Assembly: GCF_007097155.1 (NCBI RefSeq)
Contig: NZ_VJWA01000001.1
Span: 1,831,501-1,895,500, forward strand
Reading direction: 5' to 3'
From: Glacieibacterium frigidum
GTDB taxonomy: Bacteria > Pseudomonadota > Alphaproteobacteria > Sphingomonadales > Sphingomonadaceae
DNA length: 64,000 nucleotides
Translations under genes and position numbers: made by a program
Notes under the pieces: model-generated
The model's input: the letters and a program-made list of their open reading frames with translations, nothing else
Databases searched by the model: none
What the model was told of the DNA's origin: nothing
In this document: in pieces, positions 1 to 64,000 of the stretch
How positions within the stretch are numbered: the stretch's first letter is position 1
Layout: each line of letters begins with the position of its first letter

Positions 1-478
1 TGAGCACCGCGGCGCGCGGCTCGCCCGCTTGGAAGTCGTAGGTGTCGGGCAGCACCGAACCCTCCGCGGGCACGTCGATCGTCCCCGTCAGCCGCTTCTC
101 GGCGCGCAGCCGATCGGCGACGAGCACCGCGGGCCAGCCTTCGGGAATCGTGATGCGGTAGCTCAGCACGTCGCCGGCCTGCAGCATGCGCAGATAATTG
201 CCCCAGCCGTCGCCGACCCTGAAACGGTACACGCCCGCCTTCACCGGCCGCCCGTCGCCGAGCACGCGGGCCAGCACGCGGAAATGCCGGTCGGAGGTGA
301 CCAGCCCGGCATCCTCCAGCTGGTCGGTCACCGCGTTGAGCGATGCACCCGGCTTGACCACAACGTCGACGGTCTTCGCAGCCTTCGGCGCGTCGCCGTA
401 CCACGGCGCGACGAGCAGCCCGCCGCCGACCAGGATCAGCAGCAGCGCAAACGCCGCCGTGGCGCGGCCCAGCCTCAC
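1..478 (-). CDS. mltG: Endolytic murein transglycosylase MltG (N-terminal part, cut by window edge)
   Basis: Membrane-anchored lytic transglycosylase that cleaves nascent peptidoglycan glycan strands. Only the N-terminal ~159 residues are in the window. A cytoplasmic start (VRLGRATAAF) is followed by one hydrophobic segment (about residues 8-25), a LysM-like region, and the family-typical 'ITIPEGW' and 'GSVLPDTYDF' motifs. The GTG start overlaps the fabF stop in a GTGA, so translation is probably coupled to fabF. The order acpP-fabF-mltG is common in proteobacteria. Identification is by recognised motifs; the catalytic Glu region lies outside the window. Confidence 0.93.
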   Translation of the reverse strand, partial: MRLGRATAAFALLLILVGGGLLVAPWYGDAPKAAKTVDVVVKPGASLNAVTDQLEDAGLVTSDRHFRVLARVLGDGRPVKAGVYRFRVGDGWGNYLRMLQAGDVLSYRITIPEGWPAVLVADRLRAEKRLTGTIDVPAEGSVLPDTYDFQAGEPRAAVL

Positions 479-1740
479 GGCAGCGCGCGGAAGACGAGGG
501 TCGCGTTGGTGCCGCCGAAGCCGAACGAATTGTTCAGCACCGCCTTGATCGACCGCGGCTTGGCGACGTGCGGCACGAGGTCGACGCCCGCGCACCCGTC
601 GCTGGGGTTGTCGAGGTTCAGCGTCGGCGGCGCCACCTGGTCACGCATCGCGAGCAGGCAGAAGATCGATTCGACCGCCCCCGCACCGCCGAGCAGATGG
701 CCGATGGCGGACTTGGTCGACGACATGCTGAGCGTCTCTATTGCCGAGCCGAACAGTCGGCGCACCGCCCCCAGCTCGAGCTCGTCGCCCATCGGCGTCG
801 AGGTGCCGTGCGCGTTGATATAGTCGATGTCCGACGGGGCCAGCCCCGCCTTGCGCAGCGCCATCTCCATCGAGCGGAACGCCCCCGACCCTTCAGGGTG
901 CGGCGCGGTGACGTGATAGGCGTCGCCGGTCAGGCCGTAGCCGATGATCTCGCCATAGATCTTCGCGCCGCGCGCCTTGGCGTGCTCGTATTCCTCCAGC
1001 ACGACGACGCCCGCGCCCTCGCCCATTACGAAGCCGTCGCGGTCCTTGTCATAGGGGCGCGAGGCACGCTTCGGCTCATCGTTGAAGTTCGTCGACAGCG
1101 CCCGCGCCTGGCTGAAGCCGGCGATGCCGAGCGGGCAGATCGCGCCCTCCGCGCCGCCTGCCAACATGACATCGGCGTCGTCGAGGGCGATCATGCGTGC
1201 CGCGTCGCCGATCGCATGCGCGCCGGTCGAGCAGGCAGTGACCACGGCGTGGTTCGGCCCCATCAGCCCGTACTTGATGCTGACCTGGCCCGAGATCAGG
1301 TTGATCAGCCGGCCGTGGACGAAGTGCGGCGAGACGCGGCGCGGCCCCTTGGTGTGGAGGACGACCGATTCCTCCTCGATGCCCGGCAGGCCGCCGATGC
1401 CCGAACCGATCGTGCAGCCGACGCGGAAGCGCTCGGCCTCGGTCATGTCGGTCAGGCCGGCATCTTCGAGCGCCTGGCCGGCGGCGTCGATGCCATAGGT
1501 GATGAACGGGTCGACCTGGCGCTGCACCTTGTGATCGACGCGCTTGCCGGCGTCGAAGGTTCGGCCGGTGCCGTCGCCGCGGATGACTTCGCACGCGATG
1601 CGGCAGGCATAGCCCTCCGGATCGAAACGGGTGATCGGCCCCGCCCCCGATTCGGACGCCAGGATGCTGGCCCAGACGGTTTCGACGTCCGAACCCAGCG
1701 GCGTCACCATGCCCAGCCCGGTAATTACGACGCGACGCAT
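475..1740 (-). CDS. fabF: Beta-ketoacyl-ACP synthase II
   Basis: Condensing enzyme of type II fatty acid synthesis that elongates acyl-ACP with malonyl-ACP, with the 16:1 to 18:1 step as the classical role. It is 421 residues, normal for FabF. The Cys-His-His triad is visible: Cys170 in TACSTGAH, His311 in NAHGTSTPMGD and His348 in AIGHLLGGAG. The glycine-rich C-terminal NNSFGFGGTN motif is intact. It lies downstream of acpP in the fab operon, separated by a terminator-like hairpin, and overlaps mltG by 4 nt. Confidence 0.97.
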   Translation of the reverse strand: MRRVVITGLGMVTPLGSDVETVWASILASESGAGPITRFDPEGYACRIACEVIRGDGTGRTFDAGKRVDHKVQRQVDPFITYGIDAAGQALEDAGLTDMTEAERFRVGCTIGSGIGGLPGIEEESVVLHTKGPRRVSPHFVHGRLINLISGQVSIKYGLMGPNHAVVTACSTGAHAIGDAARMIALDDADVMLAGGAEGAICPLGIAGFSQARALSTNFNDEPKRASRPYDKDRDGFVMGEGAGVVVLEEYEHAKARGAKIYGEIIGYGLTGDAYHVTAPHPEGSGAFRSMEMALRKAGLAPSDIDYINAHGTSTPMGDELELGAVRRLFGSAIETLSMSSTKSAIGHLLGGAGAVESIFCLLAMRDQVAPPTLNLDNPSDGCAGVDLVPHVAKPRSIKAVLNNSFGFGGTNATLVFRALP

Positions 1741-1773
1741 GGGCGTTCGCCTCCTTCAAATGGTCAGATACGC

Positions 1774-1807
1774 AAAACGGCTCCCCACCAGCGCGGAGAG
1801 CCGTTTT
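1774..1807 (-). terminator. Hairpin between acpP and fabF (attenuator-like terminator)
   Basis: Perfect 10-bp arms (AAAACGGCTC at 1774-1783 and GAGCCGTTTT at 1798-1807) enclose a 14-nt loop. On the minus strand the stem is followed by a T run, as in a rho-independent terminator. Because fabF is downstream, partial termination would let acpP be transcribed more than fabF, which fits the high cellular demand for ACP. The function is inferred from structure only. Confidence 0.7.
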
Positions 1808-1845
1808 TCAGGTTCGGGCCGCGCCCAAATCGAGAGTGTCGCCGG

Positions 1846-2085
1846 TCAGGCGGCGGCGTTGGTCTCGATGAAGCCGATCGCGTCCTTGACGGTCAGGATC
1901 TTCTCGGCGGCATCGTCGGGGATCTCGACGCCGAACTCTTCCTCGAACGCCATCACCAGCTCGACGGTGTCGAGGCTGTCGGCACCCAGGTCGTCGATGA
2001 AGCTTGCTTCTTCGGTAACCTTATCGGCGTCGACGCCGAGGTGCTCGACGACGATCTTCTTCACGCGGTCGGCGACATCGCTCAT
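1846..2085 (-). CDS. acpP: Acyl carrier protein
   Basis: Small acidic carrier of growing acyl chains in type II fatty acid synthesis. It has 79 residues, with the phosphopantetheine attachment Ser37 in the signature [10 protein letters not shown]. The ATG at 2085 is preceded by a strong ribosome binding site (GGAGAGG), and upstream in-frame codons do not match the family. In most relatives acpP directly follows fabG; here about 620 bp containing a DUF559 gene and inverted repeats separate them. Confidence 0.98.
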
Positions 2086-2170
2086 GGTAATCCTCTCCAG
2101 TGTCACGAGGCCGGTGCCGCCCCTGTTGTTGGTCCTAGGCGATAGCGTCGGCGGCGATGCGTGGCAAGCG

Positions 2171-2233
2171 CTCCCTCTCCCGCTTGCGGGAGAGGGCGAG
2201 AGACGCGCGTCAGCGCGGCCCGGGGTGAGGGTG
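2171..2233. repeat. Palindromic repeat, left arm of DUF559 cassette 1
   Basis: Contains an internal palindrome (CCCTCTCCCGC ttg CGGGAGAGGG) followed by a GC-rich tail ending CCCGGGGTGAGGGTG. It is the inverted counterpart of 2641-2704. The DUF559 stop codon at 2210-2212 lies inside it, so the last residues of that protein are repeat-encoded. Short REP-like sequences of this kind are often seen in sphingomonad intergenic DNA. Confidence 0.85.
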
Positions 2234-2590
2234 TTCTGTCGTTTGGGCAGCAAGATGCCAGGCGATGGTCTGCATCACCCAATCGAAATTCGTGAACACC
2301 TCGGCATTTGGAAAACGCACTACCCGCCAGCCGCACTCGTTGAGATAGGCGGTGCGCCGTGCGTCATATTCCCTGGAGTCGTTGTGCTGCGATCCATCGA
2401 GCTCGAGAATCAGCTTCGCGGAGATGCAGGCGAAGTCCGCTATGTAGGGACCAACACTGTGCTGACGGCGAAGCTTCGTCTCGGCGAAGCGCCGGTCCCG
2501 CAACGCCCGCCAAACCTTGCGTTCGGCCTCGGTAGAAGTTTTCCGCAGGGGCTTGGCGAAGGGGCTGACAATACGGACGACCCGCGACAT
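2210..2590 (-). CDS. DUF559 protein (Vsr-like PD-(D/E)XK nuclease fold), cassette 1
   Basis: 126-residue member of the DUF559 family, which shares the fold of very-short-patch repair (Vsr) endonucleases. No reaction has been established for most members. Visible family features are [16 protein letters not shown] near the N-terminus, [17 protein letters not shown], and ILELDGSQH with the acidic/His residues expected at a nuclease site. It lies between two inverted repeats inside the fab operon, on the same strand as its host genes, and its C-terminus (HPHPGPR) is encoded by the left repeat. A second, diverged copy with the same arrangement is at 38668-39165. A role in moving or maintaining the repeats is inference. 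Confidence 0.85.
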
Positions 2591-2640
2591 TCCGCATTCG
2601 TAACGACAATCGCCTGCGGCTGCCAGTGCTCAGCCAAGAC

Positions 2641-2704
2641 ACCCTCACCCCGGGCCGCGCCTGCGGCGCGTCTCTCGCCCTCTTCCGCCAGCGGGAGAGG
2701 AGAA
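2641..2704. repeat. Palindromic repeat, right arm of DUF559 cassette 1
   Basis: Inverted copy of 2171-2233. It begins ACCCTCACCCCGGGCCGCGC and ends with a CGCCAGCGGGAGAGG-type palindrome, 2 nt before the fabG stop codon. With the left arm it brackets the DUF559 gene precisely between fabG and acpP. Confidence 0.85.
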
Positions 2705-2706
2705 AG

Positions 2707-3444
2707 TTAGATCATCGCCATCCCGCCGTTCACGTGGAGCGTCTGGCCCGTGACATAGGCCGCACCGCGCGATGCGAGATACGCGACCGCGGTCGCCACG
2801 TCGGTGCCCTCGCCCAGGCGGCCGGCGGGGATGCGGGCGGTCAGCGCGTCGCGCTGCGCTTCGGGCAGCGCTTCCGTCATCGGCGAGACGATGAAGCCCG
2901 GGGCGACGCAGTTGACCGTGATACCGCGCGACGCGACCTCCTGCGCCAGCGCCTTCGACATGCCGATCAGCCCGGCCTTCGACGCGGCATAATTGACCTG
3001 CCCCGGGTTGCCGGTGACGCCGACGACCGAGGTGATCGAGATGATCCGGCCGAAACGCGCCTTCATCATCGGCTTGCACGCCGCGCGGCACAGGCGGAAC
3101 GCGGCCTCGAGGTTGACGCGGATAACCGTGTCCCACTCCTCGTCCTTCATCCGCATCGCGAGATTGTCGCGCGTCACGCCAGCGTTGTTGACCAATATGT
3201 CGAGCTGGCCCAGCGCCGCGACCGCCTGGGGCACGAGTGCATCGACCTGTGCGGCCTTCGACAGGTCGCACGGCAGCACGACCGCATTGCCGCCGATCTC
3301 GTCGGCCAATGTTTGCAGAACCTCAGCACGCGTACCGGACAGCGCGACGCGTGCACCCTGCGCCGCGAGGCAGCGTGCCACCGCCGAGCCGATGCCCCCG
3401 GAGGCGCCTGTCACGAGTGCGGTCATGCCGGTCAGATCGAACAT
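2707..3444 (-). CDS. fabG: 3-oxoacyl-ACP reductase
   Basis: NADPH-dependent short-chain dehydrogenase that reduces 3-ketoacyl-ACP in fatty acid elongation. The 245 residues carry the cofactor motif TGASGGIG (12-19), NNAG (86-89) and the catalytic Ser139/Tyr152/Lys156 (YAASK). The ATG at 3444 is preferred over a TTG 12 nt upstream because a GAGG ribosome binding site lies six bases before the ATG. It follows fabD by about 57 nt. Confidence 0.96.
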   Translation of the reverse strand: MFDLTGMTALVTGASGGIGSAVARCLAAQGARVALSGTRAEVLQTLADEIGGNAVVLPCDLSKAAQVDALVPQAVAALGQLDILVNNAGVTRDNLAMRMKDEEWDTVIRVNLEAAFRLCRAACKPMMKARFGRIISITSVVGVTGNPGQVNYAASKAGLIGMSKALAQEVASRGITVNCVAPGFIVSPMTEALPEAQRDALTARIPAGRLGEGTDVATAVAYLASRGAAYVTGQTLHVNGGMAMI

Positions 3445-3501
3445 CTTGTGCCTCAAGTCTTGTCTCCGGTGGGTCCTGCGAACCCCGTAGTCGGAGAGTG
3501 T

Positions 3502-4440
3502 TTACAATGTCTTGGCCACCGCCTCGATGCCCGCCATGTCGGTCGCGCTGACGTTGCCGGCGTCGGGTGAAATGCGCTTGTTCATCGGCCCGAGGACGCG
3601 GCCTCCGAGCTCGACGAACTGGTCGACCCCCAGCGCGGTCATCGCCAGCACGCTCTCGCGCCAGCGCACCATCGCGGTCACCTGCTCGACGAGCAGCGTG
3701 CGGATCGTCGCGGCATCGCTTACGGGTGCCGCGGTGACGTTGGCGACAAGGGTCACGAACGGCGCGTCGAGGCGCGCATCGGCGAGTGCCCCCGCCATCG
3801 CGTCGGCGGCAGGCTGCATCAGCGGGCAGTGGAACGGCGCCGACACCGGCAGCAGCACGGCGTGCCGCGCACCGCGCGAACGGCCCAGCGAGATGGCGCG
3901 CGCCACCGCCTCGACATGGCCCGAGACGACGACCTGCCCCGGCGCATTGTCGTTCGCCGCCGCGCACACCTGGCCCTGCGCCGCCTCCTCGACGATCGCC
4001 AGCACGGCATCGAGGTCGAGGCCGAGCAGCGCCGCCATCGCGCCCTCGCCCACCGGCACGGCCGCCTGCATCGCCTCGCCGCGCAGGCGCAGCAGCCGGG
4101 CGGTATCGGCAAGGCTCAGCGACCCCGCCGCGCAAAGCGCCGTATATTCACCCAGGCTGTGCCCCGCCACGTACGCGGCGGCCTCGCCCAGCCGCACGCC
4201 GCCCTCGCTCTCCAGCACGCGCAGCGCCGCGATGCTGAGCGCCATGATCGCCGGCTGAGCGTTCGCCGTCAGCTTCAGCTCGTCCTCGGGCCCGTCGAAC
4301 ATCAGCGCCGACAGCCGCTGGCCGAGCGCGTCGTCGACCTCCTCGAACACCGCGCGCGCCGTTGGTGAGGCGGCGGCCAGCCCCTTGCCCATGCCGACCG
4401 CCTGGCTGCCCTGCCCCGGAAACACGAATGCGCGCGTCAA
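3502..4440 (-). CDS. fabD: Malonyl-CoA:ACP transacylase
   Basis: Loads malonyl groups from CoA onto ACP. It is 312 residues, the usual FabD length. It starts with the family signature FVFPGQGSQ, has the nucleophile Ser95 in GHSLGEYTAL and the catalytic His204 in APFHCPLM. It is the first gene of the minus-strand fab operon, and about 200 bp of intergenic DNA separates it from a divergent TPR gene, so the operon promoter should lie there. Confidence 0.97.
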   Translation of the reverse strand: MTRAFVFPGQGSQAVGMGKGLAAASPTARAVFEEVDDALGQRLSALMFDGPEDELKLTANAQPAIMALSIAALRVLESEGGVRLGEAAAYVAGHSLGEYTALCAAGSLSLADTARLLRLRGEAMQAAVPVGEGAMAALLGLDLDAVLAIVEEAAQGQVCAAANDNAPGQVVVSGHVEAVARAISLGRSRGARHAVLLPVSAPFHCPLMQPAADAMAGALADARLDAPFVTLVANVTAAPVSDAATIRTLLVEQVTAMVRWRESVLAMTALGVDQFVELGGRVLGPMNKRISPDAGNVSATDMAGIEAVAKTL

Positions 4441-4639
4441 TGGCCGCTCCCCCGCTGATTGGATTTGTCGGGCGGATAGGCCCCGCAGGCGGACGCGGCA
4501 AGCCGGTCGTGCAGCCCGTTCAGCCGATCATCGGCGATTGCACGACGCCGTGCTTCGATTAACATACGCAGTGCGTTCATCCGCTAGCCACGCTGGTCGA
4601 TGCAGATTCATAGTCAGACGACTGCCCGAGAGGATCACC

Positions 4640-5725
4640 ATGAAGTTCGCCAATCTTGTGCTGCTGGCCACCGCCCTGACCGCTGCCGTGCCTGCCGCCG
4701 CCGCCGTGTCGACCGCGGTCGGCCGCCAGCTCAGCATCGCACGCAACGCCAGCGGTGCCGCCGCAATCACCGCGATCAACAATGCCCGCGCCGCCGCGCG
4801 CACGCCCGAGGAGCGCACCAAGGTCTCGCAGATGGCGGCCTATGTTTACACCAAGGCGGGCCAGTACGGCCGCGCGGCGCAGGAGCTGGAGGGCCTCGGT
4901 GCCCCCCCGGCGCAGCTCGCGGGCCTGTATTACAACGCCGGAAACCTCGACAAGGCGGTCAGCTACGCCAAGCGCGCGGGCGGCGAGAACATGCAGATCC
5001 TGATCGCCCAGGCCGCCACCAAGCGCGGCCGCTACGGCGAGGCGGTGACCGCCTACAACAACCTGATCAAGGCCAACGGCCCGAAGGCCGTCTATCTTGA
5101 GAACCTGTCGGGTGCGCAGTACAAGTCGGGCGACAAGAAGGGCTATCTCGTCACCACGACGCGGCTGATCCGCCAGGATCCGACGCCGGCGCGCTGGAAG
5201 GCGCTGCTGTCGAACCTGCGCCAGACGCCGATGACCCCCGATGCCAAGCTGGCGCTGTACCGCCTGATGAATCAGACGGGCACGCTCGAGCGTAACGAAG
5301 ACTATCTCGAGTTCGCCAAGCTCGCGCTGGTCGCAGGTCAGGCGGGCACCGCCAAGGAGGTCCTCGCCAAGGCCGGTTCGGTGGGCACCGACGCGATGAG
5401 CGTCCGCCTCGCCCAGGCTGCCAACCAGCGTTCGGCACAGGCGGCCGCGCAGGCCCCCAGGCTCGCCGCGTCGCCCGCGACAGCGTACGAGGCCGGCAAC
5501 GCCTATCTCGGCATCAACAACTTCGGTGCGGCGGCAGCGGCGTACGACAAGGCGATCGCGGGCGGCGGCAACAACGCCGACCCGGCGCGCCTGTTCAAGG
5601 GCATCGCGCAGCTGCGCGGCGGCCAGATCGGGCCGTCCAAGGCCAGCTTCGCGCAGGTGCCCGAGGCTTCGCCGCTGAAGGACATCGCCCAGATGTGGGG
5701 GCTCTACGCCTCGACGAAGGGATAA
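4640..5725 (+). CDS. Exported tetratricopeptide-repeat protein
   Basis: 361-residue protein with a Sec-type signal peptide (MKFANLVLLATALTAAVPAAAA) followed by TPR-like helical pairs, for example AAYVYTKAGQYGRAAQELEG and YEAGNAYLGINNFGAAAAAYDKAI, suggesting a periplasmic or cell-envelope scaffolding role. The ATG at 4640 is chosen because it begins the signal peptide and follows AGAGGA. It lies 80 nt upstream of the tubulin-like gene on the same strand, so a functional link is possible but unproven. No catalytic motif is seen. Confidence 0.75.
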   Translation: MKFANLVLLATALTAAVPAAAAVSTAVGRQLSIARNASGAAAITAINNARAAARTPEERTKVSQMAAYVYTKAGQYGRAAQELEGLGAPPAQLAGLYYNAGNLDKAVSYAKRAGGENMQILIAQAATKRGRYGEAVTAYNNLIKANGPKAVYLENLSGAQYKSGDKKGYLVTTTRLIRQDPTPARWKALLSNLRQTPMTPDAKLALYRLMNQTGTLERNEDYLEFAKLALVAGQAGTAKEVLAKAGSVGTDAMSVRLAQAANQRSAQAAAQAPRLAASPATAYEAGNAYLGINNFGAAAAAYDKAIAGGGNNADPARLFKGIAQLRGGQIGPSKASFAQVPEASPLKDIAQMWGLYASTKG

Positions 5726-5770
5726 TCGTCTTCGGCGCGGCCGAAGCCAGCGCTTTGTCTTCGAACCGTC

Positions 5771-5807
5771 ATAATACCCCCCGATAACGCGGTGACGGGG
5801 GTATTAT
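5771..5807 (+). promoter_or_regulatory. Inverted repeat enclosing the RBS and start codon of the tubulin-like gene
   Basis: Perfect 11-bp arms (ATAATACCCCC at 5771-5781 and GGGGGTATTAT at 5797-5807) are separated by 15 nt. The right arm contains the only plausible Shine-Dalgarno (GGGGG) and the first two bases of the ATG at 5806. In RNA this hairpin would hide the start; in DNA it could be an operator for a dimeric repressor. It could also terminate the upstream TPR transcript, although no U tract follows the stem. Confidence 0.65.
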
Positions 5808-8763
5808 GAATCATTTGATTATCGGGCTTGGCGGAACGGGCGGGAAAGTCATCCGCGCGTTCCGCAAGCAGGTCTACGCCGAGTACCGCGCCGTCGCACC
5901 GGCGGGGCTCGACGTCGGCTATCTCTACGTCGATTCGGACCCCGACGAGTTCAAGCCCGACCAGGCCGACTGGAAGGTGCTGGGCACCTCGGTCCAGCTG
6001 CCCGTCGCCAGCCAGCTCAACATCACCGGCGAGAACCTCGGCGCGCGGCTGAAGGACATCCAGTCCTACCCCGGCATCAAGCCGTGGATCGGCGACCGCA
6101 CGGCGTGGGGCGAGATCATCGGCGCGATCGTCGGCGCCGCACTCGGCGGCCAGAAGCGCCGCCTGGGCCGCTTCCTGTTCGCCTGCAAGATCGACAAGTT
6201 CCGCGAGCAGGTCCAGTCGCAGGTCCGCACCCTGCAGGGCAACGGCCGCACCGACATTACCTTCCACGTCGTCGCGGGCCTCGCCGGCGGCACGGGGTCG
6301 GGGACGATCGTCGATACCGTCGCGCAGCTGCGCGCCATGTACAACGACGCGCAGCGCCATCGCATCGTTCTCTACCTGCTGCTGCCCGAGGAGTTTCCGC
6401 AGCCCAACTGGGACAGCGGCAATTATCATTCCAACGGCTATGCGGCGCTCGTCGAGCTCAACGCGCTGTCGACCGGCGCGTATCATCCGGTCGACCTCGT
6501 CACCGGCAACCGCCTCGCGCTCGGCGACCCGTTCAACGGCGCCTATGTCTTCGGCAACGAGAACGAAAACGGCTACCAGGCCGACGTCAAGAACGAGCTG
6601 CCGGGCATCGTCGGCGACTATCTCTTCCAGAAGATCGCGGTCGCCGACAAGGTCGGCTGGAAATCGCTCGGCCGCATGGAGAATGCCGAGAACGGCGACG
6701 GCACGCCCGAGACGACCCCCGGCGCCCGCGTCGGCGAGCGGTCGAAGCGCTTCCTGTCGTTCGGCATCAAGCGCATCGCCATCCCCGAGGAGGAGATCGG
6801 CGAGTATCTGAGCCTCAACTTCGCGCGCGCCGCGATCCAGCAGTTGCGCAGCAACAATTGGCAGGACGGCCAGGGCTTCGTCGACAGCGTCCGCAACATC
6901 GACACCGCGAGTTTCGTGCGCGAGGCCGAGACGCTGGGCCGCTGGCTGCTGACCGACGAGCATCTGACCCTGTCGGTCCCGATCCTGCAGGCCGACGACC
7001 CCAACAAGCGCTGGCGCGCGCTCGGCGACGAGTGGGACGGCGCGATGACGACGTTCAAGTCGATGGTTCGCGACGGGCCGCCCCCGGGCTGGCTCGACGA
7101 GCTCCACAAATACGCCGTCAAGCGCTTCGATGAGGGCTTCCGCAACGCCGGCGTGCCGTCCTTCTATCGCACCAAGGCGATGGCCAAGCGCGACATGGCG
7201 CGCGAGGTCCGCGGGCGGGTCGAGCGCGAGCTGTTCGACGACTGGCGCAACGGCACCCGCTCGGCGACCGAAGTGTCGCGCGTGCTGGGTGACCTGACCA
7301 GCCTGCTGACCGACCGGCTGCAGGGCATCGACGGCGTCGTGGCGCGCGAGCGCGAGGCGGCCGAAGCGGCGAACGAGGCGCTGCGCATCGTCCAGCAGCG
7401 CTGGGCGAGCATGGGCCTGCTCGGCCGCATGGTCGGCAACCGCAACAACCTGCTCGACGAATACGGCCTGCAGCTGCGCGAGCATTTCGTGCGCCGCACC
7501 CGCGTCGAGGCGTGGATGGTCGGCAAGACGATCCTGGGCGAGGTGCTGACCGAGCTCGCCGACCTGCGCGCGATCGTCGATCAGATCATCGCGACGATGC
7601 AGGACGCGCTGACCCGCGTCGGTGCCGGCATCGATGCACGGCTGAAGACCGGCGGCGGCGACGACATCAAGGGCCACCTCGTCCGCTTCTACGATCCCGA
7701 GCTGGTCCGCACGGTGACGCGCGAGCTGGTGCTCGACCAGGTCCAGCAGGCGACCCAGACCGCCAAGGTGCGCGCCGCGCTGATCGAGCGCGCCGGGCCC
7801 AACCCGGGCTTCCAGGCCTTCCGCGACCGCGTCGGGCTGGGCGACATGGTTGACCGCATCGAGGCGGTGGCCGAGGACAATGCCCGCGTCGCGCACGATA
7901 CGCTGGTGATCGACGTCAAGCGCCGCATCCTCGGCGTCTCGATCATCGCCAAGCTGCGCGAGCGCTTCGGCGGTGACCGCCAGGCGCTGGGGGCCTATGT
8001 CGCCAATCTGGTGCGGGAGGCCGGCTGCTACCTGACCGTCAACCCGCTGGAGAGCGGCAAGTCGGGGCCGGGTATCCCGGCGGGCGTCCAGACGCTCGTC
8101 CAGAAATGGATCGTCGTGCTGCCCAAGGCGACCGAGCACGCCGCCTTCGTCGCCGACCTGAAGACGGCGTTCAGGGACGCCCAGCCCGGCGACCTCGAGT
8201 TCATCGAAGCCGACGGCCGCGCCAACGAAATCACCATGATCGCGGTCAAGAACCTGTTCCCGCTGCGCTATCTGAAGGTGCTGCCGTTCCTGAAGGCGAA
8301 GTACGAGACGCGCATCGCCGCCAACCCGGCGCGCTTCGCCCTCGAGCTCCATACCGAGGGCAGCATCGACAGCTATCCGTCGCTGTACGTCCGCAGCGGC
8401 GACGAGCTGCGCCGCGATGCACTCGCGCTGGTGCTGATCGGACGCGGGCTGGGCATCGTCCAGGACGACCCCAAGGGGCCGACCTATCTGGGCCGCGACG
8501 CGGACGGGTTCGAGGCGCCGCCCGTGCGGCTCGGCACGTCGCTGCTCGTCGCCGCGGAGGGCATCGACGACAAGCTCTATGCGCAGCTCAAGGCCGACAT
8601 CGACGCGGGGCTGGCCAAGCTCGACGACCTCGAGCCGGTCAAGGGGGCGATCCGCACGGCGCCCGACATCATCAAGCCGCTGGTCGGCGGGGATGTCGCG
8701 GACCCGCGCTACCGCGCCGTCGTCGAAGCCGCCAAGGCGGCACTCATGATCATCCGGAGATAG
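5806..8763 (+). CDS. Large tubulin/FtsZ-like GTPase-domain protein (Tubulin_2 family)
   Basis: 985-residue cytoplasmic protein. The N-terminus MNHLIIGLGGTGGKVIRAFR and the tubulin signature GGTGSGT at residues 161-167 place it in the tubulin-like superfamily (Pfam Tubulin_2), which binds GTP through this loop. Most of the remaining ~750 residues are charged and helix-rich with no recognised domain and may form an extended arm. No signal peptide or membrane segment is seen. It is followed after only 3 nt by a zinc ribbon-TM-PBP-OmpA protein, so the two are very probably one translational unit. The cellular role is unknown; families of this type have been noted near tellurite/stress gene clusters. 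Confidence 0.82.
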   Translation: MNHLIIGLGGTGGKVIRAFRKQVYAEYRAVAPAGLDVGYLYVDSDPDEFKPDQADWKVLGTSVQLPVASQLNITGENLGARLKDIQSYPGIKPWIGDRTAWGEIIGAIVGAALGGQKRRLGRFLFACKIDKFREQVQSQVRTLQGNGRTDITFHVVAGLAGGTGSGTIVDTVAQLRAMYNDAQRHRIVLYLLLPEEFPQPNWDSGNYHSNGYAALVELNALSTGAYHPVDLVTGNRLALGDPFNGAYVFGNENENGYQADVKNELPGIVGDYLFQKIAVADKVGWKSLGRMENAENGDGTPETTPGARVGERSKRFLSFGIKRIAIPEEEIGEYLSLNFARAAIQQLRSNNWQDGQGFVDSVRNIDTASFVREAETLGRWLLTDEHLTLSVPILQADDPNKRWRALGDEWDGAMTTFKSMVRDGPPPGWLDELHKYAVKRFDEGFRNAGVPSFYRTKAMAKRDMAREVRGRVERELFDDWRNGTRSATEVSRVLGDLTSLLTDRLQGIDGVVAREREAAEAANEALRIVQQRWASMGLLGRMVGNRNNLLDEYGLQLREHFVRRTRVEAWMVGKTILGEVLTELADLRAIVDQIIATMQDALTRVGAGIDARLKTGGGDDIKGHLVRFYDPELVRTVTRELVLDQVQQATQTAKVRAALIERAGPNPGFQAFRDRVGLGDMVDRIEAVAEDNARVAHDTLVIDVKRRILGVSIIAKLRERFGGDRQALGAYVANLVREAGCYLTVNPLESGKSGPGIPAGVQTLVQKWIVVLPKATEHAAFVADLKTAFRDAQPGDLEFIEADGRANEITMIAVKNLFPLRYLKVLPFLKAKYETRIAANPARFALELHTEGSIDSYPSLYVRSGDELRRDALALVLIGRGLGIVQDDPKGPTYLGRDADGFEAPPVRLGTSLLVAAEGIDDKLYAQLKADIDAGLAKLDDLEPVKGAIRTAPDIIKPLVGGDVADPRYRAVVEAAKAALMIIRR

Positions 8764-8766
8764 GCA

Positions 8767-10305
8767 ATGGCGGGGGAACGGCGCGGCAAGTGCGTCAACA
8801 TCGGAAACTGCAGCCTCGCCGACAAGCGCGAGATCATCGAGGTCAAGCCGGGTGCGGACTTCGTCTGCACCGAATGCGGCAAGGGGCTGATCGTCGCGCG
8901 TGAGGCGGGCGGCGACGGCATCCCGAAATGGGCGATCGCCGCGGGCCTCGCGGTGCTGCTGCTCGTCGCCGGCTGGTTCGCCTGGGGCGCGCTGAGCGGC
9001 GACAAGACATCCGATACGACGCAGGTCGCGAAGGGTGAGGTGCCGCCGCCGCCCGCGACCGAGGCCGAGCCGCTGCTCCGCCTCGGCGGGTCGAACACCA
9101 TCGGCGACAAGCTCGCGCCCGCGCTGGCCGAGGCGTGGCTGAAAAGCCGCGGCTGCGCCAGTGTCGAGCGGCAGACGCCCGGCAACGACGAGATCGTGCT
9201 GTCGTGCGAGGCCGACGGCAAGCCGCAGATCGTCACGGTGAGTGCGCACGGCACCAAGACCGGCTTTTCCGGCCTGAAGTCGGGCAGCTACGACATCGCC
9301 ATGGCGTCGGACAAGATCGACGGAAGCCAGAAGAGCGATCTCGCCGCCCTCAACCCGCGCGAGCATGTCATCGCGCTCGACGGCATCGCGGTCATCGTCA
9401 ACCCGGGCAGCCGCGTCGCGCAGCTGACGATCGATCAGGTCGCCGGGCTGTTCTCGGGTGCGATCACCGACTGGTCGCAGGTCGGCGGCGCGCCGGGGGC
9501 GGTGCAGGTCTATGCCCGCGACGACAACTCGGGGACGTGGAAATATTTCAAGACGGCGATCCTCGACAACGCCGGCACGACGCTGGTCGGCAACGCCAAG
9601 CGGTTCGAGAAGGGCAGCGAGCTTGCCGACGGTGTCGTCTCCGATCCCAACGGCATCGGCTTCGTCGGCCTGACCTCGGCGGGCGCCGCGCGCGCCGTCG
9701 CGCTCGCGCCGGCGGGTGCCGTCGCGCTGTTCCCGACGCGCTTCACGGTGGGCCGGGAGGATTATGCGCTGTCGCGGCGCATGTACCTCTACACCGCCGC
9801 GACACCAGCCAAGCCCGATGTCACGCGCTTCCTCAGCTTCATCGCCTCCCCGGAAGGCCAGGCGGTAGCCGAGAAGCAGGGCTTCGTGCCCCGCACCATC
9901 GAGGGCGAGAAGGTGGAGCAGGCGCCCGACGTCGCGCCCCCGGGCTATGCCGCGCTGACCCGCGGCGCGATGCGCCTGTCGACCAACTTCCGCTTCGAGA
10001 CCGGCAGCGCCGATCTCGACACCAAGGCCTTGAGCGAATCCGACTATGTCGAGCGCTTCCTGACCGACAACCGCTTCGACCCCAGCCGGCTGATGCTGTT
10101 CGGCTTCACCGACAACAAGGGCGGCGACGGCATCAACTGCCCGCTGTCGCGCCAGCGTGCCGCGACCGTCGCCGCGACGCTGCGGTCGCGCGGCCTGCAA
10201 CCGCGCACGGTCGAGGGTTTCTGCTCGGCGCTGCCGGTGGCGGACAACAGCAGTGCCGACGGCCAGGCGCGCAATCGCCGTGTCGAGGTGTGGATCGGGC
10301 GCTGA
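8767..10305 (+). CDS. Zinc ribbon / TM / PstS-like substrate-binding / OmpA-domain protein
   Basis: 512 residues with an unusual domain order. Residues 1-45 form a zinc ribbon (Cys9, Cys15, Cys34, Cys37), 54-76 a single transmembrane helix, about 88-345 a phosphate-binding-protein-like fold ([33 protein letters not shown]), and about 400-512 an OmpA-type peptidoglycan-binding domain ([11 protein letters not shown] ... NRRVEVWI). The expected topology is a cytoplasmic zinc ribbon with PBP and OmpA domains in the periplasm. With the preceding tubulin-like GTPase it could link a cytoplasmic polymer to the cell wall. A 7-bp GC hairpin (10318-10342) follows but lacks a T tract. Confidence 0.82.
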
Positions 10306-10447
10306 GGCTTGCGTTAGGGCGCGCACTCGCCTACAGCGCGCCTTCGCACCGGCGGGGGCATGTCCCTCGCCGTTTGCGTTTTCGAAGCCAGCCGGAGGGG
10401 CGTCGCACTGCGCGGCGTCAACGATCGGCCAAAAGGAGTATTGCGGC

Positions 10448-10933
10448 ATGCCGTCCTACGAGCATGTCTTCCTCGCGCGACAGGACCTGGCGACTGCCCA
10501 GGTCGAGGCGCTGACGGAGACGTTCACCAAGATCATCTCGGACGGCAAGGGCGCCGTGACGAAGAACGAATATTGGGGCCTGCGCGGCCTCGCCTATCGG
10601 ATCAAGAAGAACCGCAAGGCGCATTACGTGCTGTTCAACATCGACGCCCCCGCCCCGGCGGTCGCCGAGATGGAGCGCCAGATCGCGCTGAACGAAGACA
10701 TCCTGCGCTACCTGACCGTGCGCGTCGACACGCTCGAGACCGAGCCGTCGGCGATGATGCGCCGCAACGAGAGCCGTGAGCGCGACCGCGATGCCCGCGG
10801 CGGCGACCGTCCGGACCGTGGCGACCGTGACCGCGGCGACCGTGGCGACCGCCCGCGTGGCGGCGGCTTCGGCGGCGAGCGTTCGGGTGGTGGTGGCGAT
10901 CGTGGCGGCGGCTTCCGCCCCCGTTCGGCTTAA
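10448..10933 (+). CDS. rpsF: Ribosomal protein bS6 with Arg/Gly-rich tail
   Basis: Small-subunit protein that pairs with bS18. Residues 1-100 match S6 ([34 protein letters not shown]). Residues ~105-161 are a low-complexity Arg/Asp/Gly extension, making it longer than E. coli S6. A good ribosome binding site (AAAAGGAG) precedes the ATG. It heads the rpsF-rpsR-rplI operon, with about 140 bp of leader or promoter DNA before it. Confidence 0.97.
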
Positions 10934-10945
10934 GGGAGAGATACA

Positions 10946-11170
10946 ATGGGTCGTCCCTTTTTCCGCCGTCGCAAGAGCTGCCCGTTCTCGGGTCCCGACG
11001 CTCCGGTCATCGACTACAAGGACGTGCGCCTGCTGCAGGGCTTCGTCTCGGAGCGCGGCAAGATCGTGCCGAGCCGCATCACCGCGGTTTCGGGCAAGAA
11101 GCAGCGCGAGCTCGCCCAGGCGATCAAGCGCGCGCGCCACATCGGGCTGCTGCCCTACCTCGTCAAGTAA
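10946..11170 (+). CDS. rpsR: Ribosomal protein bS18
   Basis: 74-residue small-subunit protein. It carries typical S18 sequence: a basic N-terminus with Cys ([12 protein letters not shown]), [19 protein letters not shown] and the C-terminal [21 protein letters not shown]. It lies 12 nt after rpsF with AGGGAGAG as ribosome binding site and is followed 12 nt later by rplI. Confidence 0.98.
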
Positions 11171-11182
11171 GGGGCTGACCTC

Positions 11183-11797
11183 ATGGATGTGATCCTGCTC
11201 GAGCGCGTCGAGAAACTCGGCAACATTGGCGATGTCGTCAATGTGAAGCCCGGCTTCGCCCGCAATTTCCTGCTCCCCCGCCACAAGGCGCTTCGTGCGT
11301 CGGAGGCCAACCGCAAGCGCTTCGAAGCCAATCGCGCGACGATCGAGGCCGACAACGCGCACAAGCGCGAGCTCGCCATCGAGGATTCGGCGAACATCGA
11401 CGGCAAGACGATCATCCTGATCCGTCAGGCGTCGAACACCGGCCAGCTGTACGGTTCGGTCGCCACCCGCGACCTCGCCGACGCGCTGTCGGCCGATGGT
11501 GCCAAGGTGCTGCGCAGCCAGGTCATCCTGGAGCGTCCGATCAAGTCGCTCGGCATGCACACCGTCAAGGTGTCGCTGCACCCCGAGGTGTCGGTCGACA
11601 TCAAGGTCAACATCGCCCGCTCGCCCGAAGAGGCCGAGCTGCAGGCGAAGGGCGTCGACGTCACCGCCGACATGTTCGAGCGTGACGACGCCGGTTTCAC
11701 CGAGGCCTACGACCCCAACGCCGAGCCGGGCACCATCGCGACCGACGAACCGGTCGCCGAGGCTGCCCCGACCGACGCCGAGGACGAGAACGCCTAA
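11183..11797 (+). CDS. rplI: Ribosomal protein bL9
   Basis: Large-subunit protein of 204 residues. The N-terminal rRNA-binding domain (MDVILLERVEKLGNIGDVV, PGFARNFLLP) and the connecting helix are standard. The acidic C-terminal extension after about residue 150 makes it longer than E. coli L9, as is usual in alphaproteobacteria. It is the third gene of the rpsF operon and is followed by a strong repeat-derived hairpin (11809-11882) that may end the transcript. Confidence 0.97.
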   Translation: MDVILLERVEKLGNIGDVVNVKPGFARNFLLPRHKALRASEANRKRFEANRATIEADNAHKRELAIEDSANIDGKTIILIRQASNTGQLYGSVATRDLADALSADGAKVLRSQVILERPIKSLGMHTVKVSLHPEVSVDIKVNIARSPEEAELQAKGVDVTADMFERDDAGFTEAYDPNAEPGTIATDEPVAEAAPTDAEDENA

Positions 11798-11808
11798 ACT
11801 CCTGCCAC

Positions 11809-11882
11809 GTAATCCCCGCGCAGGCGGGGACCCAAAGTCGCAATCTTGCTGACCTTGGGTCCCCGCCTGCGCGGGGATGACG
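11809..11882. repeat. Paired palindromic repeat, family D copy 1
   Basis: Two inverted copies of ATCCCCGCGCAGGCGGGGACCCA face each other across about 20 nt, and each also contains an internal stem (CCCCGC/GCGGGG). The same family, with AAG in place of CAG in the loop, occurs at 30884-30993. The large hairpin lies directly after rplI and could act as its terminator. Confidence 0.85.
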
Positions 11883-11903
11883 ACGTTTGAACAGGGTGCA
11901 CCA

Positions 11904-12188
11904 ATGACCGACGACACCCCGAACGACGACACCCCCGCCCCCCTTGCCGACACGCCCCCCGACCGCCTGTCGGCTACCCCAGGCACGCCCTTCTACGACG
12001 AGGCGATCCTGTCGCGCGGCATCGGCATCCGCTTCAACGGCGTCGAGCGCACGACGGTCGAGGAGTATTGCGTCTCCGAGGGCTGGGTCCGTCTCACCGT
12101 CGGCAAGTCCCGCGACCGCCGCGGCAACCCGATCACCCTCAAGCAGTCGGGCACGGTCGAGCCGTGGTTCAAGGATATCGCTGGCTGA
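11904..12188 (+). CDS. DUF3297 family protein
   Basis: 94-residue small protein recognised from LSATPGTPFYDEAILSRGIGIRFNG and the C-terminal SGTVEPWF. No function is established for the family. The start at 11904 is preferred because the upstream in-frame stretch is repeat DNA. It is separated from rplI by the family D repeat, so it is probably transcribed on its own. No membrane segment or catalytic motif is visible. Confidence 0.75.
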   Translation: MTDDTPNDDTPAPLADTPPDRLSATPGTPFYDEAILSRGIGIRFNGVERTTVEEYCVSEGWVRLTVGKSRDRRGNPITLKQSGTVEPWFKDIAG

Positions 12189-12242
12189 GAGCTGCGCGAC
12201 TGGCATCGTCCTGACGCGGCCGCTCCCTCGCTTTACCTAGCT

Positions 12243-12461
12243 TCAATCCACATCCCAGCCGAAGACGTCTTCGACCCCGACGCCGAACAGCCGCGCGATT
12301 CGAAAGGCGCTTTCGAGGCTCGGGGAATAACGCCCCTGCTCGATTGCTATGATGGTCTGACGCGTAACGCCGATGGCCTCTCCCAACGCGGACTGGCTGA
12401 TGCCTCCATGCAACTCGCGCAGTTCCCGTACGCGATTTGTGATCGGCGGACGTTTGGCCAC
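12243..12461 (-). CDS. Small XRE-type helix-turn-helix regulator
   Basis: 72-residue single-domain DNA-binding protein: NRVRELRELHGGISQSALGEAIGVTRQTIIAIEQGRYSPSLESAF is a complete HTH_3 domain. The GTG at 12461 begins the family-typical N-terminus and lies 2 nt after the stop of the preceding membrane-protein gene. This close pair (small membrane protein plus YozG-like regulator) is common, and the regulator probably controls its own two-gene operon. Its ligand, if any, is unknown. Confidence 0.85.
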   Translation of the reverse strand: MAKRPPITNRVRELRELHGGISQSALGEAIGVTRQTIIAIEQGRYSPSLESAFRIARLFGVGVEDVFGWDVD

Positions 12462-12463
12462 TC

Positions 12464-12883
12464 TCAGGAAGCCCGGCGGATCAGCGCGATCTGAAGCGCA
12501 TAGTCCGCGAGCTGCGAAACGATCAGGCTGCCCATGATCGTATGGAACAGCAGAACACCGTTCTGATGATCGAAAAAGTAGAGCAGCGAAGTGACCGTCC
12601 CGGCTGCCAGCATGAGACCCGACCAATGACCGGCGCGGTCGAGCAAGGGCTTCTCGCGCTCATCGGCAGGGGCGTTGGCTTCGCGCGGCGTCAACAGGGC
12701 CAGCGTTGTCTGGCCCGCCACCGACGCGATCACGACCAGAAGCGTGAAGGGGATGAAGAGGGCTAGCGGCGGTGCGGCAGACCCGGTTTCGCCCCACACG
12801 GCGAACGCCATGGTCAAGTAGTAGGCGCCTGCCCCGAGCATGAGCGCGCCCATCAACCAGGCCGACTTTTCCCTGAACGACAT
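12464..12883 (-). CDS. Four-helix integral membrane protein paired with an HTH regulator
   Basis: 139 residues with about four hydrophobic segments (residues ~10-28, 38-58, 82-100, 107-128) and a charged cytoplasmic loop (REANAPADEREK). The ATG at 12883 follows GGAGGGCAGG. About 60 bp upstream on the minus strand is TTGACA (12939-12944) within TGTAAA-N6-TTGACA, a plausible promoter with an imperfect operator for the partner regulator. The function is unknown; the domain resembles the membrane partners of YozG-type regulators. Confidence 0.7.
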   Translation of the reverse strand: MSFREKSAWLMGALMLGAGAYYLTMAFAVWGETGSAAPPLALFIPFTLLVVIASVAGQTTLALLTPREANAPADEREKPLLDRAGHWSGLMLAAGTVTSLLYFFDHQNGVLLFHTIMGSLIVSQLADYALQIALIRRAS

Positions 12884-12995
12884 CCTGCCCTCCCGTGTGT
12901 TAAAAATATTCGACATTACTGGCCGGCACCGGCGGCTATGTCAAACATTTTTTACAACGCGCGCAGCATCGTGAAGATCGCGCACAGCAATCCTT

Positions 12996-13844
12996 CTACT
13001 TGTCCCCCCGCACCATCGCGTGTGCGAGGACCGCGAACAGCACGCTGCCGCCGAGGATGTTGCCGAGCAGTGCCGGCGCGATGAATCCGCCGAAGGTCTG
13101 CGCGGCATCGGCCTCGCCTGCGAACCACAGCACGAACGCCTCGGTCGCGCCGGCGACGACGTGGCTGAACCCGCCCGCGCCGATCACCCAGGTGACGAGC
13201 ACCACGACCCAGAACTCGCTGCCCTTCGCATTGGGCAGGATCCACGCGATCGACGCGATCAGGAAGCCCGCCGGGATGCCGAGGCGCAGGATCTCCATCG
13301 CGCCGTGCGCGGTCGCCTCGCGCGAGATCTCGAAAACCGAACGCTGCTGTTCGGGATCGACGATGAACCCCGACACGATCCCCCAGGCGACGAGTGCGCA
13401 GCCGACCAGATTGGCGCCGAACACCACCGCCCAGACGCGCAGCAGATTGCCGAAGTTCGCGCGTGTCGGATGCGTCGCGACGGGCAGCACGGCGGTCACC
13501 GTCGTTTCGGTGAACAGCTGCAACCGCCCGAGGATGACGATGACGAACCCCGTCGTGTAGCCGAACGCCGACACCAGTGGTGCCCAGGCAACGTCCTTCG
13601 GCAACCCGCCGTGCAGATAGGCGCGCGCCAGCACCGATGCGCCGAGCGCTACGCCGGCCGCGACGCCCGACGCCGCGAGCGACAGCGCGGTGCGGCCGAG
13701 CTCCTCCTCGCCCTGCGCGCGCACCACCTCGTGGACGACCTGCAGCGACGCGGGCGCGATCGCGTCGGCCTCCGCACGCTGCGTCTCCGACAGCCCGGCC
13801 TCGGGGTTGCTGCTGATCGCAGGATCGACGGCGGGCTTTTCCAT
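12996..13844 (-). CDS. Formate/nitrite transporter (FNT) family channel
   Basis: 282-residue inner-membrane protein with six predicted helices and FNT features (GASVLARAYLHGG, FVIVILGRLQLFTETT, ANLVGCALVAWG). FNT proteins are pentameric channels for formate, nitrite or related small anions; this one resembles the YfdC branch, whose substrate is not established. The ~45-residue N-terminus is cytoplasmic. A perfect EcfG-type promoter ends 8 nt before the ATG, implying a nearly leaderless mRNA or a start further downstream, and predicting induction in the general stress response. Confidence 0.88.
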   Translation of the reverse strand: MEKPAVDPAISSNPEAGLSETQRAEADAIAPASLQVVHEVVRAQGEEELGRTALSLAASGVAAGVALGASVLARAYLHGGLPKDVAWAPLVSAFGYTTGFVIVILGRLQLFTETTVTAVLPVATHPTRANFGNLLRVWAVVFGANLVGCALVAWGIVSGFIVDPEQQRSVFEISREATAHGAMEILRLGIPAGFLIASIAWILPNAKGSEFWVVVLVTWVIGAGGFSHVVAGATEAFVLWFAGEADAAQTFGGFIAPALLGNILGGSVLFAVLAHAMVRGDK

Positions 13845-13852
13845 CGGCGCTC

Positions 13853-13877
13853 AACGGCGGCGGGGTTGCACCGTTCC
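13853..13877 (-). promoter_or_regulatory. EcfG-type general stress promoter for the FNT gene
   Basis: On the minus strand GGAAC (13877-13873), a 16-nt spacer and CGTT (13856-13853) match the alphaproteobacterial sigma EcfG consensus GGAAC-N16/17-CGTT exactly. The gap from the -10 element to the FNT start codon is only 8 nt. Confidence 0.75.
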
Positions 13878-13916
13878 TGAGGCTTGCGCGGGGGACCCAC
13901 ACGCTTAAGTCGGGGC

Positions 13917-15233
13917 ATGGCCGATCTCTTCGCCGCCGACCCGCCCGCCGATGGCCCCGCCCTGCCCGGCCAGCCGCTCGCCGAGCGGCTGCGCCCGCGC
14001 GCGCTGGACGAGGTCGTGGGCCAGGAGCATCTGACCGGCCCCGACGGCGCGATCGGGCGGATGGTCGCCGCGGGCAAGCTGGCATCGCTGATTCTGTGGG
14101 GACCACCGGGGACGGGCAAGACGACGATCGCGCGGCTGCTCGCAGATGCGGTGGGCCTGCGCTTCGTGATGATCTCGGCGGTGTTCTCGGGCGTCGCCGA
14201 CCTGAAGAAGCTGTTCGCCGAGGCGCGCGCCGCGGCCCGCGCCGGCCAGCGCACTTTGCTCTTCGTCGACGAGATCCACCGCTTCAATCGCGCTCAGCAG
14301 GACGGCTTCCTGCCCTATGTCGAGGACGGCACGATCACCCTCGTCGGTGCGACGACCGAGAACCCCAGCTTCGAGCTGAACGCCGCGCTCCTCAGCCGCG
14401 CGCAGGTGCTGATCGTCCGGCGCCTCGATGCAGCCGCGCTCGACGCGCTGCTTGGGCGTGCCGAGGCGATCGAGGGCCGCACTTTGCCCCTGACGCCGGC
14501 GGCGCGCGAGGCGCTGGTCGCGTCCGCCGATGGCGACGGGCGCTTCCTGCTCAACCAGGTCGAGACGCTGTTTTCGATTGCCATCGACGCGCCGCTCGAT
14601 CCGGGCGCGCTCGGCGAGCTGCTCCACCGCCGCGTCGCGGTCTACGACAAGGACCGCGAGGGGCATTACAACCTGATCTCGGCGCTGCACAAATCCCTGC
14701 GCGGTTCGGACCCCGACGCGTCGCTCTACTATCTGGCGCGCATGCTGACCGCCGGCGAGGAGCCGCTGTACGTGCTGCGCCGCCTCGTGCGCTTCGCCAG
14801 CGAGGACATCGGGCTGGCGGATTCGAACGCGCTTGTGGTGACGCTCGCGGCGAAGGAGTCGTACGACTTCCTGGGGTCGCCCGAGGGCGAACTGGCGATT
14901 GCGCACGCCTGCCTCTACCTCGCCACCGCGCCGAAATCGAACGCGGCGTATGTCGCGCAGAAGAGCGCGTGGCGGTCGGCGAAGGAGACGGGCTCGCTGA
15001 TGCCTCCCGCCAACATCCTCAACGCGCCGACCCGCCTGATGAAGGACATCGGCTACGGCAAGGGCTACGCCTACGACCACGACGCCGAGGGCGGCTTTTC
15101 GGGCGCGAACTACTGGCCCGCCGAGATGAACCCGCAGAGTTTCTACGCGCCGACCGACCGGGGTCATGAGAAGCGCATCGGCGAACGGCTCGCGGCGTGG
15201 GCGGCGCTGAGGCGTGGCGGGGATGGTGGATAG
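13917..15233 (+). CDS. rarA: Replication-associated recombination AAA+ ATPase RarA (MgsA)
   Basis: Clamp-loader-like AAA+ ATPase acting at stalled or broken replication forks. The 438 residues contain Walker A GPPGTGKTT, Walker B LLFVDEIHRFN, sensor 1 GATTENPSFELN and the C-terminal tetramerisation region (YHLxS-type helices, GSDPDASLYYLARML). It is divergent from the FNT gene. The ATG at 13917 matches the family N-terminus (MADLF, PLAERLRP). Confidence 0.96.
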   Translation: MADLFAADPPADGPALPGQPLAERLRPRALDEVVGQEHLTGPDGAIGRMVAAGKLASLILWGPPGTGKTTIARLLADAVGLRFVMISAVFSGVADLKKLFAEARAAARAGQRTLLFVDEIHRFNRAQQDGFLPYVEDGTITLVGATTENPSFELNAALLSRAQVLIVRRLDAAALDALLGRAEAIEGRTLPLTPAAREALVASADGDGRFLLNQVETLFSIAIDAPLDPGALGELLHRRVAVYDKDREGHYNLISALHKSLRGSDPDASLYYLARMLTAGEEPLYVLRRLVRFASEDIGLADSNALVVTLAAKESYDFLGSPEGELAIAHACLYLATAPKSNAAYVAQKSAWRSAKETGSLMPPANILNAPTRLMKDIGYGKGYAYDHDAEGGFSGANYWPAEMNPQSFYAPTDRGHEKRIGERLAAWAALRRGGDGG

Positions 15234-15249
15234 GGGTTATATCGGCCGA

Positions 15250-15471
15250 ATGATGGACCGCATCGTATCCACGCCGGGCGTCCGGAGCGGGAAGCCGTGC
15301 ATTCGCGGCACGCGCATCACGGTCGTGGATATGCTCGAGTATATGGCGGGCGGCGATACCATCCCGGACTTGCTCGAAGATTTTACCGAGCTGTCGCGCG
15401 AGGATTTGCTGGCCTGCCTCGCCTACGCCGCCGAACAGCTGAATCATGAGCAGAGCATCGCCGCCGAATGA
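15250..15471 (+). CDS. DUF433 antitoxin-like protein
   Basis: 73-residue protein with the DUF433 pattern RIVSTPGVRSGKPCIRGTRI, VVDMLEYMAGG and ILLEDF-type sequence. DUF433 proteins carry an HTH-like fold and are commonly the antitoxin partner of DUF5615 PIN-like genes. The start may be either of two adjacent Met codons (15250 or 15253). Its stop overlaps the start of the next gene in an ATGA, as expected for a coupled toxin-antitoxin pair. Confidence 0.87.
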   Translation: MMDRIVSTPGVRSGKPCIRGTRITVVDMLEYMAGGDTIPDLLEDFTELSREDLLACLAYAAEQLNHEQSIAAE

Positions 15472-15794
15472 GGTTTCTCGTCGACGAGAACCTGCCCCGG
15501 CGGATGGCGGCTGCCTTGGTCACGCTCGGCCACGAAGCAGAGCACTGCACCCATGTGGTCGGGCGCTCCGCTGACGATGGAGCGATCTGGCGACATGCAA
15601 TGGCTGTCGGGGCGATCATCGTCACCAAGGATGACGACTATCTGGCGTTCCTTGCTGGTACGCCCCCGTTCACACCCGTCGTCTGGCTGCGGATCGGCAA
15701 CTGCTCGCGTGCCGAGGCGATCGAGCGGGTGGTCAGCAATCTCGATACGATCGCGACGGCAGTCGAGGCGGGGCGCCTGCTGATCGAGCTATGA
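15468..15794 (+). CDS. DUF5615 PIN-like toxin candidate
   Basis: 108-residue protein beginning MRFLVDENLPRRMA, with acidic residues in DENL and TKDDDY that form the predicted metal site of the PIN-like (Mut7-C) nuclease fold. It overlaps the DUF433 gene by 4 nt upstream and the next gene by 4 nt downstream. RNase toxicity is inferred from the family and the gene pair and is not shown for this protein. Confidence 0.85.
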   Translation: MRFLVDENLPRRMAAALVTLGHEAEHCTHVVGRSADDGAIWRHAMAVGAIIVTKDDDYLAFLAGTPPFTPVVWLRIGNCSRAEAIERVVSNLDTIATAVEAGRLLIEL

Positions 15795-16606
15795 CCTTCG
15801 ACCGCTTCGTCGGGATCGACTGGTCGGGGGCGCGGGGGCACAGGCATCCGTCGATCGTCGTCGCGACTGCCGAGCAAGGGGACGCGGCGCCGCTCATCGT
15901 GCCGCCGGCCGGGCGGTGCTGGTCGCGGCAGGAGGTGCTCGACTGGCTGCGCGTGCAGCAGGGCAGCCCGCTGGTAGGGCTCGACGCGGGGTTCGGGTTC
16001 GCGGCCATCCCCGGCTTCGACGGGCCAGCGCGGGCGTTATGGGCGGCGATCGACCGGATCTGCGCCGATGACGCCGATCTCGGCGGGCACGCCTTCGTTG
16101 CGGCGCATCGGGACATTTTCTGGATGGGCAAGGCCGACGGGCCGCGGGCCGCGAGGGCGCTTTTCCGCGTCACCGAGCGGGCTTATGCGGACTCGAAACT
16201 CGGCCAGCCGACGTCGAACTTCGTGCTGCTCGGCGCGAGCCAGGTCGGCAAGGCGACGCTGTCGGCGATGCGGCTGCTCAACCACCTAGGCTGGCCGGTG
16301 TGGCCGTTCGACCCGGTGCCCGCCGACGGCCCGCTGATCCTCGAAATCTACGCCCAGGCCTTCGCGGCGATGGGCGGGGTGCGCGGCAAGCTACGGACCC
16401 GCGACGCGCTTGACGCGGTACTGTTGCGCCTCGGCAGCGCGCCGATGCCGCGCGACTTCCCCGAAACCTTCGCCGATCATGTCGGCGACGCGCTGGTCTC
16501 CGCCGCCGGCCTGCGCGCCATCGCCGATGACCCCGCGTGGTGGTCGCCCGCCGGGCTGACCCCCGCGATCGCCGCGACCGAGGGCTGGACGTTCGGGATC
16601 GCCTAG
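15791..16606 (+). CDS. Uncharacterised protein with RNase H-like (DUF429-type) start motif
   Basis: 271 residues. The N-terminus FDRFVGIDWSGARG resembles the first strand and catalytic-Asp region of RNase H-like folds such as DUF429, and a second acidic stretch (LVGLDAGFGFA) follows. No named family can be assigned with confidence. It overlaps the DUF5615 gene by 4 nt (ATGA), so it may be transcribed with the toxin-antitoxin pair, and it overlaps the convergent patatin gene by 4 nt at its stop. Confidence 0.55.
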   Translation: MTFDRFVGIDWSGARGHRHPSIVVATAEQGDAAPLIVPPAGRCWSRQEVLDWLRVQQGSPLVGLDAGFGFAAIPGFDGPARALWAAIDRICADDADLGGHAFVAAHRDIFWMGKADGPRAARALFRVTERAYADSKLGQPTSNFVLLGASQVGKATLSAMRLLNHLGWPVWPFDPVPADGPLILEIYAQAFAAMGGVRGKLRTRDALDAVLLRLGSAPMPRDFPETFADHVGDALVSAAGLRAIADDPAWWSPAGLTPAIAATEGWTFGIA

Positions 16607-17856
16607 AGCGTCCACCATTTCAGCGCGTCGGCGCGCGCGCGGCCGTAATCGATCAGGCAGCGCATCTGGCGCTTGTGGAATTCGACCGGCGCGGGCTTGT
16701 CGGCATTGTCGAGTGCGCGCCACGCGTCGCAGCTCAAGGTCTCGCCGCCGGATGCGAACAGATGCTCGCCCGCGTCGGGGCCGATGAGCGCGACCGGCGG
16801 GTCGCCGGGCAGCGTCGCCGCGGCGGCGGAGAAGCGGTAGATCTGGTTGGTCAGGATCTTGACTGCACGCTGCGCACTGTCGGCGAAGTCCCAGTCGCGC
16901 AAGCGACCCGTCGCCGGACACGCCGCGCCCTTGGCGGTCACGAACGGGCACTGCGCCTCGGTTTCGAGCGTGCCGTTGACGACGCGCAGCGCGAGCGGGG
17001 CCGGGCCGCGGGCTGTGCGCGCCGCGAGCAGGGCGCGATCCTCGGCAGCACGGAAAAGGCCGAAGCGCGCGCCGCCGTCGATATACATGACGTCGTCGAT
17101 ATAGACCGGCGGTGCCGCGGCGGGCACCGACGACGAGGCGATCAGCGTCTCGATATAGCAGCGCTTGATCTGCGGTTTCGCCGCCGCATCGGCTTCGCGC
17201 CAGCGTTGCGCCAATGCCGTCATGTCGACCGCCCAGGCGTCGCCGCCGCGCAGGTCGACAACCCCGACCAGCAGCTTGCGACGCTGGTCGGCGGCGGTGG
17301 CCACCTCGCCGAGCAGGGCGTCGTCGTCCACGCCGGGCGCGCTGTCGAACATGCGGTCGAGCCGCCCGCGCAGCGGCACCAGCGTCCCCGCCGCGCCCTT
17401 GCGCACAACGCCGATCAGCCCGCGCGCCTGGACGTCGAGGATGTCGGCCTCGGCATCGATCGTATAGCCCGCGACGGCCCGCTCGCTGCGCCCGACGAAG
17501 ATCGGCGTCGCGAGCAGCGACCCCGTGCTGACCCCGGTGACGACGCGGAACGCCGGCAGGCCGCCGCCGCGCACGCGCCACTGGTCGATGAACCCCGCGC
17601 CGAACGCGCCGTTCTGGCTGCCGCCCGACAGGAACAGCAGCACCGGGCGTTCGGCGACCCCCACCGCCCCCGGCGCGCCGGCAATGGCGCCCGCGATCAG
17701 CGCCTCGTACCCGGTCTCGGCCCCGCCCACTGCGCCGCGCGCGACCTCGGTACGCAGCGGCGTGCGCGGCAGGTCGCAACCGCCTAGCGACACGGGCTTG
17801 TGCGCGCAGCCCGCGAGCAGCGCGGCGAGGATTGGCATCACCAGCCAGGTGCGCAT
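16603..17856 (-). CDS. Patatin-like phospholipase lipoprotein
   Basis: 417-residue acyl hydrolase. A lipoprotein signal peptide with lipobox (LAALLAGCAH) predicts membrane anchoring outside the cytoplasm. The patatin elements are present: glycine-rich oxyanion loop (SGGSQNGAFGAGF), nucleophile GVSTGS (GxSxG) and the catalytic Asp in YIDGGARFG. Its substrate is unknown. The start at 17856 is set by the signal peptide. It is transcribed divergently from crcB. Confidence 0.88.
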   Translation of the reverse strand: MRTWLVMPILAALLAGCAHKPVSLGGCDLPRTPLRTEVARGAVGGAETGYEALIAGAIAGAPGAVGVAERPVLLFLSGGSQNGAFGAGFIDQWRVRGGGLPAFRVVTGVSTGSLLATPIFVGRSERAVAGYTIDAEADILDVQARGLIGVVRKGAAGTLVPLRGRLDRMFDSAPGVDDDALLGEVATAADQRRKLLVGVVDLRGGDAWAVDMTALAQRWREADAAAKPQIKRCYIETLIASSSVPAAAPPVYIDDVMYIDGGARFGLFRAAEDRALLAARTARGPAPLALRVVNGTLETEAQCPFVTAKGAACPATGRLRDWDFADSAQRAVKILTNQIYRFSAAAATLPGDPPVALIGPDAGEHLFASGGETLSCDAWRALDNADKPAPVEFHKRQMRCLIDYGRARADALKWWTL

Positions 17857-17962
17857 TCGCGAGCTCCCCCGTCTGCCGCGCAGCATGCCATATCCCCGTA
17901 AATGCGCAATTGACGCGCACCGCCTTTTGCCCCGCCGCCCCGCGTGCGCTACAGGCTCGGCA

Positions 17963-18349
17963 ATGCCCGCATTCGCCGCCCTGCCCCCCCTCGCCCTCGT
18001 CATGCTCGGCGGCGCGATCGGCGCCGGTCTTCGCTACTCTGTCGGCGTCTGGACAATGCGCACGCTCGGCCCCGGACTGCCGTTCGCGACCTGGGGGGTG
18101 AACATCCTGGGTGCGCTCGGCATGGGGCTGCTCGTCGGCTGGCTGAGCGCGCGCGACGATGGGGAGCCGTTGCGGCTGCTGCTCGGTGTCGGGGTGCTGG
18201 GCGGATTCACCACTTTCTCGGCGTTCAGCCTCGAGGTCGTCGAGATGATCCTGCGCGGCGAGATCGCGCTGGCCACCGCCTATGCCGTGTCGTCGGTCGC
18301 GGGCAGCGTGCTGGCGCTGTTTGCCGGCCTCTACCTGATGCGCGCCTGA
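17963..18349 (+). CDS. crcB: Fluoride exporter CrcB (Fluc)
   Basis: 128-residue dual-topology fluoride channel with four predicted helices and the family motifs GAGLRYSVG, GVNILGALGMG and GGFTTFSAFSLE. The upstream 106 bp contains no recognisable fluoride riboswitch. Its stop overlaps the start of the pseudouridine synthase gene (TGATG), so the two are co-translated. Confidence 0.95.
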   Translation: MPAFAALPPLALVMLGGAIGAGLRYSVGVWTMRTLGPGLPFATWGVNILGALGMGLLVGWLSARDDGEPLRLLLGVGVLGGFTTFSAFSLEVVEMILRGEIALATAYAVSSVAGSVLALFAGLYLMRA

Positions 18350-19425
18350 TGCGGACCTTCACCGTCCAGCCCGACGACGAGGGCATTCGCCTCGACCGCT
18401 GGTTCAAGCGGCACGAGCCCGGCACGAGCTTCAACGTCGTGTCGCGCTGGGCGCGCACCGGCGTGCTGCGCCTCGACGGGGCAAAGGCCGATCCGGGCGA
18501 CCGGCTGCGCACGGGGCAGGTCCTGACCCTGCCGCCCGCCGAGGCCCCCGACCCCGGCGCCCCCGTGGCGCGGCCGGCGAAGCCGCTGAGTGCTGCCGAG
18601 ATCGAGTATGCGCAGTCCCTCGTGATCTACAAGGACATGCACGCGATCGTCATCAACAAGCCCCCCGGCCTCGCGACGCAGGGCGGCACCGGCACGACGA
18701 CGCACGTCGACGGGCTGCTCGACGCGCTGATGTACGACACGCGTGCCCGGCCGAAGCTGGTGCACCGGCTCGACAAGGACACGTCGGGCGTGCTGCTGCT
18801 GGCGCGCACCGCGCGCGCGGCGGCGCATTTCTCCAAGGCCTTTTCGGGCCGCACCGCGCGCAAGATCTACTGGGCGCTGACCGTCGGCATGCCCGAGCCC
18901 GAGCAGGGCGAGATAGATGCGGCGCTGGCGAAACAGCCGGGCAGCGGCGGCGAGAAGATGCACGTCGATCCGCAGGCGGGCCTCGCGGCGCGCACCGTCT
19001 ACTCGGTCGTCGACAACGCCGCCGACCGCGCCGCCTGGGTGCAATTCCAGCCGCTGACTGGGCGCACCCACCAGATCCGCGTCCACGCCAACGCCATTGG
19101 CCACCCGATCGTCGGCGACGCCAAGTACGGCGGCAAGGAAGCGTTCCTGACCGGCGGGATCAGCCGCAAGCTGCACCTCCACGCCCGCCGCCTGCTGATC
19201 GACGATCCCGACGGCAAGATCCTCGATATCTCCGCCGACCTACCCGCGCATTTCATCGAGAGCTTCAAGATGCTGGGCTTCGAGCCCGGCCAGGCGACCG
19301 CCGAGCCCTACGACGACACCAAATACGCCGACACGCCCGAGGGCAAGCGCAAGGCGGCGGCGGCGGCTGCCAAGTCGCGCCGCAAGGCGCATCGCGGCGA
19401 ACGGCGGTCGCGGGGCCAGGGCTGA
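18349..19425 (+). CDS. RluA-family 23S rRNA pseudouridine synthase (RluC/RluD type)
   Basis: 358-residue enzyme that isomerises uridines in 23S rRNA. It has an N-terminal S4-like RNA-binding domain (about 1-60), the catalytic Asp in VHRLDKDTSGVLLLART, and the TGRTHQIRVH motif. The Lys/Arg-rich C-terminus (KSRRKAHRGERRSRGQG) may add RNA affinity. RluC is the likelier assignment but the exact uridine targets cannot be read from sequence. It is co-translated with crcB. Confidence 0.9.
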   Translation: MRTFTVQPDDEGIRLDRWFKRHEPGTSFNVVSRWARTGVLRLDGAKADPGDRLRTGQVLTLPPAEAPDPGAPVARPAKPLSAAEIEYAQSLVIYKDMHAIVINKPPGLATQGGTGTTTHVDGLLDALMYDTRARPKLVHRLDKDTSGVLLLARTARAAAHFSKAFSGRTARKIYWALTVGMPEPEQGEIDAALAKQPGSGGEKMHVDPQAGLAARTVYSVVDNAADRAAWVQFQPLTGRTHQIRVHANAIGHPIVGDAKYGGKEAFLTGGISRKLHLHARRLLIDDPDGKILDISADLPAHFIESFKMLGFEPGQATAEPYDDTKYADTPEGKRKAAAAAAKSRRKAHRGERRSRGQG

Positions 19426-19427
19426 CG

Positions 19428-20000
19428 ATGCACCCGTCGCCGCTGTACCGCTGGGACGACGACAGCGCGCTCGAGTTCGTCGCCGAGATGGCGTTCGCGC
19501 ATGTGTTTGCGCAGGTGCCCGCCGGTCCGCGCGTCGCGCATGTGCCGCTGCTGGCGGAGGGGCGGAAACTGCGTTTCCACCTCGCCAACGCCAATGCGCT
19601 GACGCCGCATCTGGGCGGGATGACGGCGCTCGCGAGCGTCGCGGGGCCGAACGCCTATGTCAGCCCGAATTGGTATGTGAAGCGGACGCGCGTGCCCACT
19701 TGGCTGTACGTCGCGGTCGAATGCGAGGGCCCGGTGCGGGCGCTGGGCAACGACGAGCTGGTCGACCTGCTCGATGCGAGTGCGGCGACCTACGAGACCC
19801 GCGCCGCGCAGGACTGGACGCGTGCCAAGATGGACCCGGCGAAGTTCGCCGCGATGTGCCGCGCCATCACCGGCTTCGAGCTGACCGTCGAGACGATCCG
19901 CGCGACGCGGAAGCTGAGCCAGGATTCGGACGCCGCCGACACCGCCGGCGTGATCGCCCACGTGCCCGACGACGTGGCGGCGCTGGTTCGCGCGCAATGA
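19428..20000 (+). CDS. PaiB-like FMN-binding protein
   Basis: 190-residue member of the FMN_bind_2 (PaiB) family, recognised by HPSPLYRWDDD, NAYVSPNWY, VPTWLYVAVECEG and the C-terminal KLSQDSDAADTAGVIAH. PaiB was named as a negative regulator of sporulation genes in Bacillus; in proteobacteria the role is unclear and the split-barrel fold suggests flavin binding. It starts 2 nt after the pseudouridine synthase stop and overlaps the HAD gene in an ATGA. Confidence 0.87.
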   Translation: MHPSPLYRWDDDSALEFVAEMAFAHVFAQVPAGPRVAHVPLLAEGRKLRFHLANANALTPHLGGMTALASVAGPNAYVSPNWYVKRTRVPTWLYVAVECEGPVRALGNDELVDLLDASAATYETRAAQDWTRAKMDPAKFAAMCRAITGFELTVETIRATRKLSQDSDAADTAGVIAHVPDDVAALVRAQ

Positions 20001-20659
20001 CCCGGCTTGCGGTGTTCGATTGCGACGGAACGCTGGTCGACAGCCAGGCGAACATCGTGCGCGCGATGGGCGACTGCTTCGTGCGCGTCGGGCTGACGCC
20101 GCCGCCCGAGCAGGCGACGCGGCGGGTGGTGGGCCTCAGCCTCGTCGAGGCGATGCAGGCGCTGCTGCCGGACGCCGACGCGGCGCTGCACGCGAGCCTC
20201 GCGGGCGAGTACCGCGATGCCTTCCACCGGCTGCGCGCCGAGGCGCGGCTCGACGCCGAGCCGCTGTATCCGGGCGTCCGCGAGGGGCTCGACCGGCTGC
20301 GCGATGCCGGCTGGGCGCTGGGCGTCGCGACGGGGAAGTCCGACCGCGGCCTTGCGCTGCTGCTCGACCACCACGGCATCACGGGCCATTTCGTGACGCT
20401 GCAGACCGCCGATCGCCACCCGTCGAAGCCGCACCCGGCGATGCTGCGCGCCGCGCTGGCCGAGGGCGGCGCTCGTCCCGCGCAGGCCGTGATGATCGGC
20501 GACACGGTGTTCGACATTGTCATGGGAGGCCGCGCGGGCGTGCGCGCGATCGGCGTCGACTGGGGCTATCACGACACGCACGAGCTGCACGACGCCGGCG
20601 CGCTGGCGGTGGTGACGACGATGGACGAACTGCTCGACCTGTTGCTGGAGGACGCATGA
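19997..20659 (+). CDS. HAD-family hydrolase, phosphoglycolate phosphatase-like
   Basis: 220 residues with all HAD motifs: the nucleophile in FDCDGTLVD, motif II Thr (VATGKS), motif III Lys (SKPHPAML) and motif IV acidic GDTVFDIVMG. The alpha-helical cap between residues 15 and 80 groups it with Gph/PGP-type enzymes. The true substrate cannot be inferred. It overlaps both neighbours by 4 nt. Confidence 0.88.
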   Translation: MTRLAVFDCDGTLVDSQANIVRAMGDCFVRVGLTPPPEQATRRVVGLSLVEAMQALLPDADAALHASLAGEYRDAFHRLRAEARLDAEPLYPGVREGLDRLRDAGWALGVATGKSDRGLALLLDHHGITGHFVTLQTADRHPSKPHPAMLRAALAEGGARPAQAVMIGDTVFDIVMGGRAGVRAIGVDWGYHDTHELHDAGALAVVTTMDELLDLLLEDA

Positions 20660-21075
20660 TCGGACGGTTGAACCATGTCGGGATAGCGACGCCCAGCATC
20701 GACGACGCGGTGCGCGTTTATGCTGACCTTTACGGCGCGACCGTCAGCCGGGCCAAGTTCGCGCTGCCCGAACAGGGCGTGTGGGTCGCCTTCATCGACC
20801 TTGCCAACAGCCAGATCGAGCTGATCGAACCCTATGGCGACGCCTCGCCGGTGTGGGGTTTCCTCAAGAAATTCCCGAACGGCGGGCAGCACCACATCTG
20901 CTTCGAGGTGCCCGACATCATCGCGGCGCGGGACGCGCTGAGGGCGAAGGGGGCGACGGTACTCGGCACCGGCGAGCCGCGCATGGGGGCGCACGGCGTG
21001 CCGGTGATCTTCGTCCATCCCAAGGACACGGGCGGGGTCCTCGTCGAGCTGATGACCGAGCCGTCAGGCCACTAG
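20656..21075 (+). CDS. mce: Methylmalonyl-CoA epimerase
   Basis: 139-residue vicinal-oxygen-chelate metalloenzyme that interconverts (S)- and (R)-methylmalonyl-CoA during propionyl-CoA catabolism. It shows LNHVGIATPSIDDAV, the metal-ligand His/Glu positions (LNHVGI, GGQHHICFEV, VLVELMTE) and LIEPYGDASPV. No mutase or carboxylase gene is in the window. It ends in a 4-nt overlap with the convergent SDR gene. Confidence 0.93.
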   Translation: MIGRLNHVGIATPSIDDAVRVYADLYGATVSRAKFALPEQGVWVAFIDLANSQIELIEPYGDASPVWGFLKKFPNGGQHHICFEVPDIIAARDALRAKGATVLGTGEPRMGAHGVPVIFVHPKDTGGVLVELMTEPSGH

Positions 21076-22061
21076 CGCCGCCCGCGCGCCAGCAGCAGCG
21101 CCGTCAGCAGCCCCGCACCAACCACCCCAGCAGCGCGCATCGGGAACAGCTGCGCCTCCAGCCACAGGCTGGTGCGGCGGACGTGCGTGTCCTGGTCGCT
21201 CTCGATCCGCCCGTCGGCGCGCGAGGTGAACAGATTGTCCTTCACCCCCGGCGGCGGCGGCTGGTCGGTCTGCTGCGCGGGCGTGCCGATCAGCGACTCG
21301 CCGAGTTCGGTCAGCGCCGGGAAATGCGTGCCGAACAGGCTGATCAGCGCGCCGTTGCCGCCCACCGTGATTTCGCGGCGCGGGTTGGCGGCGGCGAAGA
21401 CGATCGCCTTCGCCACGAGGCGCGGGTCGTAGATCATTGGCGGCAGGCTGGCGGGCTTGTCCATATAGTTGCGCGCATGCTCGGGCCACGGCGTGTGGAT
21501 CGCGCCGGGCTTGATCAGCGTCACCTGCACCGGGTCGCCCGCCTCCATCACCTCGGCGCGGAGTGCGTTGGTGAAGCCGTGGACGGCGTGCTTCATCGAG
21601 GCATAGATGCCCTGCTGCAGGATCGACACGTCGCCGAGGATCGAGCCGATGTTGATCAGCGTGCCGCCGCGGTCCTGCATCACCTCGACCGCCTTCAGCG
21701 AATTGCGCACCGTACCGAAATAGCCGACGTCGAAGACGCGGCGATGGTCGGCCTCGGGGACCTGGTCGAAGCGGCCGTAGACCCCCGCAGCCGCGATGTT
21801 CACCCAGGTGTCGATGCGCCCGAAGGCGGTCAGTGCGGCGTCGGCGATACGTTCGGCACTATCCTCGTCGGCGATATCGGCGACGCACACCACCGCGGCA
21901 TTACCCAGCTCGGCGGCGACGGCGTCGAGCGCGTCGGCGTTGCGCGCGACGAGCACCATTTTCGCGCCCTCGCGCGCGGCAAGATGCGCGGTGGCGAGGC
22001 CGATGCCGCTCGAGGCGCCGGTGATGACGATGACCTGGTCTTGGATGGGCTTCTGCTGCAC
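21072..22061 (-). CDS. Short-chain dehydrogenase with C-terminal membrane helix
   Basis: 329 residues: a classical SDR (cofactor motif TGASSGIG, catalytic YASMK with upstream Ser in NIGSILGD) followed by a ~60-residue extension that ends in a hydrophobic segment (AAGVVGAGLLTALLLA) and RGRR. The extension suggests membrane attachment, as in some lipid-modifying SDRs. The GTG start at 22061 is supported by CAGGAG upstream. The substrate is unknown. Confidence 0.85.
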   Translation of the reverse strand: MQQKPIQDQVIVITGASSGIGLATAHLAAREGAKMVLVARNADALDAVAAELGNAAVVCVADIADEDSAERIADAALTAFGRIDTWVNIAAAGVYGRFDQVPEADHRRVFDVGYFGTVRNSLKAVEVMQDRGGTLINIGSILGDVSILQQGIYASMKHAVHGFTNALRAEVMEAGDPVQVTLIKPGAIHTPWPEHARNYMDKPASLPPMIYDPRLVAKAIVFAAANPRREITVGGNGALISLFGTHFPALTELGESLIGTPAQQTDQPPPPGVKDNLFTSRADGRIESDQDTHVRRTSLWLEAQLFPMRAAGVVGAGLLTALLLARGRR

Positions 22062-22113
22062 GGCACGGACTCCTGTCGGGTCCCTGCGCAACGCGCGCTC
22101 ATGGCCCGCGGGT

Positions 22114-22848
22114 TCAGCCCTGCGACACCAGCCGCCGCTCGATATCGGCCCATAGCCCGTTGAAGGCGCGCGCCGCGGGTCCGCCTGGGGCGCGCACCGC
22201 GATCGGCGAGCGGTGAACCGACATCGCCTCGACCGCGCTCGCATAGGGGATCGCGGCCCGGTCGGCATCGACGTCGACGATGTTCCGGTGCAGTGCGCGG
22301 CGGCGGTCGACCATGGTGAACACCGGCACCACCGCGGGCCCCTTGGGATGATGGCGCGCGAGGTGGGCGACCAGCTGCTCATAGGCGCGGATCGACAGCG
22401 GGGACGGGATCATCGGCACGACGAGCAGGTCGACCGCGCGGAACAGCTGTTCGGCGAGTTCGCTCAGCCCCGGCGGGCAGTCGAGGACGATGCGGTCGTA
22501 GTCGCCGTCGAGGTCTTTGAGCATCCGGCGCAGGCGCTTCGCCTTGTCGTCGGTCGCCAGCTGCTTCTCGAGGCTGCGCAGCGAACCGTCGGCGGCGAGC
22601 AGGTCGAGGCAGGGCCAGGCGCTCGGCTGGATCGCCGCGTCCAGCGCGGCATCCTTGGCGAACAGCTTGCGCGCCGCCGCGCCGCCCTTGGGCGCGAGTT
22701 TCAGGGTGAAGGTCGCCGCCCCCTGCGCGTCGAGGTCCCAGAGCAGGGTGCGCCGCGCGCTCAGCGTCGCGCTGGCATAGGCGAGGTTGACCGCGAGCGC
22801 GGTCTTGCCGACCCCGCCCTTGACGCTGAAAACCGCGACGCTCTTCAC
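22114..22848 (-). CDS. ParA-family ATPase
   Basis: 244-residue MinD/ParA P-loop ATPase with deviant Walker [24 protein letters not shown] (motif with Asp) and [10 protein letters not shown]. No ParB gene is next to it. It is the last gene of the rpmF-plsX-fabH-ihfA-merR-parA string and overlaps merR by 4 nt. Its role may be positioning of a cargo other than the chromosome; that is inference. Confidence 0.9.
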
Positions 22849-23210
22849 GCAGCTACGGCGAGGAGCCCCGCCGCGAGCCGGTCGCGGATGGCGCGGATCG
22901 CACTCAGGTCGATGCTGGCGATCGCCGGTGCCGCAGCGGGCGCCGGCGCGGGCGCTGGCTTGAGCCCATCGCCCAGCAGCTTCTGCACGCCCTTGATCGT
23001 ATAGCCCTCGTCGTAGAGCATGCGATGGATATCGCGCAGCAGCACGACATCGGCAGGGCGGTAATAGCGCCGGTTGCCGCCGCGCTTCAGCGGCTGGACC
23101 TGCGGAAAGCGCGTCTCCCAGAAGCGCAGCACATGCTGCGGCAGGCCGAGTTCGGCCGCGACTTCGCCGATGGTGCGAAACGCACCCGGCGACTTGCCCG
23201 TATCGGTCAT
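22845..23210 (-). CDS. MerR-family transcriptional regulator
   Basis: 121 residues with an N-terminal winged HTH ([28 protein letters not shown]) and [15 protein letters not shown]. The C-terminus is short, Ala/Pro-rich and lacks the Cys ligands of metal-sensing MerR proteins. The ihfA-merR order is common in alphaproteobacteria. The ATG at 23210 overlaps the ihfA stop by 4 nt. Confidence 0.92.
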
Positions 23211-23578
23211 GCGGCGGGCGGCCCGCCGTTGATGCGCTCGCGGAGCAGCTGGCTGGGGCGGAAGGTCAGCACGGTGCGCGGCTCGATCGGCACTTCCTGG
23301 CCGGTCTTCGGGTTGCGCCCGATGCGCTGGCCCTTGCTGCGCAGCACGAAGCTGCCGAACGAACTGATCTTGACGTTGTCGCCGGCGACGAGCGTGTCGC
23401 AGATATGGTCGAGGACGCCTTCGACCAAGTCCGACGACTCGGAGCGCGACAGGCCGATCTCGCGGTGAACCGCCTCGCACAGGTCGGCACGGGTCAGCGT
23501 GCCCTGCCCCGAAGCGCGCGCGGCGCGTGCCGTGGACTTCGTTACGCCAACCGTTTCAACTGCTTCCAGCATTGTCAT
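23207..23578 (-). CDS. ihfA: Integration host factor subunit alpha
   Basis: 123-residue DNA-bending HU/IHF-family protein. It has [44 protein letters not shown] (with the Pro that intercalates in DNA) and [14 protein letters not shown]. It carries about 25 extra N-terminal residues ([20 protein letters not shown]) compared with E. coli IhfA; the ATG at 23578 has GGGAGGGCAAG upstream. It lies between fabH and merR. Confidence 0.93.
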
Positions 23579-23608
23579 CTTGCCCTCCCGTCGATCGCTC
23601 CAGATCAC

Positions 23609-24580
23609 CTACCAGCGAACCGCTGCTGCCCCCCAGGTGAAGCCGCCGCCCATCGCTTCCAATAGCAATAAATCGTACGGTTTGATACGCCCGTCGCGCA
23701 CCGCGGTGTCGAGCGCCAGCGGCACCGACGCAGCGGACGTGTTGGCATGGGCGTCGACGGTGACGACGACGCGCTCGATCGGCAAATGCAGCTTCTTCGC
23801 CGTACCCTCGAGGATGCGCAGGTTCGCCTGGTGCGGGATCACCCACGCGACATCGTCGGCGGCGAGACCGGCGGCGCCGAGCGTCTCGGTCATCACCGAC
23901 GCGAGGTTGGTGACCGCATGGCGGAACACCTCCTTGCCCTTCATCCGCAGCTTGCCGACGGTGCCCGTCGAGCCCGGGCCGCCGTCGACGTAGAGCAGGT
24001 CGTTGTACTTGCCGTCCGAATGCAGGCGATGCGCGAGGATGCCGCGGTCGGCGGAGGTCCCCGCCCCCTCCTCGACGCGCAGCACGATCGCGCCTGCGCC
24101 GTCGCCGAACAGCACGCAGGTCGCGCGGTCCTCCCAGTCGAGCAGGCGCGAGAAGGTCTCCGCGCCGATCACCAGCGCGCTGTTCGCCGCTCCCGTCACC
24201 AGCATCGCGTCGGCGACGCTGAGCGCATAGAGGAAGCCCGAACACACCGCCGCGACGTCGAACGCCACGCCGTGGCGCATGCCCAGCTTGTGCTGCACGA
24301 CCGTCGCGCACGACGGGAAGGTCTGGTCGGCGGTCGCGGTGGCGACGACGATCAGGTCGATGTCGTCGGGCGTCAGGCCGGCCATTGCGAGCGCGCGGTT
24401 GGCGGCGGCAACCGCGAGGTCGGAAGTCAGTTCGCCGTCGGCGGCGATGTGGCGCTGGCGGATGCCGGTGCGCTCGATGATCCATTCGTCGCTGGTGTCG
24501 ACCTGCGCCGCGAGTTCGGCGTTGGTCAGGATGCGGTCGGGCAGGTAACTGCCGGTGCCGATAATCCGCGCGCGCCTCAC
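23609..24580 (-). CDS. fabH: Beta-ketoacyl-ACP synthase III
   Basis: Initiates fatty acid synthesis by condensing acyl-CoA with malonyl-ACP. The 323 residues contain the Cys113-His250-Asn280 triad ([31 protein letters not shown]). The GTG at 24580 overlaps the plsX stop in a GTGA and is followed by the family N-terminus [12 protein letters not shown]. It is in the conserved rpmF-plsX-fabH operon. Confidence 0.97.
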
Positions 24581-25629
24581 TTGGCGCTCGTCAGGTCGAC
24601 CGCAGCGGGCCGGTGCGCGTGAAAGTTCGCGAGATCGTCCGAGATCTTGCGCGCCACGTCGGCGACGACCAGGTCGTGCGCGACGCCGATCGCATTGGCG
24701 ATACCGCGCACCGACGCGCCGCCATGGCTCTTCACGACGATGCCGTTGAGGCCGAGCAGCACCGCGCCGTTGTGGGCGTTGGGATCGAGGTGCGCGCGGA
24801 GCGCGCGGAGCGCCCCACGCGAGAGCAGATAGCCGAGCCGCGTCAGCCACGACGTCTTGAAGGCTTCGGCCAGCAGCCCGGTGACGAGCTTGCCCGTCCC
24901 CTCGGCGGTCTTCAGCGCGATATTGCCCGAGAAGCCGTCGGTGACGATCACGTCGACATTGCCCTGGCCGATCTTGTCGCCCTCGACGAAACCTTCGAAG
25001 CGCATCGGCAGGTCGACGGCGCGGAGCAGCATCGCCGCTTCCTTCAGCTCTTCGGTGCCTTTCAGCTCCTCCTCGCCGATGTTGAGCAGCGCGACCCGCG
25101 GCCGCTCGACGCCCAGCACGACGCGCGCGAAGGCGGCGCCCATGACGGCGAACTGGATCAAATTTTCGGCATCGCACTCGACGTTGGCGCCGAGGTCGAG
25201 GACGACCGAATCATTCTTGAGCGTCGGCAACAGCGCCGCGAGCGCCGGGCGGTTGATGCCCTCCATCGTGCGCAGCGCGAGGTACGCCATCGACATCAGC
25301 GCGCCGGTATTGCCGGCCGACACGAGCGCCTGCGCCTCGCCGGCCTTCACCGCCTCGATCGCCAGGCCCATCGACGTGCCGCGGCCGCGCCGGATGACCT
25401 GGCTCGGCTTGTCGGTGCCCAGCACCTGCGTCGCGGTATGGACGACGACCGCTTCGGCGCCGACGCGCGGCGCACGCGCCAGTTCGGCGCGGATCGCGGT
25501 CTCGTCGCCATAGAAGCGGAAGAGCAGCTTGGGATAGCGTTCGCGGGCAAGCTCGGCACCGGCGATTACTGCCGCCGGTCCGCTGTCACCGCCCATCGCA
25601 TCCAGCGCGATCACGGGGCGTGCGGTCAT
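24577..25629 (-). CDS. plsX: Phosphate acyltransferase PlsX
   Basis: 350-residue peripheral membrane enzyme that makes acyl-phosphate from acyl-ACP for phospholipid synthesis. Recognised by [12 protein letters not shown] at the N-terminus, the SAGNTGALM motif and [14 protein letters not shown]. It follows rpmF by 28 nt and overlaps fabH by 4 nt. Confidence 0.97.
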
Positions 25630-25657
25630 GCCGTTGCCCCCGTCACGCCGGTCGAAA

Positions 25658-25837
25658 TCAAGCCTCGACGGCGACGATCTCGCGCCCGTTGTAGTGGCCG
25701 CAGGCGTTGCACAGGTTGTGCGGGGCCTTGAGCTCGCCGCAGTTCGGGCAATCCTGGAACGGCGACGCGCTCAGCGCGTGGTGGCTGCGGCGCATGTTGC
25801 GGCGCGAAGGCGAGGTCTTGCGTTTCGGAACGGCCAT
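25658..25837 (-). CDS. rpmF: Ribosomal protein bL32
   Basis: 59-residue zinc-binding ribosomal protein read directly from the sequence: start [20 protein letters not shown], zinc ribbon [18 protein letters not shown], end [10 protein letters not shown]. All four Cys are present (CxxC...CxxC), so this is the zinc-dependent form. It heads the plsX-fabH operon, a widely conserved order. Confidence 0.97.
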
Positions 25838-25878
25838 CCGGCACCTGTCATCTTCATCATGAGGGGCAAGCGCCTGAG

Positions 25879-25897
25879 CGGCCGCAACGTGCGGCCG
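25879..25897 (-). promoter_or_regulatory. Perfect hairpin in the rpmF leader
   Basis: CGGCCGCA (25879-25886) and TGCGGCCG (25890-25897) form an 8-bp stem with a 3-nt loop, about 42 nt upstream of the rpmF ATG. It may be an RNA leader structure or an operator. Nothing else supports a function. Confidence 0.35.
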
Positions 25898-25959
25898 GCG
25901 CGTACCCCGGCTGTTTGTGAAGCGCGGACCATAAGGATTTGCGCGCCGAACGCAATATG

Positions 25960-25996
25960 AAAAGCCGCCGCCCCCCGGTTATGGGGGACGGCGGCT
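25960..25996 (-). terminator. Rho-independent terminator of csbD
   Basis: On the minus strand a GC-rich stem (AGCCGCCGTCCCCC paired with the inverted arm at 25963-25976) with a short loop is followed by TTTT, 17 nt after the csbD stop codon. It separates csbD from the rpmF operon. Confidence 0.85.
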
Positions 25997-26012
25997 CAAT
26001 CATGCGGTGAGT

Positions 26013-26195
26013 TTAGGCAGCGTCTTTGTCGCGAAGCGCGTCCTTGGCTCCGCCCCAGGTGTTCTGGACCTTGCCCTCGACCTGGTCGGCCTTGCCTTCG
26101 GTCTCGATCTTGGTGTCGCCGACCAGCTTGCCAAAGCCTTCCTTGATCTTGCCGCCGACATTCTTGGCGGCGCCTTCGATGCGATCTTCGTCCAT
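26013..26195 (-). CDS. CsbD-family stress response protein
   Basis: 60-residue highly charged, probably disordered protein with the CsbD pattern DRIEGAAKNVGGKIKEGFGKLVGD and GKADQVEGKVQN. CsbD proteins accumulate under general stress in many bacteria, with no known biochemical activity. It has a strong ribosome binding site (GAAGGAG) and its own terminator. I do not see an EcfG-type promoter in the 98-bp upstream gap, so its control remains open. Confidence 0.9.
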   Translation of the reverse strand: MDEDRIEGAAKNVGGKIKEGFGKLVGDTKIETEGKADQVEGKVQNTWGGAKDALRDKDAA

Positions 26196-26293
26196 GACAA
26201 CACTCCTTCGTGAAGTTACTCCAGGTTAACGAGGTGGACGCCCGAAGGTTGCACGGGGTAAACCGGGACCACGACCGAACGGGGGGAACACAC

Positions 26294-26686
26294 ATGATCG
26301 TCACCATCACCACGGCCGGCCTGTGCGGGCTGGTCCTCATGGCGCTCAGCGTCCGCGTCATCGTGGTGCGCGGCAGTGCCAAGGTGTCGCTCGGCGACGG
26401 CGGCAACCCGCTGCTGCTGTCGCGCATCCGCGCGCACGCCAATTTCGCCGAGTACGTGCCGATCATCCTGATCCTGATGGGCCTGATCGAGAGCTTCGAC
26501 GGCGACCGCTACATCCTCGGCATCATGGGTATTGCGCTGGTGCTGGGGCGCATCGCGCAGGCGGCCGGGATGGGGCTGCCGGCGCCGAACCCGTGGCGGG
26601 TCGTCGGCACGCTGACGACCTTCATCATCCTGATCAGCACGAGCGTCTGGGCGCTGATCATCTCGGCGCGCCTGCACGGCCTCTAG
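26294..26686 (+). CDS. MAPEG-family membrane protein
   Basis: 130-residue inner-membrane protein with four hydrophobic segments and the MAPEG pattern (LLLSRIRAHANFAEYVPIILILMGLIE, RIAQAAGM). MAPEG members are glutathione-dependent transferases or peroxidases, though bacterial members are largely untested. The ATG at 26294 follows GGGGGGAACACAC. It ends in a 4-nt overlap with the convergent metallohydrolase gene. Confidence 0.88.
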   Translation: MIVTITTAGLCGLVLMALSVRVIVVRGSAKVSLGDGGNPLLLSRIRAHANFAEYVPIILILMGLIESFDGDRYILGIMGIALVLGRIAQAAGMGLPAPNPWRVVGTLTTFIILISTSVWALIISARLHGL

Positions 26687-27345
26687 GCAGCGAGCACACT
26701 GTCCGCAACGAAGGCGTTCGAGCGCCGCTCCTGCGCGAAGGTCGACATCGCGCCGTGCCCGGGGATGAACGCCGTCTGCCCGCCGAGCGGCCATAGCCGG
26801 GTGGTGATCGCGTTGATCAGGTCGGCGTGATTGCCCATCGGAAAATCGGTGCGCCCGATCGACCCCTGGAACAGCACGTCGCCGACGATTGCCAGGTTCG
26901 ACGGCGCATGGTGGAAGATCACGTGTCCGGGCGTGTGGCCGGGGCAGTGATGGACGTCGAGCACAAGCTCGCCGACGGTCACCGTGTCGCCCTGCACCAG
27001 CCAGCGATCGGGCGTGAACGCCGTCGCGCCCGCGATGCCGTATTGCGCGCCGACCGCGGGCGCCATGTCGATCCAGAACTTGTCGTCGGCGTGCGGCCCC
27101 TCGATCGGCACGCCGAGCCGGTCGCGCAGCGTCCCCGTCAGCCCGCAATGGTCGATATGGCCGTGGGTGACGAGCAGCTTCTCGATGGTCACCTTGTGCT
27201 GCGCCGCGACGCCGAGCAGCCGGTCGAGGTCGCCGCCGGGATCGACGAAGGCACCCTTCATCGTCTTCGTGCACCACAGGAGCGTGCAGTTCTGCTGGAG
27301 CGGCGTCACCGGCACGATGACGGCATTGAGCGGCCGGTCGGTCAC
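26683..27345 (-). CDS. MBL-fold metallohydrolase, glyoxalase II-like (YcbL type)
   Basis: 220-residue metallo-beta-lactamase-fold hydrolase. Metal ligands are seen in THGHIDHCG, HCPGHTPGH, VGDVLFQG and PGHG, and QQNCTLLW near the start is typical of the YcbL/GloB-like group. Probably a thioesterase-type hydrolase; the substrate is not determined. The GTG at 27345 overlaps the stop of the preceding oxygenase gene (GTGA), so the two are coupled. Confidence 0.88.
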   Translation of the reverse strand: MTDRPLNAVIVPVTPLQQNCTLLWCTKTMKGAFVDPGGDLDRLLGVAAQHKVTIEKLLVTHGHIDHCGLTGTLRDRLGVPIEGPHADDKFWIDMAPAVGAQYGIAGATAFTPDRWLVQGDTVTVGELVLDVHHCPGHTPGHVIFHHAPSNLAIVGDVLFQGSIGRTDFPMGNHADLINAITTRLWPLGGQTAFIPGHGAMSTFAQERRSNAFVADSVLAA

Positions 27346-28262
27346 AGCAGTTTGATCTCGCGCAGGCGCTGCAACAGGAAGTCGTGCGCGGTGATCGGCG
27401 CCGCGGGCCGTTCGCCGGGAAGCGTCTCGATCAGGTAATCGGGCCGGAAGTGCAGGAAGTACGGCGTCGAATAGCGCGCATGGCCGCGCCGCTCGGGGGC
27501 CGGATTGACCACCCGGTGCGTCGTCGAGGGCAGGCGCCCGCCGGTCAGCCGGTCGAGCATGTCGCCGATGTTGCACACCAAAGTCCCCGCCGGGGCGTCG
27601 ATGTCGCGCCACTCGCCGTCGCGGGTCAGCAGCTGCAACCCCGCCTCCTCGGCGCCGAGCAGCAAGGTGATGACGTTGATGTCCTCGTGCGCCCCGGCGC
27701 GGATGCCCGGCGCGTCCGCCCCGATCGGCGGATAGTGCAGCAGGCGGAGCACCGAATTGCCGTCGCGCACCGTGTCGTCGAAGAAGTCGGGGGCGAGAGC
27801 CAGGTGCACCGCGATGGCGCGCAGCACCCGCCGCCCGGCGAAGTCGAGCGCGTCGTACAGCGCCAGCACCGCACCCTCGAACTCGGGCACTTCGGCGGGC
27901 CAGACGTTGGGCTGCATGAACGCGCGGAACACGTGGCCGGCGGGCAGCTCGCGCCCGACATGCCAGAACTCCTTGAGGTCGGAGACGTTCGCGTCCTTGG
28001 CAGTCTCGATGCCGAACGGCGTCAGGCCGCGCGCGCCGCCCTGCCCCGCCACGACATAGGCGCGCTTGACCTCCTCGGGCAGCGCGAACAGCGCCTTCGC
28101 GGCGGCCAGCGCGCGGTCGATGATCGCCTGGTCGACCCCGTGATCGGCGACGACCGCGAAACCGGTGCGCGCGAACGCATCGCCGAACGCGGCGGCTGCG
28201 GCGTCGAGATCGCTGTCGACGAGGCTAAGCGAGATCGGGCGGATGTCGGCTATGCCTGGCAC
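27342..28262 (-). CDS. 2-oxoglutarate/Fe(II) oxygenase, isopenicillin N synthase family
   Basis: 306 residues with the non-haem iron facial triad (GAHEDINVITLL for HxD and STTHRVVNP for the distal His) and the 2-oxoglutarate-binding RYS motif (ARYSTPYFLHF). The N-terminal DIOX_N region (GFAVVADHGV) is present. These enzymes hydroxylate or cyclise varied small molecules; the substrate here is unknown. It is next to tRNA-Met and upstream of the MBL gene. Confidence 0.88.
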   Translation of the reverse strand: MPGIADIRPISLSLVDSDLDAAAAAFGDAFARTGFAVVADHGVDQAIIDRALAAAKALFALPEEVKRAYVVAGQGGARGLTPFGIETAKDANVSDLKEFWHVGRELPAGHVFRAFMQPNVWPAEVPEFEGAVLALYDALDFAGRRVLRAIAVHLALAPDFFDDTVRDGNSVLRLLHYPPIGADAPGIRAGAHEDINVITLLLGAEEAGLQLLTRDGEWRDIDAPAGTLVCNIGDMLDRLTGGRLPSTTHRVVNPAPERRGHARYSTPYFLHFRPDYLIETLPGERPAAPITAHDFLLQRLREIKLL

Positions 28263-28284
28263 GAGGCCTCCAGATCGGGTGCGG

Positions 28285-28358
28285 TAGCGGGAGAGGGACT
28301 TGAACCCCCGACCCCAGGATTATGATTCCCGTGCTCTAACCAGCTGAGCTACCCCGCC
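28285..28358 (-). tRNA. tRNA-Met (anticodon CAT, elongator type)
   Basis: Complete cloverleaf on the minus strand: acceptor GGCGGGG pairs with TCCCGCT (two G-U pairs), D stem GCTC/GAGC, anticodon loop ATCATAA with CAT, T loop TTCAAGT. The 3' CCA is not encoded. The 5' G1-U72 pair, rather than a C1-A72 mismatch, argues against initiator tRNA; it closely resembles alphaproteobacterial elongator Met tRNAs, although tRNA-Ile2 (lysidine-modified CAT) cannot be fully excluded. Confidence 0.93.
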
Positions 28359-28428
28359 GCACCGGCGCGAGGGCGGCGATATAGTCTTGGGGTTGGCGCT
28401 GCGTCAACGCCAGTCTAACCGGGCGGGC

Positions 28429-29370
28429 ATGGAAAGCAGCAACTGGTCGCTCGTCGTCCACGGCGGATCGGGCGTCTTCACGCGCGCGTCGCTCAGCCCC
28501 GAGCAGGACGCGGCGTTCCGCGCCGGGCTCGGCGAGGCGCTCGCGGCGGGGTCGGCACCCCTCGCGGCGGGCGGCAGCGCGCTCGACGCGGTCGAGGCGG
28601 CGGTGCGCGCGCTCGAGGACAACCCGATCTTCAATTCGGGCCGCGGCGCGGTGTTCACCGCCGAGGGGCGCACCGAGCTCGATGCCGCGATCATGGACGG
28701 CCGCGACCGCGCCGCGGGGTCGGTAGCGGGCGTGACGCGCACCCGGAACCCGGTCACCCTGGCGCGCGCGGTGATGGCGCACTCCCCCCACGTCCTGCTG
28801 GCACGCGACGGCGCCGACGTGTTCGCCCTCGAGCAGGGCCTGCCCCAGGTCGACCCCGGCTATTTCCGCACCGAGGAACGCTGGGCCGCGCTGCAGGCGA
28901 TGAAGGCCGCCCATGCGCGCGGCGAGCCGCTGTTTGACAAGAACCTCAAATACGGCACCGTCGGCGCGGTAGCACGCGACAGCCACGGCCATGTCGCGGC
29001 AGCGACCTCGACCGGGGGCCTGACCGGCAAGCGCTGGGGCCGCATCGGCGACTCCCCGCTGATCGGCGCCGGCACCTACGCCGACGACCGCGCCGGCGCA
29101 GTATCGGCGACCGGTTCGGGCGAATATTTCATCCGCGCCGGCGTGAGCCACGAGATCTGCGCCCGCGTCCGAATGCTCGGCGAGACCATCCAGCAGGCCG
29201 CCGACCTCCTGCTGCAGGAAGAGCTGAAGGCAATGGGCGGCGACGGCGGCGTGATCGTCGTCGGCGCGGACGGCAGCATGGGCTGGTCGTTCAACACGCC
29301 GGGCATGTTCCGGGGGCGCGTCGGGGCCGAAGCAGCGGCGGTGATCGCGGTTTACGGGGACGAAGCCTGA
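28429..29370 (+). CDS. Isoaspartyl peptidase / type III L-asparaginase
   Basis: 313-residue Ntn-hydrolase that self-cleaves before a catalytic Thr (in KYGTVGAVARD) to form alpha and beta subunits. It also shows SLVVHGGSG, NSGRGAVF and ATSTGGLTGKRWGRIGDSPLIGAGTYAD, which carry the substrate-binding residues. It degrades isoaspartyl dipeptides and asparagine. The ATG at 28429 is the first Met fitting the family start. Confidence 0.94.
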   Translation: MESSNWSLVVHGGSGVFTRASLSPEQDAAFRAGLGEALAAGSAPLAAGGSALDAVEAAVRALEDNPIFNSGRGAVFTAEGRTELDAAIMDGRDRAAGSVAGVTRTRNPVTLARAVMAHSPHVLLARDGADVFALEQGLPQVDPGYFRTEERWAALQAMKAAHARGEPLFDKNLKYGTVGAVARDSHGHVAAATSTGGLTGKRWGRIGDSPLIGAGTYADDRAGAVSATGSGEYFIRAGVSHEICARVRMLGETIQQAADLLLQEELKAMGGDGGVIVVGADGSMGWSFNTPGMFRGRVGAEAAAVIAVYGDEA

Positions 29371-29396
29371 GCCCATCGTTCGGAGCTTGAACTGGA

Positions 29397-29418
29397 AGGT
29401 TGACGCACCCGTCAACCT
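29397..29418. promoter_or_regulatory. Perfect 9-bp inverted repeat before the NMO gene
   Basis: AGGTTGACG and CGTCAACCT are separated by four bases, 38 nt upstream of the ATG at 29457. The symmetry fits an operator for a dimeric repressor; as RNA it would be a 9-bp hairpin between the asparaginase and NMO genes. No T tract follows, so it is a weak terminator candidate. Confidence 0.45.
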
Positions 29419-29456
29419 CCGCGATGCACAGCCGTAACGCCTCGGGGAGAGCACGC

Positions 29457-30419
29457 ATGTCCATGCCCGCCAGTTTCGCGAACCGCCTGTCGATCCCGGT
29501 CATCGGGTCGCCCTTGTTCATCATCTCCAACCCCGACCTCGTCATCGCGCAGTGCAAGGCGGGCGTCATCGGCAGCTTCCCCAGCCTCAATGCGCGGCCG
29601 ATCGAGCAGCTCGACGAGTGGCTGACGCGGCTGGGTGAGGAACTCACGCCGCAGGACGCGCCCTTCGCGGTCAATCTGATCGTCCACAAGACGACCGCGC
29701 GGCTGGAGGAGGACCTCGCCCTCGTCGTCAAGCACAAGGTGCCCGTGGTCATCACCTCGCTCGGCGCACGCGAGGACGTCAACGCCGCGGTGCACTCGTA
29801 CGGCGGCATCGTGCTCCACGACATCATCAACGACCGCTTCGCGCGCAAGGCGATCGAGAAGGGCGCCGACGGCTTGATCGCGGTCGCCGCTGGGGCCGGC
29901 GGACATGCCGGCACGATCTCGCCCTTCGCGCTGATCCAGGAAATCCGCGCGTGGTTCGACGGGCCGCTGGCCTTGTCGGGATCGATCGCGAGCGGCGGCG
30001 CGGTGCTCGCGGCGCTCGCGATGGGGGCGGACTTCGCCTATATCGGCTCGGCGTTCATCGCGACGACCGAGGCGCGCGCCGACGACCGCTACAAGGCGAT
30101 GATCGTCGAGTCGGGCGCATCCGACATCGTCTATTCGAACCTGTTCACCGGCGTGCACGGCAATTATTTGCGCCCCAGCATCGTCGCGGCGGGCATGGAC
30201 CCGGACAATCTGGCGACGGGCGACGTCAGCACGATGAACTTCGGCTCGGGCGGCAACTCGGACGCCAAGGCATGGAAGGACATCTGGGGCTGCGGCCAGG
30301 GCATCGGCGCGATCACCGAGGTGCAGGGTGCCGCGGGCTTCGTCGCCAAGCTGCGCCGCGAGTATGAGGAGGCGCGCGCGCGTCTCGGCCTGTCGACCCA
30401 AGTCGCTCGCGCCGCCTGA
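29457..30419 (+). CDS. Nitronate monooxygenase family FMN enzyme
   Basis: 320-residue TIM-barrel flavoenzyme. Features are GSPLFIISNPDLVIAQCKAG at the N-terminus, the FMN phosphate site AAGAGGHAGTISPFALI with the catalytic-type His, and ALSGSIASGGAVLAALAMGADFAYIGSAFI. NMO-family enzymes oxidise nitronates or act as related flavin reductases; the precise substrate is open. The ATG at 29457 follows GGGGAGAG. Confidence 0.9.
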   Translation: MSMPASFANRLSIPVIGSPLFIISNPDLVIAQCKAGVIGSFPSLNARPIEQLDEWLTRLGEELTPQDAPFAVNLIVHKTTARLEEDLALVVKHKVPVVITSLGAREDVNAAVHSYGGIVLHDIINDRFARKAIEKGADGLIAVAAGAGGHAGTISPFALIQEIRAWFDGPLALSGSIASGGAVLAALAMGADFAYIGSAFIATTEARADDRYKAMIVESGASDIVYSNLFTGVHGNYLRPSIVAAGMDPDNLATGDVSTMNFGSGGNSDAKAWKDIWGCGQGIGAITEVQGAAGFVAKLRREYEEARARLGLSTQVARAA

Positions 30420-30420
30420 G

Positions 30421-30445
30421 GGAACACAGAACAACCGCCATCGTT
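30421..30445 (+). promoter_or_regulatory. EcfG-type general stress promoter for the DUF3775 gene
   Basis: GGAAC (30421-30425), a 16-nt spacer and CGTT (30442-30445) match the sigma EcfG consensus exactly. It begins 1 nt after the NMO stop codon and the -10 element lies 29 nt before the GTG start of the DUF3775 gene, leaving a normal short leader. Confidence 0.8.
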
Positions 30446-30474
30446 GCCGCCGCATATTCGCGAAGGAACGCCCT

Positions 30475-30876
30475 GTGGAACTGACCATCCCCCTCGACAC
30501 CGTCTGCCGCATTGTGCTGCGCGCCCGTGAGTTCGAGGCGCTGATCCCCGACACCGACCCCGACGACGGCTCGAACGCGAGCGACGACGGCGCGGTCGGC
30601 GAACTCGAGGACGACGGCGACAATCCGACCGAGGAAGAGCTGCGCGCGATCATCGACGACCTGGCCGACGACGAGCAGGCCGAACTCATTGCCCTCGCCT
30701 GGGTCGGCCGCGGCACCTACGACGCGACCGAGTGGGACGACGCGATCAGCACGGCCGCCGACGAGGTCGACGACACCGCCGACTATCTCCTCGATCTGCC
30801 GATGCTGGCGGCGTACCTCGAGGCGGGGCTGGCGGCGTTTGAGCTGAGCTGCGACGGCCAGGGCCAGGTGGTCTGA
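30475..30876 (+). CDS. DUF3775 domain protein
   Basis: 133-residue very acidic protein (long Asp/Glu stretch at 23-48) with the DUF3775 core LRAIIDDLADDEQAELIALAWVGRG and LDLPMLAAYLEAGLAAF. The family function is unknown. The GTG at 30475 is chosen because of GAAGGAA upstream. A perfect EcfG promoter upstream suggests it belongs to the general stress regulon. Confidence 0.83.
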   Translation: MELTIPLDTVCRIVLRAREFEALIPDTDPDDGSNASDDGAVGELEDDGDNPTEEELRAIIDDLADDEQAELIALAWVGRGTYDATEWDDAISTAADEVDDTADYLLDLPMLAAYLEAGLAAFELSCDGQGQVV

Positions 30877-30883
30877 ACTAAAT

Positions 30884-30993
30884 CGTCATCCCCGCGAAGG
30901 CGGGGACCCAAGGTCACAATTTCTGCCAAGGGGTCAGCGCTGCTTCATCCGAGCCCGGTGACTTTGGGTCCCCGCCTTCGCGGGGATGACGAC
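30884..30993. repeat. Paired palindromic repeat, family D copy 2
   Basis: Inverted copies of TCATCCCCGCGAAGGCGGGG plus ACCCAA are separated by about 55 nt of unrelated sequence. It is the same family as 11809-11882 with a longer centre. It lies between convergent genes and may act as a bidirectional terminator. Confidence 0.85.
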
Positions 30994-30995
30994 TG

Positions 30996-31166
30996 TTAAG
31001 GCCGCTTCGCATCCCACAACGCGACCGCGATTGCCGCGACCACGCCCGCGGCGAACCCGCCCAGCAGCCCGGCGGTCGCCTGCCCCACGGCAATGCCCGC
31101 GAGCGCCCCGACGATGGTCAGCGCCGCCAGCAGGCAGCCCCCGGCAGCGCGCGGTTGACGGTTCAT
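30996..31166 (-). CDS. Small hydrophobic protein, two TM helices
   Basis: 56 residues: a short basic N-terminus (MNRQPRAAGG), two hydrophobic segments (about 11-29 and 33-50) rich in Gly/Ala, then WDAKRP. Its ATG overlaps the stop of the preceding alpha/beta hydrolase gene by 4 nt, which supports translation. The function is unknown. Confidence 0.6.
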   Translation of the reverse strand: MNRQPRAAGGCLLAALTIVGALAGIAVGQATAGLLGGFAAGVVAAIAVALWDAKRP

Positions 31167-31912
31167 GCGCTCAGATACTCCAGTATGGCCGCACCCATTG
31201 CGGGCCCGACGACGGCGCTCATATGGGTGCCCGGCATCTCGACATAAGTGCCGTGCGGCAAGGCGTCCGCGAGGTCGGGCGCCGACCCGTTGTCCTGGTC
31301 CTCGGCCCCGCACAGCACCAGCACCGGCGTCTGCACCGCCGCAACCTCCGCCGCCGTCGTGACGATCTGCGAGCGCAGCACGTGCGCGACCGCTTCGCCG
31401 TCGACCTTGTTGGTCCGCATGAACTGCACCGCGGTCCAGCCGTTCGACCCGCGTTCGAAGCTGTCGGCGTTGGCGATGACGTTCAGGAACCAGTCGGTGC
31501 GCTTGCCGATCTCGATGATGCCGGTCAGCCCCATGCCCGCGACCACGGCGCGGCGCGGCGTCATCCCCCGCACCAGGCAGCGCATCGTCGTCCGCCCGCC
31601 GAGCGAATAGCCGCCGAGGTCGTAATCGGTCAGCCCGAGGTGCGCGACTAATGCCGCGGCATCCATTGCCAGCACGTCGGGCGGATAGGCCGCGGCATCG
31701 TGCGGCGCGCCGCTCTGCCCGTGGCCGCGCAGGTCGGGCAGGATGACGCGAAACCCCGCGTCCGCCAGCTGCTTCGCCTGGCCGAACTTCGTCCAGTTGG
31801 TGTCGCCGGTCGAGAACAGGCCGTGGAGCAGCACGACGGGCCGGCCGGCACCGACTTCCTGCCAGCTCAATTCCACGCCGTCGAAGCTGGGGAAGGTGAA
31901 GCGGTCGGTCAT
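31163..31912 (-). CDS. Alpha/beta hydrolase
   Basis: 249 residues with oxyanion HG motif (VVLLHGLFSTGD), nucleophile elbow GYSLGG, acidic residue in CGAEDQD and C-terminal His (PGTHMSAV). DLRGHGQSGAPHD is typical of esterase or C-C hydrolase members. The substrate is unknown. It is the third gene of a minus-strand run with two GFA proteins, with 4-nt overlaps at both ends. Confidence 0.87.
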   Translation of the reverse strand: MTDRFTFPSFDGVELSWQEVGAGRPVVLLHGLFSTGDTNWTKFGQAKQLADAGFRVILPDLRGHGQSGAPHDAAAYPPDVLAMDAAALVAHLGLTDYDLGGYSLGGRTTMRCLVRGMTPRRAVVAGMGLTGIIEIGKRTDWFLNVIANADSFERGSNGWTAVQFMRTNKVDGEAVAHVLRSQIVTTAAEVAAVQTPVLVLCGAEDQDNGSAPDLADALPHGTYVEMPGTHMSAVVGPAMGAAILEYLSA

Positions 31913-32349
31913 TCGGCCTTATGCACCGCCGCCCAACGCTCGACCAGCGGCGGATGCTCGTCGGTCCGCAGGTGCGGCAGGGTGTCGTCGTGGATCCAGC
32001 CGGGCACCCAGCTCTCGACGCCGAAATGGCTGGCGAGCCGCACCAGACCAGGCTCGTCGAGCGATCCCACAGTCAAGTCGAGCATGTCGGACCCCGCGTC
32101 GTATTCGAAGGTCAGCGGCGTCCCGCACAATGCGCAATGTCCGCGATGCGCGAACGGCGAAGAGCGGTACAGGTCGCGCGGCCGCCCCGACCAGGTGACC
32201 GCATCCCGCCGCGCGTTGACCAGCGCCGCCGCGACCCCACCGGTGGCGCGCTGGCACATGCGGCAATGGCAGAAATAGGCCTCGTCGGTGTCGAGCGTGC
32301 CCGCATAGCGCACAGCCCCGCACTGGCACCCGCCTTCGATCTCGATCAT
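31909..32349 (-). CDS. GFA-family (glutathione-dependent formaldehyde-activating-like) zinc protein, copy 2
   Basis: 146 residues with the GFA Cys pattern: GGCQCGAVRY, CHCRMCQRATGG and CALCGTPL, which bind two zinc ions in the CENP-V/GFA fold. The family name comes from Gfa, but most members have no proven activity. The ATG at 32349 overlaps the stop of the upstream paralogue by 4 nt. Confidence 0.9.
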   Translation of the reverse strand: MIEIEGGCQCGAVRYAGTLDTDEAYFCHCRMCQRATGGVAAALVNARRDAVTWSGRPRDLYRSSPFAHRGHCALCGTPLTFEYDAGSDMLDLTVGSLDEPGLVRLASHFGVESWVPGWIHDDTLPHLRTDEHPPLVERWAAVHKAE

Positions 32350-32786
32350 CCCGCCTCCACGAACCGCCGCCGCCACGCCGGCAGATCGGCCGGCTGCGTC
32401 TCGAACGCCTCCACCGCCGGGTCAAGAATTACCCACGGCTGGCGGTGCGCCGTCCAGATATGCGCTCGCGCGAAGAGGCCCGACGTGTCGTCGAGCGTCC
32501 CGGGCTTGAGAGTCAGCCACTCGGGCGCGGCGCTCGACTGGTGATGGATGCGCGTGCCGCATGCCGCGCAGAAGCTGCACGCCGTACGCGCCCCGCTGGC
32601 CGTGCCGCGCGACCACACGCCGACGTCGCCGGTCAGCGCGAAGTCGGCGCTCCGCACCGGTGCCGACAGCGCAAAGGCGCTTCCCGACTGGCGCTGGCAT
32701 TCGCGGCAGTGGCACGCATAGACCTTCAGGTCCGCGGCGCTCACCCGGTAGCGCACCGCCCCGCACTGGCACCCGCCCTCGATCAT
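32346..32786 (-). CDS. GFA-family zinc protein, copy 1
   Basis: 146 residues, same length and Cys layout as its downstream neighbour (GGCQCGAVRY, CHCRECQRQSGS, CAACGTRIHH) but clearly diverged, so an old tandem duplication. It is first in the minus-strand run GFA-GFA-hydrolase-small membrane protein. The substrate is unknown. Confidence 0.9.
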   Translation of the reverse strand: MIEGGCQCGAVRYRVSAADLKVYACHCRECQRQSGSAFALSAPVRSADFALTGDVGVWSRGTASGARTACSFCAACGTRIHHQSSAAPEWLTLKPGTLDDTSGLFARAHIWTAHRQPWVILDPAVEAFETQPADLPAWRRRFVEAG

Positions 32787-32903
32787 CCGCCGGTCTCCTC
32801 GCGGTCACCTAGCCGACAAAGCGAGCGTTTTCGAACCCGGACCGCGAAGACGGTTGCCCCGCCGTTATGAAACGGCGACATGCCCTGCCAGAAACGGGGA
32901 GCG

Positions 32904-34022
32904 ATGATGATCACGACACGGCGGCAAATCCTGGCGGGCGCGGCCGGCCTGACCGCGAGCGCGGCGTTCGCCGCGCCGTTCGACCCCAGGGCCTACGACA
33001 CCGCCATCGTCATCGACGGTCTCGGCGCCTTCAACGACCCCGACGGCAAGGAGAGCGACGGCTTCAACCTCAGCGTCCGTGCGGTCGAGGAGCTGCGCGC
33101 CAGCGGCCTCACCGCCGTGCAGCAGACGATCGGCGAGGTCGGCAACACGCCCGGCGGGTGGGAATCGACGGTCGCCAGCATCGCCTTCTTCAACCGGCTC
33201 GTCGCCGCCAATCCGCAGGTGCTCAGCGTCGCGCGCACGGCGGGCGACATCCGCGCCGCCAAGGCCGCGCGCCGCATGGCGTTCATCTACGGCACGCAGG
33301 ACACCGCGATGGTCGGCCCGACGCTCGACCGCATCGACACGATGGCGGGCCTCGGCATCCGCGTCGTCCAGCTGACCTATAATCTGCGCAACCTGAGCGG
33401 CGACGGTGCGCTCGAAGCGGCCGACGCGGGCCTGTCGAAGCTCGGCCGCACCACCATCGAGCGGATCGAGGCGGCGAAGCTGCTGCTCGACCTGTCGCAC
33501 GGCGGCGCGCGGACGATCGCCGACGCCATCGCCCACGCCAAGCGCCCGCCGACGATCAGCCACACCGGCTGCCGCGCCCTCCACGACCACCCGCGCAACG
33601 TCGGCGATGCCAGCCTGAAGGCCGTCGCGGCGAAGGGCGGCGTCGTCGGCATCTACTGGATGCCGTTCCTCGTCGCCGGCGGGAAGCCGATGGCGGCCGA
33701 CCTGATCCGCCACCTCAACCACGCGGTGAACGTGTGCGGCGAGGACCATGTCGGCATCGGCACCGACGGCATCCTGTCGAAGACGGTGATCGACGCCGCC
33801 GCGCGCAAGCGCCAGGCAGAGGCCTATGCCAGCCGCAGCGCCGCGGGCTACGCCGCCCCGGGCGAAGGGCCCGACATCTTCACGATCATCCCCGACCTCG
33901 ACTCGCACCTCCGCTTCCGCCTGTTCGCCGACGCATTGTCGAACGCCGGATGGAGCAGCGCGCGGATCGAGAAGATCCTGGGGGCGAACCTGCTGCGCCT
34001 GTACGGCGAGGTATGGGGCTAG
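32904..34022 (+). CDS. Tat-exported membrane dipeptidase-like protein (peptidase M19), altered metal site
   Basis: 372 residues. A twin-arginine signal (TTRRQILAGAAGL) predicts folded export. The M19 TIM barrel is recognisable: DLSHGG and ISHTGCRAL keep the two His ligands of one zinc, and GIGTDG keeps the Asp. The N-terminal DGHND motif reads DGLGA, so the His and Asp ligands of the other zinc are absent, and the bridging Glu position appears to be Gln (IYGTQDT). It is therefore a diverged subfamily, probably mono-metal or with changed chemistry. The start at 32904 follows GGGGAG. Confidence 0.85.
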   Translation: MMITTRRQILAGAAGLTASAAFAAPFDPRAYDTAIVIDGLGAFNDPDGKESDGFNLSVRAVEELRASGLTAVQQTIGEVGNTPGGWESTVASIAFFNRLVAANPQVLSVARTAGDIRAAKAARRMAFIYGTQDTAMVGPTLDRIDTMAGLGIRVVQLTYNLRNLSGDGALEAADAGLSKLGRTTIERIEAAKLLLDLSHGGARTIADAIAHAKRPPTISHTGCRALHDHPRNVGDASLKAVAAKGGVVGIYWMPFLVAGGKPMAADLIRHLNHAVNVCGEDHVGIGTDGILSKTVIDAAARKRQAEAYASRSAAGYAAPGEGPDIFTIIPDLDSHLRFRLFADALSNAGWSSARIEKILGANLLRLYGEVWG

Positions 34023-34129
34023 AGTCGATAGCGGTCCGGTCGCCCAGTCCTTGCAGGGACTTGTGCCGCCGTCGCCGCGTCGACTAGTCTGCCGGCACAG
34101 GCGCGATGCGCTCCCACCCAAGGGCTTTC

Positions 34130-36259
34130 ATGATCAGCAAGAATGTCGTCGCCGCCACCACTCTGCTTGCCGCGGCGGTACCGCTCGCCGGTGCACACGG
34201 GGCGCCCGCAATGACGCCGCTGCCCGCCGACCCCTATATCTGGCTGGAGGAAGCGTCCTCGCCGCGCGCCATGGCGTGGGTCAAGGAGCACAATGCCGTC
34301 ACCGAACAGCGGCTGACCGCCGATCCGCGCTACAAGACGCTGTACGAGGAGGCGCTGGCGCTGGGCGGGGCCAAGGACCGGATCCCGCAGCCGAGTTTCC
34401 TCAACGGCGCGATCTATAATTTCTGGCAGGATGCCGATCACCTGCGCGGCATCTGGCGCAAGACGACGCTCGACAGCTATCGCACCGCCAGCCCGGCGTG
34501 GACGACGGTGCTCGACATCGACGCGCTCGGCAAGGCCGAGGGCAAGAGCTGGGTGTTCAAGGACGTCGACTGCCTGCGTCCCGCCGAACGCCTGTGCGTC
34601 GTCTCGCTGTCCGATGGCGGCGAGGACGCCGTCGTGGTGCGCGAGTTCGATCTCGACACGGGCAAGTTCGTCGCCGGCGGCTTCAACCTGCCGCGCGGCA
34701 AGCACCGCATCGAATGGCAGGACGAGAATCATCTGCTCGTTGCCAGCGAATGGACCCCGGGCGACCTGACGCCGTCGGGCTATCCCTATATCGTCAAGCG
34801 ACTGGCGCGCGGCCAGGCGCTCGCCGACGCGGTCGAGGTGTATCGCGGCGGCAAGACCGACGGCGGCTACGGCGTCAGCCCGGGCAGCGTCCGCGACGGC
34901 AAGGGCCGCAGCCTGTTCTTCGTCGTGCGCCCGCTCGACACCTTCCATCACGAAACCTGGGTCCTGACCCCGCGCGGCGTCGAGCGGCTGGCGATCCCGT
35001 CGAAGGCCGACATCGTCGCGATGGTTGACGGCCGGGTGATCGTCAGCCTCGACGAAACCATGACGAGCGGCGGCGCGACCTTCCGCGCCGGTTCGGTGGT
35101 GGCGCTCGACCTCGACGCGGTGCTGGCGACGCCGGGCGCGCTCAAGCCCAGCCTGGTGTGGCAGCCCGGGCCGCGCGACGCGCTCAACAGCGTGCGTTCC
35201 AGCAAGGACCTGCTGCTGCTGTCGACCCTCGACAATGTGCGCGGCCGCGCGCTGGTGCTGCGCCCGGCGGCGAACGGCGGCTGGACGACGACGACGCTCG
35301 ACCTGCCCGACAATCTGGCGGTCGGCTTCGGCTCGGCGGACGATAATTCGAACCTCAGCTTCCTGAACGTCAGCGGCTTCCTGACCCCCTCGTCGCTGCT
35401 GATCGCCGATGCCGCCGCCGGCAAGGTCGACACGCTCAAGACGCTGCCCGCGAAGTTCGACGCCGCCGGGCTGGTCGTCGAGCAGCGGTCCGCAACCTCA
35501 ACCGACGGCACCAAAATCCCGTATTTCATCGTCCACAAGAAGGACATCAAGCGCGACGGCACGACGCCGACGCTGTTGTCGGCCTATGGGGGCTTCCAGG
35601 TCAGCCGGACGCCGAGCTATTCGCCAGAGCTGGGCAAGCTGTGGCTGGAGCGCGGCGGGGCGTACGTCCTCGCCAACATCCGCGGCGGCGGCGAGTTCGG
35701 CCCGGCGTGGCACGAGGCCGGGCTGCTGACCAAGCGGCAGATCATCTACGACGACTTCGCCAGCGTGGCGCGCGACCTGATCGCCACCAAGGTGACCAGC
35801 CCGCGGCGCCTCGGCATCCAGGGCGGATCGAACGGCGGGCTGCTGACCGGCGTGCAGATGATCCAGCAGCCCGACCTGTGGACCGCCGTCGTCATCGACG
35901 TGCCGCTGCTCGACATGCTGCGCATCTCCAAGATCGCCGCGGGCGCGTCGTGGCAGGGCGAGTACGGCGACGTCAACGCCGACCCGGCAGTGCGCGCCTT
36001 CTGGCTGAAGACCTCGCCGTACCACAACCTCAAGAAGGGCGTGCGCTACCCCGAACCGTACATCTTCACGACGAGCAAGGACGACCGCACCGGCCCCCAG
36101 CACGCACGCAAGTTCGCCGCGCGCATGGAGGAAATGGGCCTGCCCTTCTACTTCTACGAGAACACCGAAGGCGGCCACGGCAGCGGCGCCGATCTCAAGC
36201 AGGCAGCCCACACGCGCGCGCTGACGATGACCTACCTGCACAAGAAGCTGGTGGACTGA
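34130..36259 (+). CDS. Exported prolyl oligopeptidase family serine peptidase (S9A)
   Basis: 709 residues. After a Sec signal peptide (VVAATTLLAAAVPLAGAHGA) come the seven-bladed propeller and then the alpha/beta hydrolase domain. The catalytic triad is Ser in QGGSNGGLL, Asp in SKDDRTGPQHARKF and His in TEGGHGSG. It cleaves short peptides, typically after Pro, here in the periplasm. The ATG at 34130 starts the signal peptide. It lies 107 nt after the M19-like gene. Confidence 0.93.
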   Translation: MISKNVVAATTLLAAAVPLAGAHGAPAMTPLPADPYIWLEEASSPRAMAWVKEHNAVTEQRLTADPRYKTLYEEALALGGAKDRIPQPSFLNGAIYNFWQDADHLRGIWRKTTLDSYRTASPAWTTVLDIDALGKAEGKSWVFKDVDCLRPAERLCVVSLSDGGEDAVVVREFDLDTGKFVAGGFNLPRGKHRIEWQDENHLLVASEWTPGDLTPSGYPYIVKRLARGQALADAVEVYRGGKTDGGYGVSPGSVRDGKGRSLFFVVRPLDTFHHETWVLTPRGVERLAIPSKADIVAMVDGRVIVSLDETMTSGGATFRAGSVVALDLDAVLATPGALKPSLVWQPGPRDALNSVRSSKDLLLLSTLDNVRGRALVLRPAANGGWTTTTLDLPDNLAVGFGSADDNSNLSFLNVSGFLTPSSLLIADAAAGKVDTLKTLPAKFDAAGLVVEQRSATSTDGTKIPYFIVHKKDIKRDGTTPTLLSAYGGFQVSRTPSYSPELGKLWLERGGAYVLANIRGGGEFGPAWHEAGLLTKRQIIYDDFASVARDLIATKVTSPRRLGIQGGSNGGLLTGVQMIQQPDLWTAVVIDVPLLDMLRISKIAAGASWQGEYGDVNADPAVRAFWLKTSPYHNLKKGVRYPEPYIFTTSKDDRTGPQHARKFAARMEEMGLPFYFYENTEGGHGSGADLKQAAHTRALTMTYLHKKLVD

Positions 36260-36279
36260 AGGCGAGGGGGAGGCTTTCG

Positions 36280-37464
36280 CTACTCCCCCGCCCCGCGCAC
36301 GATCCCGTATTTCTCGACAAGCGCCCAGATGTGCGGGGGGACCATCGACTTGACCCGGCGGGGGCGTTCGCGGCGCAGGTGGATGATCGTCTCGGCGGCC
36401 TTCATCTCGAGCCGGGTGCGGGCGAATTCGAGGCCGCGGGGGCCGGTGCGAGGCATCAGCCACGCGACGATCGGCCGGACCCAGTCGGGCATCTTCTGCA
36501 GCGGCAGGCCGCCCGCGGCGCGCTCGACGTTGGCGATATAGCCCTTCACCGCGCCCGCGCGCTTGCCCTTGCTGCCCAAGGGCCTGGTCACCAGCTCGGC
36601 GCCGAGCAGGTCGATCAGCTCCTGCCCGCGTTCGTTGCGGACGATCAGCCACTGGTCGCCCTCGCCCGCCATATAGCCGACCGTCACATCCGCGAGGACG
36701 TTCGAATAATCGACGCAGGTCCGGCAGGTCAGCGGAAAGAAGTCGGGCGGCAGCGTCGACAGCGGCAGCATCAGGAAGGGAATGCGCTTTACCGCGCCCC
36801 CGACGAAGCGCAGCTCGACATGATAATCGGCGCAGAACTCGAGGTAGGTGATCGTCGCCGGGTCGTCAGCCAGCAGCGCGAGAAACTCGTGGAAGCGCAC
36901 CGTCGTGGTGTTGTCCGAGCACGGCGTGCCGATCACGTATAGCCGCTCGAAGCCCAGCTTCGCCTCGAGCGCGCGCAGCGCATGGACCTGACACGGGATG
37001 CCGATCACCGCGAGCCGCCTGTGCCCCGCCGCCGCCGCGGGTTCGAGCATCGCGAGCAGCGGCGCGTACCCCATCCGCATGCCGCGTACCGCCGCCATCC
37101 CTTCCGCCCTGGTGACCAGCACGGGCACCGGCTTCCAGCGGTCGTCGGGGTCGGGCGCCATCGTCAGCACCGCGTCGACCGCGCCAGTCTCGAGCAGCCG
37201 CTCGGCGATGCGCGAGGTGATGCCAGTCCATTGCGCGCCGGGCGATGCGGGGTTCAGCCGCGCGCGATACATCGCCTTGAAAGGCCCGAAGAACAGCTCG
37301 TCGGGCCGCTCGGGGTCGCGCGCCCGGCCATGCACGCGGGTTTCGAGGTTCGCGTAATCGGGCTTGATGAACTGGCACGCGGTGCCGCAGTCCTTGGGCG
37401 TCGCGGTGCGCGAGATGCCGCAATCGGTGCACAGATCGCGCGGGGCTGCGTCACGCAGGATCAA
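36280..37464 (-). CDS. FrhB-like iron-sulfur flavoprotein (coenzyme F420 hydrogenase beta-subunit family)
   Basis: 394 residues. The N-terminal ferredoxin-like Cys cluster (LCTDCGISRTATPKDCGTAC) is followed by the FrhB_N/FrhB_C flavin- and FeS-binding domains (VIGIPCQVHALRALE, IGTPCSDNTTT, CADYHVELRFV, LTCRTCVDYSN). Relatives include F420 hydrogenase beta subunits, plant 7-hydroxymethyl chlorophyll a reductase and bacterial BciB vinyl reductase, all moving electrons to an organic substrate. The likely start is TTG at 37464, forming a TTGA overlap with the ruvA stop. The substrate is unknown. Confidence 0.8.
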   Translation of the reverse strand: MILRDAAPRDLCTDCGISRTATPKDCGTACQFIKPDYANLETRVHGRARDPERPDELFFGPFKAMYRARLNPASPGAQWTGITSRIAERLLETGAVDAVLTMAPDPDDRWKPVPVLVTRAEGMAAVRGMRMGYAPLLAMLEPAAAAGHRRLAVIGIPCQVHALRALEAKLGFERLYVIGTPCSDNTTTVRFHEFLALLADDPATITYLEFCADYHVELRFVGGAVKRIPFLMLPLSTLPPDFFPLTCRTCVDYSNVLADVTVGYMAGEGDQWLIVRNERGQELIDLLGAELVTRPLGSKGKRAGAVKGYIANVERAAGGLPLQKMPDWVRPIVAWLMPRTGPRGLEFARTRLEMKAAETIIHLRRERPRRVKSMVPPHIWALVEKYGIVRGAGE

Positions 37465-38048
37465 CGCGCGCTCTTCTTCAACGCGACGCGGATCAGCGCG
37501 CCCGCGTCGCTGTCGCCGACCTCGGCCACGGCTTCCGCCACCGCGCGGCTGGCGTCCATCGGCCGGAAGCCCAGGTTGGCGAGCGCCGACAGCGCATCGG
37601 CGACCGCCCCGCGACCGGGTGCTGACACCGGCGCGACCACCGCACCCGCGGGCAGCGACCCCGCGCGGTCCTTGAGTTCGAGCACGATGCGCGCCGCGAG
37701 CTTCGGGCCCACACCGTTGGCGCGCGCGACGCTCGCAGTGTCCTTGGCGGCGACCGCGTGCTGCAGCTCGGACGGGGTCAGCACCGACAGGATCGCCAGC
37801 GCCACCCGCCCGCCGACACCCTGCACCGACAGCAGCAGGCGGAACCAGTCGCGCTCCTCGCCGGTGGTAAATCCGAACAGCTGGATCGCATCCTCGCGCA
37901 CCTGCGTCTCGATATGCAGCACCGCCTCGCCGCCGAGGCTGCCCAATGTCCGCGCGCTGGCATGGACGAGATAACCGACGCCGTTGACGTCGACGACGCA
38001 CGTATCGGTGCCGATCGCGTCGACGGTGCCCTTCAGCCGCGCGATCAT
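37461..38048 (-). CDS. ruvA: Holliday junction branch migration protein RuvA
   Basis: 195 residues: OB-fold N-terminus (MIARLKGTVDAIGTDTCVVDV), two helix-hairpin-helix motifs (LLLSVQGVGGRVALAIL, ANGVGPKLAARIVLEL) and C-terminal RuvB-binding domain. It binds four-way DNA junctions. It follows ruvC by 2 nt. ruvB, usually next, is not in the window; an FrhB-like gene is there instead. Confidence 0.96.
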   Translation of the reverse strand: MIARLKGTVDAIGTDTCVVDVNGVGYLVHASARTLGSLGGEAVLHIETQVREDAIQLFGFTTGEERDWFRLLLSVQGVGGRVALAILSVLTPSELQHAVAAKDTASVARANGVGPKLAARIVLELKDRAGSLPAGAVVAPVSAPGRGAVADALSALANLGFRPMDASRAVAEAVAEVGDSDAGALIRVALKKSAR

Positions 38049-38050
38049 GC

Positions 38051-38671
38051 TTACCCCTCCCCTTCAGGGGAGGGGCGAGAGACGGCGAAGCCGGCCCGGG
38101 GGTGGGGCTCCGGCCCGCGCGCAAAACCCCACCCCGGGGCCGCGCTTCGCGCGTCTCTCCGACCCTCCCCTGAAGGGGAGGGTTGCTCCCCGCGCGACGC
38201 CGCCGATCCCGCCATGTGCGCATGGCAGATCGCCACTGCGAGCGCGTCCGCCGCATCCTCGCCGTCGATCGAGCAGCCCGGCAGCAGCCGCTCGACCATC
38301 GCCCGCACCTGGCGCTTGTCGGCCCCGCCCGTGCCGACGATCGCCTTCTTGACGAAGGTCGTCGCATATTCGGCGACCGGCAGCCCGGCGCGCGCCGCGA
38401 CCAGCATCACGACCCCGCGCGCCTGCCCCAGCTTCAATGTCGACTGCGGGTTGGAATTGACGAACGTTTCCTCGACCGCCGCAGCGTGCGGGGTATGCGC
38501 GCGGATCACCGCGTCAAGCCCGTCGTGCAGCGCCACCAGCCGGACGCTCAGCGCATCGCTCGCCCGGCTGCACACGCGCCCGTTGGCAATGTGCCGCAAC
38601 CGGTTGCCCTTGGCCTCGATGATGCCCCAGCCGCTGGTCTGCAACCCCGGATCAAGGCCGATAACAATCAC
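38051..38671 (-). CDS. ruvC: Holliday junction resolvase RuvC with repeat-encoded tail
   Basis: Endonuclease that cuts Holliday junctions. The catalytic acidic residues are present: Asp7 (GLDPGL), Glu67/68 (VEETFVN), Asp139 and Asp142 ([11 protein letters not shown]). The usual fold ends near residue 160; residues 162-206 ([20 protein letters not shown] and onward) are translated from the intergenic palindromic repeat 38053-38183, making it about 40 residues too long. The GTG at 38671 is preferred to the adjacent GTG at 38674 because it puts the first Asp at position 7. The Shine-Dalgarno (GGGGAGG) comes from the repeat upstream. Confidence 0.93.
38053..38183. repeat. Paired palindromic repeat, family B copy 1
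   Basis: The left unit (38053-38107) is a palindrome (CCCTCCCCTTCAGGGGAGGG) followed by a GAGAGACGGCGAAGCC tail ending GGGGGTGGGG. The right unit (38127-38183) is its inverted, slightly diverged copy. It lies at the ruvC 3' end, is read through as the RuvC tail, and ends 5 nt after the ruvA start. Confidence 0.92.
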
Positions 38672-39165
38672 CACCCCTCCCCTTCAGGGGAGGGGCGAGA
38701 GACGGCGAAGCCGGCCCGGGGGTGGGGCCCACTCTGCGCTCCGAGTCCCCCCACCCCGGGGCCGCGCGTTCCGCGCGTCTCTCCGACCCTCCCCTGAAGG
38801 GGAGGGTTTTGCCACCGATCCGGCAGCGCCTCGAGCTTCGCGAGAATGGTCGTCGTCACTCCATCCAAATTACGCCCGATCGACTGATTCCCGAACCGCA
38901 GCGTCGTGAAGCCGCGCGCCAGCAAGTCTGCATCCCGCCGCGCATCGCGTTCGGCCTCATGCGTGTCCCCGTCGAGTTCGACGATCAGCCCCTTTGCCGG
39001 ACAGAAGAAATCCGCGATCCACGGCTCCAACACGGCCTGCCGCCGGAATTTATACCCGCCGAGCTTCGAGTTTCGCAGGCGCTGCCACAAGGCGCGCTCG
39101 GGGGGCGTCTGCGCGGTGCGCATGTCGCGCGCAAAAGTAGCGAGGCGCGGGTCCAGTCGCGTCAC
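38668..39165 (-). CDS. DUF559 protein (Vsr-like nuclease fold), cassette 2
   Basis: 165 residues; residues 1-119 are the DUF559 domain ([60 protein letters not shown]) and 120-165 are translated from the downstream repeat ([20 protein letters not shown]). The GTG at 39165 also lies at the edge of a repeat that supplies its ribosome binding site. The stop overlaps the ruvC start region. It is inserted between yebC and ruvC, normally neighbours. It is a paralogue of the DUF559 gene at 2210-2590, but the repeats differ. Confidence 0.83.
38673..38807. repeat. Paired palindromic repeat, family B copy 2
   Basis: Same two-unit inverted structure as copy 1 (left 38673-38727, right 38749-38807). It sits between ruvC and the DUF559 gene, provides the ruvC ribosome binding site, and encodes the DUF559 C-terminal tail. 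Confidence 0.92.
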
Positions 39166-39167
39166 CC

Positions 39168-39327
39168 ACCCCTCCCCTTCAGGGGAGGGGCGAGAGACGG
39201 CGAAGCCGGCCCGGGGGTGGGGAACGAGCGAGGTGCGGGCGACATGCTCATACCGAAAGTCCCCCTCCCCCACCCCGGGGCCGCGCGTTCCGCGCATCTC
39301 TCCGACCCTCCCCTGAAGGGGAGGGTT
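39168..39327. repeat. Paired palindromic repeat, family B copy 3
   Basis: Left unit 39168-39222, right unit 39267-39327, same orientation as copies 1 and 2. It sits between yebC and the DUF559 gene and, with copy 2, brackets that gene. The right unit ends 3 nt from the yebC stop. Confidence 0.92.
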
Positions 39328-39329
39328 TG

Positions 39330-40070
39330 TCACAGCTTCGCCAGCACGTCCTCGGGCACGTCGCTGTTGTCCCATACGACCTGGACGTCGTCGTCGTCCT
39401 CCAGCGCGTCGATCAGCTTGAACAATGTCCCCGCGTCACCCTCGCCGACGGTCACCGGGGTCTGCGCGCGCCATGCCAGCTTGCCGCCGTCGCCTTCGCC
39501 CAGCACCGCTTCGAGTGCCTTGACGACATTGTGCAGCTCGTCGAGCGCGGTCCAGATCTCGTGGCCGTCCTCGCTCGACTGGCAGTCCTCGGCACCGGCG
39601 TCGAGCGCGGCTTCGAACACCGCGTCGGCGGTGCCGGCCTTCGCCGGATAGACGATACGGCCCAGCCGGTCGAAGGCGTGGCTGACCGATCCGCTGGCGC
39701 CCAAATTGCCGCCGTTCTTGGCGACGATGGTGCGCACGTTGGTCGCGGTGCGGTTGCGGTTGTCGGTCAGCGTCTCGATGATCAGGCTGACACCGCCGGG
39801 GCCGAAGCCTTCGTAGCGGATCTCCTCATAGGTCTCGCCCTCGCTGCCGGCGGCCTTGCTGATCGAGCGCTCGATATTGTCCTTGGGCATGCCGCCCGCA
39901 CGCGCCGCGAGCACGGCGGCGCGCAGCCGCGCGTTCATCGCCGGGTCGGGGATGCCCGCCTTCGCCGCGACGGTGATCTCGCGGCTGAGCTTCGAGAATG
40001 CGGCCGCGCGCTTGCGGTCCTGCGCACCCTTGCGGTGCATGATGTTCTTGAATTTGGAATGGCCTGCCAT
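39330..40070 (-). CDS. yebC: YebC/PmpR-family protein
   Basis: 246 residues with the diagnostic start [21 protein letters not shown] and the motif [14 protein letters not shown]. The family acts as transcriptional regulator or, as shown for some members, helps ribosomes through proline stretches. It is usually adjacent to ruvC; here a DUF559 cassette separates them. Confidence 0.95.
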
Positions 40071-40080
40071 GGTGCGCGTC

Positions 40081-40488
40081 CTAGCGCGAAGGCGGGCGGT
40101 TTGCCAACTCCGCGAGGAGCAGGTCGCGCGCCGCGGTGGCGCGCTGCGTCGCGGCGTCGGAGCCGCCGGCATCGGGGTGGGCGGTCGCCAGCGCGCGGCG
40201 CCACGCGGCGTGGATTTCGGCCGGGCCCGGGTCGCCGGTCAGGCCGAGCACGGTCAGCGCCTCGCGGGTCGAGCCGACTTCGCGAGTCCGGTCGCGCGCC
40301 GCGTACCACCACCACGCCGCCGCGCCCGCCGCCGCCAGCGCCAGCGGCCAGCGCCCGGTTTCCAGAAAGCGCGCCGCGAGCAGCGCGAGTGCGGCCACCG
40401 CACCCCAGCGCTTGAGCGCGGGCATCAGCTCGCCCTTCGAATGCAGCCACCACGCCAGCCCCAGCACGGCGATAGCCGCGAGGATCAC
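40081..40488 (-). CDS. Membrane-anchored J-domain protein
   Basis: 135 residues: two hydrophobic segments (about 2-14 and 28-63) and a C-terminal J domain with the HPD motif ([19 protein letters not shown]). This layout resembles TIM14-type or DjlA-like co-chaperones that recruit Hsp70 (DnaK) to a membrane. The GTG at 40488 overlaps the mipZ stop (GTGA), indicating coupled translation. Confidence 0.87.
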
Positions 40489-41270
40489 TCGGCCCACCCC
40501 GGCAGCTTGAGCGCCCCGACCAGCGCGCGCAGCTCGGCACGCGCCGCGACATGGCTGAGGCTGAAATCCTCGAGCGCGCCGACGTCGAGCAGGGTCAGCC
40601 CGCGCGGGAACAGCTCGCGGAAGATCACGCGCTCCGAAAGCCCCGGCGCGACGCGGAAACCGACGCGCTTCGACAGTTCGGCGAGCGCCGACGCCATGCG
40701 CCGCATGTTGCGCGCGTCGAGGCTCGACAGGCGGTTCCTGAGCACCACCCAGTCGACCGTGCCGCCGTCGACCCGCCCGCGCGCCTTGCGGGCGTCCCAG
40801 ATGAGTTCGCTGTAGAAGCTCGGCCGCTTGACCTTGAAGGTGTCGGGGTCGACTTGCCCGATCAGGTCGAAGTCGACGAAACTGTCGTTCATCGGCGTGA
40901 TCAGCGTGTCGGCCTTGCTGAGCGCCGCGCGCGCCATCGGCGAATCGCGGCCCGGCGTGTCGACGACGACGAAATCGAGCCCGCGCCATTCGAGCAGCTG
41001 GTCGGTCAGCGCGTCGACGTCGCCCTCGCCGTCCTTGATCACCGCGACCTGCGGCGACGGCAGCTCGATGCCCGACTTCTTCGCGAAGTTCGCGCGGTTC
41101 TCCAGATAGCGCGCCACCGTCGCCTGGCGCGCGTCGAGGTCGACCGCGCCGACGCTGAACCCCGCGTGCGCCAGCGCGACCGCGACATGCACCGCAGTCG
41201 TCGACTTGCCCGACCCGCCCTTTTCATTGCCGAGCACGATGATGTGCGCCCGGCCAGCCCCCGCCGTCAT
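40485..41270 (-). CDS. mipZ: Division-plane positioning ATPase MipZ
   Basis: 261-residue ParA-like ATPase that inhibits FtsZ near the poles in alphaproteobacteria lacking Min. It has Walker A NEKGGSGKSTTAVH, DLDARQATVARYLENR, VVDTPGRDSPMARAA and the MipZ-characteristic DWVVLRNRLSSLDARNMRRM. It heads a two-gene unit with the J-domain gene. Confidence 0.95.
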   Translation of the reverse strand: MTAGAGRAHIIVLGNEKGGSGKSTTAVHVAVALAHAGFSVGAVDLDARQATVARYLENRANFAKKSGIELPSPQVAVIKDGEGDVDALTDQLLEWRGLDFVVVDTPGRDSPMARAALSKADTLITPMNDSFVDFDLIGQVDPDTFKVKRPSFYSELIWDARKARGRVDGGTVDWVVLRNRLSSLDARNMRRMASALAELSKRVGFRVAPGLSERVIFRELFPRGLTLLDVGALEDFSLSHVAARAELRALVGALKLPGWAE

Positions 41271-41360
41271 TCGCTATGTCCCGTCATGTGCGCGCGGTTT
41301 CGGGCAGGGGGGCGGGTAAGTCCAGTTTTTTTGCGGAGGACGCGCTCGCGAAGGCGCGAG

Positions 41361-41451
41361 CACCCACCCCCGGCCCCTCCCTGAAGAGGGAGGGGGGAAG
41401 AAAGGACGCGGGGGTCCCCCTCCCTCTTCAGGGAGGGGCTAGGGGTGGGTG
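41361..41451. repeat. Paired palindromic repeat, family C
   Basis: CACCCACCCCCGGCCCCTCC plus a CTGAAGAGGG stem (41361-41397) faces its inverted copy (41416-41451, ending CTAGGGGTGGGTG). It lies in the divergent mipZ-panC gap, closer to panC. Related in style to family B but different in sequence. Confidence 0.88.
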
Positions 41452-41507
41452 CGCGGCGCTTGCCGCGCTTGTTGACGGCGCTCGAAACCGGGGGGCAAGA
41501 AGCCCCC

Positions 41508-42362
41508 ATGACCCACCCCCTCCCCATCGTCCGCACCGTCGCCGACCTCCGCGCCCGCCTCGCCCCATGGCGCGCCGCCGGTGAGCAGATCGCCCTCGTG
41601 CCGACAATGGGCGCGCTCCACGCCGGCCACCTCGCGCTCGTAACCGCAGCGAAGGCCACGCCGGCGCGCACCGTCGCGACGATCTTCGTCAACCCGAAGC
41701 AGTTCGGCGCGAACGAGGACCTCGACCGCTACCCCCGCGACGAGGCGGGCGACGCCGCCGCCCTCGCTCACGTCGGCTGCGACCTGCTGTTCGCGCCTGC
41801 CCCGGCCGAGGTCTACCCCGCGGGCTTCGCCACGAACGTCCGCGTCGCCGGCCTGTCGGACGTCCTCGACGGCGCCGCCCGCCCCGGCCATTTCGACGGC
41901 GTCGCGACGGTGGTCACCAAGCTGCTGACCATGGCGCGCGCGCACGCCGCGTGGTTCGGCGAGAAGGACTGGCAGCAATTGTGCGTCATACGCCGCCTCG
42001 CCGCCGACCTGAACCTCGAGACGCGCATCATCGGCCACCCCATCGTCCGCGCCGCCGACGGCCTCGCGCTGAGTTCGCGCAACGCCTATCTGAGCGCGTC
42101 CGAACGGGCCGCCGCGACCGCCCTGCCCGCCGCGCTTAACACCGCCGCCGCCGCCCTCGCCGCCGGAGCCGCCGCGCCCGAAACCCTCGCCGCCGCGCAC
42201 GCCGCGCTGACCGCCGCGGGGTTCGACCCCATCGACTATATCACCCTCGCCGACGCCGCGACGCTCGGGGATCCCGTGCCCGGACAACCCGCCCGCCTGC
42301 TCGCTGCCGCGTGGCTGGGAAAGACGCGCCTGATCGACAATGTGGCGGTCGCGCTGCGCTGA
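41508..42362 (+). CDS. panC: Pantothenate synthetase
   Basis: 284-residue ligase joining pantoate and beta-alanine with ATP in coenzyme A biosynthesis. Motifs are VPTMGALHAGHLALV (HIGH-like), FVNPKQFGANEDLDRYPR, VVTKLL, FGEKDWQQL and DGLALSSRNAYLS. The ATG at 41508 follows GGGGGGCAAGAA. Confidence 0.97.
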   Translation: MTHPLPIVRTVADLRARLAPWRAAGEQIALVPTMGALHAGHLALVTAAKATPARTVATIFVNPKQFGANEDLDRYPRDEAGDAAALAHVGCDLLFAPAPAEVYPAGFATNVRVAGLSDVLDGAARPGHFDGVATVVTKLLTMARAHAAWFGEKDWQQLCVIRRLAADLNLETRIIGHPIVRAADGLALSSRNAYLSASERAAATALPAALNTAAAALAAGAAAPETLAAAHAALTAAGFDPIDYITLADAATLGDPVPGQPARLLAAAWLGKTRLIDNVAVALR

Positions 42363-42457
42363 GCCGCGGAACCTTTCGAAATCGAAACTATTGTGGCTGG
42401 CGTGTAAGCGGTTGGCACCGCGCGCTATTTCCCCCCAACAGTCCCGAGAAGCTTTTC

Positions 42458-42667
42458 ATGCCCGGCGTGTCCGAAATCGAATATCGCGTTGCCCGCGAGG
42501 CGTATCACCTCGACATGGCGACCAAGGCAGGCAGCGACGCCGTAGCGCGCCGCCACCACGAAGCCGCCCGCCGCTGCGCCGACTATAGCTACCCGCTGTC
42601 GGCCATCGAGCCGGCACCGCTGCGCCCCGTGTGGTTCGCCCGGGAGCTTCACGCCGACGCCGCATAG
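42458..42667 (+). CDS. Small uncharacterised protein
   Basis: 69 residues, soluble and His/Arg-rich (RRHHEAARRCADYSYPLSAI). A GAGAAG sequence lies 9 nt before the ATG. It lies between panC and arsR in its own ~95-bp gap. No family recognised; coding status rests on codon pattern and the start context, so it is only moderately supported. Confidence 0.5.
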   Translation: MPGVSEIEYRVAREAYHLDMATKAGSDAVARRHHEAARRCADYSYPLSAIEPAPLRPVWFARELHADAA

Positions 42668-42695
42668 CGCTGGCGTCCGACACTCATTTCGTTTA

Positions 42696-42719
42696 TTCGA
42701 CTCCTATGGAAGAGTCGAA
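42696..42719. promoter_or_regulatory. Inverted repeat over the arsR start codon (possible autoregulatory operator)
   Basis: Perfect 8-bp arms TTCGACTC (42696-42703) and GAGTCGAA (42712-42719) are separated by 8 nt that include the arsR ATG (42706). ArsR dimers bind imperfect AT-rich inverted repeats close to their own start; this position fits autorepression. Part of the right arm is coding, so chance symmetry is not excluded. Confidence 0.5.
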
Positions 42720-43035
42720 GACCGTCGAAGTCCTGCAGGCACTCGGCCACGCGACGCGGCTACAGGCGTTCCGCGCGCTCGTCGTCGCCGGGCCGAACGG
42801 CCTGCCCGCGGGTGCGCTGGGTGAGATCACCGGTGTCCCCGCCTCGACGCTGTCCAGCCATCTCGCGCGCCTCGAACAGGCCGGCCTCGTGCACGGCCAG
42901 CGGCGCAGCCGGCAGATCATCTACGCGGTCCAGATCGACGCGGTGCGCCACCTGCTCGCCTATCTGATCGAGGATTGCTGCCAGGGCCGCCCCGAACTCT
43001 GCGGCGGCATACCGGCCTTGGCGTGTGCGGGATGA
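42706..43035 (+). CDS. arsR: ArsR-family regulator
   Basis: 109-residue winged-helix regulator ([39 protein letters not shown]). It lacks the classical ELCVCDL metal box of E. coli ArsR but ends with Cys pairs ([13 protein letters not shown]) that may sense arsenite, as in the proteobacterial ArsR type with C-terminal Cys. It overlaps arsH by 4 nt. Confidence 0.9.
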
Positions 43036-43757
43036 CCACGCCCTTCGACCTGTCCAACATCGCGCCCGAGTTCCTCGACCGTCCCGACCTCGCCCGCCTC
43101 GGGCTGACGGCGGGGGCGGCGCATCCCCCGCGGATCCTGCTGCTCTACGGGTCGTTGCGCGAGCGGTCGTACTCGAAGCTGCTCGCGCTCGAGGCCGAGC
43201 GGTTGCTGCAGTGGATGGGGTGCGAGACGCGCGTCTACGACCCGCTCGGCCTGCCGCAGGTCGAGGCGTGCCCCGCCGACCATCCCAAGGTCGCCGAGCT
43301 GCGCGCGCTGTCGCTCTGGTCGGAGGGGCAGGTCTGGGTGTCGCCCGAGCGGCACGGCACGCTGACCGGCATATTGAAGTCGCAGATCGACTGGCTGCCG
43401 CTGGAGGAAGGCGGGGTGCGCCCGACGCAGGGGCGGACGCTCGCGGTGATGCAGGTCTCGGCCGGGTCGCAGTCGTTCAACGCGGTCAACGCGATGCGCA
43501 TCCTCGGCCGCTGGATGCGCATGGTCACCATCCCCAACCAGTCGAGCGTGCCCAAGGCCTATACCGAGTTCGACGACGCCGGCCGCATGAAGCCCGGGGC
43601 CCTGTACGACCGCGTCGTCGATGTCTGCGAGGAGCTGGTCAAGTTCACCCTGCTGGTCCGCGACCACGACGCCTATCTGACCGACCGCTATTCGGAGCGT
43701 AAGTCCGCCGGCCGCCCCGTCCCCGGTGCCGCGCATCTGAAGGCAGCCACCGCGTGA
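43032..43757 (+). CDS. arsH: ArsH organoarsenical oxidase (NADPH:FMN oxidoreductase)
   Basis: 241-residue flavodoxin-fold protein with the ArsH signatures [39 protein letters not shown] and [17 protein letters not shown]. ArsH oxidises trivalent methylarsenicals to the less toxic pentavalent forms. It is coupled to arsR (ATGA) and to the aquaporin gene (GTGA). Confidence 0.95.
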
Positions 43758-44422
43758 TCCCGCTGCCGCGCCGCCTGCTCGCCGAGGGGCTGGGGGCGGC
43801 GCTGCTGTTCGCGACCGTGATCGGGTCGGGCATCATGGCCGAGCGGCTGGCGGACGGGAACGACGCGGTCGCGCTGCTCGGCAACACGCTGGCGACCGCG
43901 GCGATGCTCGTCGTGCTGATCACCATCCTGGGGCCGGTGTCGGGGGCGCACATGAACCCCGCGGTGAGCCTCGTCGCGACGCTGCGCGGCGAGCTCAAGC
44001 CGCTCGACGCGCTCGCCTATACCGCGGCGCAACTCGGCGGCGGCCTGCTCGGCGTGGTGACCGCGCACGTCATGTTCGACCTGCCCGCGCTGATGATCGG
44101 GGTGAAGGAGCGGACCGGCGCGGGCCAGTGGCTCGGCGAGGGCGTCGCGACCTTCGCATTGGTGCTGACCATCCTCGGCACGGTGCGCCATCGCCCCGCC
44201 TGGGTGCCGGTCACCGTCGCCGCAGCGATCACTGCAGGCTACTGGTTCACCTCGTCGACGAGCTTCGCCAACCCTGCGATCACGCTGGCGCGCGCCCTGA
44301 CCGACAGCTTCGCCGGCATCCGCCCCGTCGACGCACCGGGGTTCATCGCCGCACAGCTGGCGGGCGCGCTGCTCGCGGCGCTGGTGGCGCGAGGGCTGTT
44401 CGCGGAGAACGACCGCCGCTGA
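43754..44422 (+). CDS. aqpS: Aquaglyceroporin AqpS-like arsenic channel
   Basis: 222-residue MIP-family channel with six helices and both NPA boxes ([13 protein letters not shown] and [17 protein letters not shown]). AqpS in Sinorhizobium passes arsenite, or methylated arsenicals, out of the cell down their gradient. It is in one operon with arsR and arsH. No arsC, arsB or acr3 is within the window. Confidence 0.92.
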
Positions 44423-44449
44423 CCCGCGGGCCCTATCGAATCGCCCAAC

Positions 44450-44464
44450 GTTCCCTCTATGTTC
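44450..44464 (+). promoter_or_regulatory. LexA (SOS) box, GTTC-N7-GTTC
   Basis: GTTC at 44450-44453 and GTTC at 44461-44464 with exactly 7 nt between them match the alphaproteobacterial LexA consensus. It ends 7 nt before the ATG at 44472, a position where bound LexA would block transcription or initiation. Confidence 0.75.
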
Positions 44465-44471
44465 TCACGCA

Positions 44472-44804
44472 ATGCCCGAGCGCAAATTTCCCGATACCTG
44501 GGTCCACCAGCACCGCGTCCATGATGCCGGGCTGCTCGGCTATACCGTCGAGCTGACTTGCCCCGGTTGCGGCCGGGTGCGCGGCTTCGACCCTTACGCC
44601 TTGTGGTGGCTGTTCGAGCAGCGCGGGTGGGACGACCGGCTGAAGCACGTGCCGCGCCGCTTCCGCTGCACGCCGTGCTACATCGCGCGGCGCAGGGTGG
44701 TGCGGCCGACCCTGCGCATCACCAACGACCCCGCGACCGACGACACGCTGAAGCGCCCCGACGCGCTGACGTGGAAGAAGTCGGTCAAACGGCGGCAGAC
44801 CTGA
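44472..44804 (+). CDS. Uncharacterised double-CxxC (zinc ribbon-like) protein under a LexA box
   Basis: 110 residues. CPGCG and CTPC pairs about 30 residues apart suggest one bound zinc; the rest is strongly basic toward the C-terminus (TWKKSVKRRQT), compatible with nucleic acid binding. No Shine-Dalgarno is evident, so the mRNA may be leaderless. A perfect GTTC-N7-GTTC box just upstream predicts DNA-damage induction. No family recognised. Confidence 0.7.
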   Translation: MPERKFPDTWVHQHRVHDAGLLGYTVELTCPGCGRVRGFDPYALWWLFEQRGWDDRLKHVPRRFRCTPCYIARRRVVRPTLRITNDPATDDTLKRPDALTWKKSVKRRQT

Positions 44805-44865
44805 ACGGGCGATCAAGCCGCGCGAAGTTGCGATTTACAAGCCAATGCGGACAGACTGATGCAAG

Positions 44866-44886
44866 TTCGAACCTGTAAGGTCCGAA
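44866..44886. promoter_or_regulatory. Imperfect inverted repeat before the DUF6894 gene
   Basis: TTCGAACC and GGTCCGAA flank TGTAA with seven of eight paired bases, ending 18 nt before the ATG at 44905. Possible operator; function unsupported otherwise. Confidence 0.3.
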
Positions 44887-44904
44887 ACGGGGTAGAAAGC
44901 GGGG

Positions 44905-45141
44905 ATGGCAACCTATTTTATCCATTCCAGCCTTGGCGCCCAAACAATCGAAGATCCAGAGGGCCTGGACTTCGACGGCCTCGAAGACGCCCGCCAATAC
45001 GCGATCGGCGCAGGGCGTCACATCGTTGCGGAAGAGATCATCGAGGGCGCAACCTCGGTCGATCTCCAGCTCTACATCGAGAACGAAGGTGGTGAGCGGC
45101 TTGCGACGGTCAGCTTCGCCGTGCGGGTCGGCCACCCGTAA
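44905..45141 (+). CDS. DUF6894-type small protein
   Basis: 78-residue protein with the pattern TYFIHSSLGAQTIEDPEGLDFDGLEDARQYA, characteristic of a small alphaproteobacterial family of unknown function (DUF6894). Its base composition is less GC-rich than its neighbours. A GCGGGG sequence precedes the ATG. Confidence 0.72.
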   Translation: MATYFIHSSLGAQTIEDPEGLDFDGLEDARQYAIGAGRHIVAEEIIEGATSVDLQLYIENEGGERLATVSFAVRVGHP

Positions 45142-45282
45142 CTGGCAACGTCAACCGCGTTGAGGCTGATGTTTGTCGGGACACGGCGGCAAAATGAGCG
45201 TAGGGTGCCTGCATCGGTCGCTTCTGAATCAGCGCGTCACCGATTGAGGGTCGCTGCCCCCGCTGTAGCCGGGGGGCCTTTG

Positions 45283-45531
45283 ATGATCTTTGAAACCGAT
45301 TCGATCTATTTTACTCGCCGCGAGCGTGAAGAGCTGGTTTTGGCTCATGCCACAGAGCATCGTATCGTACGCCGCGCTCATCATGCGATGGCGAACGCCT
45401 ACCAGGATCAACTCGAAGCCCTTGCCGTCGTCGAGCGCGCGGCTTGGCCGCTTGTGGCTGCCAGGATCAAGGCTCGGGCCGATCTGCTGCAGGAACGCCG
45501 GTTGCAAAGGAAGATTGCGCCTGCAGTCTAA
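45283..45531 (+). CDS. Small uncharacterised charged protein
   Basis: 82 residues, mostly alpha-helical and charged (RREREELVLAHATEHRIVRRAHHAM). The ATG at 45283 follows GGGGGGCC. An earlier in-frame start at 45160 exists but would add 41 residues of unlikely composition. Local GC is lower than the window average, consistent with acquired DNA. No family recognised. Confidence 0.5.
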   Translation: MIFETDSIYFTRREREELVLAHATEHRIVRRAHHAMANAYQDQLEALAVVERAAWPLVAARIKARADLLQERRLQRKIAPAV

Positions 45532-45585
45532 GTCTTGCGAGAGGTGCTGCGACCCCGGCGCCGCTCGCAACCTGCCCGCACCGTC

Positions 45586-45625
45586 GAGAAAAGTCCCCGC
45601 CCCCTGTCAGGGCGAGGGCTTCTCT
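45586..45625. terminator. Stem-loop in the 45.5-45.8 kb gap
   Basis: GAGAA-AG-CC-CGCCC pairs with GGGCG-GG-CTTCTC around CCTGTCA, about 55 nt after the stop at 45531. Possible terminator, though only TGG follows the stem. The rest of the 278-bp gap (45532-45809) shows no gene I can support. Confidence 0.4.
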
Positions 45626-45809
45626 GGCCTAAACGCAAAGGCTGACGCCGCGCCTTAGGCGGGTCCGCTGCAGCCGTAGGAACCTAATCTTCGGTCGGTG
45701 CGCCCACACCGTGTCGGCGTGAAGTATTTGAATGTCAAAGTGTTTATCGGCGTCGACCGGTTCGGTCAGGCCGGAGGGCAGTTTCGCGCGACGAACTGCA
45801 GCACCGGCC

Positions 45810-46556
45810 TCACTCCCATAGGCTCCGGCCGGGTACACGCTCCGCGACTTCGGGCTCGGGCACCGGCATCGCGGCGGGCGGCGGCGGCGGGGGCAGCAGG
45901 CCGGCGGCGACGCATGCTTCCCTCATGGTGATCAGGCTCCCGCCGTCGTTGAGGCGGCGCAACAATTTATCGCGCGCCCTGGCCACCGACTCCTCGGTGA
46001 TCTCGACCCATCTGCCGCCGTTCGAGCGGCGGTCGGCCTCGATGCGCTCGATGACCTTCAGCATCATGCGCGGGTTGGCGCGGCGGGTGCGGCGGACCTC
46101 GCGGCCGTCGGCCTCGGTCACTTCTTCGAAACCGTGGAGCGCCCCTTCGATCAGCGTGTCGTTGAGACGCTCGGCGAAGTCGCGGCGGACCAGCGCCCAG
46201 GCGGCGGCGAAGTCCGCGTCGTGGCGGCGCACGACGTACGGCGTCACCACCGACGAGCCGATCGCCTGCGCGGCCGCCTTCGCGCTGCCGGTTTCAGCGA
46301 AAGCCGCGAGAAACGCCTCCTTCCGGTCTCGCGTCCACGCCACCGGCTGTCCCCGGAACGGCCGGGTCGCGCGGAGCGCGCGGCTCCAGCGCGCCGCGAA
46401 GCCGGGGTCGCGCCGTCGCTCCTGATAGAAATGCGCGGTGCACAGGCCCAGGTCGCGCGCCGCGGGGGCAACCCGCGCGCCGCCCTCCAGCAGCGCGATG
46501 AAGCGGTCCTTCAGCGCCGGATCCGACGCCCGCGCGCTGCCCTTCAGCTCGCCCAT
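45810..46556 (-). CDS. Protein with two tandem phage terminase-small-subunit-like HTH segments
   Basis: 248 residues. Two similar helix-turn-helix units are visible: residues ~15-60 (LKDRFIALLEGGARVAPAAR then DLGLCTAHFYQERRRDPGFA) and ~77-125 (KEAFLAAFAETGSAKAAAQA then IGSSVVTPYVVRRHDADFAA). This pattern is typical of phage small terminase-like DNA-binding proteins. The C-terminus is Pro-rich. It starts on the last base of the DUF6456 stop (TGATG), so the pair is coupled. Confidence 0.65.
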   Translation of the reverse strand: MGELKGSARASDPALKDRFIALLEGGARVAPAARDLGLCTAHFYQERRRDPGFAARWSRALRATRPFRGQPVAWTRDRKEAFLAAFAETGSAKAAAQAIGSSVVTPYVVRRHDADFAAAWALVRRDFAERLNDTLIEGALHGFEEVTEADGREVRRTRRANPRMMLKVIERIEADRRSNGGRWVEITEESVARARDKLLRRLNDGGSLITMREACVAAGLLPPPPPPAAMPVPEPEVAERVPGRSLWE

Positions 46557-47086
46557 CACTTCAGCCCGTAGAAGGTCGCGACGCGGTCGAGCGCGAGGCC
46601 CAGCACCAGCTTCGCGGCACGCGCCGGCCACGCCAGCGCGCGTTCGGCACTCTCCAGCCCCTCGCCCATGCAGACGACGCGCCACAGGATGTCGGACAGG
46701 CCCGGGCCGGCCGCCGCGACCGCCGCGTCGAATCGCTCGCGCGCGGAAAGTGCAGCAAGTCCGGGGTCATAGGCTGGCGGCGCACCCCGCGGACCGAGCT
46801 GGGGGGGTGCGACATTCCACCGCATGCTGACCTGCGGCGTGTGCCCGGCGCGGTGAAAATCCTCGCGCAGCCGAACCCCGGCTGCCAGCTGGATGGCCGA
46901 CAGCAGCCCGCGACGGGCCAGCCAGTAAAGAGGGGATTCACTTAGGTTAACAGAAACTTGACGGCGATCGATGCGATCCGATGGTAACAAATTGCGCCGC
47001 GACATCACCCGTCCGGCCGACGGCGGGGCCGCGACATCGGTGGCGGCGGCGGCGGGTTTGCGGCGGGTGGCGGCGCGGCTGGGCAT
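46556..47086 (-). CDS. DUF6456 domain protein
   Basis: 176 residues. The basic, Ala-rich N-terminus (MPSRAATRRKPAAAATD) is followed by the DUF6456 pattern ESPLYWLARRGLLSAIQLAA, GVRLREDFHRAG and LSDILWRVVCMGEGLESAER. The family is DNA-binding-like but uncharacterised. The ATG at 47086 has AAGGACC upstream. It is divergent from an XRE regulator across a 95-bp gap. Confidence 0.78.
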   Translation of the reverse strand: MPSRAATRRKPAAAATDVAAPPSAGRVMSRRNLLPSDRIDRRQVSVNLSESPLYWLARRGLLSAIQLAAGVRLREDFHRAGHTPQVSMRWNVAPPQLGPRGAPPAYDPGLAALSARERFDAAVAAAGPGLSDILWRVVCMGEGLESAERALAWPARAAKLVLGLALDRVATFYGLK

Positions 47087-47181
47087 GGGCGGTCCTTTCG
47101 ACTCGGGAACCAAATCCCTTGCACACCCGTACCCAAATAGGACAGGGTTTAACCGAACCGGTTTCTTTGGAGCTGTAACGC

Positions 47182-47745
47182 ATGATCACGCGCATCCGCG
47201 AAGTCCGCAAAGCCAAGGGCTTGACCCTGCACGAGGTCGCGATGGCCTGCGATCCGCCGACGACCGCGCAGACCATTGGCCGCCTTGAGACCGGCATGCG
47301 CACCGTGTCGGTGGGCTGGCTGAACCGAATCGCGCCGGCGCTGGGCGTCGAGGCCGCGACGCTGGTCACCCTGCCCGACCGCGTCGACGTGCCGGTCAGC
47401 GCAATCTACGGCTCCGAAGGTCCCGTCGCCCCCAAGCGCGCCGCGACATTGCTCGCGCCCGCCCCCGCCGGCGAAGCCGTCGGCGTCAGCTTCGAGGTCG
47501 CCGCGGGCGAGTACCGCGCCGGCGACGCGCTGTGGCTCGACAAGCTGGGCCCGACCGAGTTCGGCCGCGCGGTCAACCGCGACGTGCTGGTCCCGCGCGG
47601 CGGCAGCCGCTTTGTCTTCGGCCGCCTGGCGGCTGCCGACGGCGCCAAGCTGCAGATCCTGCCGATCAACCCCGGCGCCCGCCAGATCGTCGTCGGCGAT
47701 GCCCAGTGGCTCGCGGTCGCACGGACGCTGATCCGCGCGCTGTAA
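47182..47745 (+). CDS. XRE-type regulator with C-terminal sensor-like domain
   Basis: 187 residues: HTH at 1-65 (MITRIREVRKAKGLTLHEVA, TIGRLETGMRTVSVGWLNRI) and a beta-rich C-terminal domain (EYRAGDALWLDKLGPTEFGR, RQIVVGDAQWLAVARTL) like the S24/LexA-like fold of cI-type repressors, although no Ser-Lys peptidase dyad is obvious. The divergent layout with DUF6456 and an AACCGGTT palindrome in the gap resemble a phage-type switch. Confidence 0.75.
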   Translation: MITRIREVRKAKGLTLHEVAMACDPPTTAQTIGRLETGMRTVSVGWLNRIAPALGVEAATLVTLPDRVDVPVSAIYGSEGPVAPKRAATLLAPAPAGEAVGVSFEVAAGEYRAGDALWLDKLGPTEFGRAVNRDVLVPRGGSRFVFGRLAAADGAKLQILPINPGARQIVVGDAQWLAVARTLIRAL

Positions 47746-47827
47746 GGGATAGTCGTTCCGATTACAGACGCCCCCGCCCTGCCCCGCGTACATCGCCGCC
47801 AACGACGTTGTGCGAGAGTATGAGAGC

Positions 47828-48973
47828 ATGGCACCGCCGATCGACCCGAGCGTCACCCGGGTAACCACCACCCCGCCGCCGGCTGCGCCGCCGCCGGTGG
47901 GGGTCGAGGCCGATCGGCTGATCGCCGACGCCCGGGGTGGCGGCTGCATCGACCAGCGCAAGCTCGCCGATGGCCTGCTCGCCGCCGCCGACCAGCCCGA
48001 TCAGGGCGTCGCGCTGCGTGCCGCGGTCGACGCGCGCCTGACCCCCGTCGAGCGCGGCCAGCTGCAGTCGGCGATCGACAGCCAGCTGCGCGCCGCGGCC
48101 GCTCCGCCGCCTGCTGCCGACGACGGCCCCAGCCAGGCGTCGGTGGCGCTCGACCTGACGCAGGTCGCGCTCGACATCGTCGGGATCGTCGAGCCGACGC
48201 CGTTCGCCGACGGCAGCAACACGATCATCTCGATCGGGCGCGGCGACTGGTGGGGTGCGGGCGCCTCGTTGCTCGGCGTCGTGCCGTACCTCGGCGACGC
48301 GGCGAAGCTCGGCAAGCTGGGCAAGTGGGCCGACACGGTCAGCAACGCCGCCGAGCTCGCGGCGAAGGATGTCGGCTTCCGCAAGCTCGTCGAGCCGACG
48401 CTCGAGAAGATCCGCGACGCCATCAATGCCGCTCCGCTCGACAGCCTGCCGTCGTCGGTCCGCAACACGCTCGAGAGCATGCGGACCAAGATCGACGAGG
48501 CGCTGGCCCCGCCGCCGACGACGCGCATCGGCGATTACGACGCGACCGTGCGCGGCGTGCCCGTGCGCCTAGAGGGGGTCGAGATCCGCCCCGTCGACTA
48601 CCTGAAGCGCGACCGTGCGAGCTATGAATCGCTGCGCCGCGAATTCGACGGCGGCGCGCGTGCCGGCTTCGTGAAGTCGATCTCTAGCGATCCCACGAAC
48701 CTCGCCGCTTTGCGCAACGCCGGGCTGAACGACGCCCAGATCGCGCGCCTCGCCGAGGGCAAGATCCCGCAGGGGTGGCAGGTCCATCACAAGCTGCCGC
48801 TCGACGACGGCGGCACCAATTCCTTCGACAATCTCGTGCTGATCAAGAACGACCCGTCGCACATCGCAATCACCAACGCCCAGCGCTCGCTGGTGGGTGA
48901 CCTCGCGGTCGGCGAGACCCGCCGGGTCGATTTTCCCGTCCCCCCCGGCGTGGTATATCCGCCCGCGCCCTGA
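47828..48973 (+). CDS. Polymorphic toxin with C-terminal HNH nuclease domain
   Basis: 381 residues. A Pro/Ala-rich N-terminus (1-30) is followed by a segment typical of polymorphic toxins (IVEPTPFADGSNTIISIGRG, DWWGAGASLLGVVPYLGDAA KLGKLGK, residues 120-166), and the C-terminal HNH/endonuclease VII-like fold: His320-His321 in GWQVHHKLPLDDGGT, Asn336 in FDNLVLI and His345 in PSHIAI. No signal peptide, PAAR or VgrG domain is visible. It is followed after 15 nt by an SMI1/KNR4-like immunity gene. The ATG at 47828 follows GAGAG; an in-frame GTG 18 nt upstream is possible. Confidence 0.85.
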   Translation: MAPPIDPSVTRVTTTPPPAAPPPVGVEADRLIADARGGGCIDQRKLADGLLAAADQPDQGVALRAAVDARLTPVERGQLQSAIDSQLRAAAAPPPAADDGPSQASVALDLTQVALDIVGIVEPTPFADGSNTIISIGRGDWWGAGASLLGVVPYLGDAAKLGKLGKWADTVSNAAELAAKDVGFRKLVEPTLEKIRDAINAAPLDSLPSSVRNTLESMRTKIDEALAPPPTTRIGDYDATVRGVPVRLEGVEIRPVDYLKRDRASYESLRREFDGGARAGFVKSISSDPTNLAALRNAGLNDAQIARLAEGKIPQGWQVHHKLPLDDGGTNSFDNLVLIKNDPSHIAITNAQRSLVGDLAVGETRRVDFPVPPGVVYPPAP

Positions 48974-48988
48974 GTTGAGGTCCGACGC

Positions 48989-49435
48989 ATGATGGAAGCA
49001 GTTCTCGACGCGGTCAGCGCCGACCAGCGGAAGGCGGGCGAAATCGTGCGCCCCCCCGCGAGCGACGCGGCGGTGGCGACGGTCGCTGCGCGGGTGCGCG
49101 ACGAGCTCCACGCGACGCTTCCCGACGATTACGCGGCCTTCCTGCGCCGCCACGACGGGGTCGATTACAACGGCATCGTCTTCTACGGCGCGACCGCGTC
49201 GCCCGAAACGCCCGAGGACGGCTTTTGGCAGGGCATCGTCGCGGCGAACCAGGCGTGGCGCGCCGACGGCGGCAACAAGGGGCTGCTGGTGCTCGGCGAC
49301 AGTGACATCGACATGTTCGCCGTGCCCGCGACCGGCGGCGCGCCGGGCCGCTACGACCGGGTCAGCGGCGACGGCATCGAGACCTATGCCGACGTGCCGA
49401 CGATGATCGAGACGGTGCTGCGCGAGCGGCTGTAG
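48989..49435 (+). CDS. SMI1/KNR4 (SUKH) family immunity protein
   Basis: 148 residues with the SUKH pattern: ELHATLPDDYAAFLRRHDGVDYNGIVFYG, then GLLVLGDSDIDMFAVPA and a C-terminal helix. SUKH proteins neutralise nuclease toxins of contact-dependent systems. Its position 15 nt after an HNH toxin gene on the same strand makes it the probable cognate immunity protein. Confidence 0.85.
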   Translation: MMEAVLDAVSADQRKAGEIVRPPASDAAVATVAARVRDELHATLPDDYAAFLRRHDGVDYNGIVFYGATASPETPEDGFWQGIVAANQAWRADGGNKGLLVLGDSDIDMFAVPATGGAPGRYDRVSGDGIETYADVPTMIETVLRERL

Positions 49436-49441
49436 AATCCT

Positions 49442-49789
49442 ATGCTGACCGACGAAGTGCAAGTGGCGCGAGCCGATTACGACGACCTCGAGTTCGATGA
49501 CGATCTCGCGTTGCTGAACGGGGTGCCGTTCACGGGGATCGTGTTCTCGATGCACCCCAACGGCCGGCTTGAGGCGGAAACCCGCTATACCGACGGGCTG
49601 CCGGACGGGCTGTCGGAATGGTTCTACCCCGACGGCCGGCTCGAATCGCGCAACATCGCGGTGCGTGGGCGGGGGTCGAGCGAGAGCTGGAACTGGCACC
49701 CGAACGGTGTGCTGGCGGAGTATCGCCGCGACGAGAACCAGCGGCCGGTCGAACTCCGGAAGTGGAACGAGCAGGGCGTGGCGCGCTAG
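49442..49789 (+). CDS. YwqK/MORN-like immunity protein
   Basis: 115 residues with three MORN-like strands (FSMHPNGRLEAETRYTDGLP, EWFYPDGRLESRN, WNWHPNGVLAEYR). YwqK-type proteins are antitoxin or immunity partners in Bacillus and other polymorphic toxin loci. It starts 6 nt after the SUKH gene, so the locus offers two immunity proteins for one visible toxin. It overlaps the convergent gene by 4 nt. Confidence 0.8.
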   Translation: MLTDEVQVARADYDDLEFDDDLALLNGVPFTGIVFSMHPNGRLEAETRYTDGLPDGLSEWFYPDGRLESRNIAVRGRGSSESWNWHPNGVLAEYRRDENQRPVELRKWNEQGVAR

Positions 49790-50106
49790 TCGTCGAGCTT
49801 CGCCTTCGCCGCGTCGGCCCATTTCTCGCCCGCGTCGCCGCCCCAGAGCAGCCACGCGATATAGCCTGCCGACGGGTCCTCGGTGTCGCCCCAGCGGTGT
49901 GCCTTGGCCTGCTTGTCGACGCTGTGACGTTTGAAATAGCTGCTGATCTTGGCGATGTCGGCCTCCGACACGGCCTCGCGGGCGATCAGCTGCTTGGCAC
50001 GGCGCACGCCGACCTCGGTGCCGCCGCGCTTGAACTTCGCGCGCAGGTCGAGGCCCTGCTGCGCGGCCTTGGCGACCGCGGCGGGCGGGACGAGGGGGTC
50101 GCTCAC
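49786..50106 (-). CDS. Small protein with a domain also seen in phage structural gene products
   Basis: 106 residues. KFKRGGTEVGVRRAKQLIARE, KISSYFKRHSVDKQAK and DPSAGYIAWLLWGGDAGEKWA match a conserved module I associate with phage head-maturation proteins, here standing alone. The GTG at 50106 overlaps the DUF2945 stop (GTGA), so the two are coupled and may share the EcfG-like promoter. Function unknown. Confidence 0.65.
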   Translation of the reverse strand: MSDPLVPPAAVAKAAQQGLDLRAKFKRGGTEVGVRRAKQLIAREAVSEADIAKISSYFKRHSVDKQAKAHRWGDTEDPSAGYIAWLLWGGDAGEKWADAAKAKLDD

Positions 50107-50315
50107 TTGGCCTTCTTCAGCGCCGACGGCTTGTGCGCCGCCTCGCCGCCGCTCTTGTCGGACTTGACCAGAAACTCGGGGTTGTCGGGCGACGCGGCGA
50201 CCTTGTGACCCTTGATCTGGGTCGGCTTGGTCAGCTTCTTGACCACCTTGCCCTTGGAATGGCCGCCCGACGAGTCCCACTCGACCGCGTCGCCTGCCTT
50301 CAGATCCTTCGCCAT
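50103..50315 (-). CDS. DUF2945 (hypervirulence-associated, Tudor-like) protein
   Basis: 70 residues with the DUF2945 pattern LKAGDAVEWDSSGGHSKGKV, VKKLTKPTQIKGHKVAASPD NPEFLVKSDKSGG and a basic C-terminus (SALKKAK). The SH3/Tudor-like fold is predicted to bind DNA or protein; no activity is known. It is preceded by GGGAGACC and an EcfG-like promoter, consistent with a stress role. Confidence 0.85.
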   Translation of the reverse strand: MAKDLKAGDAVEWDSSGGHSKGKVVKKLTKPTQIKGHKVAASPDNPEFLVKSDKSGGEAAHKPSALKKAK

Positions 50316-50339
50316 GACGGTCTCCCTCTTGCGGGAGCC

Positions 50340-50365
50340 AACCGGCTACGGACGCGCGCGGTTCC
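50340..50365 (-). promoter_or_regulatory. EcfG-like promoter for the DUF2945 gene pair
   Basis: On the minus strand GGAAC (50365-50361), a 17-nt spacer and GGTT (50343-50340) match the consensus except for G in place of C at the first -10 base. It lies between the xpaC stop and the DUF2945 start, 24 nt before the ATG. Confidence 0.55.
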
Positions 50366-50367
50366 GC

Positions 50368-51093
50368 CTACTCGCCGACCTGCGGCTCCTTGTAGCGGTT
50401 TTCGAGGAACTTGCCCTGGATCAGGAAGGCGTCGCGGTCGTCGCTCGCGAGGTTTTCCGACACGCGGGCGAGTTCGGTGTCGACGGTCTTGAGCCCCTCG
50501 ACGAGCCGCGCCTCGATGCTCGGGCCGCCGTCGTCGGCGGGGGTACGGCGCAGCTCGGGCGGCACCTTGCGGTAGCGCTCGACGAGCTCGGGCAAATGCG
50601 AATTCAGCAGGCGGCCGACATCCTGCGCTCGCGCGTCCATCGCCGGCACCGCAGCCAGCTGCGGACCGATCGCGTTGAGCTTGGCCGAAATCGCGTCGAG
50701 CGTCGGGGCCGCAAGGCGCGGCAGGTCGCGGCGGCGCGCGTCGAGCCACACGTCGGTCCGTGCCGGCAGCTCGGCGGGGGGAAGCTTCTTCAGCGCCGGG
50801 GTCTCGATCGCGGCACCGCCGAGCGGCAGGATCATGCCCAGGATGAACGCCAGCGGCAGCAGCAGCGCCGCCAGCAGAAACCCGCCGATCCCGATCGCGC
50901 CCACGAACAAAGTATAGCCGAGCAGCACTGCGAGCAGCGCGGCCACCGCATACAGCCCCCGCCGCAACCGCCGCCCGGCGTTCGACACGGTGCGCGAGAT
51001 CCGCCGCGTCCGCGCGGTGTTGTTGAACCCGCCCGGCAGCCGGTCGAGCACCTCGTCGAAACGGGCAATGGCGCGGTCGACGTCGCGGCTCAC
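50368..51093 (-). CDS. XpaC-like membrane protein (partner of TelA)
   Basis: 241 residues. An N-terminal amphipathic part (DRAIARFDEVLDRLPGGFNN) is followed by two adjacent membrane helices (about 48-66 and 70-92) and a C-terminal coiled-coil-prone domain (LDAISAKLNAIGPQLAAVPA, LNSHLPELVERYRKVPPELR) like the XpaC family. In Bacillus xpaC is next to a telA-like gene, as here. The GTG at 51093 is 1 nt after the telA stop. The name refers to an old indolyl-phosphate hydrolysis phenotype; the actual role is unknown. Confidence 0.8.
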   Translation of the reverse strand: MSRDVDRAIARFDEVLDRLPGGFNNTARTRRISRTVSNAGRRLRRGLYAVAALLAVLLGYTLFVGAIGIGGFLLAALLLPLAFILGMILPLGGAAIETPALKKLPPAELPARTDVWLDARRRDLPRLAAPTLDAISAKLNAIGPQLAAVPAMDARAQDVGRLLNSHLPELVERYRKVPPELRRTPADDGGPSIEARLVEGLKTVDTELARVSENLASDDRDAFLIQGKFLENRYKEPQVGE

Positions 51094-51094
51094 C

Positions 51095-52312
51095 TCAACC
51101 CTCCAGCGCCGCGAAGGTCGTCCCGCCGCCGCCCAACGCCATTGAATTGCTCGCCCCCTCCGCCCGCGCGATATACCCCCGCGACTTCTCCACCTCACTC
51201 GACAATGTATCCACCGTCGTCTTCATGCTGGTCAGCGCCTGCACCTTGAACGTGTCGATGGCATCCATCGTAGCGTATATATTTTGGAACGCCTTCTGCA
51301 GCGTCGCGATCGGGATCGTGCTGCTCGCGGCCTGCTGATGGATTGCCCCGGTCTGGGTGCGCAGCAGCTCGCCGGTCGAATCGATCATGCCCGCGGTCGT
51401 CGTGTTGAGCGCTGTGATCTGCTCCAGCACCAGCTTCTGCGCGGTCAGCGCCTGTGCGACGGTGACCGCGGTGCGCAGCGCAGCGACGGTCGTGGTCGAC
51501 GCGCGGTCGACACCCTTCACCAGCTCGACATTGTTCTTCTTGACGAGGTCGAGCGCCAGATAGCCCTGCACGCTGACTGCCATCTGCGTCAGCAGGTCGG
51601 TGGTGCGCTGGCGGATGTAGAACAGCGCGGTCTCGCGGATCGCCTTGGCCTTGGCGGGGTCGCTATAGTCGAGCTCGGCGGCCTTCGCCTCGAGCCCCGC
51701 ATCCAACGTCTTCGAGACGTGGATCATCTGCTCGAGCTTCCCCATGGTCTTCCACAGGTTGGCCCGCTCGACGTCGACCGCGGCATTGTCGTGGAGCAGC
51801 TCGTCCTTGCCCGACGCGAGGCGCGCGAGGATCGCCGAGATGTTCGACTGCGCCGACTTGTAGCTGTTGAAATAGCCGCGCAGCTTGTTGCCGCCGAAGG
51901 GGATCAGCCCGAACAGCTTCTTCTTCTGCAGCAGATCGCCGCGCTTGCCGGGGTCGAGGTCCTCGATGGTGGCGCGCAGCTGGGTCAGGTTGGCGCCGAT
52001 GCCGGTGTCGCGGTCCATCGCGCGCACCGGGCGGTCGAGGAAGCGGTTCGACTGGCCCGCGGCGTCGGCGATTTCCTTCGCGCCCAGGTTGGTCAGCGCG
52101 TCGACCTTGGCACCGAAGGCAGGCGACGCGGCATCCTCGGTGACAAGTTCGCCGATCCACTTCTCGACATTGGCGTCGAGCTTCGACTTGGTCGCGTCGT
52201 CGACGGGGACCAGCCCGCTGGCGGCGGTCGGCGCGACGACCGCGACGGGCGCGGGCGGGGTCAGCACGATGGTCGGCGCTTCGGCGGTGGTCGTCGGGGC
52301 CTGGGTGGCCAT
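51095..52312 (-). CDS. telA: TelA-family toxic anion (tellurite) resistance protein
   Basis: 405-residue cytoplasmic, almost all-helical protein with long coiled coils. The TelA signatures are KLFGLIPFGGNKLRGYFNSY and RQRTTDLLTQMAVSVQGYLA. TelA proteins are linked to tellurite and envelope-antibiotic resistance by unknown mechanism. It starts a two-gene unit with xpaC. The Ala/Pro/Thr-rich first 40 residues are probably disordered. Confidence 0.9.
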   Translation of the reverse strand: MATQAPTTTAEAPTIVLTPPAPVAVVAPTAASGLVPVDDATKSKLDANVEKWIGELVTEDAASPAFGAKVDALTNLGAKEIADAAGQSNRFLDRPVRAMDRDTGIGANLTQLRATIEDLDPGKRGDLLQKKKLFGLIPFGGNKLRGYFNSYKSAQSNISAILARLASGKDELLHDNAAVDVERANLWKTMGKLEQMIHVSKTLDAGLEAKAAELDYSDPAKAKAIRETALFYIRQRTTDLLTQMAVSVQGYLALDLVKKNNVELVKGVDRASTTTVAALRTAVTVAQALTAQKLVLEQITALNTTTAGMIDSTGELLRTQTGAIHQQAASSTIPIATLQKAFQNIYATMDAIDTFKVQALTSMKTTVDTLSSEVEKSRGYIARAEGASNSMALGGGGTTFAALEG

Positions 52313-52432
52313 TGGGCGATGCTCCGGTGAGTGGCGAGTGCGAGGGTTAGCAGATCGGACGCGACGGCTCTACTGTGTTGCCGCACTATGTCGGTAGTTG
52401 CGAGGGCCGGCGCAAGGGCTAGGGTGGCGCCC

Positions 52433-53914
52433 ATGACCGACCCCCGCGACGCCGACTTCGGCACCCTGTCCGACCTGATCCGCGGGCATGCCGCCGCCAA
52501 CCCCGGGGGCACCGCCTTCGTGGTCGGCGACGAGCGGATCGACTGGGCCGACCTCGACGCGCGACTCGACGCCGTCGCGGGGGCGCTGCAGGCGCGAGGA
52601 GTCGAGCGCGGCGACCGGGTCGCGGTGTGCGCGGGCACCAGCATCGCCTACGCCAGCCTGTTCCTCGCGACGCTGCGTGCGGGCGCGTGCATCGCCCCGA
52701 TCGCCCCATCGTCGACGCCGACGCAGATCGCGGCGATGGTTGCCGACAGCGGGGCAAAGCTGTTCTTTACCGACCCCAGCACGGTGGCCGACCCGGTCGC
52801 GGTGCCGGTGCTCGACCTGGGCGACGACGCGTGGATCGGTTCGCACGCCTTCACCCCCGTCGCGGTTGGGCCGAGGGACGCGTTCAACATCATTTATTCG
52901 AGCGGCACGACGGGGACGCCGAAGGGCATCGTCCACGACCATGCGATGCGCTGGCAGCATATCGCGGCGGGGTGGAAACTGGGTTACGACCGCGCCTCGG
53001 TGACGCTGCTGTCGACGCCGCTCTATTCGAACACGACGATGGCGAGCTTCCTGCCCGGCGTCGCGGGCGGCGGCACGGTAGTGATGATGCCGAAGTTCGA
53101 CGCGGCCGCGTACCTCGCGCTCGCGGCAGAGCATCGCATGACGCACACCATGCTGGTGCCCGTGCAGTACCGCCGCATCATGGCGCTGCCAGACTTCGAC
53201 AGCTTCGACCTGTCGAGCACGGTCTGCAAGTTCGCCACCTCGGCGCCCTTTCCCGCCGCGCTGAAGGCCGATGTACTCGCGCGCTGGCCGGGCGGGCTGA
53301 TCGAGTATTTCGGCATGACCGAGGGCGGCGGCCTGTGCGTACTGATCGCCCACCAGCACCCCGACAAGCTCCACACCGTCGGCCGCCCCGCGCCGGGCCA
53401 CGAGATGCGCGTGCTGGGCGACGACGGCCGCGAGCTGCCGCCCGGCGAGGTCGGCGAGATCGTCGGCCACTCGACCGCGACGATGCGCGGCTATCACAAC
53501 CAGCCAGGCAAGACCGCCGAGGCGCAGTGGATCGCCCCCGATGGCCGCGTCTTCATGCGCACCGGCGACGTCGGGCGGATCGACGCCGACGGGTTCCTGA
53601 CGCTGATGGACCGCAAGAAGGACATGATCATCAGCGGCGGCTTCAACATCTACCCGAGCGATCTCGAGGCGGTGCTGGCGGAGCACCCGGCGGTCGTCGA
53701 GGCGGCGGTGGTCGGGGTGCCGTCGGACGACTGGGGCGAGACGCCGGTGGCGTTCGTGGTGCTGCGCGAGGCGGCGGACGTGAAGGCATGGGCGAACGAA
53801 CGGCTAGGCAAGACGCAGCGGCTGCATGCGGTCGAAGTTGTGGACGCATTGCCGCGGAGTGCGATCGGGAAGGTGTTGAAGCGGGAGTTGCGGGATGGGT
53901 GGGCCGCAGCCTGA
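52433..53914 (+). CDS. Acyl-CoA synthetase-like AMP-forming ligase
   Basis: 493-residue ANL-superfamily enzyme. The AMP-binding P-loop IIYSSGTTGTPKGIVHDH, the A5 motif EYFGMTEGGG, RTGDVGRIDADGF and the C-terminal catalytic Lys (PRSAIGKVLKRELRD) are all present, so it should activate a carboxylic acid as acyl-adenylate and load CoA. The acid cannot be inferred. The telA gene is divergent from it. Confidence 0.92.
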   Translation: MTDPRDADFGTLSDLIRGHAAANPGGTAFVVGDERIDWADLDARLDAVAGALQARGVERGDRVAVCAGTSIAYASLFLATLRAGACIAPIAPSSTPTQIAAMVADSGAKLFFTDPSTVADPVAVPVLDLGDDAWIGSHAFTPVAVGPRDAFNIIYSSGTTGTPKGIVHDHAMRWQHIAAGWKLGYDRASVTLLSTPLYSNTTMASFLPGVAGGGTVVMMPKFDAAAYLALAAEHRMTHTMLVPVQYRRIMALPDFDSFDLSSTVCKFATSAPFPAALKADVLARWPGGLIEYFGMTEGGGLCVLIAHQHPDKLHTVGRPAPGHEMRVLGDDGRELPPGEVGEIVGHSTATMRGYHNQPGKTAEAQWIAPDGRVFMRTGDVGRIDADGFLTLMDRKKDMIISGGFNIYPSDLEAVLAEHPAVVEAAVVGVPSDDWGETPVAFVVLREAADVKAWANERLGKTQRLHAVEVVDALPRSAIGKVLKRELRDGWAAA

Positions 53915-53934
53915 TCGAAGGCTATGTGACCCGG

Positions 53935-55017
53935 ATGCACCTCACCAACTTCGACGCGCCCGCCTTCCTCCGCGACACTTGGCAGCGGCGCCCGCTGCTG
54001 ATCCGCAACCCCTGGGCCGCATGGGCGAACCCGCTCGAACCCGACGAGCTGGCGGGGCTGGCGTGCGAGGACGGGGTCGAGGCGCGGATCGTGACGACGA
54101 AGCGCAAGGGCTATGTGCTCGAACAGGGGCCGTTCGCGGAAAAGCGTTTCGCCAAGGCCGGCAAGAAACCGTGGACGCTGCTGGTGCAGGCGGTCGACAC
54201 CTACGACCCCGACGTCGCCGCCTTGCGGGAGGCGTTCCGCTTCATCCCCGACTGGCGCATCGACGACGTGATGGTCAGCTACGCCAGCGACGGCGGCGGT
54301 GTCGGGCCGCACTACGACCAGTACGACGTGTTCCTCGTGCAGGGGCTGGGGCGGCGGCGCTGGCAGATCGGAGGGATGTGCGACGCCGCGACGCCGCTCC
54401 AGCCGCACGACGATCTGCGGTTGCTGGCGGACTTCCAGGCGACCGAGGAATGGGTGCTCGAGCCCGGCGACATGCTTTATATTCCGCCCGGCATCGCGCA
54501 CCACGGCGTCGCGGTCGGCGACGACTGCATGACCTATTCGATCGGCTTTCGCGCCCCGTCGCGCGCCGATCTGATCGGCCACTGGGCCGACGACCTTATC
54601 GCGGGCCTCGCCGACGACGACCGCTACGCCGACCCCGGCCTGAGCCCCCAGGCGAACCCCGGCGAGATCGCGCCCGATGCGGTCGCGCGCCTGCACGCCA
54701 TGGTGACGAGCACGATGAAGGACCCCGCGGTCTTCGCGCGCTGGTTCGGGCGCTACGTCACGGAGCGCAAGTACGACGATGCGCCCGAAGTTGTCCCCGA
54801 GGGAACGGGCCTGCGCCGCAACCCGGCGAGCCGCTTCGCCTTCGTGCGCCGCAGCGAGGGCGTCCTGCTGTTCGCCGACGGCGCCTGCTTCGACTGCACC
54901 GGCGACATGGTCGGGTACGCAGAAGCGCTTTGCGCGGGCGTCGTCGGCGCACCTTCGTTCGCCACGCGCGAGCTCATCGCGGCGCTGGTCGCGCAGGGCA
55001 GCCTGGTCGACGCGTGA
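53935..55017 (+). CDS. JmjC/cupin ribosomal oxygenase, RoxA (YcfD)-like
   Basis: 360-residue 2-oxoglutarate/Fe(II) oxygenase. Iron ligands appear in GPHYDQYDVFLVQGLGRRRW (HxD) and in IPPGIAHHGVAVGD (distal His), followed by the winged-helix C-terminus of bacterial YcfD, which hydroxylates an Arg of ribosomal protein uL16. The start MHLTNFDAPAFLRDTWQRRPLL matches the family. It follows the ligase gene by 20 nt. Confidence 0.9.
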   Translation: MHLTNFDAPAFLRDTWQRRPLLIRNPWAAWANPLEPDELAGLACEDGVEARIVTTKRKGYVLEQGPFAEKRFAKAGKKPWTLLVQAVDTYDPDVAALREAFRFIPDWRIDDVMVSYASDGGGVGPHYDQYDVFLVQGLGRRRWQIGGMCDAATPLQPHDDLRLLADFQATEEWVLEPGDMLYIPPGIAHHGVAVGDDCMTYSIGFRAPSRADLIGHWADDLIAGLADDDRYADPGLSPQANPGEIAPDAVARLHAMVTSTMKDPAVFARWFGRYVTERKYDDAPEVVPEGTGLRRNPASRFAFVRRSEGVLLFADGACFDCTGDMVGYAEALCAGVVGAPSFATRELIAALVAQGSLVDA

Positions 55018-55196
55018 AGCGCACGCGGGCAAGCGTCTGCGCGCGCAAAGTGCGGCACGCGAGCGAGGCGGCGGCGCTTGCGGTGGCGCGGGACGCGGCG
55101 GTGCCGCTCAGGCCTTATCGGTGCGACCGCTGCGGGGCGTATCATTTGACCAGCCGGACCAAGGGCAAGCGGGTGCCGCGCTCCGGTGCGAGCTGA
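55014..55196 (+). CDS. Small CxxC protein
   Basis: 60 residues, basic, with YRCDRCGAYHLTSR, half of a zinc-ribbon. The GTG at 55014 overlaps the roxA-like stop (GTGA), and similar 'RCDxCGxYHLTS' mini-proteins are common in actinobacterial and alphaproteobacterial genomes, which supports coding. Function unknown. Confidence 0.6.
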   Translation: MKRTRASVCARKVRHASEAAALAVARDAAVPLRPYRCDRCGAYHLTSRTKGKRVPRSGAS

Positions 55197-55208
55197 AGAA
55201 GGAAGAAT

Positions 55209-55348
55209 TGCTCACACGAAGGCACGAAGGCACGAAGAAGCAAGGCACCGAAAGGACGGCCGATACGCGGATCAGATGACCGGCGCCGTCCCTCCGCGCC
55301 CTACCTTTTCTCTTTCTTCTTCGTGCCTTCGTGCCTTCGTGTGAGCAA
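55209..55348. repeat. Long inverted repeat with internal tandem hexa/nonamers, family F
   Basis: The arm TGCTCACACGAAGGCACGAA plus GGCACGAAGAAG (55209-55240) has a perfect inverted partner at 55316-55348, about 32 bp each, with 75 nt between. Each arm includes two direct copies of GAAGGCAC. Only one copy is in the window. It lies between the small CxxC gene and rluE, and could form a long hairpin acting on both transcripts. Confidence 0.9.
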
Positions 55349-55354
55349 TGACTT

Positions 55355-55894
55355 CTACCGCTCCACCTCCCGCCACGCCCCCGGAGCAAGTCCCGCGACC
55401 GCCCAGTCGCCCACGCTCCAGCGGACGAGGCGCAGCGTCGGGTGGCCGACGGCGGCGGTCATGCGGCGGACCTGGCGATTGCGTCCCTCGCGGAGGGTCA
55501 GGCGGAGCCAGGTGTCCGGGATTGTCTGGCGCACGCGAATCGGCGGGTCGCGCGGCCACAGGTCGGGGGGTGCGATGGCCTCGGCCTCGGCGGGCAGCGT
55601 CGGGCCGTCGTTCAGTATGACGCCCTTGCGCAGGGCGGAGAGGACGCTGTCGTCGGGAATGCCCTCGACCTGCACGAGGTAAGTCTTCGGCAGCTTGAAA
55701 CGCGGGTCGGCGATGCGCGCCTGTAGGCGGCCGTCGTCGGTGAGGATCAACAGCCCCTCGCTGTCGCGGTCGAGGCGGCCGGCGGGGTAGACGCCGGGCA
55801 CGTCGATATAGTCCGACAGTGTGGCGCGCGCCGCGCCGTCGGTGAACTGGGGGAGAACGCCCCAGGGCTTGTTGAACAGGATGAGGCGGGGCAT
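55355..55894 (-). CDS. RsuA/RluE-type rRNA pseudouridine synthase
   Basis: 179 residues without an S4 domain, as in RluE, which modifies U2457 of 23S rRNA. The catalytic Asp is in [15 protein letters not shown], with [12 protein letters not shown] near the start and [20 protein letters not shown]. The ATG at 55894 begins the family N-terminus [12 protein letters not shown]. Confidence 0.92.
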
Positions 55895-55913
55895 CGGCCC
55901 TCGCCCGCGAAGA

Positions 55914-56420
55914 TCAGTTCTTGACCACCGCCGGCTTCGCCGCCTCGGCACTCGCCACCGGCGCAACCACGGGTGCGGCGAGCGCGACCTCTAGCCGCTT
56001 GGCCGCTGCGCAATCGGTCTTGCACAGCGTCTTGATGCGGACGAGGTTCAGGTTTGCCCGCGCCCGCGCACCGCGCGCGACGAGCGCCTTGCCCTGCCCC
56101 TCGAGCGCCGCGAGATTGTTCGGATCGAGCGCCAGTGCCTCGCGGTAGAAGCGCACCGCCTTGCCGGGCAGGCCCTGTGCCTCATAAGCGTGGGCGATGC
56201 CGATGAAGGCGCGCCCATTGCGCGGATCGACCGCGGCAGCGGCTTCGTAAGCGTCGATGGCAGCGGCCGGCTGCTGCTTGGCGAGCGCGGCGTCGCCGAT
56301 CGCCTGCAGGCGCAGCGACTGCGGGTTGATCGCATCGTCACCGCCCGCGGCCCCGACCGCGACGGTCGACGCGGTACCCGCAACCAGCAAAAACAACGGT
56401 ATCGCCCAGGACTTGCGCAT
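55914..56420 (-). CDS. Exported TPR protein
   Basis: 168 residues: signal peptide ([20 protein letters not shown]), then two TPR units ([40 protein letters not shown]) and an Ala-rich C-terminus. Likely periplasmic protein-protein scaffold. The ATG at 56420 begins the signal peptide; 26 nt separate it from rsmB upstream. Confidence 0.8.
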
Positions 56421-56446
56421 GTCGTCTCCCTCGCCCCGCGGCGATG

Positions 56447-57631
56447 CTAACAGATGCGTATCAGCCCCCCTAGAAAAAATCCGTCGCACCCCTGTGTCCC
56501 CGGCGTCAGTACGACTTTAGATACGGGCGCACCCCCCAATGGGTTGCGTAAGGGCAAGGGGTTGACGTCGGCGGTCTGCGCCAGGAAATCGGCGACGACC
56601 CCTTCGCCCTCCTCGGGCAGCAGCGAGCAGACGACATAGACGATCCGCCCGCCGGGCTTGACGAGGCCTGCCGCGAGCTTGAGCAGCCGCCCCTGCTCCG
56701 CGACGAAGCGCGCCAGCCGGTCCGGCGTCAGCCGCCACCGCGCCTCCGGATTGCGCCGCCATGTGCCCGTCCCCGAGCATGGCGCATCGACGAGAACGAG
56801 GTCGCACGCACCCTGCAGATCGCCGAGCGCCGCCATCTCCTTGCCCGGGTTGAGCAGGCGCGTCTCGATCTCGGCCCCGGCGCGGACAGCGCGCGGTTCA
56901 AGCTGGCGCAGGCGCGCGCGGTCTGTATCGGCGGCGATCAGCCGGCCCTCCCCCCCCATCGTCGCGGCGAGCGCGAGCGTCTTGCCGCCGGCGCCGGCGC
57001 ACAGGTCGAGAACGGTCTCGCCGGGCTTCGCTTCGCACGCCGCGGCGGCGAACTGGCTGCCGGCGTCCTGGACCTCGATGAGGCCGTCGTGAAAGGCGGG
57101 CAGCGTCTCGACGTTCAGGTCGCCGCGGACGCGCAGCGCGGTGTCGATGAGCGGCACCGGGTCGGCGTCGATCTCGATGGCGTCCCGCGTCGTCTTGAGC
57201 GTGTTGACGCGCAGGTCGAGCGGGGCGCGGTCGAGGAGCGCGGCCAGCTGCGCGTCGGTGTCGGCGCCGAAGCGCCTCCGAAGCCGCTCGATCAGCCACG
57301 CCGGCGCGGGGCCGGGGCGGGCTTCGGGCTCGCCCTCGACGTGGGGCGCCGGGCCGTGCGTGCCGCCCTCGAACAGGTCGAGCAGCGCGGGGTCATGCGC
57401 GCGGGCGTGGGCGAGCATCGCGCTGCGGCCCGTGGCGGGGCGCTCGCCGATGCTGCGGATGACGGCGTAGATCAGCTCGCGCACCGCGCGCCGGTCCTTC
57501 GACCCGGCATAGCGGCGCGTCTGGAAATAGCGCGCGATCAGCGTGTCGGCGGCGGCCCCGCCCTCGCGCGCGGCGTGGACGATGGCGTCGAGGCAGTCGA
57601 TCGCGGCCTGCACGCGGGCGGAGGGGGTCAT
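56447..57631 (-). CDS. rsmB: RsmB-family rRNA cytosine-C5 methyltransferase
   Basis: 394-residue SAM-dependent enzyme making m5C in 16S rRNA. An N-terminal NusB-like domain (1-130) precedes the Rossmann domain with SAM motif VLDLCAGAGGKTLALA, the motif IV Cys in VDAPCSGTGTWRRNPE and motif VI Cys in YVVCSLLPEEGEG. It is one step downstream of guaB, separated by a palindromic repeat. Confidence 0.92.
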   Translation of the reverse strand: MTPSARVQAAIDCLDAIVHAAREGGAAADTLIARYFQTRRYAGSKDRRAVRELIYAVIRSIGERPATGRSAMLAHARAHDPALLDLFEGGTHGPAPHVEGEPEARPGPAPAWLIERLRRRFGADTDAQLAALLDRAPLDLRVNTLKTTRDAIEIDADPVPLIDTALRVRGDLNVETLPAFHDGLIEVQDAGSQFAAAACEAKPGETVLDLCAGAGGKTLALAATMGGEGRLIAADTDRARLRQLEPRAVRAGAEIETRLLNPGKEMAALGDLQGACDLVLVDAPCSGTGTWRRNPEARWRLTPDRLARFVAEQGRLLKLAAGLVKPGGRIVYVVCSLLPEEGEGVVADFLAQTADVNPLPLRNPLGGAPVSKVVLTPGTQGCDGFFLGGLIRIC

Positions 57632-57643
57632 TCTATATCTACC

Positions 57644-57736
57644 TTGTCATTCCGGCGCACGCCGGAACCCATCGTGGTACGAGGCGGAGGCTCCGCTGGT
57701 GGCAAAGTGAGTTCCGGCCTTCGCCGGAATGACAAC
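57644..57736. repeat. Paired palindromic repeat, family E
   Basis: TTGTCATTCCGGCGCACGCC plus GGAAC faces its inverted copy ending GGCCTTCGCCGGAATGACAA across about 45 nt. It fills the guaB-rsmB gap. The style (GTCATTCCGGC) is common in sphingomonad and rhizobial genomes. Confidence 0.85.
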
Positions 57737-57745
57737 TTCAAATAC

Positions 57746-60397
<2,652 letters not shown>

Positions 60398-60401
<4 letters not shown>

Positions 60402-61603
60402 AGCCCGGCCCTCTTCAACGCTTGGGTCAAGTCGGCGATCAGGTCGCGCGGGTCCTCGAGGCCGACCGACAGGCGCAGCAGCCCTTCGGTGATCCCCATC
60501 TCCTCGCGCACCGTCGGCGACACGCTGGCGTGCGTCGTCGACGCGCAGTGCGTCATCAGCGAACGCGAATCGCCGAGGTTATTGCAGATGTCGATGATCT
60601 CCAGCGCGTCGAGCAGCGCGTGCGCCTGCACGCGGTCCTCGACGTGCAAAGTGACGATCGTGCCACCGCCCGACATCTGGCGCATCGCGAGGTCGTGCTG
60701 CGGGTGGCTCGGCAGGCCGGGGTAGAGCGTCACCGGCACGCGACCCTCTAGAAAGCTGGCGACCGCATGCGCGTTGTCGACCATGCGCCGGACGCGCAGG
60801 TCGAGCGTCTCCAAGGACTTGAGCAGCAGCCACGCATTGAAGGCGCTCAGCACCGGCCCGGTGTGGCGCGTGTAGGCGAGATAGATGTCGTTGATCCACT
60901 GCGCCGAGCCGAGCACCGCACCCGCCAGCACGCGCCCCTGCCCGTCGATATGCTTGGTGGCGGAATAGCAGACGACGTCGGCGCCGAGCTTGAGCGGCTG
61001 CTGCAGGATCGGCGAGGCGAAGGCGTTGTCGATCACCACCAGCGCGCCGGCGTCGTGGCCGATGTCCGAAATCGCCGCGATATCGCAGACGTCGAGCGTC
61101 GGGTTGGCCGGCGTCTCGAGGAAGAACGCCTTCGTGTTCGGTCGCCGCGCGCGTGCCCAGGCCTCGGTATCGCGTCCGTCGACGATCGTCGTCTCGATGC
61201 CGAACTTGGGCAGGATGGTATCGACGAGGACGCGGCACGACCCGAACAGCGCGCGGCCTGCAACGAGGTGATCGCCCGCCGACAAATGGCTCATCAGCGC
61301 CGCCGACATCGCCGCCATGCCGGTGCAGGTGGCTCGGCCCGCCTCGGCACCCTCCATCAGGCACAGCCGCTCCTCGAGCATCTGCACGGTCGGGTTCTGC
61401 AGCCGCGAATAGGTCATGCCCGTCTCGGTGCCGGCGAACCGCCCCGCCGCCTGGCCCGCGCTGTCATAGGCATAGCCCGAGGTGAGGAAGATCGCCTCCG
61501 ACGTCTCGCCATACTCGCTGCGCGCCGTGCCGCCGCGCACCGCCTGCGTCGCGGGGTGCCAGTTGCGCGTGACGCTGCGGTCCTGTCCGGTGTGTCGTTT
61601 CAT
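60398..61603 (-). CDS. metZ: O-succinylhomoserine sulfhydrylase
   Basis: 401-residue PLP enzyme that adds sulfide to O-succinylhomoserine to give homocysteine for methionine synthesis. The PLP Lys217 is in SATKHIDGQGRVLAG, with TYSRLQNPTVQMLEERL and VVIDNAFASPILQQPL. Only 28 nt separate it from the upstream RNA ligase-like gene, too short for the SAM-II riboswitch often found before alphaproteobacterial metZ, so it may be read from the upstream operon. Confidence 0.94.
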
Positions 61604-61631
61604 GGGGTGGGGCTTAGCCGCGCGTGCGCAT

Positions 61632-62141
61632 TCAACGCAAGGCGACGGTCTTCACCGCCTCCCACGGCCCGTCGAGGTAGCGCCACACGTCGATGCCGAC
61701 GATGCGCGCCGTCCACGGCTGAAAGGTCGCGCTCAGCAGCGCCAACGTGGCGCGAGCAACCGCGGGGTCGACCTTGTTCTGGACGGTCACGTGCCCGCGC
61801 CAGCCCTGCCGGTCCTGCGGGATCAGCAGCGGCGCCCAGGCATCGGCGAGCTCGGCGCGGATCGCCGCCAGTCCCTCGCAGTGGAGCGTCAGCGCGACGC
61901 CCTTGCCGAGCGAGCGCAGGCCCGCGACCTCGATCTCGGGGGCGGGATGGTGGCGCGCGGTGAACTTCAGCCGGTCGACGACCGCCTCGAGTTCGCTGCC
62001 GGGAAGATGGTGGAACAGCGAGATGTGCGCGGGCACGCGGTTGATCTCGGCGGGGTAATGCGCCCGGCGCAGGGCCTCGAACTTGGCCATGCTGGCCGGA
62101 TCGGCGCGCGCAGTCAGGATGAGGGGGTGGGGATCGGTCAC
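61632..62141 (-). CDS. 2'-5' RNA ligase / cyclic phosphodiesterase family protein
   Basis: 169 residues of the 2H phosphoesterase superfamily; the two HxT/S motifs are His39-Ile-Ser41 (PAHISLFHHL) and His117-Val-Thr119 (RGHVTVQNKV). Members open cyclic phosphates or ligate RNA ends; the substrate is unknown. It overlaps the PRC-barrel gene by 4 nt, placing it in an operon behind an EcfG promoter. Confidence 0.88.
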   Translation of the reverse strand: MTDPHPLILTARADPASMAKFEALRRAHYPAEINRVPAHISLFHHLPGSELEAVVDRLKFTARHHPAPEIEVAGLRSLGKGVALTLHCEGLAAIRAELADAWAPLLIPQDRQGWRGHVTVQNKVDPAVARATLALLSATFQPWTARIVGIDVWRYLDGPWEAVKTVALR

Positions 62142-62467
62142 TCGACCGGTTTAGCGGGCCAATGGTCCTTGTCGAACCCGCCGCGGGCGTCGAGGTCGGC
62201 GCCCGACAGCGGCAGCGAAAGCGCGCCGTCCTCGGGATCGACGGTGAAATCGCACCACGAGATCGCGTGCAGCGTCTCGCCGACGCCGAGCACGCCGCCG
62301 CGCGCCAGCACGACATAGGCGATCGCGCCTTGGCCCGCGGTCAGCATGATCTCGGCGATCTTGCCCAGAGTCTCGCCGTCCTTGCCCTTGACCGGACTTT
62401 CAAGGATCGCGCCGACGGCGATCAGTGTTGCCTGCGGGGCGTCGGCGACGGTCGCTTCGCTCGTCAT
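62138..62467 (-). CDS. PRC-barrel domain protein
   Basis: 109 residues with a PRC-barrel (AILESPVKGKDGETLGKIAE, GQGAIAYVVLARGGVLGVGE TLHAISW). These beta-barrels bind rRNA-processing or photosynthetic partners; stand-alone forms are frequent in stress regulons. It overlaps both neighbours by 4 nt. Confidence 0.9.
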   Translation of the reverse strand: MTSEATVADAPQATLIAVGAILESPVKGKDGETLGKIAEIMLTAGQGAIAYVVLARGGVLGVGETLHAISWCDFTVDPEDGALSLPLSGADLDARGGFDKDHWPAKPVE

Positions 62468-62760
62468 GAGCGGCGGAACACGCGCGCGCTGGTCGCGGTC
62501 GCGGAGTCGGCGCCCTTTTCGTAGCGCGCGCGGATGCCGAGCCAGCGCCACACGCCGACGAGGTTGACGAACAGCAGGAAGACGTTCTGCCACAGCAGGT
62601 TCGGCTGGTCGGTCACCGCGCCGATGACGATCCAGCCGATCGACCCGACGCTGAACACGACGAAGCCCCAGCCGGTGATCTTCGTCCCCAGATTGGCGGC
62701 GACGAGGATCGCGGCGAGCGTCGTCGCGATCGGCGCGACCCAGTTTGCGGCGGTTTCCAT
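62464..62760 (-). CDS. Small membrane protein, first gene of EcfG-promoted operon
   Basis: 98 residues with three hydrophobic segments (about 5-25, 31-49, 54-75) and a basic C-terminus. GWGFVVFSVGSIGWIVIG and NLVGVWRWL resemble the small PnuC-like or 'nicotinamide riboside transporter-like' membrane family, but this is not certain. A perfect EcfG promoter ends 11 nt before its ATG. Confidence 0.7.
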   Translation of the reverse strand: METAANWVAPIATTLAAILVAANLGTKITGWGFVVFSVGSIGWIVIGAVTDQPNLLWQNVFLLFVNLVGVWRWLGIRARYEKGADSATATSARVFRRS

Positions 62761-62771
62761 TGCGTGCGCTG

Positions 62772-62796
62772 AACGGAGTGGTTCGAACGCGGTTCC
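62772..62796 (-). promoter_or_regulatory. EcfG-type general stress promoter before the membrane/PRC/RNA ligase operon
   Basis: On the minus strand GGAAC (62796-62792), a 16-nt spacer and CGTT (62775-62772) match the consensus exactly. The short distance to the ATG (11 nt) suggests a nearly leaderless transcript. Confidence 0.78.
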
Positions 62797-62839
62797 GCCG
62801 CCCTTCACGCGGCAAGCTGGCGCACGTATTGCGGCGGGC

Positions 62840-64000
62840 GTGACCCCCGCCCTTCCCGCTCCGCGCTGGCCCTGGGCCGTCGCCGCCGCGCTGCTGATCG
62901 CGCTCGCACTGATCACGCCGGTTAACCACGACGAGGACCAGTATCTCGCCGCCGCCAATCTGGTGTCGCGGGGGCTGCGGCCCTTCGGCGACTTCATGTA
63001 CCTGCAGACGCCCGTCCAGCCGTGGCTGCTCGCGCCGGTCGCGTGGCTTGCGGACGGGTGGAGCTTCATCGCGCTGCGGCTGGTCAGCGCAGTTGCCGGG
63101 CTCGGTACGCTGGCGCTGGTGTACGCAGCGCAGCGGCGGGCCGGGGTGACTCCAAGGCACGCACTGATCGCGACCGCGCTGTGCGGCAGTTGCGTGCCTT
63201 TCCTGTTCGGCATGAGCTTGGCGCGCAACGACGCGCTGCCCGCGTTGCTGCTGGCGGTCGCGCTGTGGGCGGCGGCGCGGGGGCGGACGCTCGACTGGGG
63301 GGTCGCGGGGCTGGCGCTCGGGTGTGCCGCAAGCATCAAGATTTCGTACGGGCTGCCGCTGGCGTTCGGCGGCTTCTGGCTGCTGTGGCAGGCGGTGCGC
63401 ACGCAGTCGGTGGCACCCATGCTGGCATGGGGGATCGGCGGGGTGATCGCCCTGCTGCCGACCGCGCTGACCTGGGCGGCGTACGCGCAAGCGTTCGAAT
63501 ACGGCGTCTTCCGCTATGCCGCGGAGGGCGCGAAGATCTGGTACGACCTCAACGGCATCGGCGACCGGCTGTCGCTGGCGGCGAAGCTGCGCGACACGGG
63601 GGTGGCGCTGGCGATAGGGCCGGCGCTGGTCGCGCTGATCGTTCTTCTCTTTCTTCGTCGGGATGACGGTAAAAAATACCGCGCCTTCGTCATCACCCTT
63701 CTCGTCGCCGGTGTCGTTGCCGCCATCCTCCCGACCCCGACCTACCGCCAGTACTTCCTGCCCGTACTGCCACCGCTGTTCGTTGCCCTCGGCCTCGCGA
63801 TGCCCCTCGGGCGCTGGCCGCTGCGGATCATGGCGGCGCTGGGTGTCGCGGCGGTCGCGGTCTATGCGGGGCTCGGCGTCGCCGACGCGGTCAGGCGCGG
63901 CCCGGCGGCGTGGTGCGTCACGAGCCAGGCGCACTGGATCGGGGCGCAGGCGGCGGGGCCGATCGTCACCTTCTCGCCGACCTATGTGGTCGACAGCGGC
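62840..64000 (+). CDS. GT39-like membrane glycosyltransferase (C-terminal part beyond window)
   Basis: At least 387 residues, open to the window end. The GTG at 62840 opens a frame with a first helix, then NHDEDQYLAAANLVSRGLRP, the periplasmic-loop acidic motif of GT-C enzymes such as ArnT/PMT that transfer sugars from polyprenyl phosphate. About eight further hydrophobic segments follow. The acceptor is unknown. It is divergent from the small-membrane-protein gene. Confidence 0.8.
   Translation, partial: MTPALPAPRWPWAVAAALLIALALITPVNHDEDQYLAAANLVSRGLRPFGDFMYLQTPVQPWLLAPVAWLADGWSFIALRLVSAVAGLGTLALVYAAQRRAGVTPRHALIATALCGSCVPFLFGMSLARNDALPALLLAVALWAAARGRTLDWGVAGLALGCAASIKISYGLPLAFGGFWLLWQAVRTQSVAPMLAWGIGGVIALLPTALTWAAYAQAFEYGVFRYAAEGAKIWYDLNGIGDRLSLAAKLRDTGVALAIGPALVALIVLLFLRRDDGKKYRAFVITLLVAGVVAAILPTPTYRQYFLPVLPPLFVALGLAMPLGRWPLRIMAALGVAAVAVYAGLGVADAVRRGPAAWCVTSQAHWIGAQAAGPIVTFSPTYVVDSG

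Follow-up and report, generated by a model that had tools for sequence, protein, structure and literature searches.

A tubulin-like GTPase of the FtsZl1 family and its ribbon-TM partner: a possible trans-envelope module with exchangeable outer parts

A tubulin-like GTPase of the FtsZl1 family and the product of the gene directly downstream may form a two-gene module that spans the bacterial envelope. In the window (i.e., the entire 64,000-nt stretch of DNA analyzed here), both genes lie on the + strand, namely, the GTPase gene at 5806..8763 (985 aa) and the partner gene at 8767..10305 (512 aa), with 3 nt between the stop codon of the first and the ATG of the second. The partner contains, in order, a four-cysteine (Cys4) ribbon, a single transmembrane (TM) helix, a PstS-like periplasmic binding protein (PBP) domain, and an OmpA-type peptidoglycan-binding domain. 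At related loci, the ribbon-TM stem stays linked to the tubulin gene, and the outer part is exchanged. Our preferred reading, which is held tentatively, is that the partner acts as a one-pass adaptor at the inner membrane, where it would recruit the GTPase or control it depending on a periplasmic ligand. FtsZl1 proteins were recognized from their sequences in 2010, and no described function was found for them in the open-licence literature. If correct, the proposed module would represent a new way for a tubulin GTPase to be coupled to a ligand outside the bacterial cell.

The initial annotation of this region had described a 985-residue protein carrying GGTGSGT and a second gene 3 nt downstream, and both descriptions hold. 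The first protein matches Pfam Tubulin_2 (PF13809) over residues 4-344 (E 2.8e-62; 211.5 bits versus a cut-off of 27), the only other match in the Pfam scan being a sub-cut-off one to Tubulin; the FtsZ_C domain (PF12327) was absent. It is encoded by the only Tubulin_2 gene of the genome, which encodes a canonical FtsZ elsewhere (G000:C1:595382), and is thus an extra tubulin-superfamily protein. Among 59 aligned GTPases, the glycine-rich N-terminal loop (T1-like; residues 9-14, GGTGGK; 5830..5847, +) is conserved at G9-G13 in 59/59 and at K14 in 54/59. One of the two peptide patterns used to collect relatives overlaps this first loop (GGTGG, residues 9-13), so that only the second GTP loop provides unbiased evidence. 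In this second loop, the tubulin/FtsZ signature (T4; residues 158-167, GLAGGTGSGT; 6277..6306, +), G161, G164, and G166 are found in 59/59, G162 and T163 in 58/59, and S165 in 57/59; the loss of the GTP-binding loop in homologues, considered in the initial annotation, is therefore not seen. A candidate T7-like motif at residues 295-302 (E295 N296 G D298 ... E302; 6688..6711, +; N296 in 58/59, E302 in 59/59) is assigned from its position before the strand 316-325. Sequence comparison reaches little further: with hhalign, only 13 columns around T4 were aligned to a set of 13 FtsZ proteins (probability 5.7), and a search by sequence for relatives with solved structures returned none (best E 0.32).

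The predicted structure of the GTPase (pLDDT 90.7, pTM 0.80), a calculation that the initial annotation had proposed, agrees with CetZ and tubulin across both of their domains. CetZ (3zid_B) aligns with Z 27.1 and an rmsd of 3.5 over 302/342 residues (model range 1-843), and tubulins align with Z 24-25 over model residues 1-862; overall, the structural alignments run from model residue 1 to 843-865, at 11-17% identity to the matched structures. The layout is read as a GTPase domain (1-~348), a helical insertion (~350-760), and a tubulin C-terminal domain (~765-848). The insertion of ~415 residues (6853..8085, +) is delimited by the secondary structure of the model and the alignment ranges, and it contains the long helices 487-534 and 545-611. 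The putative C-terminal domain (8098..8349, +) shows the order strand-helix-strand-strand-helix, and tubulin chains align to their C-terminal ends; the names of its elements are our own inference from the model. The GTPase model thus shares the fold of both domains with CetZ and tubulins and differs from them by the large insertion and by a central helix H7 that is short or missing.

The family itself was described as FtsZl1 by Makarova and Koonin in 2010 (PMC2875224) and corresponds to Tubulin_2. In the main text of that paper, its members share with the window's protein a GTPase domain with the GGTGSG loop, a coiled-coil and helical C-terminal region, coexistence with canonical FtsZ, and, in several genomes, OmpA-domain neighbors. 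The coiled-coil/helical region after the GTPase domain is recovered in the model presented here as helices 487-534, 545-611, and others. The 2010 authors did not find the C-terminal tubulin domain and T6-H7 in FtsZl1, and an objection raised at the time was that elements for filament formation were apparently missing; the C-terminal domain predicted behind the large insertion would answer the objection of the missing domain. Tubulin_2 proteins were set aside in a study of how FtsZ and tubulin evolved, published in 2023 (PMC9871819).

The order of domains given for the partner in the initial annotation is likewise upheld. The Cys4 ribbon (residues 9-41, predicted cytoplasmic; 8791..8889, +) has C9, C15, C34, and C37 invariant in 17 PBP-OmpA homologues and in 29 ribbons. 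No Pfam match better than E 0.079 was obtained with the window's ribbon copy, and solved structures gave only generic zinc-finger matches, which are likely due to chance and were discarded. One TM helix is placed at residues 54-76 by the model (8926..8994, +; pLDDT 87.3 for the whole partner) and at 56-74 by hydropathy. Among 75 ribbon proteins for which a TM helix was called, 48 have more Arg+Lys in the 15 residues preceding the helix than in those following it, and 10 have fewer, which fits a predicted cytoplasmic N terminus; the trans-envelope topology put forward in the initial annotation is not contradicted.

On the predicted periplasmic side, residues 103-376 (9073..9894, +) adopt the PstS fold in the model (Z 25.9 to 1twy_B, rmsd 2.2, 241 aligned residues; PF12849, E 1.2e-25), and PstS proteins overall match with Z 20 to 26. 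Residues 251-257, RDDNSGT, conform to RDxxSGT, which we take to be the phosphate-holding motif in E. coli PstS. Judging by this motif, phosphate is the likely ligand of the window's domain. The motif is kept in 11/18 aligned rows, is RNxxSGT in L063, is changed in L064, and is lost in all five Methylacidiphilaceae rows, and phosphate is therefore not general to PBP-OmpA partners. The OmpA-type domain (residues 404-511; 9976..10299, +) is recognized by PF00691 (E 4.3e-11; 43.5 bits versus a cut-off of 27.2) and by its modeled OmpA/Pal fold (Z 14.6 to 4g4v; Pal/YfiB domains at Z near 14). Its residues D449 and R464, presumably the counterpart of the diaminopimelate-binding pair, are invariant in 17 homologues. 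In PADLOC, this domain also matches models of ZorB from the Zorya defence system (E 6e-9), probably a mere reflection of the OmpA/MotB domain.

Conservation of the pair was assessed at 85 tubulin loci, comprising the best 80 of 226 relatives found by scanning genome contigs with the two peptide patterns, one plasmid locus, three further loci, and the window. Owing to this selection, the survey samples one subfamily; the best 80 loci belong to Pseudomonadota, Bacteroidota, Verrucomicrobiota, and Acidobacteriota, with single loci of other phyla. Genes at these loci were predicted by a simple purpose-made gene caller, and at three loci the sequence stops at or within the tubulin gene, leaving 82 assessable. 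Kept outside the 85 were the more distant Tubulin_2 loci L019-L022. At two of these (L019:3277-6411 and L022:2734-6329), the Tubulin_2 gene has a neighbor encoding a long protein that shows HSP70 or MreB/Ppx-like matches, i.e., an actin-fold partner for a tubulin-fold protein.

A profile of the ribbon part finds a ribbon gene downstream of the tubulin gene, on the same strand and within 1 kb, at 74 of the 82 assessable loci; 69 of these 74 genes begin within 250 nt of the tubulin gene (median gap 21 nt). The ribbon gene is divergent and upstream of the tubulin gene at three further loci, and at L096 a Cys-rich start of the partner was recognized by eye only, on which basis that locus is counted as ribbon-bearing. 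No ribbon gene was found at four of the 82 loci (L057, L062, L085, and L107). At the first of these, Tubulin_2 is fused C-terminally to an nSTAND6-type ATPase (L057:7932-12077), and at the second the tubulin has an extra 560 N-terminal residues (L062:6309-10601). Among the 77 partners found by the profile, the Cys4 pattern lies close to the start in 69, and hydropathy indicates a TM helix in 75; the pattern occurs in 1/670 other neighbor genes, counted after removal of second ribbon genes (10 loci). The pairing of tubulin and ribbon is far above chance. The profile was trained on 54 of the partner genes themselves, and in a held-out test it recovered 54/54 seeds, with relatives of the held-out seeds remaining in training. 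In the Methylacidiphilaceae, a second ribbon-TM gene follows at L042:12701-14380, with glycine-zipper matches below cut-off, and at the same place in L043, L044, L045, L047, and L052.

The phylum-wide view narrows this linkage to part of the family. Of 398 genomes sampled from the phylum, three match the ribbon profile, namely, the window's genome, G699 (where the ribbon follows directly after the tubulin gene), and G812 (which has a ribbon without Tubulin_2). Ribbon and Tubulin_2 thus occur together in 2/3 ribbon genomes, with Tubulin_2 present in 8/398 (P 0.001; 0.035 without the window's genome). Since six of the eight Tubulin_2 genomes are without a ribbon match, the ribbon is a mark of one subfamily and not of FtsZl1 at large. 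No ribbon was seen at L157-L159.

What follows the TM helix varies among the loci. PBP-OmpA, as in the window, is found at 20 loci. At 12, the ribbon-TM protein is short, and an NMT1-like binding protein is encoded separately after it (Pfam-tested in L039, and labeled by BLAST clustering in the other 11). A vWA-like part is found at three, all weak calls (L016 by eye, with no family listed by Pfam; L058 and L096 by matches just below cut-off), and other parts at 40, e.g., an FGE-sulfatase domain in L060 and Ig-like repeats in L061. In total, 32/82 loci have a binding protein of one of two kinds, either PstS-like and fused or NMT1-like and separate. At L031, the OmpA part lies in a different frame from the PBP part. 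On a quick tubulin tree (no mixture model, long branches flagged, and L076, L080, L084, and L088 excluded), a minimum of 8 label changes is needed to separate PBP-OmpA from everything else, and a minimum of 15 when every class is kept apart. The outer part is exchangeable, PstS/OmpA being one version among several.

PBP-OmpA proteins also occur on their own. In the phylum, 41/398 genomes have a PBP-OmpA match at E 1e-30 or better; 40 of these 41 are without Tubulin_2, and in those 40 the match starts at query residue 68 or later, omitting the ribbon. Likewise, the ribbon was not seen at the N termini of 20 free-standing PBP-OmpA proteins (L110-L129), most of which are signal-peptide-like; L121 has a CxxC, probably in an upstream extension of the ORF. 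These proteins, annotated as 'phosphate ABC transporter substrate-binding/OmpA family protein', share the PBP and OmpA domains with the window's partner (~38-43% identity for the best matches) and differ in being without the ribbon, in a signal-peptide-like or other N terminus, and in being tubulin-free in 40/40 genomes. Tubulin-linked partners accordingly look like periplasmic PBP-OmpA proteins that were given a ribbon-TM stem. Independent occurrence of the two genes, a point that the initial annotation had raised against its own model, is thus real for the PBP-OmpA half and does not extend to the ribbon-TM half. As the ribbon-TM part follows the tubulin gene at most loci and PBP-OmpA mostly occurs without tubulin, the unit is the tubulin plus the ribbon-TM adaptor. 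In all three related genomes inspected (L161, L164, and L165), the gene for a free-standing PBP-OmpA protein is flanked by a TerC-family gene (confirmed with Pfam in L161 only) and an exonuclease III-like gene (called by eye).

The exchange of outer parts also bears on a structural role, in which the adaptor would merely anchor GTPase filaments to peptidoglycan for membrane remodeling or vesicle formation, as proposed by Makarova and Koonin (PMC2875224), and the PstS-like domain would not sense anything. The invariant D449 and R464 and the OmpA neighbors already reported in 2010 (PMC2875224) are what such an anchor would be expected to show. However, OmpA is present at just 20/82 assessable loci, binding-protein domains recur both with and without it, and the PstS pocket motif is retained in 11/18 rows, so that we regard pure anchoring as unlikely.

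In our preferred reading, that of an adaptor responding to a periplasmic ligand, the first protein would be a cytoplasmic tubulin-superfamily GTPase of the FtsZl1 type, which the cytoplasmic Cys4 ribbon may dock or control through direct contact. The TM helix is predicted to span the inner membrane, the PstS-like domain would bind phosphate or a related oxyanion on the periplasmic side, and the OmpA domain would tether the adaptor to peptidoglycan. Binding or loss of the ligand might then alter the recruitment, activity, or assembly of the GTPase at the membrane, with polymerization and an inward direction of signaling both presumed. A putative periplasmic sensor controlling the GTPase is a reasonable model, and it is strengthened by the recurrence of a second kind of binding protein, the NMT1-like one, at 12 loci. 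The observation made in the initial annotation is therefore confirmed, and its interpretation is partly supported. Because the same stem carries other outer parts in relatives, the module is proposed as a general way of linking a tubulin GTPase inside the cell to conditions outside it. A broader version, in which one-pass adaptors with exchangeable outer sensors constitute a widespread receptor class controlling tubulin GTPase assembly at the inner membrane, so that an outside-to-inside signal would have a tubulin filament as its output, with the window's sensor being phosphate-type and tied to the wall, is more doubtful; such a class is undescribed as far as the open-licence literature shows.

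Parts of this idea have precedents. In the main text of the 2010 paper (PMC2875224), a reviewer cited a TRAP-type periplasmic protein of Polaromonas and suggested transport or signaling, and the authors set such periplasmic-protein cases aside as occurrences in few organisms. A further objection raised then was that a cytoplasmic FtsZ-like protein cannot meet periplasmic or outer-membrane partners, and the paper gave no answer as to how it might reach envelope proteins; the ribbon-TM adaptor would offer a concrete one in the form of a bridge across the inner membrane. The statement of the initial annotation that no function is described for this pair holds for function as such, as far as the open-licence literature shows, and needs correcting in that the family, its OmpA neighbors, and the idea of transmembrane transport or signaling had been in print since then. 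Zinc ribbons and phosphate have no mention in that main text, and the ribbon-TM adaptor is a feature of the present analysis; Additional File 6 of the same paper lists associated families and may include it. In the open-licence literature, supplements being outside the scope of the search, neither a description of the ribbon-TM partner nor an experiment on FtsZl1 was found. The vWA, kinase, or P-loop GTPase neighbors that are reported as frequent but not obligatory in FtsZl1 operons (PMC2875224) were not found among the tested window neighbors, which are fatty-acid and ribosomal genes.

The gene contexts of some relatives raise the question of biological conflict, i.e., a defence or programmed-death system in which the tubulin assembles as a threshold switch upon invasion or envelope damage, an idea put forward for tubulins in DO-GTPase systems by Kaur et al. 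2020 (PMC7159879). According to that article, DO-GTPase/GAP1-N2 systems share with the pair a tubulin with a helical C-terminal part, zinc ribbons within the system, and adjoining membrane proteins whose outer domains bind ligands or the wall; they differ in having the ribbons on the GTPase and in a tubulin theme restricted to Firmicutes and Actinobacteria. A conflict role would suit the very patchy distribution of Tubulin_2, the TIR and nSTAND1 genes divergent from the tubulin/ribbon pair at L016:5266-8742, the tubulin-nSTAND6 fusion in L057, and the caspase-domain genes that cluster with the pair in L082, L091, L093, L097, and L109 (one clade) and in G699. Caspase-domain genes are located at L097:5684-7057 and L109:9554-10870 (both Pfam-tested) and at L155:1-396, and were assigned by clustering in L082, L091, and L093. 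Against this, no TIR, STAND, or caspase-type gene lies beside the window pair, no effector was recognized around the pair in L029-L031, and the PADLOC models gave no match for the tubulin protein, the partner matching ZorB via its OmpA domain alone. DO-GTPase/GAP1 genes were absent among the 10 scanned neighbor proteins of the window pair and the TPR gene upstream, and a DO-GTPase/GAP1 cluster was not found in three or more survey loci. On balance, a conflict role is rather improbable for the pair, though it is the strongest of the rival readings.

The window pair is bordered on one side by a TPR gene and fatty-acid synthesis genes, among them fabD, and on the other by rpsF, rpsR, and rplI. 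The TPR gene (4598-5725) was considered as a third part of the module and rejected, because it also adjoins fabD in G829, which belongs to the same genus and has no Tubulin_2, as well as in G120, whose tubulin gene is on a different contig. In the nearest relatives, L029 (67% identical), L030 (65%), and L031 (58%), the pair lies between genes that are unlike those of the window and unlike one another's. Tubulin_2 is present in 1/2 genomes of the genus, 5/196 of the order, 7/289 of the class, and 8/398 of the phylum, and the tubulin was found in 1/72,556 plasmid records.

A pattern search found a weak Pho-box-like site with three mismatches (5755..5772, +) within the 80-nt gap before the tubulin gene; it is the window's only match with up to three mismatches, where 2.01 are expected in 64 kb. 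A site with two mismatches precedes the tubulin gene in L053, and none was found in L029, L030, or L031; with 200 shuffles each, sites at p 0.05 or less occur in 2/20 PBP-OmpA loci and 0/64 other loci. Regulation of the pair by Pho is a weak lead. Together with the similarity of the PBP domain to phosphate-binding proteins (Z 20 to 26), the site would agree with an accessory role in phosphate uptake, in which a transporter would receive the ligand from the PBP and the tubulin gene would be a neighbor by coincidence. Such a role is nevertheless very improbable, as no ABC transporter genes are present among the tested window neighbors, the pair is retained in L029-L031 even though both flanks differ, and the ribbon partner is retained where the PBP is missing. 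Further downstream, at 15214-15794, the window contains a DUF433 and DUF5615 (PIN-like) gene pair, which we take to be a likely toxin-antitoxin-type unit.
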